A stretch of DNA of 40,044 nt from Acidobacteriaceae bacterium. GTDB taxonomy: Bacteria > Acidobacteriota > Terriglobia > Terriglobales > Acidobacteriaceae. The stretch is from NCBI GenBank assembly GCA_025462925.1, contig JAOAPL010000300.1, positions 1 to 40,044 on the forward strand, given 5' to 3'. The notes beneath the pieces were generated by a model, which searched no databases, had not been told where the DNA came from, and worked only from the letters and a program-made list of their open reading frames with translations. The position numbers were made by a program, and so were the translations under genes. Positions within the stretch are counted from its first letter, which is position 1, and every line of letters begins with the position of its first letter. Positions 1 to 40,044 of the stretch are shown here, piece after piece.

Positions 1-497
1 CGCTTATCGCCCACCGCTGTCTGCGTGATATTCGCCGTGCGCACGATTTTGTTCGACAGCCTATAGATCTGCTTCTTCTCATCCCATGACGTGTCCGGAT
101 CGAAATCGACATCCAGGGTTGTCGCCAGCATTTCCGCTGCGAGTTCCTCGGCGTAATCGCCGGCTTGGTCTTCCGACATTCCGTAGCAATGGTGCTCGCT
201 GAGATATCCATAGGTGTTGCGATCGGTAGGGATGGCAACGCCTATGCTCGCCGCGATCAAACGATGCGGTTCGTGAGTCGATGTTTCTGCGACCACGGCG
301 AAGACGACTTCACCCGGATGCAGGTACTTCAACCCTTCACGACGCGACAGCAATTTGCAATTCGGTGGAAAGATCGAAGAGACACGGACCAGGTTCTGGG
401 CGGCGATTCCCGCGTCGCGTAATGCGAGCTCAAAGGATGTCAAGCGCTCCTTGTGCTTGCCTACGCCTTTCGTCAAAAACATCTGCTTGGGAACCAT
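1..497 (-). CDS. Pyruvoyl-dependent arginine decarboxylase (partial, 3' end outside window)
   Basis: The minus-strand frame, absent from the ORF track because it has no stop inside the window, starts MVPKQMFLTKG and contains VRVSSIFPPNC. It ends at the window edge in IVRTANITQTAVGDK. These match the PvlArgDC family, which decarboxylates arginine to agmatine for polyamine synthesis. The family self-cleaves between two serines, here Ser40-Ser41 counted from the ATG, and the second becomes the pyruvoyl cofactor. About 165 residues are visible, nearly the whole family length. The ATG at 497 fits the common family start, but a TTG at 509, eight bases after a GGAGGA, has the better ribosome binding site and would add four residues. 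The LysR gene lies just upstream on the same strand and may regulate it or be co-transcribed with it. Confidence 0.9.
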   Translation of the reverse strand, partial: MVPKQMFLTKGVGKHKERLTSFELALRDAGIAAQNLVRVSSIFPPNCKLLSRREGLKYLHPGEVVFAVVAETSTHEPHRLIAASIGVAIPTDRNTYGYLSEHHCYGMSEDQAGDYAEELAAEMLATTLDVDFDPDTSWDEKKQIYRLSNKIVRTANITQTAVGDK

Positions 498-630
498 GTC
501 AACGCCCAATGATTGAGTCCTCCTGCTGCGGAACAATGATTTTTACGGAATAAATAAACTAACAGAAAATTTCCGGCGCGTGTGTAAAAATCCACGCAAC
601 TTTCAAGCGGGAGAGAGGTTGGGCGCGAAT

Positions 631-1530
631 CTACGCCTTCGCTTCCGCTGCCTTGATCTTTACCGCGATATCAATGAACGCCAGCGCTGCGCGGCTCAGC
701 GCCTTGTCTTTGCGGAAGACGAGTGCAAGATCGCGCTTGATCTGCGCGTCGGCGATGGGAAGAGCGGCCAGGATCTTGGCTTTGATGTCGCTTAGTGCGT
801 TTGATCGCGCAATAAAGCCGATCCCCACTCCCGCCGCCACGAACCGTTTCAGCAACTCGCTCGAATCCAACTCCATGGAGACATTCGGCTTCAACTTGCG
901 CGCGTGCAGAAGCTCGTCGATAGCGTCTCGTGTCTTGCCGAACTTTGGCAGCAACAGCGGAAACTTCACCACGTCCTGGATCGCCACCTGCTTCTTGTCG
1001 TTCATGATGGGATGGTCGGGAGGCGCGATCACTACCAGTTCGTCGCGATGGATCACCTTCACCGTGAAACGCGAATCCTCCACCGGCATAGACACCACGC
1101 CGAAATCCACCGAGTTGTCGATCACTGATTCCAATATGCGAATCCGCTCAGAGCGCTTGATCCCCACGGCGACGTTCGGATACAGCTTCTTGAATTCCCC
1201 GAATACTTCCGGCAGAACATGAAGACACGTTCCTTCATTGGCGCCGACAACGATCTCGCCTCGGGGAATTCGCTCCATCTCCGCCATGGACGAGATGATT
1301 CGGCGCTTGCTTTCCATCATATCTTCCGCGTATTTCTGAAAAGCCTTGCCTGCCGCAGTCAGCGAAACTTTTCCCCCTGAGCGGTCAAACAGCTTTGCGC
1401 CAACCTCATCTTCCAGCGCGCGGATCTGCGACGAGATCGCCGGCTGCGTGCGGAAACATTTCTCCGCCGCGCGCGAGAAGCTGTTGTGCTTCGCCACTTC
1501 TATAAACGAATTGAGCTGGTCAAAATCCAT
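631..1530 (-). CDS. LysR-family transcriptional regulator
   Basis: This 299-residue protein has the usual LTTR length. Residues 1-60 form the winged helix-turn-helix (FSRAAEKCFRTQPAISSQI, then LFDRSGGKVSLTAAG), followed by a linker helix. From about residue 90 to 295 it has the periplasmic-binding-protein-like effector domain (GEIVVGANEGT, then FVAAGVGIGFIARSNAL). It is a DNA-binding regulator responding to an unknown small molecule. The ATG at 1530 has only a weak ribosome binding site (AATAAG abutting it). A second near-identical copy of the first 35 bases lies 84 bp upstream with a better AAGG site, so the start region has been rearranged. The downstream arginine decarboxylase is on the same strand. 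Family assignment is secure; the target genes are inferred only from position. Confidence 0.93.
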   Translation of the reverse strand: MDFDQLNSFIEVAKHNSFSRAAEKCFRTQPAISSQIRALEDEVGAKLFDRSGGKVSLTAAGKAFQKYAEDMMESKRRIISSMAEMERIPRGEIVVGANEGTCLHVLPEVFGEFKKLYPNVAVGIKRSERIRILESVIDNSVDFGVVSMPVEDSRFTVKVIHRDELVVIAPPDHPIMNDKKQVAIQDVVKFPLLLPKFGKTRDAIDELLHARKLKPNVSMELDSSELLKRFVAAGVGIGFIARSNALSDIKAKILAALPIADAQIKRDLALVFRKDKALSRAALAFIDIAVKIKAAEAKA

Positions 1531-1649
1531 CTTATTTTTGCTACGCTGATCCCTCGTTACACTCGGGATTTCGGCTGCGGGCTCCCGCTTCGCTCACGCC
1601 CGCATGGCGCCTCAACTTCTATAAACGAATTGAGCTGATCAAAATCCAT
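1496..1649. repeat. 35-bp direct repeat (LysR 5' end) flanking an 84-bp insert
   Basis: Positions 1496-1530 (ACTTCTATAAACGAATTGAG...) and 1615-1649 are the same 35 bases with one mismatch, a synonymous GAC/GAT in codon 4 of the LysR gene. Between them lie 84 bp (1531-1614) holding a hairpin-forming GCGGGCTCCCGCTTCG...GCCCGC. The pattern is either a 119-bp tandem duplication with later change, or an insertion of a small element with a long target duplication. No transposase is present. Confidence 0.9.
1557..1649 (-). pseudogene. Duplicated LysR start: 30-codon leader-like fragment
   Basis: Reading from the outer repeat copy gives an open frame of 30 codons. It begins MDFDQLNSFIEV, identical to the LysR N-terminus, then runs into the insert (EAPCGRERSGSPQPKSRV) and stops at TAA 27 bases before the intact LysR start. 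An AAGG lies five bases before its ATG, which suggests this was the original start codon and ribosome binding site. It may be a dead fragment or may now act as an upstream open reading frame influencing translation of the regulator. No independent function is claimed. Confidence 0.6.
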
Positions 1650-1869
1650 TCGTGCCTTGTTGAGGTTAAGCTAACGGCTAAGAGCTAAGAGCTGCCAGCT
1701 CCCTATAATTTCCGCTTATCGCCCTCATAAAAACAATGAATTTTGCGGGAAGCGGCTTGACCAGTATTCTCAACTTGCATTCGCCTTAGTGCAACCTGCA
1801 TTTTGTTGGAATATCATTTACATTGTTTACACCCCAAAAATTCCCAACTCGCCTTTATTGAGGAGAACC

Positions 1870-3300
1870 ATGTCGACAGAGCTACGTAATTTCCTGGAGC
1901 TTTCCTACGAGGAACTGGAATCGCTCAACCTACAGGCCAAAGAGCAGCGGAAAAAGCGTGTCGCCCCGGGCAAGATCCAGGAAGAGCGTATCAAGTATCT
2001 TACCGATGAAAAGCGCATCAAGGCCGTCACCGTGCTCTTTAGCGACCTCGAAGGCCGCTTGCACATGCTCGATTACGACAAGAAATTTCTCGTCAAGAAT
2101 TGGGACAACCTCACCTTTGACGGTTCGTCCATTCGCGGCTTCACTGCGCAGCGCGAGAGTGATCTCCGTCTGACCATCGATTGGGGCGCTTTCTATTGGG
2201 CTCCGTCCGATTTCTTTGGCCCTGGCAAGGTGCTTGTCTTCAGCGAAGTCACTGACAAGGGCGGAACCGCTTATAGCGCCGACATCCGTGGCGTCCTCAA
2301 GCAGTTTGCTGATGACCTCCACGCCAAGGAAGGCTACACGCTGAACGCGGCGAATGAGATCGAAGGCTTCATCTTCAAGGGCGCAGACGCCGAGCAGAAC
2401 TATCACGAGACGGGAAAATTCGAATACGTGAACACCGGCGGGTATTACCATTCGCTGCCCGGCGATCCGCTCCGCACTTTCATTGATACCAGTGCCGAAG
2501 TCCAGCGCGCGATGGGCTTCGAGAATGAAAAGGACCACCCTGAAGTTGCGCCCTCGCAATTCGAGATCAATTACAGCTACGGCGAAGTTGTTGCTGCTGC
2601 CGACCAGATCCAGCTTTACAAGCTGATCTGCCGGCAAGTCGCCACCCGCATGGGAATGACGGCCTCATTCTTGCCCAAACCGGTGGTTGGCGTGAACGGC
2701 AACGGCATGCACACCAACGTTTCCATCAGCAAAGGTGGAAAGAATCTTTTTTGGGACGCAAAAGGAGAGGAGAAGCTAAGCCAACTTGGATGGTCTTTCG
2801 TTGACCGCATCCTCACACACGCGAATGACATCTGCCTCATGCTCAACGCCAGCGTGAATGCATATCGCCGGCTCGATCCGCACTTTGAGGCGCCTAACCA
2901 GATCAAGGCCTCCGCCACCGACCGCGGCTCCATGGTGCGCATTCCCATCGGCAATGACAAGAGCATGCGCGTCGAGGTCCGTTCCGTCGGTCCCGACGCC
3001 AATCCCTATATGGTCATGTATTCAGTCTTCAAAAGCGGCATTGACGGACAGACTTCCAAGATCAAGAACCTTCGCCAGGCCGAACGATATCTGCCCGACA
3101 ACATTTACACCGCGCTGGAACATTTCCGCGACTCGTCGTGGACATCCAAGATGCTGGGCGGCGATGTAAAGGGGCGATATGCAGACTTGAAACAGGCCGC
3201 CGCAGACCGCTGTCCCCGATTGCTCGGGACTTTCGTGAAGGCCCCTGAAGTCCAATACCACCATGATGTCTATAACCAGTTCCTTTGGAACAGGTTCTAA
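1870..3300 (+). CDS. glnA: Glutamine synthetase, type I
   Basis: The protein (476 aa) catalyses ATP-dependent synthesis of glutamine from glutamate and ammonia in the cytoplasm. Visible family marks are the beta-grasp FDGSSIRGF, the glutamate/metal segment ANEIEGF, NGNGMHTNVS (in place of the usual GxGMHxHxS), an ATP-site segment around APNQIKASATDRGSM, and VEVRSVGPDANPYM. The ATG at 1870 is chosen over the ORF-track start at 1789 because GAGGAG sits just before it and the GS N-domain begins there. The NLYDLP adenylylation loop of enterobacterial GlnA is not present; the region reads ERYLPDNIYTALEHF, so control by tyrosine adenylylation seems unlikely. It is monocistronic, ended by a strong hairpin at 3321. 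GlnA-like gamma-glutamyl ligases are the alternative reading. Confidence 0.88.
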   Translation: MSTELRNFLELSYEELESLNLQAKEQRKKRVAPGKIQEERIKYLTDEKRIKAVTVLFSDLEGRLHMLDYDKKFLVKNWDNLTFDGSSIRGFTAQRESDLRLTIDWGAFYWAPSDFFGPGKVLVFSEVTDKGGTAYSADIRGVLKQFADDLHAKEGYTLNAANEIEGFIFKGADAEQNYHETGKFEYVNTGGYYHSLPGDPLRTFIDTSAEVQRAMGFENEKDHPEVAPSQFEINYSYGEVVAAADQIQLYKLICRQVATRMGMTASFLPKPVVGVNGNGMHTNVSISKGGKNLFWDAKGEEKLSQLGWSFVDRILTHANDICLMLNASVNAYRRLDPHFEAPNQIKASATDRGSMVRIPIGNDKSMRVEVRSVGPDANPYMVMYSVFKSGIDGQTSKIKNLRQAERYLPDNIYTALEHFRDSSWTSKMLGGDVKGRYADLKQAAADRCPRLLGTFVKAPEVQYHHDVYNQFLWNRF

Positions 3301-3320
3301 AAGTCTAGGCATATTAAGAC

Positions 3321-3350
3321 AAAAGGTTCGGGAAACCGAACCTTTTGCTT
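3321..3350 (+). terminator. Rho-independent terminator of glutamine synthetase gene
   Basis: A perfect 11-bp stem AAAAGGTTCGG / CCGAACCTTTT closes a GAAA tetraloop 20 bases after the glnA stop. The arm ends in TTTT and continues GCTTT. It insulates the next gene, which must have its own promoter between about 3350 and 3425. Confidence 0.85.
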
Positions 3351-3429
3351 TATGCTGATACGCATCCAGAGCTGTTTTTGCGCGTCACAAACGTCAAATT
3401 GCAGGACAACTGGTTCGCTTGAGGTGGTC

Positions 3430-5385
3430 ATGCCGTTAGTCAAGGCTTTCGTTGCAAGGAGCTTCGATCCGAAAGATGAGGATCGAATTCGGCCACTGTT
3501 GAGCTTCTTGGAATCCCCACAATCAATTGGGTTTATTGCAGAAACTGCGCAACGCGCTGAAGTTGAAAGTGTTTCTATCAAGGTTCAGCGGATGATCGAT
3601 GATGCGCAGGTGTTTGTTGGCATATTTACAACGCGCCATCCAATTGTGGAACCTCCTGAAGGATTTCGCCGGAGAGCTGCATTCATTTTCTCAAAGACAA
3701 AGGTTGCGACGTGGTCGGCGCCGGCTTGGGTCCTGCAAGAACTTGGTTACGCTGTAAAGTCAAACAAGCAGATTATTTTGCTGATTGAGAGTGGAATTGA
3801 AACTTTTGGATTGCAGGGAGATTTGGAATACATCGTCTTCGATCCCTCCAATTTCACATCAACCCTGACAAAACTGAATCAAATGATTTCGGACATAGTT
3901 GCAAAAGCATCTGGTACAGAAGTGAAAATCACTGTTTCGCAGATCGCGCCCGAACAACCAGTCGGAAATGACCTGAAAGTTGAGGAAACGAGTTCTCAGT
4001 CAGCACAAACTGAGGAGAAGCCGTCAGACAGTCTTATCGAAATTTTCATACAAATGAAAAACGCGATAGACGGGGGCCTGTGGGATGTAGAAGCTCAAGC
4101 CTACGAATCCGGTCGAAGTCTTATCAACAACGGTAAGGCTGGAACCATGACGCTCATCGGTTGGGAATGTCTTCGGGAGCGCTCTCGATTCACCGCTGGA
4201 TTTGCAAGCGGACTCGATAATCTCCTGACGCTTTGCGATGCCAATCCTGACAGCCCCGAGCCTCTGCTAGCAACCGGACTCTGTTATCTACACTACAAAG
4301 AATATGAGAAGGCATTGGGTTTTTTCCAAAGAGCGTCAGACCTTGCTATTGGCACGGAAAAGGTTTCCTATTTGCTCAGAACCGCTGAGTGTTTCGTCGG
4401 TCTCAAGAAGTGGGAGAGATGTGAAGTTGCTCTAGAGAGCGCCCTCAAGTATTCAAACGGCAGCCAGCGATCTGATGTACTGGTCAAATTGTACGAAGTA
4501 ATGAAGGGGGCAGGGCGGCTCCAAGAGCGCTTTGCCATTGCGGAGTATTTGCTGCACGAACATCCACAGGCCCCAATCAGATTTGCGTTGGGGCTGGACT
4601 ACCATGCTCAACACTTAGAAAAGTTGGCTTTGTACCACTTCGACACTCTTGTTAAGAACGCACCTGAGGAGGCCGGAGCCATCCATAATCTCGCATTGAT
4701 GTGTATGGATTGTGCGCTCCCCATAAGCGGAGTTGATCGCTATCGTCAAGCGATCGCTCTTGGAGAAACGCTCGCATCGGCCAATCTGGGCCAGACTTTC
4801 TTAGAAGCTGGCATGGAGCTAGAGGCGCGAGCGACCCTGAAGCACGCTATGAATCTCGAACCCCACGACGCTCGGGTTGACAGCATTTTTGCTCAGATTG
4901 AGAGTAATCGGAAACTTGAGTTATCAAAATATGAAGAAATTCTCTCGGCTTCGCATTCCGCCCGCGGAATTTTTGTAGAAATGGGAGAAGCTTTGCTCAG
5001 ACCAATTGTTTTCCCATTGGAGGGGACTTGGGAGTTTCCTTTTGGCGAAGCCCCGGTCACTCGCGAGGGCAATAATCTACTCGTTGATATAGAAATTACT
5101 ACTGAAGAGATGCCTCAAGGACTGTTTGGGCTCGCTGGTCAGGAAAAAGTGAAGCGGACCCAACGCTACCGCTTAGCAGGCCAGGTACACAACTCAGTTT
5201 GGAAGTTTAATCTGCGTGTAAGCGGCGACTCCAAAAATTTTACGGTGCTGACTGCGTTAAGTGGGACCCCCTCTGATGAGAGCGGATTTGTGATTTTTGA
5301 CAAGGCGAGCACTAGCGCCAAGTACTTCTTGCTCGACAAAAATTCACCCAAGGGTATTAAAGAAATCAGAAAGAGGTTTTACTAG
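3430..5385 (+). CDS. TIR-like domain / TPR-repeat protein of unknown role
   Basis: The 651-residue start at ATG 3430 follows GAGG with a five-base gap; the longer ORF from 3352 would begin inside the terminator tail. Residues about 4-160 look like a TIR/TIR-like fold: beta strand VKAFVARSF, a helix-strand pair MIDDAQVFVGIF, and APAWVLQELGYA, where Glu104 sits where the catalytic glutamate of NAD-cleaving TIR domains lies. After an acidic linker, residues about 210-520 are helical repeats of TPR type (LLATGLCYLHYKEYEKALGF, IHNLALMCMDCALP). The last roughly 120 residues are beta-rich and unrecognised. Codon use is visibly more AT-rich than in the flanking genes, suggesting transfer. TIR-TPR proteins often act in defence or signalling, but no partner gene (ThsA, STING, Cap) is adjacent. 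The TIR call is moderate; function is unknown. Confidence 0.7.
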   Translation: MPLVKAFVARSFDPKDEDRIRPLLSFLESPQSIGFIAETAQRAEVESVSIKVQRMIDDAQVFVGIFTTRHPIVEPPEGFRRRAAFIFSKTKVATWSAPAWVLQELGYAVKSNKQIILLIESGIETFGLQGDLEYIVFDPSNFTSTLTKLNQMISDIVAKASGTEVKITVSQIAPEQPVGNDLKVEETSSQSAQTEEKPSDSLIEIFIQMKNAIDGGLWDVEAQAYESGRSLINNGKAGTMTLIGWECLRERSRFTAGFASGLDNLLTLCDANPDSPEPLLATGLCYLHYKEYEKALGFFQRASDLAIGTEKVSYLLRTAECFVGLKKWERCEVALESALKYSNGSQRSDVLVKLYEVMKGAGRLQERFAIAEYLLHEHPQAPIRFALGLDYHAQHLEKLALYHFDTLVKNAPEEAGAIHNLALMCMDCALPISGVDRYRQAIALGETLASANLGQTFLEAGMELEARATLKHAMNLEPHDARVDSIFAQIESNRKLELSKYEEILSASHSARGIFVEMGEALLRPIVFPLEGTWEFPFGEAPVTREGNNLLVDIEITTEEMPQGLFGLAGQEKVKRTQRYRLAGQVHNSVWKFNLRVSGDSKNFTVLTALSGTPSDESGFVIFDKASTSAKYFLLDKNSPKGIKEIRKRFY

Positions 5386-5442
5386 GCTTTTACGTCCTCC
5401 ACCGTCAGAAGTCGCCGGGGCACTATTTTGGTAGGGCGCAGT

Positions 5443-5667
5443 TTACTGCGGCTGGGATTCCTGAAAATGCGTTTCTTTCATTTCGCTCTGCGTTAAGAAC
5501 TCCCACACGTTCTGGTTCACGCGGTAGCTGTCCGAGTAGTAGTCGTGGGTGTGATGGGGAATCACGTCCACTCTGATCTTGAAGCCTTTCTCCTTAAACA
5601 TTCTCCTGGTGTCTTCGATCAAATCCAACGGGTAGTACGCATCGCTATCTCCTGCCTTCAAGGCCAA
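5443..5667 (-). pseudogene. C-terminal remnant of an alpha/beta hydrolase
   Basis: The frame reads ALKAGDSDAYYPLDLIEDTRR, then VDVIPHHTHDYYS, then WEFLTQ. This resembles the last 70 residues of esterase/dienelactone-hydrolase-type proteins, with the catalytic Asp (GDxD) and the His (HTHDYY) regions. The nucleophile-bearing N-terminal two thirds are missing: an in-frame TAG lies four codons upstream and the next gene's start region follows. The only start is a TTG without a credible ribosome binding site. It is most likely a decayed gene truncated when the adjacent region was rearranged. Confidence 0.65.
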
Positions 5668-5711
5668 CGGAATCTACGAATCCAGTACAATCAAAACCTT
5701 TGGAGGACTAT

Positions 5712-6221
5712 ATGGCATTGAAGGACGCACTCTTACCCGAATTCGATATGGAGATGGCCAGCACCCGAAAGACTCTCGAACGCGTGCCGGAAGAGAAGTT
5801 CGGCTGGAAGCCGCATGACAAATCGTTTTCTATGGGACATCTTGCCAGCCATCTCGCGAACCTCCCTAGCTGGGCGGTCTTTGGCCTTCAGCAGGACTCC
5901 ATCGACATTGCTCCCACCGATGGCAGCAAGGTAACAACTCCGCAGGCAAACTCCCGGAAAGAACTCTTGGAAATGTTCGACAAGAATCTCGCCGAAGGAC
6001 GCGCCGCCATAGCCGCCGCCAGCGATGACCTCATGTCCAAGCCATGGTCGCTGAAGGCCGGCGGACAAACCCTCTTCACCATTCCCAAGGCGGCCGTCCT
6101 GCGCACCTGGGTGATGAACCACAACATCCACCATCGCGCGCAACTTGGGGTCTATTTGCGTCTCAATGGTGTCCCCGTTCCTTCAATCTACGGCCCAACC
6201 GCGGACGAGCAAGGAATGTAG
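5712..6221 (+). CDS. DinB-family protein
   Basis: This 169-residue protein is predicted to be a four-helix bundle of the DinB/YfiT superfamily, metal-binding proteins that include thiol transferases and damage-inducible proteins. The characteristic histidines are present in SMGHLASHLANLP (His43/His47) and in the late helix MNHNIHHRAQLGVYLRL. The end FGW-type motif near residue 30 (EKFGWKPHDKSFSMG) is also typical. ATG 5712 is preceded by GGAGGA, better than the TTG at 5700. The substrate cannot be told from sequence. It is flanked by a hydrolase remnant upstream and a convergent SDR gene. Confidence 0.88.
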   Translation: MALKDALLPEFDMEMASTRKTLERVPEEKFGWKPHDKSFSMGHLASHLANLPSWAVFGLQQDSIDIAPTDGSKVTTPQANSRKELLEMFDKNLAEGRAAIAAASDDLMSKPWSLKAGGQTLFTIPKAAVLRTWVMNHNIHHRAQLGVYLRLNGVPVPSIYGPTADEQGM

Positions 6222-6243
6222 TCCGCTCAATAGGCAGCGTGCA

Positions 6244-6903
6244 TCAAGCTTTTGCCAAGTTAACAATGTCCTTCACTTCTAGGATTTTCTTAGGATAGCC
6301 CTTGCTAACAGCATTGATCATAGCCTGCCCCACCTCCTGCAAGGTACAAAAGCCCGCAGGATATAGTGCCCGACCTATGGGATAGAGCCAGGCAAAAAAC
6401 TTGTAGTAACTTTTGACATTTTTCTGGCCCGGCGTAGCTTTCATAAAGCCGGGTCGGAACATGTACGACTGTTTGAATAACCGCATCAAGGAGTTTTCGG
6501 TAGCGCCCTTTACACGTGCCCATGCAACTCGTCCTTGTTCACTACTGTCGGTACCCGCACCCGTGACGTAGCAAAAGGTCATCTCCGGGTTAAGTCTCGC
6601 TAACAGCTGCGCGAAATTCAGTGTGAGGTCGTAGGTAGTGCGTTTATATTCCTCTTCGCTCATGCCGACGGACGATACACCCAGACAAAAAAAGCAAGCG
6701 TTGTATCCAATCAATTGCGGCTCAATGGGAGCCAGATCAAAAAAATCAGTTTGAATGATTTCGCGCAGTTTCGGGTGCGACACTCCTCCCGGCTTTCGAT
6801 TGATGACCAAAACCTGTTCTACATCGGGATGGTTCAGGCACCCAAGCAGTACACCTTCCCCGACCATGCCCGTTGCTCCGGTAATGATTGCTTTGATCTT
6901 CAT
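6244..6903 (-). CDS. Atypical short-chain dehydrogenase / NAD(P)-binding epimerase-like protein
   Basis: This 219-aa protein has a Rossmann fold with the nucleotide-binding motif ITGATGMVGEGVLLG at residues 7-21 and the acidic/basic turn VINRKP. FFCLGVSS and FCYVTGAGTDSS follow, and a WARVKGATENSLM helix replaces the classical YxxxK. This resembles the HTATIP2/NAD-dependent epimerase-like atypical SDR group, which lacks the complete Tyr-Lys pair, so catalytic activity is uncertain. No clear ribosome binding site precedes the ATG. It sits downstream of the DUF892 gene, separated from it by a terminator, and converges on dinB. Confidence 0.85.
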   Translation of the reverse strand: MKIKAIITGATGMVGEGVLLGCLNHPDVEQVLVINRKPGGVSHPKLREIIQTDFFDLAPIEPQLIGYNACFFCLGVSSVGMSEEEYKRTTYDLTLNFAQLLARLNPEMTFCYVTGAGTDSSEQGRVAWARVKGATENSLMRLFKQSYMFRPGFMKATPGQKNVKSYYKFFAWLYPIGRALYPAGFCTLQEVGQAMINAVSKGYPKKILEVKDIVNLAKA

Positions 6904-6941
6904 GAATCGTATGTTGACACATTGTATGCACCCTGCACGGC

Positions 6942-6967
6942 AAAAAAACGAGCCCTTAGTGGGCTCG
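6942..6967 (-). terminator. Terminator of the DUF892 gene
   Basis: On the minus strand CGAGCCC ACTAA GGGCTCG is followed by seven T residues, 27 bases after the DUF892 stop. The plus-strand reading also ends in CTTTTT, so it may work in both directions. Confidence 0.85.
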
Positions 6968-6993
6968 CTTTTTACACTCAGAATCGATGTGGA

Positions 6994-7518
6994 CTAAGCG
7001 ACGTCTTCCTGGTCTTCTTCTTCACCTTCCATTTCAACCGCTTCCACGTTCACGCTTTCGGCGATACTGGTCAGCTTTCTGTCTGTCTCTTTCTCTTCAT
7101 CCAAAGTCTGTTGAAGCAGATTTACAGCGTTATCCATCTCCAGCAACTCAGCATAGGTGCGGACCGTGCCATAGGCGGCGATCTCGTAATGTTCTACGCG
7201 CTGGGCTGCGGATATGAGGCCAGCATCCAGGACTTCCGGCTCTACATCTTCTTCCATAAGTTCTTTGCCTTCTTCCAGAAGCCCTTCCATGCCTTTGCAC
7301 TTCTTGCCTCGGGCAGTGGCATCAAGCTCATCGAAGATCTGGTCGAGACGTTCTACATGGCCCTTAGTCTGTTCCAGATGTTCCTCAAATGCGCTGCGTA
7401 GCTCATCAGAGTTCGAGTTCTTGATCATCTTGGGAAGCGCTTTGATGATCTGGTTTTCTGCCGAATACAAGTCCTTTAGTTCGTCTATGAATAGTTCCTG
7501 CAGGCTTTCGATTTTCAT
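6994..7518 (-). CDS. DUF892 ferritin-like protein (YciE/YciF family)
   Basis: The start MKIESLQELFIDELKDLYSAE and the helices HLEQTKGHVERLDQIF and QRVEHYEIAAYGTVRTYAELL are those of the DUF892 family. These are ferritin-like four-helix proteins with carboxylate/His metal ligands (ExxH in GHVERL and EHYE). They are often stress-induced, and their biochemical role is poorly known. ATG 7518 follows GGAG at seven bases; the ORF-track start at 7557 adds an unrelated 13 residues. The C-terminus is a highly acidic tail (EMEGEEEDQEDVA). The 174-residue length is normal for the family. Confidence 0.92.
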   Translation of the reverse strand: MKIESLQELFIDELKDLYSAENQIIKALPKMIKNSNSDELRSAFEEHLEQTKGHVERLDQIFDELDATARGKKCKGMEGLLEEGKELMEEDVEPEVLDAGLISAAQRVEHYEIAAYGTVRTYAELLEMDNAVNLLQQTLDEEKETDRKLTSIAESVNVEAVEMEGEEEDQEDVA

Positions 7519-7584
7519 GTATTTTCTCCGTGGTTGAGAGTCTTGCGGACAATGCATTTTGAGATGAGACGCAGGAAAGAATAG

Positions 7585-7680
7585 ATGGCAATTGGACAGA
7601 ACCAGCTCTCGATTTCACCGGATGAGCAAGGGCCCTTGCGGAGTAGAGATCGCAAACATTTCCGCAACAATTCTAGGTGA
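7585..7680 (+). CDS. Possible 31-aa small ORF
   Basis: ATG 7585 follows AGGA by eight bases and opens a 31-codon frame (MAIGQNQLSISPDEQG...) that is hydrophilic and ends in a basic stretch. It contains the perfect 12-bp palindrome CAAGGGCCCTTG at 7627-7638. It lies between the divergently transcribed DUF892 and glycine-zipper genes, so this stretch could equally be an untranslated leader. I recognise no family. Confidence 0.2.
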   Translation: MAIGQNQLSISPDEQGPLRSRDRKHFRNNSR

Positions 7681-7740
7681 TTAGGTTTAAAGTAAGTGTC
7701 TAAGGTGTTTCCAATAACCCCCCCCGACGGAGCACAACAA

Positions 7741-8577
7741 ATGCGTAAGTTGTTTGCGGCTTCTTGCACTTTCCTCTTGGTTGCATCGGCGTTTTCCCAA
7801 TCGCAGCCGGCAGCGGCACCCAGTCCGGCATCACCCACACCCGCGGCCGCGCGGCCATCTACCCAGGGCTTTTCGCAGCCCGTCAACCAGCCTGATCCTG
7901 CTCCTCAGATCGTCACTGTCCCTTCGGGGACAAAGGTCTTGCTGGTATTGAAGAACAGCGTCTCCAGCCGAAATGCTAAGCCCGGCGACGGCGTCTTCCT
8001 GGAAAGCACATTTCCGGTAGTCGAGAACGGCAGGGTAGTGATTCCAGCGGGAACTTTTGTCCAGGGTGTTGTGGACAGCGTGAAGCGCTCCGGCCGCGTG
8101 AAAGGACGCGCAGAGCTGCTCCTGCATTTCACCACGCTGGTTTATCCCAACGGGTATACCGTCACGATGCCCGGCTCGCTCGAGAGTTCTGACAGCAGTG
8201 ACTCGCAAAAAGTTAAGGACAAAGAGGGAACGGTTCGCGCCGACGGAAATAAGGGACGCGACGCCGGTACTATCGCCACCACTACCGGAACCGGTGTCCT
8301 GATCGGTGGACTCTCACGCGGAGTAAAAGGTGGACTGATCGGCGGGGGCATCGGTGCCGCCGTAGGCGTTGCCACTGCGATGCTGACCCGCGGCGATGAA
8401 GTCCGCATCGAATCGGGTTCATCGGTTGAGATGATTTTGCAGCGCCCTCTGGATCTCGACATCAGCCGCATCGACACCACCAATCGCTACGTCTCCAACA
8501 CACCGCAGCGATATCGGATCCTCGATAAACCAGGTTCATCGCCGCCGCAGCTTTCCCCTTTTCCGCGCGTTCCCTAG
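7741..8577 (+). CDS. Secreted glycine-zipper protein (paralogue A)
   Basis: This 278-aa protein has a signal peptide (MRKLFAASCTFLLVASAFSQ) and a Pro/Ala-rich linker to about residue 55. A beta-rich SAF/TrbI-like segment follows (VPSGTKVLLVLKNSVSSRNAKPGD, VVIPAGTFVQGVVD, GRAELLLHFTTLVYPNGYTV). Next is a glycine zipper (GVLIGGLSRGVKGGLIGGGIGAAVGVA) and a closing strand (EVRIESGSSVEMILQRPLDLD). GGAG eight bases before the ATG supports the start at 7741. Two genes of the same architecture lie at 9434 and 11342. A role in the periplasm or outer membrane is inferred; function is unknown. Confidence 0.75.
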   Translation: MRKLFAASCTFLLVASAFSQSQPAAAPSPASPTPAAARPSTQGFSQPVNQPDPAPQIVTVPSGTKVLLVLKNSVSSRNAKPGDGVFLESTFPVVENGRVVIPAGTFVQGVVDSVKRSGRVKGRAELLLHFTTLVYPNGYTVTMPGSLESSDSSDSQKVKDKEGTVRADGNKGRDAGTIATTTGTGVLIGGLSRGVKGGLIGGGIGAAVGVATAMLTRGDEVRIESGSSVEMILQRPLDLDISRIDTTNRYVSNTPQRYRILDKPGSSPPQLSPFPRVP

Positions 8578-8581
8578 CTTC

Positions 8582-8607
8582 TAGCCGAGGGCCAATGCTC
8601 TCGGCTA
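8582..8607. terminator. Hairpin between convergent genes
   Basis: TAGCCGAG and CTCGGCTA form an 8-bp stem around a ten-base loop immediately after the glycine-zipper gene, and the second arm covers the stop codon of the convergent SIMPL gene. Only three T residues follow, so it is a weak terminator candidate, possibly serving both genes. Confidence 0.5.
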
Positions 8608-9324
8608 TTTCAACAAAAACATCGCATTCACGTGAGCAGTCACCGTGATTTGCTGCGGAGTGAACTCTTCGGTGGGCGCTGCCTTAGCTTCCGCTCCCAT
8701 TGTCATCACCCTGCCCATCGGCCTTGGAATCGGGAAATTCTCAAAAGTGTCGACTGACGCATAATTCAATTCACCCAGCACTCGACCGCTAGCCCTTGCG
8801 ATTGTCTGCGCTGACGCCTTTGCGCGCTGAAATGCATCCTCCACAGCCTTTGTCTTGGCTGCATCAATGTTCTCCAAGGTGTAATTCACACTTTGGTTTT
8901 CTGTTTCTTCGATCGACGACAATGCCGTCAGTAGCGGTCCGACTTTGCTGAAGTCTTTCAACTTCAAGCTAACGCTTGTTGTCACTCGAAACCCGACCAC
9001 ACGCCGCTTCGGTGACTTATAGTCATACATCGGCTGAAGCGAATATTGCGTCAGCTCGGCTGATTTCGGATCGATCCCATTAGCCTTCAGCGCCTGTCGC
9101 ATCCGGTCGGCGGCCTTCGATGCCGCCGCGTATGCGGCCTCTGAGGTATTGTCCTGCGCGGCGATATTGAACTGAAGCACTGCCGTGTCCGGAGCAGATT
9201 CAAATTTGCCATCCGCTCCCACCACAACTGTATTGCTCTGTGGAGCGATAGCGGGCCTCTCTGATTGCGCGACAGCGCCAATTGTGAGCAGAAAAATCAA
9301 TACAACCGATGCAGTAGTTTTCAT
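8605..9324 (-). CDS. SIMPL (DUF541) domain-containing protein
   Basis: This 239-residue exported protein has a signal peptide (MKTTASVVLIFLLTIGAVAQ) and a DUF541/SIMPL fold: NTVVVGADGKFESAPDTAVLQF, LKANGIDPKSAELTQYSLQPMYDY, VVGFRVTTSVSLKL, and a C-terminal SFENFPIPRPM-like region. The related BP26 of Brucella forms periplasmic oligomers; the general family role is obscure, with links to oxidative stress and the cell envelope. GGAGGA sits before the ATG. It lies between two glycine-zipper paralogues, all likely periplasmic. Confidence 0.9.
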   Translation of the reverse strand: MKTTASVVLIFLLTIGAVAQSERPAIAPQSNTVVVGADGKFESAPDTAVLQFNIAAQDNTSEAAYAAASKAADRMRQALKANGIDPKSAELTQYSLQPMYDYKSPKRRVVGFRVTTSVSLKLKDFSKVGPLLTALSSIEETENQSVNYTLENIDAAKTKAVEDAFQRAKASAQTIARASGRVLGELNYASVDTFENFPIPRPMGRVMTMGAEAKAAPTEEFTPQQITVTAHVNAMFLLK

Positions 9325-9387
9325 AGGATCGTCCTCCAGAGTAGCGGTCTTAATTATACGAACGCCGCAGGAAAGAGAACTTGCAAC

Positions 9388-9412
9388 AAAAAAGGCGGCC
9401 GCTATGGCCGCC
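9388..9412 (-). terminator. Terminator of glycine-zipper gene B
   Basis: On the minus strand GGCGGCC ATAGC GGCCGCC is followed by TTTTTT, 22 bases after the stop codon at 9434. It separates this gene from the SIMPL gene downstream on the same strand. Confidence 0.88.
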
Positions 9413-9433
9413 TATCTGTCGAGCACAATAATT

Positions 9434-10180
9434 CTACTGTGGAACCACCAGCTGCCTGTCGAGTTGCAGCTCCAACTGCGTTCCCTTATTCAGCGTGAGG
9501 TCGCGGTCTGTCAGGATACCCGCTCCGGCGCCGAGCGCTCCACCTGCCGCCGCTCCAATCGCTGCGCCTTTGCCTCCCGCAGCAACCCCGCCCGCTACCG
9601 CTCCCACGCCCGCACCGATCGCCGCCGATTCGATCGCCCGGCGCTTGTCTGCTCCGCGACGCTCGATCTCGCCCTCATTGCCGGTCGTCTGGTTCACTCC
9701 ATGCTCGCCGGGGACGCCGGTCACCGTCGCTACCAGTGGCACCCAGCCGTGCTTGGTCTCGATCTCGTCGAAGCTCAGCAGGATGCGCCCGTGAAATCCG
9801 CGGTCTACGTTGCTGACGTGTCCCTTGATCTTCTTGCCGCGAGGGATCACCTGTCCGTTTGGCGACATTAAGTCTTCGGCCAGCTTCAGCTTGAATTTCT
9901 TGCCCGGTTGGATCTTCTGTGTCTCCAGCTTGTCGTCCAGTACGGCGATAAATCGCGTGCCCTCGGGGATCGCGTTGGGTGCATTGTAGGAGCCGTACGG
10001 CCCGTTGTTCCCATTCGGATAGGCCGACCCTCGGGATACTGGATACTGATTGCCGTTTTGAGTCCCTCCATAGGGATCTTGCGCAAAGCCAGGCATTGCC
10101 AGCGCCAAAACCGCAAAAAGGCCCAGAAGCGATAAACGAACGGACGAAGTGGACCGACTCACGGAAAACGGTCTAGTCAT
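9434..10180 (-). CDS. Secreted glycine-zipper protein (paralogue B)
   Basis: This 248-residue protein begins MTRPFSVSRSTSSVRLSLLGLFAVLALAMPGFAQ, a clear signal peptide; GAGGG seven bases upstream fixes ATG 10180 rather than 10240. A Gly/Asn/Tyr-rich stretch follows. The beta-rich core is IPEGTRFIAVLDDKLETQ, QVIPRGKKIKGHVSNVDRG, GRILLSFDEIETKHG. After a charged patch (ERRGADKRRAIES) it ends in a long glycine zipper (GAGVGAVAGGVAAGGKGAAI...) and the strand NKGTQLELQLDRQLVV. It shares domain order with the genes at 7741 and 11342. Probable periplasmic or membrane-inserted location; function unknown. Confidence 0.78.
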   Translation of the reverse strand: MTRPFSVSRSTSSVRLSLLGLFAVLALAMPGFAQDPYGGTQNGNQYPVSRGSAYPNGNNGPYGSYNAPNAIPEGTRFIAVLDDKLETQKIQPGKKFKLKLAEDLMSPNGQVIPRGKKIKGHVSNVDRGFHGRILLSFDEIETKHGWVPLVATVTGVPGEHGVNQTTGNEGEIERRGADKRRAIESAAIGAGVGAVAGGVAAGGKGAAIGAAAGGALGAGAGILTDRDLTLNKGTQLELQLDRQLVVPQ

Positions 10181-10402
10181 GATCAAACCCTCAAATTGAA
10201 TTCGGGTGAATTCATTACTTAGATGAGATTCAGCCCTCAAGTGCTGCTCTGGACTGAGCAGAATTACTCTTTCAGTCTTACTAACCCGTCAAATCTGATT
10301 TCGATGTGGCATTCTGGCGGGTTATCGCGAATTCAGGCTATGCAGGGGCGAAATGCCTAGAGCTTTTTCACGACTAAGCACAGAATCTTTTCGATAAACA
10401 AG

Positions 10403-10510
10403 GATTTGAGAGGGGCACGGCTTCAGCCCTGCCGAAGCAGGATGATTTGAGAGGGCACCGCTTCAGCCGTGCCGCAACAGCGCATCAATGCCCGGCTTTA
10501 GCCGCTGAGG
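10403..10510. repeat. Two tandem-like copies of a dispersed palindromic repeat
   Basis: GATTTGAGAGGGGCACGGCTTCAGCCCTGCCG at 10403-10434 recurs as a 31-base copy at 10444-10474. The core GGCAC-GGCTTCAGCC-GTGCC is self-complementary. A diverged relative (CCCGGCTTTAGCCGCTGAGG) follows at 10491-10510. It lies in the 483-bp gene-free stretch 10181-10663, which otherwise shows only the promoter at 10605. Such GGCTTCAGCC repeats look like intergenic REP-type elements. Confidence 0.75.
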
Positions 10511-10604
10511 TTAGGCACGTCGCTCACTGAGACACGCTGCAGGCCTCCGATCCGATACCTGACGCGGTATCGCACTAAACACTTGCGCGATGTCGCAGAA
10601 TTGT

Positions 10605-10632
10605 GGAACTTTGCATGAACCGATTGCGTCTG
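10605..10632 (+). promoter_or_regulatory. Candidate ECF-type sigma factor promoter
   Basis: GGAACTT (10605-10611), a 15-base spacer, then CGTCTG (10627-10632) closely fits the GGAACTT/CGTC-type consensus used by many ECF sigma factors. It ends 31 bases before the ATG of the small membrane protein at 10664, a sensible distance for a short leader. An ECF sigma gene lies at 16256; a link between them is only a guess. Confidence 0.55.
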
Positions 10633-10663
10633 TTAAGCATCTCAACTTTATAGAGCGATTTTT

Positions 10664-10900
10664 ATGCGGAAATGGTATCTGCCAATCACGGTGCTGGGCT
10701 TAGGCGGCTTGGGTGTCCTTGGAATGCTTGTCGGCACGGAGCGCGGACGCGCCGTCGTCCGCCGCATCGCCGAAAACTTCATCGACGCCCCGGAAAGCTT
10801 CGAAGAATGGAATGACGCCGCCATTCGCGAGCTGGAAAGCATTCAATCCGCCCTCGACAGCCTCTCCCAAGCACTCGGCGTCCGTCCCGCCGCCCAGTAG
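10664..10900 (+). CDS. Small membrane protein (YtxH-like), 78 aa
   Basis: MRKWYLPITVLGLGGLGVLGMLVG forms one Gly-rich transmembrane helix at the N-terminus. A basic stretch (ERGRAVVRRIAE) and an amphipathic, coiled-coil-prone helix (SFEEWNDAAIRELESIQSALDSL) follow. The layout recalls YtxH/DUF-type stress membrane proteins, but the similarity is architectural only. The ribosome binding site is weak. The ECF-type promoter immediately upstream supports it as a real, stress-inducible envelope gene. Confidence 0.7.
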   Translation: MRKWYLPITVLGLGGLGVLGMLVGTERGRAVVRRIAENFIDAPESFEEWNDAAIRELESIQSALDSLSQALGVRPAAQ

Positions 10901-10942
10901 TCAGGTGCGCCTCATTTATCTCCAATTGATTTAATAGACGCG

Positions 10943-11239
10943 CTACCGGATATCGTTGATCTTCTTCGCCATCTTGATATCGCGATTGGTCACACCACCG
11001 GAATCGTGCGACGTTAGCGCCATCGTCACTTTGTTGTAGCGGATATCAATATCAGGATGATGGTTCGCGGATTCTGCCGCCTCGGCCACCTTATTCACGA
11101 ACTGCATCGCCTGCACGAAATCCGAAAACTCGAAGACACGCTGGATGGTCCTGACTTTGGCCGACGCCGAGCGCGTCCAGCCGGGGAGTTCAGCTAGTGC
11201 TTTCTCGATCTCCGAATCAGTCAAAGTGGCGCTAGGCAA
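10943..11239 (-). CDS. phhB: Pterin-4a-carbinolamine dehydratase
   Basis: The 98-aa protein carries the family signature ESANHHPDIDIRYNKVTMALTSHDSGGVTNRD. The active-site His-His-Pro and the later His are intact. It dehydrates 4a-hydroxytetrahydropterin during recycling of the cofactor used by aromatic amino acid hydroxylases, and members also act in molybdopterin-related roles. The start is TTG at 11239, supported by GGGAGG seven bases upstream; the nearby ATG is out of frame and quickly stops. No hydroxylase gene lies next to it. Confidence 0.95.
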   Translation of the reverse strand: MPSATLTDSEIEKALAELPGWTRSASAKVRTIQRVFEFSDFVQAMQFVNKVAEAAESANHHPDIDIRYNKVTMALTSHDSGGVTNRDIKMAKKINDIR

Positions 11240-11302
11240 AGTGAGGCCTCCCTTTCATGGAGACCTCATTGTAAGCCACTTCCTGAAATGGCTTGGGGCT
11301 GC

Positions 11303-11330
11303 CCCACCCTTATCCGCAGGATAGGGTGGG
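11303..11330. repeat. CCCACCCT/AGGGTGGG hairpin repeat, copy 1
   Basis: CTGCCCCACCCTTATCCGCAGGATAGGGTGGGAT folds as CCCACCCT-ATCC paired with GGAT-AGGGTGGG around a three-base loop with one bulged T. The same outer sequence (GCTGCCCCACCCT...AGGGTGGGAT) recurs at 15874 with a different inner stem. It lies just after the glycine-zipper gene C stop on the minus strand and might act as its terminator, though no T-run follows. Confidence 0.75.
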
Positions 11331-11341
11331 ATCAAAATCTG

Positions 11342-12199
11342 CTAGTAATTGCTTCCGCCGTATCCCTGTAATCGGATCGGCTGGTCCAGATGGAACTGCA
11401 TTTCTGTCTCAGCAGGGACGTTGATCTTGTTTCCCTTGGTCAACACTTGTACTGCGCCGCCGGCTGCTGCTCCGCTCACTGCGCCGATTGCTGCACCTTT
11501 GCCTCCGCCTATGACCGCTCCCAAAACCGTACCCAAAACGGCACCGCCGCCAACATGTGTTGCCGTCCGTTTGTTCGCGCCAATGCCTTGGTCTTTACTC
11601 CCGGTCGTCCCGGTGGTTGTCGATGCTTGCGCACCGGTCACTGGATACGTGTTCCCATTGACCGTCATCGACTTCACGCCGAGTTGTAGATTCTTGTTGC
11701 CCGTTGTTCCCGAGTTGTCCATTACCGCCAATTGCACCGGAGTGCCTTTCGGGATCAACACTCGCCCATCGGAGGAGACTACCTGTCGTGTGACCGTACC
11801 TTGATAAGTCCGGCCGGGGTCTGCATTCGATGCCGTGATGTTTTCATCCGCGCGAATGAAGAGGTCCGATCCCGCGGGAATCTCGCCTGGATTGTTTGTG
11901 CTCACCACTTCCTGTTGCTGCTGGTCAGCCTGTTGTTGCGTGCGCGGCTGCACTTGCGGCTGCGTCTGCAGTGACGGATCGTAAGGGGGCTGAGTCTGAG
12001 GTTGCGTTTGCTGTGGTGGTTGGTTGTACGGCGGCGGTACCTGAGTCTGAGGCTGTGTCTGCTGCGATGGCTGGTTGTACGGTGGCTGACTCTGTTGTTG
12101 CGGATCGGTCTGCTGCGGTGTCGTTTGCTGAGTTTGCGCAAACGCGACTGGCGCAGTCGCAACAAGTGCCAGCACCATAATAACGCTGATTTTTCGCAT
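11342..12199 (-). CDS. Secreted glycine-zipper protein with Q/P-rich repeats (paralogue C)
   Basis: This 285-aa protein has the signal peptide MRKISVIMVLALVATAPVAFAQ. About 75 residues of low-complexity Gln/Pro/Tyr sequence follow, built of repeats of PPYNQPxQQTQPQTQ. The core resembles the two neighbouring paralogues: IPAGSDLFIRADENI, RVLIPKGTPVQLAVMD, LQLGVKSMTVNGNTYPV. A glycine zipper (GGGAVLGTVLGAVIGGGKGAAIG) and the strand NVPAETEMQFHLDQPI follow. GAGGTGA precedes the ATG. The Q/P repeats could span peptidoglycan or vary in length between strains. Function unknown. Confidence 0.75.
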   Translation of the reverse strand: MRKISVIMVLALVATAPVAFAQTQQTTPQQTDPQQQSQPPYNQPSQQTQPQTQVPPPYNQPPQQTQPQTQPPYDPSLQTQPQVQPRTQQQADQQQQEVVSTNNPGEIPAGSDLFIRADENITASNADPGRTYQGTVTRQVVSSDGRVLIPKGTPVQLAVMDNSGTTGNKNLQLGVKSMTVNGNTYPVTGAQASTTTGTTGSKDQGIGANKRTATHVGGGAVLGTVLGAVIGGGKGAAIGAVSGAAAGGAVQVLTKGNKINVPAETEMQFHLDQPIRLQGYGGSNY

Positions 12200-12370
12200 G
12201 ATTCACCTCGTAATCTCTGTTCCTTGTTTGGATGTACCAGAGCAGGGAGGAGTTGGTGCAGAAGCAGAGCAGCGCACCAGCTTTGACGAATTTGTCTGGT
12301 ATTTAAGAAGGGGGCTTCAGCGGGGAAAGCGGTTCTCTACGGAACACTTTACCGGAAATTGCTTTCTTTG

Positions 12371-12402
12371 TGATCCTTCGTGTTCTTTGCGTCTTTGTGG
12401 TT
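12371..12402. repeat. CTTCGTGTTCTTTGCGTCTTTGTGG-type intergenic sequence
   Basis: This low-complexity CTT/TTTG string lies downstream of the HD-GYP gene, in the gap between it and the glycine-zipper C promoter. It resembles a short dispersed intergenic repeat that I recall from soil bacterial genomes. Only one copy is in this window, so the repeat status cannot be shown here. Confidence 0.3.
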
Positions 12403-12422
12403 CAAGATCTTGATTTGCGAGG

Positions 12423-13526
12423 CTACGAAACACCCGCTTTGACGAACTTATCCGGATAGTTATACCGGTGGATCTGCGAATTGATCTGCCTTCGCAAGTC
12501 TTCCCAGATCGATTCTGGCATCGACAAAAATGTCTTCACCACGTCCGGATCGAATTGCGTCCCTGAATATCTGGAGATCTCTTCCAGCGCCGCGCGTGTA
12601 GGTTGTGCCGCGCGATAAGGACGGTCAGAGGTAATCGCATCCAGCGTATCGGCAACTGCAAATATGCGCGCACCCAGTGGTATCTGTTCACCTTTTAGGC
12701 CACGCGGATAACCGGTCCCATCGAATTTTTCCTGGTGCGAATAGACGATGTCAGCAGCTTCAGTCAGAAAGGGAATCTTTCGCAGCATCTGGTATCCCCG
12801 ATAGCAATGCTCCTGCATGATCGCCTTTTCGTCCACGTCCAAGGCTCCTGGCTTGCGCAGGATCGCATCCGGAATCGCCATCTTGCCAATATCATGCAGA
12901 AACGCTCCGCGCGCGATAACGCGGATGCGGTCTCCAGCCAGTCCCATAGCCCTGGCAACGGCAATAGTGAAAGCGGTTACTCGCTTCGAGTGGCCCTCAG
13001 TCTCGGCGTCTTTTAGATCGAGAGCATCGCCCAAAGCTTCAAGAGTGATGTCATACGACCGCTCCAGGTCGGTCATCGTCTGCCGCAACTGTTCTGTCCG
13101 CGCTGCCACCAGTGATTCAAGGTTCGACTGATACGCTCGATTTTCCAGCCGCAATCGCCGATGCTCCAGCGCGCGCTTGACCATCGCCAGCATTTGCTCG
13201 CGCTCGAAAGGTTTCAGCAGGTAGTCGTAAGCGCCGTTGCGGATTGCGGCCAGTGCCACAGAGATGTCGTGCACGGCCGTGACCATGATGACCGGCAAGT
13301 CCGGGTAGGATTCTTTTACTCGCTCCAGCAGCCCAATGCCGTCCATCTCCGCCATCATCAAGTCAGACAGGATGAGCTCGAATTCGGCGCCTGTATTAAG
13401 GATTTCCAACGCTTTCACGCCGGAGGATGCCTGCCGCGTGTGGTGGCCGGCGTTCGTGAGCATCGAACACACGATTTCCCGGATTGCTTCCTCGTCATCA
13501 ACAACAAGGATTCGCTCTGCGGACAT
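12423..13526 (-). CDS. Response regulator with HD-GYP domain
   Basis: The 367-residue protein starts at ATG 13526 (MSAERILVVDDEE); the ORF-track start at 13634 would add 36 unrelated residues, and GAGG lies upstream of the internal ATG. Residues 1-125 form a receiver domain with phosphoacceptor Asp55 (ELILSDLMMAEMDG) and KPF. A coiled coil follows to about residue 175. The HD-GYP domain has EGHSKRV, HDIGKMAIPD, HCYRGYQML and HQEKFDGTGYP. HD-GYP proteins hydrolyse cyclic di-GMP; the metal-binding HD and GYP motifs look intact. It is not beside a kinase gene, so its partner is unknown. Confidence 0.95.
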   Translation of the reverse strand: MSAERILVVDDEEAIREIVCSMLTNAGHHTRQASSGVKALEILNTGAEFELILSDLMMAEMDGIGLLERVKESYPDLPVIMVTAVHDISVALAAIRNGAYDYLLKPFEREQMLAMVKRALEHRRLRLENRAYQSNLESLVAARTEQLRQTMTDLERSYDITLEALGDALDLKDAETEGHSKRVTAFTIAVARAMGLAGDRIRVIARGAFLHDIGKMAIPDAILRKPGALDVDEKAIMQEHCYRGYQMLRKIPFLTEAADIVYSHQEKFDGTGYPRGLKGEQIPLGARIFAVADTLDAITSDRPYRAAQPTRAALEEISRYSGTQFDPDVVKTFLSMPESIWEDLRRQINSQIHRYNYPDKFVKAGVS

Positions 13527-13671
13527 TTGCTTAGGGCCTCGTCTGGGGGAACTTAAATTGTACACAGAGTTGCTGGAAAGACAATCGGAGAAACTCGCCT
13601 CGTGATGTAGGAGCCATCTGACACATCCATGCATCTTCTCCCAGGCAAATGCTAACTTCTTTATTTTCCAG

Positions 13672-13731
13672 TAGTCTACTCAGAGTCGCTGAACCCAAAT
13701 ATAGTCTACTCAGAGTCGCTGAACCCAAATA
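13672..13731. repeat. Perfect 2 x 30-bp tandem repeat upstream of M13 peptidase
   Basis: TAGTCTACTCAGAGTCGCTG... is repeated exactly at 13672-13701 and 13702-13731, ending 23 bases before the peptidase start. Each unit contains the dyad ACTCAGAGT, so two operator-like sites would sit about three helical turns apart. Recent slippage duplication is the simple explanation. The copies lie in the gap between divergently transcribed genes and may affect the peptidase promoter. Confidence 0.9.
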
Positions 13732-13754
13732 GCCCTGGCTCTGGAGCACAATGC

Positions 13755-15854
13755 ATGAATCCTGCAAATAGACTTTCCAAATTCACATTCGCGAGCATCA
13801 GTACCTGTCTTTTTATTGCTATCTCTCTGCTTGCCGCCCAGGCGCAGGACCCGCCGAAGAAAGACGCTCCTTCATCTGAGAAGCATGGCATTGACGTCTC
13901 CAAAATGGACAGCACGATTAGGCCTGGCGACGACTTCTACGAATACGCCGATGGCAACTGGATCAAGCGCACCGAAATTCCCCCGGACCGCGGTGGCATC
14001 GGCACTTTCACTACGCTGGACATTCTGAGCAACAAGCGCACCGCTGCCCTCATTGAAGAGGCTGCTAAATCCGGTGGCGCTGCCGGTTCCAGCTCGCGCA
14101 AGATCGCCGACCTTTACAACTCCTACATGAATGAGGCCGCGATTGAAGCCAAAGGGCTCACCCCAATAAAACCGCACCTTGACTCCATTGCCGCCATAAA
14201 GGACAAGCATGACCTCGCCCGCGCTCTGGGCGAAACCTTGCGCGCAGACGTGGACGCGCTCAATAACACCAACTTCCATACAGCTAATTTGTTCGGCCTA
14301 TGGGTCGCTCCCAGCTTCAACGATTCCGAACATTACACCGCCTACTTGCTGCAAGGCGGACTGCAATTGCCGGACCGCGAATATTACTTGGCCGACAGCC
14401 AGCACATGCGTGACATCCGGACAAAATATCAGGCCCATGTTTCAGCAATGTTAAAGCTCGCAGGATTTACTGACACGGCCGCCCGCGCCGCCCGCATCTT
14501 CGAATTGGAGCACGCCATCGCTGAGAAACATCTCCGTCTCGACGAAAACGATGACATCCACAAGGCCAATAATCCCTGGAAGCAAGCTGACTTCACCACC
14601 AAAGCGCCGGGCCTCGACTGGCCTGCGTACTTCCGCGCCGCCGGGTTGAGCAAGCAGAAGAGCTTTATTGTCTGGCAGCCTACCGCCTTCGCCGCCGAGT
14701 CTGCTCTTGTGGCCTCAACTCCGCTGGACTCCTGGAAAGATTGGCTCGTCTATCACTTCATTGAAGCTCACGCCAATTTTTTGCCGAAGACTTTAGTTGA
14801 CGAGCGCTTTGATTTCTTCAGCAAGACCCTCTCCGGCACTCCGCAGCAGCGTCCGCGCTGGCAACGCGGAGTAGGCATCGTTAACAACTACCTCGGCGAT
14901 GAAGTCGGAAAAATTTATGCGCAGCGGTACTTCCCGCCGGAAGCCAAGGCCCAAGCACAAGCGATGGTGACAAACATCATCGCGTCTTTCCGCAAGCGCA
15001 TCGACGACCTCGCATGGATGGATCCCTCAACGAAAGCCGAAGCGCAAGCCAAGCTCACAACACTATATGTCGGTATCGGCTATCCGGAAACCTGGAAAGA
15101 TTATTCCGCCTACGAAGTCAAAGCTGACGACATCTTCGGAAATGTTTGGCGCGGCAATCTATGGGAATATCATCGCCAAGTCGCGCGTCTAGGCAAGCAG
15201 ATCGACCGCAAAGAGTGGTCGATGACGCCGCAAACCGTTAACGCCGTCAATCTTCCTCTGCAGAACGCGCTGAATTTTCCAGCGGCGATTCTCCAGCCGC
15301 CATTCTTCGATTCTGAAGCCCCGGCCGCTGCAAACTATGGCGGCATCGGCTCTGTTATCGGACACGAAATCAGTCACACGTTCGACTCAGAAGGCAGTGC
15401 ATTCGATTCGAAAGGACGCGTTCGCGACTGGTGGAAGCCCGCCGATTTCGAACATTTCAAACAGGCGACCGCGAAGCTGGCAGCGCAATATGACACCTAC
15501 AAGCCGTTCCCGGATCTCTCCTTGAATGGAAACCAGACACTCGCAGAGAATATCGCCGACGTTGCTGGCCTCGCTGCTGCATATGACGGCTTCAAGGCCT
15601 CACTGAGCGGCAAACCTGCGCCCGCTCAAGACGGCTTCACCGCCGACCAGCAATTCTTCCTCGCCTTCGCCCAGGTCGAAGCTTCCAAGTCGAGGGACGC
15701 CTCGCTTCGCCAGCAGGTAGCGACCGATTCTCATTCGCCCTCCCGATACCGTGTCGCCACAGTTCGCAACGTGGACGCCTGGTATCCAGCCTTCGACGTC
15801 AAACCGGGAGAGAAGCTGTACCTTGCTCCGCCAGACCGCGTACTTATCTGGTGA
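13755..15854 (+). CDS. M13-family (neprilysin-like) zinc metallopeptidase
   Basis: This 699-aa protein has an N-terminal signal peptide (SISTCLFIAISLLAAQAQ), so it is exported. The N-terminal PepN-like half begins GIDVSKMDSTIRPGDDFYEYADGNW. The catalytic half has the variant substrate motif VNAVNLPLQNALNFPAAILQPPFF, zinc site HEISHTFD (His537, Glu538, His541) and ENIADVAGLAAAYDG (Glu598, Asp602). The end is DRVLIW, near the CxxW end of the family. It likely degrades periplasmic peptides. GGAG eight bases upstream supports ATG 13755. The 30-bp tandem repeat lies in its upstream region. Confidence 0.96.
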   Translation: MNPANRLSKFTFASISTCLFIAISLLAAQAQDPPKKDAPSSEKHGIDVSKMDSTIRPGDDFYEYADGNWIKRTEIPPDRGGIGTFTTLDILSNKRTAALIEEAAKSGGAAGSSSRKIADLYNSYMNEAAIEAKGLTPIKPHLDSIAAIKDKHDLARALGETLRADVDALNNTNFHTANLFGLWVAPSFNDSEHYTAYLLQGGLQLPDREYYLADSQHMRDIRTKYQAHVSAMLKLAGFTDTAARAARIFELEHAIAEKHLRLDENDDIHKANNPWKQADFTTKAPGLDWPAYFRAAGLSKQKSFIVWQPTAFAAESALVASTPLDSWKDWLVYHFIEAHANFLPKTLVDERFDFFSKTLSGTPQQRPRWQRGVGIVNNYLGDEVGKIYAQRYFPPEAKAQAQAMVTNIIASFRKRIDDLAWMDPSTKAEAQAKLTTLYVGIGYPETWKDYSAYEVKADDIFGNVWRGNLWEYHRQVARLGKQIDRKEWSMTPQTVNAVNLPLQNALNFPAAILQPPFFDSEAPAAANYGGIGSVIGHEISHTFDSEGSAFDSKGRVRDWWKPADFEHFKQATAKLAAQYDTYKPFPDLSLNGNQTLAENIADVAGLAAAYDGFKASLSGKPAPAQDGFTADQQFFLAFAQVEASKSRDASLRQQVATDSHSPSRYRVATVRNVDAWYPAFDVKPGEKLYLAPPDRVLIW

Positions 15855-15873
15855 GTAACAGCCACGGAGCTGC

Positions 15874-15909
15874 CCCACCCTTTGTCGCTCAATTGAGCGA
15901 CAGGGTGGG
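15874..15909. repeat. CCCACCCT/AGGGTGGG hairpin repeat, copy 2
   Basis: CCCACCCT, then GTCGCTC AATT GAGCGAC, then AGGGTGGG forms an extended hairpin with a two-base TT bulge, 19 bases after the M13 stop. The flanks GAGCTGCC...GGGAT match copy 1 at 11303, while the inner stem differs by compensated changes. It could serve as terminator of the peptidase gene. The rest of the gap to 16255 shows no gene or RNA that I can recognise. Confidence 0.75.
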
Positions 15910-16255
15910 ATTGGTTCGCTGAGCCGAGAGCCGATAGCCGCCTTTCCTGCAATCTTTACCTGTAAAATTTACCTTTGTACTCCAATTGTGAGTAGAACAA
16001 CGCCTACACATTGGCACTGGGATGCCCACTCTGCCCTTAGTTCGTAGGCTAAGGTTTGTTCTTTTGGCTCTTGAGACGCACACCCTAAATAATCGCCTTC
16101 CTCTCTAACCTGTTCAAGCTTAGCCACTTGAGAGAAATCCACAGTTTCGTCTGGCCTTTCCGACCTCGCTTAGGCAACCGTCTTGCTCTTATTTGGCCTG
16201 CCGGGCGTCAGGTTTAGCCCAGCGCAAGCAGATCCGGACCCAAAGGACGAAGACT

Positions 16256-16783
16256 ATGTCATCAAGCGTACAGCAGGCAGTTTTAAACGGTTTCGCAACG
16301 CATGCCACAGCTTCCAGCACTCTACCCCTGGATACATACAAGGCACTATTCGAAGAGAACCGCCACAAGATCTACTCCATCGCTTTTTGGATGACCGACA
16401 ACGAACTCACCGCGGAAGATATCTCTTCCACGGTGTTCACCCGAACCTTTAGCCGCAATGCCGCTTCTCCGGAGGCGTTCATCGCAAGTCTCGATGCCAA
16501 TCTGATCGCCGCATTGCGCGAACTGATGCCCATCGGGACGCCTACTCTGAACACTCCCATTACCGCTTCAACGCGAGTATTCGGCAACACCAAACGCGTC
16601 CATCTGGAACGTGCCGTCATTGCATTGCCGGCCACCGAGCGAATGGCTTTCCTGCTGCATGATGTGGAAAGTTATGATCATCCGCGCGTCGCCCGCATGT
16701 TGGGGATCACGGAAGAAGAATCACACAATGCGGTTTTTCAGGCGCGCATTTTGATCCGCGAACTCGTTTCGCAGATGCTCTGA
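16256..16783 (+). CDS. ECF-type RNA polymerase sigma factor, sigma-70 family
   Basis: The 175-aa protein contains a region 2 (YKALFEENRHKIYSIAFWMTD, then AEDISSTVFTRTF) and a region 4 helix-turn-helix (ALPATERMAFLLHDVESYDHPRVARMLGITEEES). Together they fit the two-domain ECF layout. The linker is short and region 2 is somewhat degenerate compared with well-known ECFs. AAGGA lies eight bases before ATG 16256. It directs RNA polymerase to stress promoters. No anti-sigma factor gene is adjacent, since the neighbours are an M13 peptidase and a disordered protein. Control may be by other means. A strong terminator follows. Confidence 0.83.
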   Translation: MSSSVQQAVLNGFATHATASSTLPLDTYKALFEENRHKIYSIAFWMTDNELTAEDISSTVFTRTFSRNAASPEAFIASLDANLIAALRELMPIGTPTLNTPITASTRVFGNTKRVHLERAVIALPATERMAFLLHDVESYDHPRVARMLGITEEESHNAVFQARILIRELVSQML

Positions 16784-16829
16784 TTTCAAAATAGCAACGC
16801 AGCTCATCTCTCTCCTCTCCTGAATCACT

Positions 16830-16856
16830 GGCCCCTCCATCGAGGGGCCTTTTTTT
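16830..16856 (+). terminator. Terminator of the ECF sigma gene
   Basis: GGCCCCTC CATC GAGGGGCC is an 8-bp perfect stem followed by TTTTTTT, 47 bases after the stop codon. Confidence 0.92.
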
Positions 16857-16860
16857 ATTT

Positions 16861-16968
16861 GTCATCCTGAGCGCCGTCTTTAGAGTTGTCATCCTGAGCT
16901 AGATTGTCATCCAGAGCACCCTAGTTGAGATATCATCCAGAGCGCCTTCTTTCTGGCGCGAAGGATCT
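16861..16968. repeat. Cluster of four GTCATCC(T/A)GAGC repeats
   Basis: GTCATCCTGAGC occurs at 16861 and 16888, and the variants GTCATCCAGAGC and ATCATCCAGAGC at 16906 and 16932. The last copy continues with GCGCC TTCTTTCT GGCGC and GAAGGATCT, the most complete unit. It occupies the gap between the ECF sigma terminator and the disordered-protein gene. The form GTCATCCTGAGC...GAAGGATCT resembles a dispersed intergenic family recalled from Acidobacteriota, not verified here. Confidence 0.8.
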
Positions 16969-17015
16969 TGCGTTTAGCAACAGCACAATTTTCGGTTTCG
17001 AACACGAATTTCGCG

Positions 17016-17474
17016 CTACGCCGCCTCATCCGGTTTCTTCTTTTCTACCTCCTCAAACACCTCCGGATCCACATCCAGCGTTCCGCGTCCGCTCGGTTCT
17101 CCTACTTCGCCGGCGCTGTCCATCGTTGGATTCGGCGGCAGCTCTTTTTCGACGTGCTCCCATTCGCCGCTCGCGCTTTCGGTGGAATCAGTCGGCGCGG
17201 ACGGATTGATCTGTCCCGTGCGGTTTTCTGGAGTCTCACTCCTCACTCTCGGGGACTTACCGCCAGGGCCGGCAGTCGCGGGATGTTGTCCTGTCGGGCC
17301 AACTCCGCTGGGCTGGTTGTGATGAGCGTCTGATCGAGTCTCGCCCCTCGGCGCGTCGCCAGCCGTGCCATCCGCCTGGCTCTCGCTGCCGTGATCTTCA
17401 GGAGGTCTCTTCTTATCGCGATCGGGAAATGTCTTCGGGGAACTACCGTGCTTGGGACTAGGATTTTCTGCCAT
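17016..17474 (-). CDS. Disordered hydrophilic protein, 152 aa
   Basis: The protein is rich in Pro, Gly, Glu, Asp, Ser and His (MAENPSPKHGSSPKTFPDRD..., SGVGPTGQHPATAGPGGKSP, GEWEHVEKELPPNP) with no hydrophobic core or signal peptide, so it is likely intrinsically disordered. It is treated as real because AGGAG lies seven bases before the ATG and the frame is long. It is divergently transcribed from the antiporter at 17593. A hydrophilin-like stress role is possible but not shown. The N-terminus begins MAE, and the C-terminus is charged (EVFEEVEKKKPDEAA). Confidence 0.65.
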   Translation of the reverse strand: MAENPSPKHGSSPKTFPDRDKKRPPEDHGSESQADGTAGDAPRGETRSDAHHNQPSGVGPTGQHPATAGPGGKSPRVRSETPENRTGQINPSAPTDSTESASGEWEHVEKELPPNPTMDSAGEVGEPSGRGTLDVDPEVFEEVEKKKPDEAA

Positions 17475-17478
17475 TTTT

Positions 17479-17502
17479 CAACTCCTCTAGGTTCAGGAGT
17501 TG
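17479..17502 (-). promoter_or_regulatory. Hairpin covering the ribosome binding site of the 152-aa protein
   Basis: In the minus-strand leader CAACTCCT GAACCTAG AGGAGTTG forms a perfect 8-bp stem whose 3' arm contains the AGGAG ribosome binding site, followed by AAAA and the ATG at 17474. When folded, the site would be closed, so translation may respond to temperature, an RNA or a protein. The effect is inferred from base pairing only. Confidence 0.5.
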
Positions 17503-17592
17503 GATGGCAACGCTGGCAGCCCTTGCCGCCCACTATTTGGGCCCCGCCGTTGCGGACGGTTCCTAGCTTATGATTTACCTCAGGAAACCCTT

Positions 17593-18798
17593 ATGGCAGA
17601 AGTCCAAATCTTCTACCGCGACCTGGCATACGTATTTACCGCTGCGGTGCTGGGCGGGGTCGTGGCCCGGATGCTACGTCAGCCGACCATCCTCGGTTAT
17701 GTGGTCGCCGGAATTCTGATTGGCCCATTCACTCCCGGCCCCACTGTTTCCGACGTTCATGCTTTAGAAGTAATCGCGGAATTCGGCGTAATACTGCTGA
17801 TGTATTCGATAGGGATTGAGTTCTCTTTGCGCGATCTCTTCACTGTGAAGTGGGTTGCGGTTCTGGGCGGACCAGTAGGCATCTTGCTTTGCATAGTAAT
17901 GGGGATTCTCGCTGCGCCACTTCTCGGCTCGAGTATGGCGCAGGGCGCAACCGTTGGCGCCATCATCAGCGTTGCCAGCACCATGGTGTTATCCCGATTG
18001 CTCATGGACCGCGGCGAATTGAAAACTGAGCACGGCAAAATAATGATTGGGATAACGTTGGTCGAAGATGTCGCCGTCGTTGTCCTGACCATCCTTCTGC
18101 CTGCGTTCAGCGTGCTTACCGGAGAGCGCTTTCTAAGCTTAGGAATGTTGCTAGGCAAGGCTGCATTGATTCTGGCACCAGTGCTGTTTCTCGCGACGAA
18201 GCTGGTGCCTCCACTTATGGCTCGCGTAGCGCGCACGGGGAGCCAGGAACTTTTCGTGCTTGTCGCAGTGGCGCTCGGTTTCGCCACCGCCGCTTTAACG
18301 CAGGCCGTGGGTCTATCCCTGGCTCTGGGCGCCTTTCTCGCGGGGATGATCGTTAGCGGCTCTGACGTTGCGCATCAAACTCTTTCACAATTGCTGCCAT
18401 TGCGCGATGTCTTCGTCGCCCTGTTCTTCGTAACCGTAGGTGCATTAATCAATCCGCGGGTGCTGCTCTCCGACCCTTTGCTGCTCGGAATAATCGTCTT
18501 TTTGATTGTCGCGGGAAAGTTCTTGATATGGACCGCAATAGTCTGGCTGTTCAGGTTCCCATTCGGGACAGCACTGAGGGTGGCAGTAGGTCTCACCCAG
18601 ATCGGCGAGTTCTCGTTTGTACTGCTGCAAGTGGCACGAAACTCGCGGCTCGTCTCTGACGCGGTTTACAACGCCACATTGACTGCATCTCTGGTTTCAA
18701 TCTTATTGAATGCGTTCTTGATGAAGTTCGCGTCTCGATGGTTCACGGAACGCGGAGTCGTTCCCGCTAGGGCCAGCGTTCCTGAAACGCAGGCTTGA
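17593..18798 (+). CDS. CPA2-family cation:proton antiporter (KefB/NapA-like)
   Basis: This 401-aa membrane protein has about twelve hydrophobic helices. Family marks are ARMLRQPTILGYVVAGILIGP, EFGVILLMYSIGIEFSLRDL, TLVEDVAVVVLTILLP and LSLALGAFLAGMIVSGSD; the ED in LVEDVAV is the likely ion site. It exchanges Na+ or K+ for H+. No TrkA-N/RCK domain follows the membrane part, so it is shorter than KefB and lacks that ligand gating. ATG 17593 is chosen over 17500 because the transporter homology begins there and AGGA lies upstream. A terminator follows at 18954. Confidence 0.93.
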   Translation: MAEVQIFYRDLAYVFTAAVLGGVVARMLRQPTILGYVVAGILIGPFTPGPTVSDVHALEVIAEFGVILLMYSIGIEFSLRDLFTVKWVAVLGGPVGILLCIVMGILAAPLLGSSMAQGATVGAIISVASTMVLSRLLMDRGELKTEHGKIMIGITLVEDVAVVVLTILLPAFSVLTGERFLSLGMLLGKAALILAPVLFLATKLVPPLMARVARTGSQELFVLVAVALGFATAALTQAVGLSLALGAFLAGMIVSGSDVAHQTLSQLLPLRDVFVALFFVTVGALINPRVLLSDPLLLGIIVFLIVAGKFLIWTAIVWLFRFPFGTALRVAVGLTQIGEFSFVLLQVARNSRLVSDAVYNATLTASLVSILLNAFLMKFASRWFTERGVVPARASVPETQA

Positions 18799-18885
18799 GC
18801 CGTTTGCTCGTTCAACTACTAGCCAGGAGGTGGATGCGAAGATTGGTCGGTTGTCGTGCAGAGCATCCGCATTAGAGGCGCCACA

Positions 18886-18951
18886 ATGCGCACAAAAAAG
18901 CGACTCGCAAGCACCATCGGCAAAACAATCGATAGTGTCGAAAAAAATTGA
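18886..18951 (+). CDS. Possible 21-aa basic small protein
   Basis: ATG 18886 follows GAGG at a spacing of eight and opens 21 codons (MRTKKRLASTIGKTIDS...), ending TGA three bases before a strong terminator. The basic N-terminus and repeated Lys suggest an amphipathic or nucleic-acid-binding peptide, but at this length it may be chance. It may lie at the end of the antiporter transcript, before the shared terminator. Confidence 0.3.
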   Translation: MRTKKRLASTIGKTIDSVEKN

Positions 18952-18953
18952 GG

Positions 18954-18976
18954 AAGGGCGCTCCTGCGCCCTTTTT
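18954..18976 (+). terminator. Terminator before the Asp-box protein gene
   Basis: AAGGGCGC TCCT GCGCCCTT forms an 8-bp stem followed by TTT. It ends the antiporter (and possible 21-aa ORF) transcript and isolates the gene starting at 19042. Confidence 0.85.
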
Positions 18977-19041
18977 CGTTTGTGCAGTAACTGCTTCTTC
19001 CGGTGTATCCTCATTTCTCGAATCAAAATGGAGAATCGCCC

Positions 19042-22000
19042 GTGTCGATTGTGAAAAGATTTTTTCTGGCAGTGTCTTTTTTCATACTCAGTTCCACGCT
19101 CGTCCCGCTATCGCTTGCCCAGCAAATTGATCCTGCGCTTTTTTCTGACATGAAATGGCGACTCGTCGGTCCTTTCCGCGGCGGACGCTCGCTTAGCGCA
19201 GTCGGTGTCCCGGGCAACTCAAGCACTTTTTATTTTGGCGCGGTGGGCGGGGGGGTGTGGAAGTCCACCGATGCGGGCACAACATGGTCTCCTATCTTTG
19301 ACAGTCAACCCGTAGCGTCGATTGGCGCGGTTGAAGTTGCACCGTCAGACCCGAACGTGATCTATGTCGGCAGTGGCGAGGCAGACATGCGCGACGACAT
19401 CACCTACGGAAACGGAGTCTATAAATCCACCGATGCCGGTCAAACCTGGAGCAACATAGGCTTGCGCGACAGCCGACAGATAGGCCGCGTCATCATCAAT
19501 CCGAAGAATCCTGATGAGGTCTTTGTCGCCGCACTTGGACACGCTTACGGCGTGAACGCTGAGCGCGGAGTTTTCCATACCACGGATGGCGGCAAGAACT
19601 GGAAACGAGTTCTTTTCAAAGACGATTCCACGGGCGCCATCGACCTCGCCTTTGATCCCAACGATCCCAAAGTGATTTATGCATCCCTTTGGCAGACTCG
19701 ACGTCCGCCGTGGAATGTCTATCCCGCCTCAAACGGGCCGGGCAGTGGTCTATATAAATCCACTGATTCGGGCGTCACTTGGCAACAATTGAAAAGTGGA
19801 CTGCCAGAAGAAGGCTTGGGACGGATCGGCATTGCAATCTCGCCCAATGACCACAATCGCATTTATTTGATCGTGGATGCCAAGGAAGGTGGACTCTATC
19901 GTTCGGACGACGCCGGAAAAACCTTCACTCGCACTAACAACGAGCAACGCATCTGGGGTCGCGGTTGGTACTTCGGCGGGATCACCGCGGATCCCAAGAA
20001 TGCAGATGTGCTCTATGTCTCCAACACTTCGGTTTACAAGTCCACAGATGGCGGCAAGAGTTTCGCCGCGTTCAAAGGCGCTCCGGGCGGCGACGACTAT
20101 CACAGCGTCTGGATCTCGCCCGACGACTCGGCACGCATGATCGTCTCCAGCGACCAGGGCACGATCGTGACCTTGAACGGCGGCAAGACCTGGAGCTCCT
20201 GGTACAACCAGCCCACCGGGCAGTTCTATCACGTGGCCACCGACAATCGATTTCCTTACTGGATCTACGGAGCGCAGCAGGATAGCGGCGCCATGGCCGT
20301 GCCCAGCCGTAGCAATTCTGCTTCGATCTCAGAACGCGATTGGCATCCCGTCGAAGTCGGCGGAGAGAGCGGAATGATCGCCACAAATCCCGCAGATCCG
20401 AACGTCGTTTACGGAGGCACAGTCACTAGTTACGATTTCACCACCGCACAAAGCCAGAACATCTCGCCCACTACCGGACGTGCCGGTTCGTTCCGCACCA
20501 TCTGGACACTACCGCTCGCAATCTCGTCCGCTGACACCAGCAAACTTTATTTCGCCCATCAGATGCTCTTCCGCACCATCGATGCCGGGAAGCATTGGGA
20601 CGTGATTAGCCCCGACCTTACCCGGGAAGATCCCGGCGTTCCCGCGAACCTTGACGCCATCACAGCGAAATACGGCCTCGCCAGTCCGCGCAAAGGCGTG
20701 ATTTATTCGATTGCCCCCTCGCCTCTCGACGCCGCTCTGATCTGGGTTGGTACCGATGACGGCCTTATTCAAGTCACGCACGACGATGGCAAGCACTGGC
20801 AGAACGTAACGCCGGAAAAGTTGACGCCTTGGAGCAAAGTGGGAACTATCGAGGCCTCCAAGCAAGACAAGCAATCGGCCTATGCCGCCGTCGATCGCCA
20901 TCGTCTCGAGGACTTGCGCCCTTACATTTATCGTACGCACGATGGCGGCAAGAGCTGGCAACTTATCAGCAAGGGGATTCCCGAAGGCGCTTACGTCAAT
21001 GTCGTCCGCGAAGACAAAGAACGGCGTGGACTGCTCTACGCCGGGACCGAGCTCGGTCTTTATGTCAGCTTCAACGACGGCGACGATTGGCAGCCGTTGC
21101 AACTCAACCTGCCCCTCGCCTCTATTCGCGACATCTCCGTTCGCAAAGATGACTTGGTCGTTGCCACTCACGGTCGTGCATTCTGGGTTCTCGATGACAT
21201 CGGTCCATTGCGCGAAGTGAATTCCAAAGTCGCGTCAGAAGATGCGCATCTCTTCACCCCACAGACCGCGCTGCGCATTCGCCCCGGCTCTGATCAAGGC
21301 ACGCCATATCCTCCGGAGATTCCGAAGGGGGAAAATCCGCCTTCCGGCTCCATCATCGACTACTACTTGAAAGACGCAGCCTCCAGTCCAATCACCTTGG
21401 AGATATTAGACAGCGCCGGTGGGCTGGTCCGTAAATACTCCAGCAGCGAAAAGCCGCCTGTGGTCGACGAGAAAACTCTGGACATCCCCATGTATTGGGT
21501 CCGACCGGCGCAAATACTCTCTGGCAAAGCCGGCATGCACCGCTTCATCTGGGATGTTCACCATGGTGCCAGTTCACCGGGCGGAACCAGGGGCGGCGGG
21601 CGTCGAGGAAATTCAGGCCCTTGGGCTGTACCCGGGCAATATACCGCGCGTCTGACGGTGAACGGAAAGACGTACACTCAACCGTTTTCTGTCGAACTGG
21701 ATCCACGCTTGAAGGTCAGCACAGAAGACTTGCAGCTCCAACTGGCTGCATCGCAAAAAGCTGCTGCCGCGCAGGCGCAAGTCTCTCGTGCCTCCGCCCA
21801 GGCAGCATCGGTGACAAAACAAATAAAAGATCTGCAAGCAAAATCTAAGCCAGGCGCTCTCACCACCACCGCCTTGGAACAGTTCAGCCAGCGCGTGAGT
21901 GACGTCGCAGGGCGGGGAACAGATGCATTCGGTGGTCCGGTAGAAACTGTCGATACTGACCAGACCAGTCTTCGTCATCTAGGTACGGCGTTCGGACAGA

Positions 22001-22221
22001 TCAACTCTGCCGTGCAGAGCGCCGCAGCCGCGCCCACTCCCGATCAGCTCCAAGCGTTGGAAGAGAATACAAAAACCCTACAATCCACGCTTGCAGAATG
22101 GCAGAAGGTCCTCACTCAAGAATTGCCGCAGGTCAATGCACAACTGCGACAGGCAAATCTTACCGAGATCAACGTAGCCGTGCCGGGAGGTCCGGCCCAA
22201 GGCGAGCGCAGCAGCGAATAA
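19042..22221 (+). CDS. Large secreted Asp-box (VPS10/BNR-like) beta-propeller protein
   Basis: The 1059-aa protein starts at GTG 19042, after GGAG at eight bases; the ORF-track GTG at 19003 lacks this. A signal peptide (SIVKRFFLAVSFFILSSTLVPLSLAQ) is followed by many Asp-box repeats: GVWKSTDAGTTW, GVYKSTDAGQTW, GLYKSTDSGVTW, GLYRSDDAGKTF, SVYKSTDGGKSF, YIYRTHDGGKSW and others (about eleven). These build one or two VPS10/sortilin-type propellers. From about residue 740 the C-terminus has beta-sandwich-like sequence and a helical, Gln/Ala-rich stretch. Such proteins are typical of Acidobacteria and act outside the cell; ligand and enzymatic activity are unknown. It converges on tamB with a six-base gap. 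Confidence 0.88.
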   Translation: MSIVKRFFLAVSFFILSSTLVPLSLAQQIDPALFSDMKWRLVGPFRGGRSLSAVGVPGNSSTFYFGAVGGGVWKSTDAGTTWSPIFDSQPVASIGAVEVAPSDPNVIYVGSGEADMRDDITYGNGVYKSTDAGQTWSNIGLRDSRQIGRVIINPKNPDEVFVAALGHAYGVNAERGVFHTTDGGKNWKRVLFKDDSTGAIDLAFDPNDPKVIYASLWQTRRPPWNVYPASNGPGSGLYKSTDSGVTWQQLKSGLPEEGLGRIGIAISPNDHNRIYLIVDAKEGGLYRSDDAGKTFTRTNNEQRIWGRGWYFGGITADPKNADVLYVSNTSVYKSTDGGKSFAAFKGAPGGDDYHSVWISPDDSARMIVSSDQGTIVTLNGGKTWSSWYNQPTGQFYHVATDNRFPYWIYGAQQDSGAMAVPSRSNSASISERDWHPVEVGGESGMIATNPADPNVVYGGTVTSYDFTTAQSQNISPTTGRAGSFRTIWTLPLAISSADTSKLYFAHQMLFRTIDAGKHWDVISPDLTREDPGVPANLDAITAKYGLASPRKGVIYSIAPSPLDAALIWVGTDDGLIQVTHDDGKHWQNVTPEKLTPWSKVGTIEASKQDKQSAYAAVDRHRLEDLRPYIYRTHDGGKSWQLISKGIPEGAYVNVVREDKERRGLLYAGTELGLYVSFNDGDDWQPLQLNLPLASIRDISVRKDDLVVATHGRAFWVLDDIGPLREVNSKVASEDAHLFTPQTALRIRPGSDQGTPYPPEIPKGENPPSGSIIDYYLKDAASSPITLEILDSAGGLVRKYSSSEKPPVVDEKTLDIPMYWVRPAQILSGKAGMHRFIWDVHHGASSPGGTRGGGRRGNSGPWAVPGQYTARLTVNGKTYTQPFSVELDPRLKVSTEDLQLQLAASQKAAAAQAQVSRASAQAASVTKQIKDLQAKSKPGALTTTALEQFSQRVSDVAGRGTDAFGGPVETVDTDQTSLRHLGTAFGQINSAVQSAAAAPTPDQLQALEENTKTLQSTLAEWQKVLTQELPQVNAQLRQANLTEINVAVPGGPAQGERSSE

Positions 22222-22227
22222 ACGTCG

Positions 22228-25200
22228 TTACCAGGTCTTGCGAATAAGCGTTTGAAATGCAAACCCGCCGTTCTGGTTGCGCGTGGTGGTGACGGAGACT
22301 CGGGGCGACAGCTTGTATTGCACCTCGATCACTTGCGTCTGGGTAGCTGTTGTATCAGTGGAGAAAGTGACAAACAAGTTGCCGGTAACCCGTTCCTGAA
22401 CCGATATGTTAGCGTACCCCTCATGGCCGGTAGTGCTACCGAGTGTTGGGCTTATCGACAGGTGTGAAATTCCGGCTATTTTCTCCAGGCGGCTGGTGAT
22501 CTGATTGCTCACTGCAGACGCGACCAGCGACTCGGCTCCGAGATTTCCGGGCGCTGGATTTGCAGCAGACGCTTCCGTAGTTTGTCCGAAGGCCAACAGG
22601 TTGATGATGTCAGAAGGCGGCAGCGCAGGGTCGGATGCGTAATTCGTATGCAGATGATCCACCGGTCCCTCGAGTCGCAGGTGGATGTTGTATTGCTGGA
22701 TGTTGGTGTTGACGGAGACATTCACAACCGGCTGGGTTTGCGCTCGATTCACGAAGTCGATCGTGCCACCCTCCAAGACATAGCGATTGCCCATGAAGAG
22801 CAAGTCGCCGCTGGTCAAATTGACGCGGCCAAGAATAACCGGTTGAGCCGCCGTGCCGCGGACTTGCAAATTGGCGGCTGCCTGAAGGCTAAGGGTTCGG
22901 CTTACCAGATTAACGCCGCTGGTGGATTGCACCGCGACATTCAATTGCAGGTTTTGAGTAAAGCCCTGCGCTGGTGCAGGCGCGGTGCCGCTGGAGAATT
23001 GGCCGATGAAACTTCCCAGATCGAAGTCCGGCGTGAATGACAGCTGCGCAATATTCACCTGTCCGCTCAATTGTGCTGCATCAGTGGAACCCGTCAAAGA
23101 GAGCCTTATGTCCAGCGCCTCGCGAACGCCTTCCGGGTACAGCATACGAATGGTTTTCCCCTCCAGTCCAACATTGAATCGCAGCGATGGCCGATAGGCC
23201 ACACTGCCGCTTGCAGTCACTGCCCCGCCGCCGACAGTCCCGTGGAACTGCGTGACCTCCAGCCGGTCCTTGGTTAAGGTCAGAACTCCATTTCCGTTCT
23301 GCAAACCGATCGGCATGTCAACAGTCTTGAAAGTCGTATTTACCAGCTCGATCTTCCCTTGGACGTTAGGATCGGTCGTAGCTCCGTAAGAATTTATGTT
23401 GAACCGCATCTGCCCGGAACTGGTGATGTCCGGATCAAACAATTGCGCCAACTGCAGATTGACTGTGCCCACCAGCAGCAACGACGCTGGTGCCGCTCTG
23501 TTGCTGGGTATCGTGCCCTGGATCTGAAGGTCCGTTTCCGTACCGCGAATCGTCGCGCGCTGTAGATTAAGAACGCCGTTTGCGTAATCGAAATGGATCG
23601 GGCTGGCCGCACCGATCTGCGCCGTTTTCTTGTAATTCACCTGAAGCGTGGGAATCGTGACGTGGGCCTCTAGCTGAGCTTTGTTTTTCAGAGGCCCGCG
23701 CAGAGTTCCGTGGATCTCAGTTTGCCCGGTCAGGTTAGCGGCTTGCGACGGCGCGTAGATGGCCACAAGAGGCTGAAGCGGAATGATTTGCGAGTCCAGC
23801 GTCGCATTCGTGTAGTAATCGCCAGTGAGCTGGACCGTGCCACGCCCGTGCAGGGAAGTGTTGATTGCCTGCGAGTCCAGAGCAATCTTTGCCAAGTGAT
23901 TGGCGACGTCCGTTTGCAGCGTTATCGCGCTGATCGTCTGCTCCTGAACTTGCAATTTTGGGATTTCCAGCTTCGCCGTGAGTTGGGGATCCTTAACAGT
24001 TCCACGTCCACTCGCCGATAAATTTAGGACACCCTCAAGTTGTATATTCCGTGCCTTCAGCGTTTGCACTTTGTCCAGCCGGATTCCAGTGGCATTGAGC
24101 CGGGCATCATAACCCTGTTGCTTAGGAAGATATGTAAACGCGCCTTGCGCAGTGCCGGCGGGAATGTGCAATGCCAGCTTGCCCTGGATTTCATTGCCCG
24201 TCCCCTGGAAATCCAGGCTGAGTGACTGTATCGGTTCGTTCGAGACCTTTGCTTCGGTGAGACTTATCGTTCCATGTCCTACGGGGTTCAATTCCGAGCC
24301 GCGAACCGCGACGTTCGCAGACAGTATGCCGGAGACAGGTGTCTGCGATCCCGCCGCTATAACGAGATCGGTGACGTCAAGCTGCGAAGCATTCAGCACG
24401 ACGTCAATGGGGTCCGTTTCCGTGAACGACCACTTTTGCAATCCCGCATTCACGCTGAAGTTAACGTGCCCGCGCTTAGCAGGTTGAATTTCGCCGTTCT
24501 GCAATTTGATCGTCGAGGGGCTCGCATCTATGCTCGTGCGAAGGGATCGAACAGCACTGCCTCTCACGCGCAAGTTCGCCGCCATTAACTGACCCGTGAT
24601 CTGAGGCGCAGCAGTCGTCCCTCGAATCGCGCCTGAAAATGTCGCGGTACCGTAAATACCAAGCGGCTGTGGTTTCGGCCCCGGTTCGGGTGTGCGGAAG
24701 ATGTCGGCGAGAGTTTCCAACTCATGCAGATCGTTAGCCTGTAAACGCACCTGCAAGCTCGACCGATCGCTGACCGTACCGTTCATCGTTAGCGACGTTT
24801 GCGGTGTGCGCAGGTAGCTACTTGCGAGCGCAAGCTCCTTCGTCCTCGCCGCATAGTTCGCATGCACCAACCCATTTAGCGGGACCGGCTTTGCGCTGGC
24901 AGATGAAGGTTTCGCTGGTGCGACACTGGCCTGAATCGTGGCATCGGTGTGTGCTGCAAGATCATCGAAGGTCTTTCCCCAGGTTGCGTCGGCGACCGCG
25001 CTGATACTGCCGCCCAGCGCCACCTGTTTCAATGAAGCAGATGGCATTAAGGTCTTTAACTCAGGGAGGGAAAGACCACGTACCTCGGCATGCAATTGTG
25101 ATCGCGATGAGCCGGTGATATCGCGCATCGCCATGCTTCCTCTGAAGTCACCGCCAAGAAGCCGCGCACGCATATCGCGTACGTCGATGTTTCGATTGGC

Positions 25201-26241
25201 CAGCGAGTAACGCGCGCCGATCTGCGAAATTGTGCCGTGAAAACTTGGCATTTGGACTTGCAATGCCCGGCTGCTCAGGGTTCCATCCAGTGACAGTGAA
25301 TCGAGCATCTCCCGGTTGGGTTCGCTCTGATAACGCATCGCCCCAACAGCGCGAACGACTCCGACCGGCAACGTGGGGTTTTTCATGATCCGGCGAAACT
25401 CTCCCGCGTCCACCACTGCGTCATAATTCGCTTCCACCCGCGGATTGACGTAATCATCCAGCCTCGCATTGAGCATGAACTTTGATGGCCCGCTGGTCAG
25501 CACGGCATTCTTCAGCAGGAAAGTAGTGGGAGTCGCGTCGAATGGAGCGTCCAAATCATGCGGCATTGGATTGAAGTTGCTGAATTGCAACACGCCGTTG
25601 TGATAGGCCAAGTTGCCCGAATAGCGGCGCTGCCCTGTGTCGAATGACGATTGAACTGCGAGATCGTGCAGATCGGCATTCAACACGCTCTTTTGGTTGC
25701 TGTAGTAGATCTCCCCGCGACTGAGCAGCACATGCCGCACCGCGAGATCGAAGACGCTGGTGCGGCTCCCGCCATTGCTCTTTGTCTTTGGAAGATTGTC
25801 ATTGCCTTGCTTGTCGGCAAAGACACGCACCACTGGATGGACCACCTTTACATCGTCCAAGTACCACTTTCTATGCAGGACGGAGACGATGCGCACTCCC
25901 AACTCGACTTGATCCACCTGAAACAATGGAGGGTCAGCATAGGGATTCGCGCCATGCACAGTGATTCCGTAAATATCCAGGCTCAGGTTGGAAAGGTGCA
26001 GCGCGAAATTCTGGACTTGTACTTGCGACTCCAGGGCTTCGCTCGCCTTCTGTTGTGCCATGTGCAGGATGTAGTCGTGAAATCGATTGCTTCGCAACAC
26101 GACAACAGCGGCTACGACAAGAATGATGACGATTGCGAGCAGCGTCGCCGTGATCCAACCGATGATTCGTCTCGCTCTCGAGCGTCGCGAACGTTGGTGT
26201 TCATCCGAAGGGGGTAGTGGCGGAGTGGGTAGCAAGCTCAA
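22228..26241 (-). CDS. tamB: TamB-like translocation and assembly module protein
   Basis: The 1337-residue protein has a single N-terminal transmembrane helix after an Arg-rich stretch (IIGWITATLLAIVIILVVAAVV). A long run of repeated beta strands typical of the DUF490/AsmA-like taco-shaped bridge follows. The C-terminal domain is NQITSRLEKIAGISHLSISP, then GNLFVTFSTDTT, then the last strand FQTLIRKTW, the DUF490 signature region. TamB spans the periplasm and works with TamA in outer-membrane protein insertion or lipid transport. Its ATG overlaps the tamA stop by four bases (ATGA), so the two are co-translated. AsmA-family proteins are the alternative, but the tamA neighbour favours TamB. Confidence 0.88.
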   Translation of the reverse strand: MSLLPTPPLPPSDEHQRSRRSRARRIIGWITATLLAIVIILVVAAVVVLRSNRFHDYILHMAQQKASEALESQVQVQNFALHLSNLSLDIYGITVHGANPYADPPLFQVDQVELGVRIVSVLHRKWYLDDVKVVHPVVRVFADKQGNDNLPKTKSNGGSRTSVFDLAVRHVLLSRGEIYYSNQKSVLNADLHDLAVQSSFDTGQRRYSGNLAYHNGVLQFSNFNPMPHDLDAPFDATPTTFLLKNAVLTSGPSKFMLNARLDDYVNPRVEANYDAVVDAGEFRRIMKNPTLPVGVVRAVGAMRYQSEPNREMLDSLSLDGTLSSRALQVQMPSFHGTISQIGARYSLANRNIDVRDMRARLLGGDFRGSMAMRDITGSSRSQLHAEVRGLSLPELKTLMPSASLKQVALGGSISAVADATWGKTFDDLAAHTDATIQASVAPAKPSSASAKPVPLNGLVHANYAARTKELALASSYLRTPQTSLTMNGTVSDRSSLQVRLQANDLHELETLADIFRTPEPGPKPQPLGIYGTATFSGAIRGTTAAPQITGQLMAANLRVRGSAVRSLRTSIDASPSTIKLQNGEIQPAKRGHVNFSVNAGLQKWSFTETDPIDVVLNASQLDVTDLVIAAGSQTPVSGILSANVAVRGSELNPVGHGTISLTEAKVSNEPIQSLSLDFQGTGNEIQGKLALHIPAGTAQGAFTYLPKQQGYDARLNATGIRLDKVQTLKARNIQLEGVLNLSASGRGTVKDPQLTAKLEIPKLQVQEQTISAITLQTDVANHLAKIALDSQAINTSLHGRGTVQLTGDYYTNATLDSQIIPLQPLVAIYAPSQAANLTGQTEIHGTLRGPLKNKAQLEAHVTIPTLQVNYKKTAQIGAASPIHFDYANGVLNLQRATIRGTETDLQIQGTIPSNRAAPASLLLVGTVNLQLAQLFDPDITSSGQMRFNINSYGATTDPNVQGKIELVNTTFKTVDMPIGLQNGNGVLTLTKDRLEVTQFHGTVGGGAVTASGSVAYRPSLRFNVGLEGKTIRMLYPEGVREALDIRLSLTGSTDAAQLSGQVNIAQLSFTPDFDLGSFIGQFSSGTAPAPAQGFTQNLQLNVAVQSTSGVNLVSRTLSLQAAANLQVRGTAAQPVILGRVNLTSGDLLFMGNRYVLEGGTIDFVNRAQTQPVVNVSVNTNIQQYNIHLRLEGPVDHLHTNYASDPALPPSDIINLLAFGQTTEASAANPAPGNLGAESLVASAVSNQITSRLEKIAGISHLSISPTLGSTTGHEGYANISVQERVTGNLFVTFSTDTTATQTQVIEVQYKLSPRVSVTTTRNQNGGFAFQTLIRKTW

Positions 26242-29200
26242 AATGCTTGTCCTAAGGTGATGAATAGTTGTGTTGAATTGATACCGGGGATCGGATTCAG
26301 GTTGTGCCCAACGTCGATCCGCACCGGTCCCACCGGCGTCGCATACCGAAGTCCCAGGCCAATGGTGTTGCTATAACTGCCGTGGAACCCTATATGCTGA
26401 AAGACATTGCCACCATCGTAGAAGGCAGCCACGCCCAGCCCTTTCTTCACAGGCACGGGGATACGGAATTCGGAATTGATGATCAACAACTGAATCCCGC
26501 CGACCGGCACACGAATCAGCGAACAGGTGGATAGATCAGAAGGATTGCCACAAGCTTGAACACTCTGCTGGGGGCCTGCGCCATTCAGCGGAAATCCGCG
26601 CAGTGTGCTGCCACCACCGGAAAAAAACTTTTCACTGATAGGGACGTGACTACTGCCAATAGCTTGTTCAAGACCAATGCGGAGGCTGTTGGCCCAGATG
26701 ATGTCAGCAGGAATTTTCTTGTAGTACGCCGTTTGCGCGAGGAGCTTCGTGAAGCTGTCGCTGGAGCCCATCCATATTGGATTGAAAGCGAATTCGAAAC
26801 TTTCGTAAATGCCCTTATGCGCATCCAGAGGCATGTCACGAGTGTCGCGGGTAAATGTGCTGGAGAGCCGCGACAAGCGAACATGCTGGTCTTCTGGGGG
26901 AATCAACTCTGGGATTAACAGCTGGGACACCCCAGTCTCGCTGAAGCTGTAACGTAAAAAGACGTTCTGAGTCTTGGCCGGGTCCAGCGTACGCTGGAAC
27001 TGAAATCCAACCCGCCCCTGATTCGAAATGAAGATTGGATTCTCGCTGTTGTGCTCGCCTGAGAGCGATACATTCGAACTCCACTTTGACCACCGGAAGA
27101 GAGGATCGGTGTACGTCACAGCTCCACGCTGTTCCAGGCGAGCAGCCAATGCAGACAACGTGATCGATTCCGCTTTGCCGCGGAGGTTGCTACGGGTGTA
27201 TTCAAAACTTCCGCGCGGCCCCCAAAATGTCTGTTCGCTGGTAACGAAATTGGACGGCAAGCCGATTGGCGGCAGCCCCGGCACCGCAATGGTGCCGCCG
27301 GGAATGTTGCCACCGCGATTGATCACTTCAAACCCGAAGCCATATGTGATCGAGTTTTTGTTAGATTCGTGGACTTTTACAACCACATCTTCTTCAGTCT
27401 GAGTAGTGATCTGCCGACGCGGGTCCACCTGGGCCCAATCGAATATATTCCGCGTGTACAGAAGGGTTTCTGAAGAGAGCAAATCATTTTCTTTGAGCGG
27501 ACGTCCGGGCTGAATGGAAGCCGTGTCCATCTGAATCAACCTTGGCTGCGTGTATCTGCGCCCTAAGGTTACGATTGACGCCGTATGTACTTGGGGGCCT
27601 TCGTTGATCTTGTAAACCACTTCGAGCCGATGCGGCTGGTTTGGCACCTTCTCGGCAGTTTGCCGGAAGTTTGCCGTCAGGTATCCCAGTTCCAGATAGC
27701 GCGCAATGATCTGGTTGCGGTCGTTGTCCGCAAGCTTCTGTGAGTACGGTTTCCCTGGCGCAAGGTTGAGCCCTTTGGGCGCGACCTCCGACTCCGGCAG
27801 ACTATTGCCCTCGAGCCTCAGCGCCTGAACAATGTCCTGCTCGCCTTCCTCCACTCGTAGGGTGACAACGATGTTTTCTCCCCGGGTAGTGACTTGAGGT
27901 GTTATTTTTACGTCGCTGAATCCGGCTGCTTGGTAAACACCTTTCAGGTTGGTGATACTTTTTCTCAAGTCGCGGTCGCTGAATTTGCCGTGCGTAAAGA
28001 AGTGAGCTTTTTTTAGCGTGGCATGACTAAGCAGCTCCTTCTCCGGCATATGTTGATTGCCGACAATGGAGACCTCCGCTACGCGGTGCCGCGGGCCCTT
28101 GGTGATTTGGTACAGGATCGTTTCGGCGGGAGAATGTTTGAGCTCTTTGCTGTCAACCTTGACGTCGAAATAACCCTTCGACTGGAAATGTGAGACCAGG
28201 TTTTGCTGGCCCTCCTGAATAACCTCCGGATTCACACCTAGCTGCTGGTAAACGGGCAACAACTTCTTGCGGGTCCAGCTCCATAGGTGCGCACCTTCAA
28301 CCTCCACGTGTATGAGTGGGCCGGGTTGGACATTGAAGGTGACCTCCGCCAGGTTCGACTCCCGGTCATACTTTGCCCCCTGAAGCTGGACCTGTGCATC
28401 CAGATAGTCCTGTTTTGCCAGCAGATTTTGAAGGTATTGCGTAGCATTCTGGAGTGTCTTGAATTTGTAGGTCTTATTAGGCCGGATTGCAGCGCCTCGC
28501 AGCCGCGCCCTGAACGACTGCAAAGATTTCTTCAAGTGCTCAGATTGGTCTGCTGGCGCGCCGGTGATATTTACGTTTCCGAACTTCGCCCGCTGATTCA
28601 TGTTGATGTTGAACATGACGTTTGCCAGCCCGTGCTTCTCGTCGTTCTGCACCTGCGGTTTCACTTGTGACAGGAAATACCCAGCTCGCTTGAGGAATGT
28701 TTCCAATCCTTGCTGCGCGCGTTCCACGTCTAATTCGTTGTATTCGCCGCGCGGAGGGTAGTTGGTCACCTGCAACAGCCTGGAGTAGGAAAGCGAGTTA
28801 CTCGCCCCCGGAAAATCAAAGATCCCGAAATATATTGCCGGTTGCAGAACGAACAGAACGCGCACTCCGTCCGGATCCGGCCATACTTCGAGCTGGACGT
28901 CGTGGAATTTCCCCGTCCGCTTCAATGCGGCAATAGACTGGTCCACCTTCGTTTGCGAAAACGGCTCCCCCTTTTTTTGTGCAAGGTAAGGCAGCAGATC
29001 TGCCGTACGGACATTGGGTTGACCGGCGATCTCTACTGACGAAACTCTTTGCCCCTCATAGCTGGGTAAGACTTGGGCGGTCTGCGGAGCCGTCTTGGGC
29101 GTTTGGCTGGGTTGTTGCGTGGGTGTGGTTTGTGCTCCGGCGCCGACACTTAGCGCGATGCAAGCCGCTATCGCGACCGTAAACCGAAAGCATGCTGCCA

Positions 29201-29270
29201 GTAAAACTCTGCCCCCACTCTCGACCACGATGACTTTCCCTTTTCCTTGATTGCTGGTCGGCGTCACCAT
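26238..29270 (-). CDS. tamA: Omp85-family outer membrane protein, TamA/BamA-like
   Basis: The approximately 1010-residue protein has a signal peptide (FRFTVAIAACIALSVGAGAQ), several POTRA-like beta-alpha-alpha-beta-beta units between residues about 60 and 590 (VSSVEIAGQPNVRTADLLPYL, GNQHMPEKELLSHATLKK, LEGNSLPESEVAPKGLNL) and a C-terminal Omp85 barrel. The barrel shows EKFFSGGGSTLRGFPLNG (GxRGF loop motif), then GVAAFYDGGNVF, GLGLRYATPVGPVRIDVG and the final LFITLGQAF. It is larger than E. coli TamA and has more POTRA units. Candidate starts are GTG 29303, ATG 29270 (used here) and GTG 29228; the last has an AAGGGA site and the most compact signal peptide, so the start is unsettled. The four-base overlap with tamB supports a TAM pair. 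Confidence 0.85.
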   Translation of the reverse strand: MVTPTSNQGKGKVIVVESGGRVLLAACFRFTVAIAACIALSVGAGAQTTPTQQPSQTPKTAPQTAQVLPSYEGQRVSSVEIAGQPNVRTADLLPYLAQKKGEPFSQTKVDQSIAALKRTGKFHDVQLEVWPDPDGVRVLFVLQPAIYFGIFDFPGASNSLSYSRLLQVTNYPPRGEYNELDVERAQQGLETFLKRAGYFLSQVKPQVQNDEKHGLANVMFNINMNQRAKFGNVNITGAPADQSEHLKKSLQSFRARLRGAAIRPNKTYKFKTLQNATQYLQNLLAKQDYLDAQVQLQGAKYDRESNLAEVTFNVQPGPLIHVEVEGAHLWSWTRKKLLPVYQQLGVNPEVIQEGQQNLVSHFQSKGYFDVKVDSKELKHSPAETILYQITKGPRHRVAEVSIVGNQHMPEKELLSHATLKKAHFFTHGKFSDRDLRKSITNLKGVYQAAGFSDVKITPQVTTRGENIVVTLRVEEGEQDIVQALRLEGNSLPESEVAPKGLNLAPGKPYSQKLADNDRNQIIARYLELGYLTANFRQTAEKVPNQPHRLEVVYKINEGPQVHTASIVTLGRRYTQPRLIQMDTASIQPGRPLKENDLLSSETLLYTRNIFDWAQVDPRRQITTQTEEDVVVKVHESNKNSITYGFGFEVINRGGNIPGGTIAVPGLPPIGLPSNFVTSEQTFWGPRGSFEYTRSNLRGKAESITLSALAARLEQRGAVTYTDPLFRWSKWSSNVSLSGEHNSENPIFISNQGRVGFQFQRTLDPAKTQNVFLRYSFSETGVSQLLIPELIPPEDQHVRLSRLSSTFTRDTRDMPLDAHKGIYESFEFAFNPIWMGSSDSFTKLLAQTAYYKKIPADIIWANSLRIGLEQAIGSSHVPISEKFFSGGGSTLRGFPLNGAGPQQSVQACGNPSDLSTCSLIRVPVGGIQLLIINSEFRIPVPVKKGLGVAAFYDGGNVFQHIGFHGSYSNTIGLGLRYATPVGPVRIDVGHNLNPIPGINSTQLFITLGQAF

Positions 29271-29487
29271 GTTCCGGTTCGGCTGCGTTCCCCACGGGCT
29301 CACACCCGAGTTGAGCGAAATTCTGAGTCCCTACTTTGGAGATGCAGGCCAGAGGTGCCTGTTTGTCCCATTGTCGATTCAACTCTAGATTTGCAGATTT
29401 GCGCATCAGCAACTCTGCATCTGGCGTTTTCAGAACTCTGGCGTTGCTCATTGTCGCAATCACTGCGCGATGCTAGACTGCCCGCCC

Positions 29488-30498
29488 ATGAGAAAAATTG
29501 CTTTCACCTTTGCTGTTTTGTTCTTGTCGTGTATCTGCGTGGCCCAGAGCACAAGCCCTAATGTGGTTCACTACAAACTGGACGAGAAAAAGCTGAAATA
29601 TCTGTTCGCGACCTCCGAGCCAGTGTTGCACCTGAAGTCCGACGATGTTCTTGAGACCAATACCGTCGATTGTTTCGGAAACGTTCTGCAGAAACCGGGC
29701 GATACCCTCAGCATGGCCAAGGGCGACAATCCTCTGACAGGTCCGTTTTTTGTCGACGGCGCAGAACCCGGCGATACCCTCGCCGTGAAAATCCTTGATC
29801 TGCAGGTGGACAGCAAGCAGGGAGTCGGCACTATTGCGCAAGGATTCGGCGCGATCAACAGCACCAACTACACTCCCATGATCAATGCGCCGATCGGCGA
29901 AAAGATCTGGTTCTACCCCATCGATCAAACGACGAACACGGCCACCTTCAAGGCGCTCGACTCCAAATTCTCGGTGAAGGTTCCTCTTCATCCTTTTCTC
30001 GGCTGCATCGGCGTAGCGCCCGCAGGGGGAGAGGCGCGAAGCTCCATCGTCCCCGCCGAATTCGGCGGCAACATGGATTCACCGGAGGCCAGTGCAGGGA
30101 ACACCGTCTACTTTCCCGTGAACTCCCCGGGTGCGCTGCTTTTTGTGGGCGACGGCCACGCCGCCATGGGTGATGGTGAGATTGGCGGTACGGCTATCGA
30201 GGTTCCTATGCGAGTGCGTGTTCAGGTGCACCTGATCAAAGGACAGAAGATCGGCTGGCCCCGCTTCGAAAACGAGGAATACATCATGACGGTGGGCGCC
30301 TACCGCCCGCTAGACGACGCACTCCGTATCGCCTACACCGAACTGGTTGGCTGGATGCACAAGGACTATGCAATCTCGGAGATGGACGCCTACGAACTGC
30401 TCTCAGAAGTGGGCGAGGTGCACCTCAACGAGATGGTCGATCCCAATTACGTGATCGTCGCAAAGATAAAGAAGAAATACCTGCCGCCGCATCGATAG
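29488..30498 (+). CDS. Secreted acetamidase/formamidase family protein
   Basis: This 336-residue protein begins MRKIAFTFAVLFLSCICVAQ, a signal peptide, unlike classical cytoplasmic FmdA. The family marks include GPFFVDGAEPGDTLAVKILDL, VPLHPFLGCIGVAPAG, FGGNMDSPEASAGNTVYFPVN, GALLFVGDGHAAMGDGEIGG and DAYELLSEVGEVHLNEMVDPNYVIV. FmdA-type enzymes hydrolyse formamide or acetamide to the acid plus ammonia; substrate in this secreted branch is unknown. The ATG at 29488 is preferred over 29470 because the signal peptide starts there, though neither has a clear ribosome binding site. It is divergent from tamA. Confidence 0.9.
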   Translation: MRKIAFTFAVLFLSCICVAQSTSPNVVHYKLDEKKLKYLFATSEPVLHLKSDDVLETNTVDCFGNVLQKPGDTLSMAKGDNPLTGPFFVDGAEPGDTLAVKILDLQVDSKQGVGTIAQGFGAINSTNYTPMINAPIGEKIWFYPIDQTTNTATFKALDSKFSVKVPLHPFLGCIGVAPAGGEARSSIVPAEFGGNMDSPEASAGNTVYFPVNSPGALLFVGDGHAAMGDGEIGGTAIEVPMRVRVQVHLIKGQKIGWPRFENEEYIMTVGAYRPLDDALRIAYTELVGWMHKDYAISEMDAYELLSEVGEVHLNEMVDPNYVIVAKIKKKYLPPHR

Positions 30499-30556
30499 GC
30501 TGGATTCGCGGCAGGGGCGCTGTTGTAAACTGATGAAAGCAGTCGCGTTGCAGCGT

Positions 30557-30633
30557 GGCCCCGTAGCTCAGATGGATAGAGCAGCAGTTTCCTAAACTGT
30601 TGGTCGGAAGTTCGACTCTTCCCGGGGTCACCA
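30557..30633 (+). tRNA. tRNA-Arg (anticodon CCU)
   Basis: All elements of the cloverleaf fit. The acceptor GGCCCCG pairs with CGGGGTC (one G-U) and is followed by encoded A and CCA. The D arm is GCTC...GAGC, the anticodon stem GCAGT/ACTGT with loop TTCCTAA, and the T arm GGAAGTTCGACTCTTCC. Anticodon CCT decodes AGG, so it is a tRNA-Arg. It lies on the plus strand, 58 bases after the acetamidase gene and three bases before the stop codon of the convergent response regulator. Confidence 0.97.
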
Positions 30634-30636
30634 CAC

Positions 30637-31026
30637 CTATGTTCCTGCCTTCTTCTCAAGAGGAGTCGCTAGGTATTTCTCGACTTCACGGAACAGGGTT
30701 TTCATATCCAGCGGCTTGGTTATGTAGCCGTCGAAGCCGGCGCCAAGCACCTTTTCCCGGTCGCCATCCATGGCATAAGCCGTGAGTGCAACCACTTTGA
30801 GGTTGCACAGCGATGAGTCAGCGCGGATCTTATGCACTAATCCGTACCCATCTAAAACTGGCATTTGAATGTCGGCGAGCACAAGATCGGGCCGAAGTTC
30901 AATGATCTTCTCAAAGGCTTCCTGGCCGTCTGATGCTTGTATTACGTGGTATCCACCAGACTCCAGCATTTCGCGGATCAATTCTCGATTGGCAGAATAG
31001 TCTTCGGCAATAAGAATAGTTTTCAT
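30637..31026 (-). CDS. CheY-like single-domain response regulator
   Basis: This 129-residue receiver has AEDYSANRE (acidic pocket), phosphoacceptor Asp52 (LVLADIQMPVLDGYGL), the switch residue in VVALTAYAMDGDREK and Lys in ITKPLD. There is no output domain, so it acts by protein contacts. Its start overlaps the stop of the hybrid kinase by four bases (ATGA), indicating co-translation and a phosphorelay partnership. It ends three bases short of the tRNA-Arg 3' end, so read-through would yield RNA antisense to the tRNA. Confidence 0.95.
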   Translation of the reverse strand: MKTILIAEDYSANRELIREMLESGGYHVIQASDGQEAFEKIIELRPDLVLADIQMPVLDGYGLVHKIRADSSLCNLKVVALTAYAMDGDREKVLGAGFDGYITKPLDMKTLFREVEKYLATPLEKKAGT

Positions 31027-33944
31027 GTGTTACTCGCTGACCTCGCGGCGCTTGAGTTCTTCAAAACCTTTCGTATCTGTCGGAGCAGGTCTTCTTTCCA
31101 GGGGCCTTCTTTTCGGAATACAGCGCCTGCCTCCTTGTTCAGCAAGGCAATTTCCTGGGCACTCAAATCTTTGGACGTGATAACGAAGACCGGTACTCCG
31201 ATGAGGGCCTCATTTCGCCTAAGCTCGCGAAGAAGCTCAAAGCCGTCCATTTCAGGCATCAACAGGTCGAGCAGGATCGCGCATGGCTTAGTTTCGCTTA
31301 ACAATTGCAATGCAGCTTTGCCGTTCTCTGCCACATGGGGAATATAGCCCGCATTTTGCAGACACTGGCTCAGGAGATCTCGTGTCTGCTGATCGTCATC
31401 GACGACCAGAACGTCGCTGCAGCCGCCCGACTGCACTTGAACGTGCCGGCTGATAGTCGCCAGCAGTAGTGATTTGTCAACAGGCTTGACTAGGTAGTCG
31501 GCCGCGCCCAACGCAATACCAAGGTTTCTTTGGTCTATGACGGAAACAATCACAACCGGGATTGTGGCAGTCTCCGGTGTGTTGCGTAGATCATAGAGCG
31601 TTCCAAAGCCGCTGCCATTCGGCATAAGAATATCCAAGGTGATTGCATCCGGCTTGAGAACTCGCGCGCTGTCCAAGGCCTCTTGTCCGCTGTTGGCTGT
31701 GACTACGGTGTAGCCCTCGCCCTCCAGATAACTGCAGAGTAGCTCACGGGCAACCGGGTCGTCGTCCACTACCATGATTTGAGGCTTTGCTGGATTGCCG
31801 GCAACGTGTCGTGTTGCAGAGACAACGGGATCGCCTGGATGCATAACGGATTTGGGCATGGTAAAGCTGAACTGACTTCCGTTACCATGTTCGCTTACAA
31901 CCCACAGCCGGCCTCCATGCTGTTGCACCAAACGCCTCGTGATCGCCAGCCCCAATCCCGTACCTTCCTTTACCCCTCGTGTTGTTTCACTCGCCTGGCG
32001 AAACTCCTCAAAAATAAGTTCCTGATCTTCGCGGCGGATTCCAATGCCCGTGTCCGACACTACGATCCTGGAAAAGTCGCCGTCAGACCAGCCCTCTATT
32101 CGAATCTTGCCGCCCTCTGGAGTGAACTTGATCCCGTTGCTGAGCAAGTTGTACAGGATCTGCTTGAAACGGACGCGGTCCGCACTCGCCGTCAGAACGC
32201 TTTCGATGCTTTGTGTTACCTCGATCCTTTTGGCCATTGCCAAAGGTCGGATGGTCGAGAGCACTTCGGGCAGCACATCGCCGATATAGAAGTCCTCAAG
32301 CTGTAGTTCCATCTGTCCAGATTCGATCTTGGATAGATCGAGTATGTCATTGATCAATTGCAAGAGGTGAGCTGACCCGGTCTTGATGTGCCCCACAAAA
32401 CGCGATTGCTTCTCATTCAAATCACCGGCTATCCGCTCTGAGAGCAGATCAGAGAAGCCCACGATAGCATTCAACGGAGTGCGCAGTTCATGACTCATGC
32501 TCGCCAGAAATTGGCTCTTCAATTGAGTGGCGCGCTCCACTTCCCGGTTACGTAGTTGCAATTCTGAGTTCGCGGCCTCCAGCTGGAAGTTGAGCTTTAA
32601 GATCGCGTCGTGTGCCCGATTGCGCTCAGAGATGTCACGAAGGAAGCAATTGAATGTGAGGCTTTTTCCATGCGGGATCGGAATGATCGAAAGCTCCACA
32701 GGGAATGGGCGCCCATCTTTGTGCAATGCGACGGTCTCAAATCGCTTGCTGGGCACTCGGGTTTTGTTTGCTTTCAAGAAACCGTCAATCGCTTCTCGAT
32801 AAAGTTCTCGCGCATGCCGTGGAAAAATGCTTTCTTCTATGTTTTGTCCGACAATCTCGGTGCTGGTCCATCCAAAAGTGCTCTCTGCTTGGGCGTTCCA
32901 GTCGCTGATCACTCCGTCGACATCTGTGGCGATGAACGCGTCATGGGCGCGATCGACGATCAATCTCGTGTGGTTTTCGCTGTCGCGAAGCTGCTTGTAC
33001 AGTGAAGCTACAAATGCGCTGCCTCCCAGCGCCAGAAGACCAATGATCAACGCCAATATAACCAGGCTCTTTTCATAGGCCCAGAGCAACTCTTGTAGAG
33101 CTGCGATAGGCAACTGACGCACGATGCCCCATCCAACAGAGCGGATAGGGGAATATGCCACTAGGAATTTCTCCCCTGCGATTGAAATGACTTTGCCGCC
33201 TGAGGCTTCAGCTTGATTCTTCGAAATCAAGTCCTTGATCTCTCGAGGTGTTTCCAGGACAACAACGCTTTTATCGCGTCTTCCAAAGACGTGCCCACCT
33301 TGGTCAACAAACGAGATCGACGTTGTGTTCGTGGGCATTAACGAATAAATATCTTTGGTGACACTTTCCAGGCTCTGAGTAGCAACAAAGATTCCGGCGT
33401 GCTGTCCGGAGCGATTATTTATGGGGACCGCGATCGCAACTACCCATGGATTGGAGCCTGTGTCGCTGCGGTAAATCGCCGAGGAATAGGGCTTCCAGTC
33501 TTTTGTGACTCCGGCGTACCAATCTTGCGAGCTGTAATTCTTTCCGATGACTTCGGGGACTGCGGGATAGGCAGCCTGAAGAGACCCATCTATGCCATAT
33601 ACTCTCGCAGATTCGAAATCCGGTTGCAGTTTCGATAATTGCTCCAGGTGCTTCGTAACCTCGTCAAATTTCTTTTCTTCCATTTGTTGCGGCAGCGAGG
33701 GGCGCGTCGCGAAGGACTCCAAAACAATGCGGCACTCGTCTAAATGTCTCACCAATATTCCGCCGATCAATCCTCCTTGTTGGGTGCTTTGGGCAATCAC
33801 TGTTGATGTGACCTGACGCAATAACAGCTTGTGCGCAGCAAAAATGAAAACGCTCACCGGCAACAATGCCAAAGCGATTGAGACCATGTAACTGCGAAAA
33901 GGATTCATCCGTAGCCAAGTTGCGGCCCGTTTAATGATGGACAT
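31023..33944 (-). CDS. Hybrid sensor histidine kinase with two receiver domains
   Basis: The domains of this 973-residue membrane protein in order are: a transmembrane helix (SIALALLPVSVFIFAAHKLLL), an extracytoplasmic dCache-type sensor (residues about 50-280), a second transmembrane helix (ILALIIGLLALGGSAFVA), PAS (residues about 325-450), HisKA (SQFLASMSHELRTPLNAIVGF), HATPase (YNLLSNGIKFTPEGG, DTGIGI, GTGLGL) and two receivers (MVVDDDPVARELLC...LDILMPNGSG and VLVVDDDQQTRDLL...LDLLMPEMDG). It would sense an external small ligand and pass phosphate along the receivers to the CheY-like protein made from the same transcript. The target process is unknown. Confidence 0.95.
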   Translation of the reverse strand: MSIIKRAATWLRMNPFRSYMVSIALALLPVSVFIFAAHKLLLRQVTSTVIAQSTQQGGLIGGILVRHLDECRIVLESFATRPSLPQQMEEKKFDEVTKHLEQLSKLQPDFESARVYGIDGSLQAAYPAVPEVIGKNYSSQDWYAGVTKDWKPYSSAIYRSDTGSNPWVVAIAVPINNRSGQHAGIFVATQSLESVTKDIYSLMPTNTTSISFVDQGGHVFGRRDKSVVVLETPREIKDLISKNQAEASGGKVISIAGEKFLVAYSPIRSVGWGIVRQLPIAALQELLWAYEKSLVILALIIGLLALGGSAFVASLYKQLRDSENHTRLIVDRAHDAFIATDVDGVISDWNAQAESTFGWTSTEIVGQNIEESIFPRHARELYREAIDGFLKANKTRVPSKRFETVALHKDGRPFPVELSIIPIPHGKSLTFNCFLRDISERNRAHDAILKLNFQLEAANSELQLRNREVERATQLKSQFLASMSHELRTPLNAIVGFSDLLSERIAGDLNEKQSRFVGHIKTGSAHLLQLINDILDLSKIESGQMELQLEDFYIGDVLPEVLSTIRPLAMAKRIEVTQSIESVLTASADRVRFKQILYNLLSNGIKFTPEGGKIRIEGWSDGDFSRIVVSDTGIGIRREDQELIFEEFRQASETTRGVKEGTGLGLAITRRLVQQHGGRLWVVSEHGNGSQFSFTMPKSVMHPGDPVVSATRHVAGNPAKPQIMVVDDDPVARELLCSYLEGEGYTVVTANSGQEALDSARVLKPDAITLDILMPNGSGFGTLYDLRNTPETATIPVVIVSVIDQRNLGIALGAADYLVKPVDKSLLLATISRHVQVQSGGCSDVLVVDDDQQTRDLLSQCLQNAGYIPHVAENGKAALQLLSETKPCAILLDLLMPEMDGFELLRELRRNEALIGVPVFVITSKDLSAQEIALLNKEAGAVFRKEGPWKEDLLRQIRKVLKNSSAARSASNT

Positions 33945-34120
33945 TAGCTCTTTCCGTGCAATGCTGTGAGTAGGTGAAACAGCCTACATTATGGAGCGTG
34001 GTTTTGGAGCGGAATAATTACTAAAGCAGGCAACACCATTGGTGCCGTTTGGGCTTACGAAAACCGGAATTTTGCAATTACGCAGCAATGAATTCAGTTC
34101 ATTGTGGTAGACAGCCGCAC

Positions 34121-35509
34121 TCAATCCAATCCGTACGCATGGATCTTATTGAGCAATGTTTTGTAGGAGACGCCCAGCCGCTCGGCCGCAACTGTCTTGT
34201 TCCACTTGCATTCGCGCAGCGTGGCTTCGATTTTCGCGCGCTCGACGGATTCCACCGCCCTGGCGGAGACTTCTTGCAGTGAACCGTCTAAGCTCTCGCT
34301 ATTCGGCGTACTCGTCCCGGTACTTGCCGATGCAGATGCCGCTCGCACATTGGCCGCCAGTCCCAGGTCAGCGGCATGAAGTTCGCCGTCGTTCAGTATC
34401 GACGCGCGCTCGATCACATTCTGCAACTCACGCACATTACCCGGCCAACTGTGGCATCGCAATGCGGAGATCGCATCGCTCGCAAACTTCAAACGAGGTT
34501 TCTTCCTTTCGCGGCGAAAGCGATCAAGAAAATGTTCGGCGATCAGCACGATGTCGTCTCCGCGATCACGTAGCGCGGGTATTCGGATAGGGAAGACGTT
34601 CAGCCGGTAAAACAGGTCGCTGCGAAACTCATTCGTGGCCGCCGCAGCTTGCAGATCGCGATTTGTAGCAGCGATCACGCGGACATCGGTGCGGAAGGGA
34701 ACTGTGCCGCCAAGCCGCTCCACCACCTTTTCTTCCAGCACGCGAAGCAGCTTCGATTGCGCTGCCAGCGGCAATTCACCGATTTCATCCAGAAAGATAG
34801 TGCCCCCGTGGGCGAGCTCGAATTTCCCGGGCCTGCGTGAATCGGCGCCGGTGAATGCGCCGCGCTCATGGCCAAACAGCTCATTTTCAATCAGTGTCTC
34901 AGGAATGGCCGCGCAGTTGATCGCCACCATGGTCTTGCTCGCTCGAGGGCTCAACTGATGTATCGCCCGCGCGAACAGCTCTTTGCCGGTTCCGCTCTCG
35001 CCTAGCAGTAACACCGTGCTGTCGGTGGCGGCGATGCGTTGCATCTCCCGCGCTGCCGCTTGTATTGTGGGGTGCTCACCTAGAATCCGCGGAAACCCAA
35101 AGCTTCGCGCGTATTCTTCTTTTAAAACGATGTTCTCCCGCAGCACCTGTTGTCGCTCGATCACGCGGGTCAAGATCTGTTCCAGATGGTCAAGGTCAAT
35201 CGGTTTTTGAATGAAGTCGTACGCGCCTTCGCGCATCGCCGAGACAGCTTGGGGAATCGTTCCGTAAGCCGTCATGATCACCACCGGAACTGTAGGATCA
35301 TCATCCAGCGCAGCCTTCAAAACATCCAGGCCTGAACCCGCCGGAAGTTTCAGGTCAGTGAGCACGGCAGAGAATCGTTGTTTGTGGAGTTGAAGGAGTG
35401 CCTCGTCTAAGTTCGCTGCCGGAACGGGAAGGAACTGCATGCGCGTGAGGGCATGCACCAGCATCTCCCGCAATTCCGCCTTGTCTTCAACCAGAAGGAT
35501 TGTTTCCAT
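34121..35509 (-). CDS. Sigma-54-dependent response regulator, NtrC/PilR family
   Basis: The 462-aa protein has a receiver (phosphoacceptor Asp52 in AVLTDLKLPAGSG), an AAA+ sigma-54 activation domain (GESGTGKELFARAIH, the GAFTGA loop, GGTIFLDEIGELPL, LRCHSWPGNVRELQN) and a C-terminal Fis-type helix-turn-helix (WNKTVAAERLGVSYKTLLNKIHAYGLD). It activates sigma-54 RNA polymerase at enhancer-bearing promoters. The histidine kinase at 36238, separated from it by one small gene, is the likely partner, and the prepilin peptidase upstream suggests a PilR role. Confidence 0.95.
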   Translation of the reverse strand: METILLVEDKAELREMLVHALTRMQFLPVPAANLDEALLQLHKQRFSAVLTDLKLPAGSGLDVLKAALDDDPTVPVVIMTAYGTIPQAVSAMREGAYDFIQKPIDLDHLEQILTRVIERQQVLRENIVLKEEYARSFGFPRILGEHPTIQAAAREMQRIAATDSTVLLLGESGTGKELFARAIHQLSPRASKTMVAINCAAIPETLIENELFGHERGAFTGADSRRPGKFELAHGGTIFLDEIGELPLAAQSKLLRVLEEKVVERLGGTVPFRTDVRVIAATNRDLQAAAATNEFRSDLFYRLNVFPIRIPALRDRGDDIVLIAEHFLDRFRRERKKPRLKFASDAISALRCHSWPGNVRELQNVIERASILNDGELHAADLGLAANVRAASASASTGTSTPNSESLDGSLQEVSARAVESVERAKIEATLRECKWNKTVAAERLGVSYKTLLNKIHAYGLD

Positions 35510-35527
35510 GACTCATCCGTAATGCGC

Positions 35528-35568
35528 AAAAAAGAAGCCTTCCGGCCGCGCTTGCGTCTCCGGAAGGC
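35528..35568 (-). terminator. Terminator of the 188-aa coiled-coil gene
   Basis: On the minus strand GCCTTCCGG, a 14-base loop and CCGGAAGGC are followed by TTCTTTTTT. It lies between the stop of the gene at 35587 and the sigma-54 regulator start, so the regulator probably has its own promoter or depends on read-through. Confidence 0.8.
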
Positions 35569-35586
35569 ATTGTCAAAGCAGGCGAA

Positions 35587-36153
35587 CTAGTTTAGCGGAA
35601 CGCCGGTCTTGCGTCCTTCTTCTTTCATCTTGTCGAGTGCGGCGTTCCCGTCTGCAATGGCCTTTTTCTTGGCTGCTACATCTGATTGGTATTTGCGATC
35701 GTCTTCCGCATATTTCTTCTCGTCACGCAGCCGATTGCCTGCGTCGGCGTAAAATGTGGCGCCCCGAAGACGGTTTTCACGTTCCATCACATCGAGCTCT
35801 CGCTGCAGTTGCGTCAATTCGGACTTTTGTTTTTCGTACTTCGTCTTCAGCTCTTCCGCTGCCTTCTTCTTGTCATCGGCGGCGCTGCTGCTTTCATCAT
35901 CTCTGTCCGACTTGGAATCAGCCCTCGCCTTGTCGTCAGATTTTTTGGCATCTTTGCTGGTGTCGCCGCTTCCCGGATGGAACCCCAGACTATCGTTTGT
36001 GTACACCTTTTCAGTGGCAGAGGTGGTGCGCTTGTTCTTCTGCGCCGCTCGGGCTGCGTCCGCAAGAGTCTGTGCCGAAAGCGTCGCCGACGTCATCAGC
36101 ACTCCCGCGCCGCTCGCAATCATCAAAAAGCGTTTCAACTTCATGGTCATCAT
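35587..36153 (-). CDS. Exported coiled-coil protein, 188 aa
   Basis: A signal peptide (LKRFLMIASGAGVLMTSATLSAQ) precedes ADAARAAQKNKRTTSATEKVYTNDSLGF, then a charged Asp/Lys/Ser region. A long heptad-like helix follows (AAEELKTKYEKQKSELTQLQRELDVMEREN), with a polar end (GRKTGVPLN). The VYTND motif next to the signal peptide resembles a family of small acidobacterial exported proteins that I have seen without function. It lies between the sensor kinase and the NtrC-type regulator genes on the same strand and has its own terminator. Confidence 0.72.
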   Translation of the reverse strand: MMTMKLKRFLMIASGAGVLMTSATLSAQTLADAARAAQKNKRTTSATEKVYTNDSLGFHPGSGDTSKDAKKSDDKARADSKSDRDDESSSAADDKKKAAEELKTKYEKQKSELTQLQRELDVMERENRLRGATFYADAGNRLRDEKKYAEDDRKYQSDVAAKKKAIADGNAALDKMKEEGRKTGVPLN

Positions 36154-36237
36154 GGATCGTGGTCCCCGTTAAGAGTTTTCCTGCCGCACTAGGCAAGCGT
36201 CCACTTAATTGCTAATAGAGGCTTAACTGCGGATATT

Positions 36238-37608
36238 CTACTCTGGTTGTGCCGCTATATTGGCACGATTTCCCGCAGAAATGCTAGGGGGAAATGCGAG
36301 AGTAAACGTCGTTCCCGTGCCATTACTAGAGACATTTATCGTGCCCCCATGCTCGCTGATGATCCGGTGTACCAATGCCAATCCCAACCCTGTACCTTCG
36401 GGTTTGGTCGTGAAGAAGGGAATGAAGATGCGGGACAACTGTTCCTGCGCGATTCCTGTCCCGTTGTCGGTTAGCGCCACGGTCGTCCCCGCGGCAGTAG
36501 CCGAAGCCGCGAGGGTCACCTTTGCACTCTCTCCGGGACGCAGCGCCTCTGCGCTGTTCCGTAGCAGATTGCTAAACGCCTGACGAAGCGCCGTCGGATC
36601 TCCCAGCACGATAATCTCCGCCGGACACTTTTCAGTATCCAGTTGAACTTGTGCTTCTTCGGCGCAGTCCTCCAGCATTTTGCGCAGATCGAGCGGTTCC
36701 CGCGCAAGTCCCTGGGGACGAGCAAAATTCAGGAAGTCATTTACGATTCTCGCCAGCGAAGCCGTCTCTCCCGCGATCTTTCCCGCGAACTGGTTTGAAG
36801 TTTTTGGGTCGCTCTCCTTTTGCAGCATCTGCGCATACCCTGAGATTGTCGCCAGCGAGCTCTTGAACTCATGCGCGATTCCCGCCGACATCTCCCCTAA
36901 GGCCGCCATGCTCTCGCGCAATCGCATCTGCTGGGAAAGTTGGGTGATCTCCGTCAAGTCGCTGATCAGTGCCGCCGCGCCTAGGGCTTCGCCTTGCGCT
37001 CCCCGCACCGGCGAGATGGTTATCCCCAGCACCCGCGCTTCTCCCGCAGGTGTCCGATAATCCGCCTCGATCCGCCGAACTTGAGTGCCTTGTCTAATCG
37101 CCGCGTCGATTGCTTTCAACAACTGTCCTGCGCCGTCGCTCTCATCGCCTTTCGCCGACGTCGGCGACGCTGGCATCCTCACCTTCGAAACTCCGCGAAA
37201 AATATCGCGACTGTGCAGCCCGAATGCCGATGCGTAGCCCAAAAGAGTCTTTGCCGATGGATTTGCTTGCCTTACCAGGTTCGCATTGTTGAAGAGAACA
37301 ACGCCGCTGCCCAGGTTCGAAAGCACCGCCTCACTCATACTCGCCGATGCATTGGCCTGGTCGCGTTCCGCGCGACGCAGCCGTTCCAACTCTTTTTCCT
37401 GTTCCTTCATCTTGCGGATCACGCCCTCATAGGCTGAGAGCGAGAACGCGCTGTCCAGCGCAACCCGTGGCTTGTCGTCTTCACTGTTGGAGACCAGCAA
37501 TTTGCGAAGAAAGCGGAGACCGATGATCACCACCGCAAGTCCTGCCATAAACATGAACAGGATCAGGCCCAGCTTGATGAAGAACGGATTTTGCAATATC
37601 TGGATCAT
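36238..37608 (-). CDS. Sensor histidine kinase (NtrB/PilS-like)
   Basis: This 456-residue protein has one N-terminal transmembrane helix (LGLILFMFMAGLAVVIIGL), a coiled stretch, a PAS-type domain (residues about 90-215, SEAVLSNLGSGVVLFNNANL...), HisKA (MSAGIAHEFKSSLATISGYAQML) and HATPase (AFSNLLRNSAEAL, LTDNGTGI, GTGLGLALVH). The phospho-histidine lies in AHEFKSSL, a known variant of the usual HEIRNPL. Its start overlaps the prepilin peptidase stop by four bases (ATGA). It probably phosphorylates the sigma-54 regulator at 34121. Confidence 0.94.
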   Translation of the reverse strand: MIQILQNPFFIKLGLILFMFMAGLAVVIIGLRFLRKLLVSNSEDDKPRVALDSAFSLSAYEGVIRKMKEQEKELERLRRAERDQANASASMSEAVLSNLGSGVVLFNNANLVRQANPSAKTLLGYASAFGLHSRDIFRGVSKVRMPASPTSAKGDESDGAGQLLKAIDAAIRQGTQVRRIEADYRTPAGEARVLGITISPVRGAQGEALGAAALISDLTEITQLSQQMRLRESMAALGEMSAGIAHEFKSSLATISGYAQMLQKESDPKTSNQFAGKIAGETASLARIVNDFLNFARPQGLAREPLDLRKMLEDCAEEAQVQLDTEKCPAEIIVLGDPTALRQAFSNLLRNSAEALRPGESAKVTLAASATAAGTTVALTDNGTGIAQEQLSRIFIPFFTTKPEGTGLGLALVHRIISEHGGTINVSSNGTGTTFTLAFPPSISAGNRANIAAQPE

Positions 37609-38552
37609 CGGTAAAAACCCACGTACCAGTTCATGATGCGGTCGCCAAAATATGCGGAGAACAATGCCATAGATCCCAGAAACACGCCGAACGGCATCTC
37701 ATAGCGTCGCAGAAGAAGCTGCGCCGACGCCCACGCCCTTTGTCCCGCGCTGCCGCGCAAAGCAGCGCTTTTCAAATTTCGCTTGAGGCGCTTGCTCCAG
37801 ACAGTCAGCATTGCCCCCACTCCTGCCAGTGATCCCAGCATCGACCCCAGCATCAGCGTCAGAACAGTCAACTTCACTCCAAGAAATGCTCCTACCATGA
37901 GCATGAGCTTCACATCTCCAAAGCCCATCCCCTCCACGCCACGAATCAATTTATAGAGTGCCCCGATTCCCCAGATGAAGAGCGACCCCACCACAGCGCC
38001 TAGAAGCGCAGCCGCTAGCGACGCCGGACGCCACCGGAAGTCAAACGGCAGCGACGAGAACCACGATTCGCCATGCCGTACCAGCCAGGCCGTCCCGCCC
38101 ACCGGCGTAAGCACGCTGAATATCACTCCCAGTGCAAATCCGGGTAGGGTCATCGTATCCGGCAGTAATTTTAGGTCAGCATCAGTAAAAACGAGGCCGA
38201 CGATCAGAAAACTGAAAACGCAAAACTTGATAGCTTCAACTGACAGCCCGAAGCTTAGATAACTCACCGCGAACAAAATCGCGATCAGTAACTCCACCAG
38301 CATGTATCGCGGAGAGATATGACCTCTACAACTCCGACAGCGGCCCCGCAGCATCAGCCAGCCGAAGACAGGTACATTGTCGTAGGGCTTGATGCCAGCG
38401 CCGCAATGCGGACACGCTGACCCGGGAATGATGGACATCCCCCTCGGCAGCCGATAAATGCAAACATTCAGGAAACTGCCAAAGGCCAGTCCAAAGATAA
38501 AGAAGGTGACTGCGATGAGGTCGATTTCCGCTGGCAGATAGATAGCACTCAC
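37605..38552 (-). CDS. pilD: Type IV prepilin peptidase (leader peptidase / N-methyltransferase)
   Basis: The 315-aa membrane protein has the N-terminal methyltransferase-type domain with the zinc cysteines CPHCG and CRSC and a DNVPVFGWL segment. The A24 peptidase domain has aspartates in FTDADLKLLPD and GFGDVKLMLMVGAFLG, and about eight hydrophobic helices are present. It cleaves the leader of type IV pilins and pseudopilins and methylates the new N-terminus. The start is GTG at 38552; the ribosome binding site is poor. It is the first gene of the pilD-sensor kinase pair and follows the GT2-like gene by 78 bases. Confidence 0.95.
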   Translation of the reverse strand: MSAIYLPAEIDLIAVTFFIFGLAFGSFLNVCIYRLPRGMSIIPGSACPHCGAGIKPYDNVPVFGWLMLRGRCRSCRGHISPRYMLVELLIAILFAVSYLSFGLSVEAIKFCVFSFLIVGLVFTDADLKLLPDTMTLPGFALGVIFSVLTPVGGTAWLVRHGESWFSSLPFDFRWRPASLAAALLGAVVGSLFIWGIGALYKLIRGVEGMGFGDVKLMLMVGAFLGVKLTVLTLMLGSMLGSLAGVGAMLTVWSKRLKRNLKSAALRGSAGQRAWASAQLLLRRYEMPFGVFLGSMALFSAYFGDRIMNWYVGFYR

Positions 38553-38630
38553 CTGTGCTTCGTGGAGTTTGGCGCTTGTGAATTGTTCTGGAAATTATAA
38601 TTCTGAATCTCTGCCTCGGCAGAACTGAAT

Positions 38631-39113
38631 TCATTGCTCCGCAGATGCGTCAAACCGCAATAGGTCGCCGTCAAGCACAGGTACGTCGCCAGTCGCCTCT
38701 GGTGTTACACCCTGCCAATTCAGATTGGTGCGGTTCACCAGTCGTAACTCCTGGCAAATAGCTTGTCCATTATTCGACGACCTAATCTTCACCGCATATC
38801 CCGCGATGGCTTCTTCGGGAGTATCGCTCGTCTTCCACTCCAACAAAGTTGCTTCCAGCGCTTCCGTGAGAGTTTCCGCAGGGAGGAGACACAGCACCCA
38901 ATCATGCTTGCAGTCATTGGCGTAAGCGCCATTCTGCACTCCGGTAACCGCGGCAATCACCTTCGCGCCGTAATCTCGCGCCACTTTCACGGTGCCGTCC
39001 TCCGATGCGTGGTCCACGATGACGATCTCATCACAGGGTCGCAGCGTCTCCAGCGTCCGGCCCAGCCGACGTTCGTCATTGCAGGTATGAATCAGCGCGC
39101 TTATTCCAGGCAT
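38631..39113 (-). CDS. Small GT2-type glycosyltransferase-like protein
   Basis: The 160-residue protein begins PGISALIHTCNDERRLGRTLETL and has EIVIVDHASEDGTVKVA, the nucleotide-sugar site of family 2 transferases. The later DWVLCLLPAETL stands where a DxD-type motif would be expected. It resembles the WaaE/KdtX type but is short, lacking most of the usual C-terminal part. It may be a minimal or partly lost enzyme. It lies upstream of pilD on the same strand and divergent from the GH57 gene. The frame is intact, so it is called as a gene. Confidence 0.72.
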   Translation of the reverse strand: MPGISALIHTCNDERRLGRTLETLRPCDEIVIVDHASEDGTVKVARDYGAKVIAAVTGVQNGAYANDCKHDWVLCLLPAETLTEALEATLLEWKTSDTPEEAIAGYAVKIRSSNNGQAICQELRLVNRTNLNWQGVTPEATGDVPVLDGDLLRFDASAEQ

Positions 39114-39192
39114 TGTGCTCGTATCTCAGTTCCTAAGATGCGCGTGTCAACAATGATGTGCGCACCGGTTCGATATACTTTTAATATCTGAC

Positions 39193-40044
39193 ATGCCTGC
39201 CATCCGCATTTTATTTCTCTGGCACATGCACCAGCCCTTTTATAAGGATTTGGTAACCGGCGAGTACCGGTTGCCCTGGGTGCGCCTTCACGCTCTGAAA
39301 GACTACTACGGGATGGTCAAGCTGCTGGACGAATTCCCCAGCGTCCACCAGACCTTCAATCTTGTCCCCTCGCTCATCGCGCAGATAGAAGACTACGTTG
39401 CTGGCACCGCCCGAGATCCCTTTCTCGACGTCGCCTCCAAGCCCGCCGACGCATTGTCTCCCGACGATCGCCGCTTCGCCTTGCGCTATCTCTTTCAGGC
39501 CAACGTTGATAATTTGATAGACCGCTATCCGCGATACAAGGAGTTACACGAACAATTCGCCGCTTCTGATTTCGACCCAGCGAAAGCCGAGCCGAATTTT
39601 TCGCAGCAGGACATCGCCGACTTGCAAGTGCTTTCGCAGGTGGCATGGTTCGACGAGTTCTTCATAGAGGGCAAAGACGCCGATCCGCAGATTCAGGCGC
39701 TCATCCAGAAAGGACGAGGATACGACGCGGCCGATCAACAACTCGTTCTCGCCAAATCGCGCGAGATTTTGGCCTCGGTCCTTCCTGCATACGCTTCAGC
39801 GGCGCAACGCGGATTGATTGAAATCTCTACCTCGCCTTACTACCATCCCATTCTTCCTTTACTTTGCGATACTGATCTCGGCGGGGTATCCAGTCCTGGC
39901 TTGCCTCTACCGCGCACGCGTTTCACTCATCCTGAAGATGCCACCGAGCAGCTTCAGCGCGGACTCTCATTGCACGAGCGGGTCTTCGGGATCCGCCCGC
40001 GCGGTGTCTGGCCATCGGAAGGCAGCATCTCTGACGAAGTCGTC
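39193..40044 (+). CDS. Glycoside hydrolase family 57 protein (partial, 3' end outside window)
   Basis: The open frame from ATG 39193 runs to the window edge (284 codons) and is absent from the ORF track. MPAIRILFLWHMHQPFYKD is the GH57 start with the conserved HxHQP motif. LPWVRLHALKDYYGMVKLL and FNLVPSLIAQIEDYV follow, and SPYYHPILPLL and GVWPSEGSIS near the end match further conserved regions, the last containing a conserved glutamate. GH57 enzymes act on alpha-glucans (amylase, branching enzyme, 4-alpha-glucanotransferase). The exact specificity needs the missing part. It is divergent from the GT2-like gene. Confidence 0.93.
   Translation, partial: MPAIRILFLWHMHQPFYKDLVTGEYRLPWVRLHALKDYYGMVKLLDEFPSVHQTFNLVPSLIAQIEDYVAGTARDPFLDVASKPADALSPDDRRFALRYLFQANVDNLIDRYPRYKELHEQFAASDFDPAKAEPNFSQQDIADLQVLSQVAWFDEFFIEGKDADPQIQALIQKGRGYDAADQQLVLAKSREILASVLPAYASAAQRGLIEISTSPYYHPILPLLCDTDLGGVSSPGLPLPRTRFTHPEDATEQLQRGLSLHERVFGIRPRGVWPSEGSISDEVV

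Follow-up and report, generated by a model that had tools for sequence, protein, structure and literature searches.

Displacement of a gene end by incoming DNA is known from kilobase-sized genomic islands that use a dedicated integrase. Islands at dusA displace the original 5′ end of the gene and supply a new one (PMC4482086), and gene-end islands also occupy tRNA and tmRNA genes, including ssrA in Dehalococcoides (PMC3146451). Cis-mobilizable elements (CIMEs) derive from an ICE or IME with one target (PMC5704250). Among smaller sequences, a tetranucleotide 5′ of the hairpin helps to choose the cleavage site in the IS200/IS605 and REP systems (PMC8266576). The 68-nt mobile element described here, referred to as El, has features in common with each of these. 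Like gene-end islands, it inserts at a gene end, displaces the old end and supplies a new one, and its units show imperfect direct repeats (attL/attR in islands), tandem accretion and cargo. Like CIMEs, its units lie between att-type flanks without integration genes and form tandem arrays. With REP/BIME sequences mobilized by TnpA-REP (RAYT) and with IS200/IS605 ends (PMC8266576, PMC3733652), El shares a short, dispersed hairpin with a bulged stem, a tetranucleotide (TTGA in El) 5′ of the hairpin foot, insertion at a short motif and the lack of duplication at intergenic sites. Integron cassettes are similar in outline, with a hairpin site (attC) plus cargo, arrays and an enzyme in trans.

In the window (the whole 40,044-nucleotide stretch of Acidobacteriaceae DNA that was analysed), near-identical 35-nt direct repeats are located at 1496-1530 and 1615-1649, with 34/35 matching positions, a spacing of 119 and 84 bp between them. 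The sequence ATGGATTTTGATCAGCTCAATTCGTTTATAGAAGT on the minus strand at 1649-1615 recurs at 1530-1496 with one synonymous change, GAC in the inner and GAT in the outer copy, and the 84-bp insert contains GCGGGC at 1577-1582 and GCCCGC at 1598-1603. These coordinates and the GAC/GAT mismatch agree with an earlier note on this DNA, as does an upstream 30-codon ORF that begins as LysR does at 1649 and stops at 1557, before the true start at 1530. The left edge of the inserted element proper lies at 1615, at the first T of the minus-strand TTGAG. The duplicated end of lysR is thus 34 nt long (1497-1530 and 1616-1649); an element of 67-68 nt and 17 nt of unique sequence (1531-1547) make up the 84 bp. 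The features of the locus are as follows.

631-1530, minus strand: lysR-type regulator gene, 299 aa, start in use at 1530 (ORF; Pfam HTH_1 and LysR_substrate)
1497-1530, minus strand: copy B, the intact lysR start in use, ATGGATTTTGACCAG...GAAG, running on into the gene
1531-1547, minus strand: Z, a 17-nt unique stretch AGCGTAGCAAAAATAAG between El and copy B
1548-1615, minus strand: El, 68-nt mobile element, left edge TTGAG at 1615, right edge GGGATC at 1548
1549-1569, minus strand: hairpin 2, ATCCC-GAGTGTAACGA-GGGAT (DNA fold, covariation)
1573-1611, minus strand: hairpin 1, GGC-[4-nt bulge]-TGCGGGC / GCCCGCA-GCC, with loop GAGCGAAGCG, a d(GCGNAGC)-type mini-hairpin (DNA fold, covariation)
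1557-1649, minus strand: 30-codon ORF from the displaced start (ATG 1649) into the element, stop at 1557
1616-1649, minus strand: copy A, the displaced original lysR start, truncated after GAAG at the element edge
1870-3300, plus strand: glutamine synthetase gene, divergent from lysR (Pfam Gln-synt_C; ortholog alignment)

The glutamine synthetase neighbour fixes the orthologous neighbourhood of lysR. Comparison with orthologous loci and a genome search for the insert, both proposed in the earlier note, gave neither of the outcomes that the note had named as refuting it. The same neighbourhood in G001, a genome of the same genus, has a single lysR start and no insert, i.e., an empty site, and a single start was present in all 19 orthologs examined (G001 and 18 further orthologs from the family). 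Window positions 1548-1619 matched 13 sites in the genome of origin (G000, E<=1e-3) and 2 to 59 sites in seven relatives. Given the further copies of the insert in the genome and the single gene start of the same-genus ortholog, the lysR repeat was confirmed as real and not a chance similarity. Its best reading is one insertion of the El cassette family of soil Acidobacteriota: in the window, the event would have pushed the original lysR start upstream and placed a new start behind the element. At the single difference between the two copies, A agrees with G001; with only one difference, a plain in-place duplication may also fit this particular copy.

The sequence on the promoter side of copy A is conserved with G001; since this side is kept, lysR transcripts probably run through copy A and both hairpins before reaching the working start. 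The earlier note had proposed that the 30-codon upstream ORF places lysR under leader-peptide control, and the ORF does exist and begins with the LysR start. Its 18 additional residues are element sequence, it is not conserved, the orthologs lack a second start, and other El units lie in tRNA genes and at the 3′ ends of genes, where a leader is impossible. We therefore give this explanation almost no credence, and the ORF is best seen as an unavoidable by-product of the displacement of the gene start. Just upstream of the lysR start, at 1662-1700, the window contains 7-base repeats GCTAANN / TTAGCNN; runs of similar 7-mers are present ahead of the lysR start in many orthologs and at other places in G000. 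The region between lysR and the glutamine synthetase gene also contains, at 1698-1740, a block GTTTTTATGAG..CGATAA..GGAA.TTATAG that G001 conserves and that can be recognised in other orthologs; it is likely a promoter/operator common to both genes.

The El profile spans 68 nt and consists of TTGA, a 10-bp stem with a 4-nt bulge and a second stem, with mini-hairpins of the GNA type (GCGNAGC) in both loops. The tag was TTGA in nearly all copies. The window copy matched the profile over positions 1-68 and the pattern at 1591-1615, and its Z stretch is not conserved across the El family. The stems covary strongly, with one pair being C-G in 49 and G-C in 40 copies, and Watson-Crick cells numbered 1283/1380 compared to 1107 ± 8.5 after shuffling. 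The folding energy of the window copy alone was unremarkable (z -1.1 to -1.7); the secondary structure rests on covariation and not on the energy of this copy. No excess of G-T over A-C was observed in the stems (15 vs 49, with 26 of the A-C in one column), and nothing in Rfam matched El or came near the gathering score. RNA-level action was rejected, as the wobble pattern of the stems had no RNA signature. The d(GCGAAGC) hairpin is exceptionally stable in DNA. This stability and the wobble pattern favour a role of El as single-stranded DNA.

Strong El matches were detected in 50 of the 150 family genomes drawn. A phylum-wide draw of 396 genomes contained El in five, all from the same Acidobacteriota family, a count that is a lower bound as few candidates were scored per genome. 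In IMG/VR, El was found in one contig only. The sample consists largely of draft MAGs, and tandem El copies are not independent. El was not found described in the open-access literature, where its absence is weak evidence.

At least 63 of the 135 distinct full-length El copies were flanked by direct repeats A and B of 13-99 bp that end at the left edge of El within 1 nt. This is a lower bound, since the threshold missed short or diverged cases (mnmG, rplP and a lolC/E-type gene start), and the count is somewhat inflated by tandem copies. With swapped flanks, such a repeat occurred in 13/1607 combinations, which is partly expected because different copies share the same tRNA genes. The remaining copies, about half, had no clear repeat and were decayed, short or outside genes. 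All 63 left flanks had A at -3, with A preferred at -2 and C or G at -1, giving the target motif A-N-(C/G), while the right flank carried almost no signal beyond GGATCT (nearly information-free beyond TC).

Where the duplicated DNA could be identified, it was the end of a gene, with a few A/B pairs having no gene assigned, and the repeats usually stopped within a few bases of that end. Genomic islands likewise are flanked by direct repeats from the end of the target gene and leave that gene restored. Transfer RNAs of about 20 isoacceptors were among the targets, and 34 of the 63 cases overlapped ARAGORN tRNA genes; the pieces extended from the T-arm to the 3′ end or were 5′ parts, and the duplications mostly ended 1-9 nt past the tRNA end. 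The ends of 5S rRNA genes, including the terminator, were also duplicated. Among protein-coding genes, the starts of lysR, mutL, infA, hspR, mnmG, rplP, lysC, a kinase gene and a 3-hydroxyacyl-CoA dehydrogenase gene were duplicated, as were the 3′ ends of genes for EF-G, ComM, a dipeptide permease and PyrH; these names come mostly from sequence recognition and not in each case from Pfam.

Copies A and B were then compared within loci. For coding targets, hand-picked among pairs with clear reading frames, 64.8 synonymous and 15.2 non-synonymous differences were counted (pN/pS 0.064), indicating purifying selection. Neutral decay of A alone predicts far more non-synonymous change (P about 7e-5 even if half of the changes lie in A). 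Synonymous divergence approached saturation at the gene ends of ComM and the 3-hydroxyacyl-CoA dehydrogenase, and two 5S loci (L065 and L134) had compensatory changes between the terminator stems of A and B. The synonymous bias and the compensatory stem changes indicate that A and B both worked as gene ends. GC3 was uninformative on A vs B in most genes; in comM, B departed from the rest of the gene and A did not (A 0.94, B 0.65, rest 0.94), and in the 3-hydroxyacyl-CoA dehydrogenase gene B departed more than A (A 0.50, B 0.28, rest 0.70). In mutL, A and B each matched the outgroup at 2/4 sites. The simplest reading of these comparisons is that A would be the native, displaced end and B the replacement.

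Several insertions had no duplication. Paralogs within G135 read GAAG|GCATG and GAAG|El-TTATTC-GCATG, and at rpmJ, just upstream of rpsM, in G000 (L015) and G146 (L123), the TTGA of El provides the stop codon and nothing is duplicated. Insertion therefore does not always produce a duplication; one is seen where inserting El would break a gene.

These observations bear on MITE-like transposition with very long and variable target-site duplications formed in place, by staggered cuts like those of IS1549 or by target-primed synthesis, with insertions within genes surviving only where the duplication reaches the gene end. Such transposition fits the exact element edge, the target motif, the empty site, the varying repeat lengths and the near identity of the two lysR copies. 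It does not account well for the synonymous or compensatory differences between A and B, which come close to saturation in two gene ends, for intergenic or non-disruptive insertions without duplication, or for repeats that stop close to gene ends, and we consider it possible but unlikely. El also differs from DDE-type MITEs in having no terminal inverted repeats and no fixed short TSD: no inverted repeats were found at the lysR locus, and direct repeats across the family were 13-99 bp or none. Of the suggestion in the earlier note of a small mobile element with a long target duplication, the mobile element is thus upheld by the empty site and the dispersed repeat. The simple target duplication is not, because A and B differ synonymously or compensatorily and copies outside genes may lack a duplication.

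Several sites were shared between genomes or contained more than a minimal unit. At hspR, units were located at the same codon in G007, G149 and G136, from three genera. All three share the atypical junction CATG|TTGA and an element that ends in GGAAC just ahead of the start codon, and the site was empty in two same-genus relatives of G149. This pattern would be expected if locus-specific units are transferred horizontally, or if the units are old and frequently lost by exact deletion. Tandem [El-Z-B] units were found at hspR, at the permease gene and at several tRNA genes. In G131, a 3′ piece of tRNA-Arg and El are followed by an ORF for a 268-aa Mrr-type nuclease (PF04471, E=1.4e-6), and an intact tRNA-Arg with the same 24 bp lies 1.25 kb further on, after this ORF. 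The nuclease between two tRNA-Arg end copies behind El (L267, G131:C116) is a possible defence cargo cassette. The tRNA-Pro site of G102 has a 1.7-kb cargo unit together with a minimal unit, and a 5S unit in G164 contains a 143-aa ORF of no assigned family.

Filler between direct repeats and tandem arrays could also arise by template switching or slippage, in which a replication fork copies the hairpin-rich repeat elsewhere and restarts upstream, duplicating the gene end. The exact left edge with a fixed A-N-S motif at dozens of sites, the synonymous divergence and the cargo units make this very improbable. The slippage duplication considered in the earlier note does not by itself explain an exact left edge common to >100 loci.

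Gene-end displacement, att-like repeats, tandem accretion and cargo also match the logic of islands (PMC5704250, PMC3146451, PMC4482086), and El could be the conserved attachment arm of degenerate, CIME-like remnants of integrase-carrying islands. Island integrases are target-specific, whereas one El sequence occurs at >30 unrelated targets, and CIMEs share no structured element between targets. No integrase lies next to El: units of about 0.1-1.7 kb had no integrase of their own or adjacent, integrases being located elsewhere, and tyrosine integrases were not linked to El copies. In G007, where El copies are most numerous (59 matches), tyrosine integrases gave only two hits. A 16.7-kb tRNA-Glu island (L316, G102:C7, 250-17007) contains a tyrosine integrase and resolvase-like genes, and an El unit lies in its displaced tRNA fragment. 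It was rejected as an autonomous large version of El, because the island is ordinary and separate, carries an integrase of its own, and has the El unit only within the tRNA fragment. An origin of El units as island remnants is thus quite improbable. Overall, gene-end islands are kilobases long and have an integrase and one target gene, whereas El is about 0.1 kb, has no integrase and uses dozens of targets.

On balance, and with some confidence, we interpret El units as non-autonomous, integrase-less mobile cassettes of about 0.1 kb that join at A-N-S|TTGA and restore the target gene with an end of their own. A unit would comprise TTGA with two hairpins, optional cargo or Z, and B, a complete substitute for the end of the target gene; in the window, this would be the 84-bp insert plus the inner 34 bp. 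It sits exactly 3′ of an A-N-(C/G) site within the target gene. The native end A would remain beyond the element, cut at its edge, and B, which either arrives with the unit or is regenerated along with it, would keep the gene working. The folded single strand of El may be recognised by an enzyme supplied in trans, either a REP/IS200-like HUH transposase or a site-specific recombinase, and TTGA may be a guide-like tag beside the cut, as in the IS200/IS605 and REP systems. Units would move between strains together with B; the lineage of the unit would then be the source of B, and A would be native. A more tentative proposal is a dedicated recombination system of Acidobacteriota based on single-strand hairpins, in which a 68-nt site moves locus-specific micro-cassettes between species, each with a diverged end for its own essential target gene and sometimes a cargo gene, such as one for a restriction-like nuclease, without a cassette-borne integrase.

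Candidate partner enzymes were searched for. Y1 transposase genes were present in 18/21 genomes; one, in G005, had weak El-like matches beside it, and the others had none. An adjacent RAYT/Y1 enzyme was rejected as the general partner of El, as Y1 genes are common and adjacency is not systematic. The Y1 transposase-like gene at G005:C3 704-1642 (L228) has weak El-like hairpins on one side and a full copy of El on the other, and is a candidate partner. No integron integrase exceeded the family cut-off in 150 genomes, where only generic tyrosine recombinase matches were obtained, and El differs from integron cassettes in this as well as in its target and repeats. A GTTRRRY-like left edge of El is possible in comparison with attC, with no matching opposite arm (R″) seen by eye in the alignment. 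El differs from REP sequences in its tag (TTGA, not GTAG or GGAG), its 68-nt length, two hairpins, gene-end duplications and cargo, and no systematic linkage to a RAYT was observed.

A repeat smaller than a tRNA that displaces the ends of dozens of essential genes and tRNAs implies an unrecognised enzyme acting in trans. The spread of small structured repeats, the tolerance of insertions in essential genes and the question of whether cargo such as defence-like nucleases travels by El units can now be tested. El also explains one class of unusual tRNA and gene-start duplications, and of spurious ORFs, in the genomes of Acidobacteriota.

Rickettsia palindromic elements are small palindromic insertions in genes, sometimes in frame, and we know of no gene-end replacement described for them. 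In comparison, a gene for a UvrD-like helicase contains El in its linker in members of three genera: L045 (G005), L138 (G087) and L169 (G102). Where read (L229), this insertion is in frame and adds residues to the protein.

Follow-up and report, generated by a model that had tools for sequence, protein, structure and literature searches.

Within the window considered here (the whole 40,044-nucleotide stretch of acidobacterial DNA that was analyzed), a gene encoding a 152-aa protein predicted to be disordered is probably under transcriptional control exerted by an ECF-type promoter of sequence GGGCGGC-N18-CATCCAAC, with the mRNA beginning in the loop of a hairpin that covers the ribosome-binding site (RBS) and being translated without the help of an RNA switch. 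A probability of roughly two in three is assigned to this reading as a whole, including the assignment of the two-box motif as a promoter. The palindrome, its conservation among relatives, the two-box motif and the overlap of that motif with the 5' arm of the palindrome can all be read directly from the DNA. From these we infer the promoter nature of the motif, the position of the transcription start, the assignment of the sigma factor to the ECF class and any effect on read-through transcripts. The features concerned are as follows.

16256-16783, plus strand: gene for an ECF-like sigma factor, oriented convergently to the 152-aa gene (Pfam Sigma70_r4_2, E value 2.4e-9)
17016-17474, minus strand: 152-aa proline/glycine/serine-rich hydrophilic protein, predicted disordered
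17469-17509, minus strand: whole fold-back region, including an outer TGCCAT/ATGGCA pairing over the start codon (minimum-energy folds)
17479-17502, minus strand: perfect 8-bp hairpin with an 8-base loop, CAACTCCT-GAACCTAG-AGGAGTTG
17502-17495, 17494-17487 and 17486-17479, minus strand: 5' arm, loop and RBS-containing 3' arm of the hairpin, respectively
17482-17486, minus strand: RBS, AGGAG, 7 nt from the ATG and within the 3' arm of the hairpin
17492-17493, minus strand: putative start of transcription, within the hairpin loop (from the geometry of leaderless homologs and the coordinates)
17499-17506, minus strand: -10-like box, CATCCAAC (family consensus NNTCC(A/T)A(C/T); motif search and scan)
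17525-17531, minus strand: -35-like box, GGGCGGC (family consensus (A/G)GGCAAC; motif search and scan)
17593-18798, plus strand: divergent gene of the Na+/H+ exchanger family

Examination of the minus strand from 17502 to 17472, which reads CAACTCCT-GAACCTAG-AGGAGTTG-AAAA-ATG, bears out the hairpin described in the initial annotation, namely, eight pairs enclosing an eight-base loop, with AGGAG being paired and four A residues separating the structure from the ATG of the 152-codon ORF (17474 to 17016). The outer pairing that takes in the start codon was absent from that annotation. The presence of some 8-bp hairpin in the window is unsurprising, given how nine perfect hairpins of at least 8 bp with loops of 3-10 bases were found across the 40 kb, as compared to 3-8 in five mononucleotide shuffles of the same DNA; the positioning of one on an RBS is surprising. 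In 609 control genes with an RBS, drawn from two relatives, a perfect stem over the RBS of at least 6 bp was found in seven instances and one of at least 8 bp in two. Among the homologs of the 152-aa gene, RBS stems of at least 6 bp were found in 7 of 50, all five members of the genus included (Fisher p ~2e-5, a value made to look too strong by the kinship of the homologs). Counted by lineage, these stems represent three cases, namely, two clades of the genus and one species pair of another genus.

Conservation of the hairpin was considered in five genomes of the Candidatus Angelobacter group of the Acidobacteriaceae, the group in which the window's own genome is placed (G000, G090, G023, G145, and G125). 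The RBS is paired in all five. All eight stem pairs are kept in G000 and G090, while the stem comprises six pairs in G023 (ACTCCT/AGGAGT) and takes the form TCCCTC/GAGGGA in G145 and G125. An outer GCCATC/GATGGC pairing is found in G090 and G023 and is absent from G145 and G125. Counting from the end of the -10-like box, two compensatory changes distinguish the two clades, with the +1 pair changing from T-A to C-G and the -1 pair from C-G to T-A. The covariation that the initial annotation had proposed seeking in relatives is thus present; both changes correspond to a single lineage split, such that the evidence is suggestive rather than strong. The two pairs suggest that pairing is of some value in itself, something that a pure promoter reading leaves unexplained. 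Elsewhere, in a species pair of another genus (L070 and L085), the -10 box CTCCTA pairs with TAGGAG. Palindromes of at least 5 bp containing the -10 box occur 10 times among the homologs, as compared to a shuffle mean of 3.2, with related sequences being counted. Most homologs, mainly in other genera, do not present such a hairpin.

When the upstream regions of some 50 homologs from across the family were subjected to a two-block motif search, they were seen to share (A/G)GGCAAC-N17/18-NNTCC(A/T)A(C/T), where the first box can also be written (A/G)GGCA(A/T)C. The spacing between the boxes is 17 or 18 in 50 of 52 homolog upstream sequences. The log-likelihood of the motif is 230, versus 51-61 in eight dinucleotide shuffles, a score for which shared ancestry accounts in part; the boxes nonetheless persist between genera with different surroundings. 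In the window, the site (17531 to 17499, minus strand; 14.3 bits) is the best minus-strand match in the 40 kb. The last four bases of its -10-like box correspond to the outer half of the hairpin 5' arm, which accordingly consists of half of that box together with the discriminator. The -35-like boxes of the genus, GGGCGGC and AGACCGC, deviate from the GGCAAC consensus. Comparison of the window locus with that of G023 revealed conservation to begin near the -35-like box, despite the upstream neighbor being a different gene.

The motif is also found before unrelated genes in the genus, with the boxes being conserved and the spacer having diverged. This is the case for a gene encoding a 103-112-aa protein in four species, as well as for a COX1-like gene and a molybdopterin-oxidoreductase-like gene in two species each, the latter two having been named by eye. 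The 103-112-aa protein (L175, L176, L177, and L184) is a small protein of the membrane type and, in L177, the -10 box lies inside another palindrome, TCTAACG-atgta-CGTTAGA. Within the window itself, at 10249-10160 on the minus strand, a weaker copy of the motif, GAGCAGC-N17-CATCTAAG, precedes a gene, with GAGCAGC-N17-CATCCAAT occupying the same place before the apparent ortholog in G023.

Motif statistics with gene context were obtained for G023 and G249, over 376 kb and 800 kb, respectively. In G023, a score above 14 was reached upstream of genes five times, versus a mean of 0.5 and a maximum of 2 for 60 permutations; in G249, permuted motifs were exceeded only weakly. Genus-wide, the strict pattern yielded nine matches versus 11 for the reversed control, i.e., no enrichment, so the putative regulon would be small or the motif degenerate. 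Eight of the nine strict matches sit 5-51 nt before a same-strand candidate start codon, and these fall into three gene groups. The search of five genomes from other genera for exact matches to the family consensus returned 13, versus seven for reversed controls, a small excess in which the only clearly intergenic matches are the sites of the homologs themselves; a large regulon was not seen by this measure. Considered together, the fixed spacing, the conservation across diverged spacers and the occurrence before several genes identify the two-box motif as a putative ECF-type promoter feature. Promoters recognized by ECF sigma factors carry GGAAC-type -35 boxes, as in the EcfG class. The family motif resembles these in its AAC-containing -35-like box, fixed spacing and short -10-like box; the pairing of a GGCAAC box with a TCCWAY box corresponded to no named ECF group in this analysis.

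As to where transcription would begin, five homologs of one genus (L018, L020, L062, L063, and L069) present a -10-like box ending exactly 6 nt before the ATG, a geometry that fits a leaderless start some 7 nt after the box. Applied to the window, this spacing would place the start at 17492-17493, yielding a leader of 18-19 nt. With such a start lying inside the loop, the main mRNA would not include the 5' arm, so that the hairpin could not form. Folding models show little pairing of the RBS in the predicted short transcript, whereas in a longer one that carries the 5' arm, both the RBS and the ATG are base-paired. In that longer transcript, the predicted probability of the RBS being unpaired is at most 0.05 at 65°C and at most 0.13 at 75°C, pointing to a stem stability far beyond what a thermometer would allow. 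A scan of both strands from 17470 to 17700 for sigma-70-like promoters turned up none.

In the mechanism proposed, the 5' arm of the hairpin would serve as promoter DNA, comprising the last bases of the -10-like box plus the discriminator, while the 3' arm would supply the RBS. RNA polymerase engaged at this promoter would begin at about 17492-17493, such that the normal mRNA would start just 5' of the RBS, form no hairpin and be translated with no switch being involved. The 5' arm would be present only in rarer transcripts initiated farther upstream, in which the RBS and the ATG would be locked. The hairpin would represent at most a block on the translation of read-through transcripts, or else a by-product. 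Each of these two possibilities is compatible with transcriptional control by the ECF-type promoter, such that the odds given to them do not compete with those of the main reading.

The by-product possibility, according to which the -10-like box and the discriminator complement the RBS by chance and the pairing serves no function, is given somewhat less than even odds. The TCC of the -10 box and the GGA of the RBS are complementary by consensus, and the stem is mostly missing from homologs in other genera. Chance alone sits less comfortably with the frequency of RBS stems among homologs relative to the control genes and with the two compensatory pairs found within the genus.

A block on read-through, in which the hairpin was selected to prevent translation of transcripts begun upstream, would be an addition to promoter control and is possible, if doubtful. 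The geometry is exactly as such a block would demand, with the -10 box in the 5' arm, the predicted start in the loop and the RBS in the 3' arm; pairing is conserved in both clades of the genus through C-G/T-A and T-A/C-G exchanges; and both the CTCCTA/TAGGAG pairing of the other genus and the excess of palindromes containing the -10 box over shuffles point the same way. In G145, moreover, a same-strand gene, judged by eye to be glmU-like, lies some 100 bp upstream. Yet among the loci inspected, this is the only one so arranged; in the window, G090 and G023 (the G023 neighbor having been named by eye as an RsgA-like GTPase gene), the upstream neighbor is divergent and offers no obvious source of read-through. 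In addition, the -10 consensus TCCTA is inherently complementary to TAGGA, such that some pairing comes for free, the counts are inflated by related species, and the hairpin is wanting in most homologs. We lean slightly toward pairing with no essential function.

The arrangement is of a known kind. In phage T4 gene e and in the fold-back inhibition of the IS10/Tn10 transposase, the RBS is hidden in long transcripts and free when the start lies within the hairpin. The 152-aa gene is similar in that its RBS is predicted to be free only in transcripts starting inside the hairpin, although the former are phage or mobile genes with measured transcripts and unrelated sequences. Complementary sequences likewise lie around the promoter and RBS of Bacillus subtilis sigG, where a large hairpin was proposed to form only in read-through RNA, transcripts initiated at the sigG promoter itself being unable to adopt it (PMC5942855), a precedent for a read-through block. 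In the case of sigG, however, both promoter and start have been established, and read-through comes from an operon located upstream on the same strand, whereas here the start is predicted and the window neighbor is divergent.

The initial annotation had instead proposed that the mRNA carries the hairpin, with heat or a protein opening it for translation. As in RNA thermometers of the ROSE and fourU types, the hairpin covers a Shine-Dalgarno site beside the start codon. Pairing would take in the RBS and ATG in the longer transcript, and conservation of the stem is accompanied by compensatory changes. Nonetheless, the 5' arm overlaps the promoter-like motif, and in the model the RBS remains closed at 65°C and almost entirely so at 75°C. 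The fourU element is described as four consecutive U residues paired with the Shine-Dalgarno site (PMC10586365); no fourU run is found here, the arm opposite the RBS being CUCCU within a perfect, very stable stem that is probably absent from the main mRNA. A search of Rfam returned no leader or riboswitch match; the sole hit, located elsewhere, was attributable to chance, at 13.6 bits versus a gathering score of 160. An RNA thermometer was rejected on the basis of predicted stem stability and the promoter overlap, while a protein-gated switch, likewise not supported, would require transcription to begin farther upstream, where the scan for sigma-70-like promoters came up empty. As such, although the hairpin is real and conserved, its interpretation as a switch is probably wrong, and this alternative is considered quite improbable. 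Marginally less probable still is a DNA operator, with a dimeric regulator binding the inverted repeat over the -10 box and start site; the palindrome is centered near the predicted start, a usual operator position, but the repeat differs between clades (CAACTCCT/AGGAGTTG versus TCCCTC/GAGGGA) while pairing persists, and an operator would preserve sequence rather than pairing.

Returning to transcriptional control, the neighboring ECF-like gene, the start of which was set from a conserved MSSSVQQ, adjoins the gene for the disordered protein, in convergent orientation, in all five members of the genus (tblastn to L003, L004, L005, and L006). Region 4 of its product is well matched, while region 2 is weak. 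That this is the factor acting at the promoter is offered as a lead only. No convincing copy of the motif precedes the ECF-like gene, the score in the window being 5.1 bits; a 12.4-bit copy before the G090 gene only abuts a doubtful start. Short TCATCC(T/A)GAGC repeats were seen by eye between the ECF-like and 152-aa genes, at 16862-16965. In another genus, a gene encoding a SpoIIE-domain phosphatase lies downstream of the homolog (L013, 1959-3107, plus strand; E value 1.4e-43); phosphatases of this type are often found in stress-sigma control.

The 152-aa protein itself elicited no match in Pfam or NCBIfam. Its nearest named record is a protein from a Candidatus Angelobacter MAG, with which it shares 93% identity. 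Short disordered homologs are distributed across the Acidobacteriaceae, with a core like EPSGPxGDNPATAGPGxTxVxSxTPENxxGxINPSAP. The homologs in G145 and G125 (L005, 1471-2235, and L006, 1468-2256) bear a long C-terminal extension rich in glutamine, glycine, serine and asparagine, missing from other species, that brings them to 255-263 aa in total. Hydrophilins are defined by a glycine content above 6% and strong hydrophilicity. With 11.2% glycine, 13.8% proline, no cysteine and a GRAVY score of -1.39, the protein agrees with the earlier description of a disordered, hydrophilin-like product. A single-sequence structure model, with a mean pLDDT of 57.5 and one 7-residue helix, is likewise consistent with disorder. 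A role in stress is plausible, given the putative ECF-type promoter motif and the conserved neighboring ECF-like sigma gene. Activation of the gene through a stress-type sigma factor is considered more likely than activation through an RNA thermometer.

A broader reading, considered speculative and on the whole improbable, is that these observations reflect an undescribed acidobacterial ECF-type regulon for disordered hydrophilin-like proteins, in which one genus has folded promoter and RBS together such that the gene would be double-locked, at transcription and at translation. Were this so, only RNA begun by that sigma factor would be translatable. For genome scans that seek hairpins over the RBS, the present locus serves as a warning that a hairpin whose first arm holds the promoter would be visible in the DNA yet absent from the mRNA. 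Finally, the Acidobacteriaceae are abundant soil bacteria and, if confirmed, the two-box motif would open to experiment both an alternative-sigma regulon and a family of small disordered proteins, as yet undescribed, in this group.
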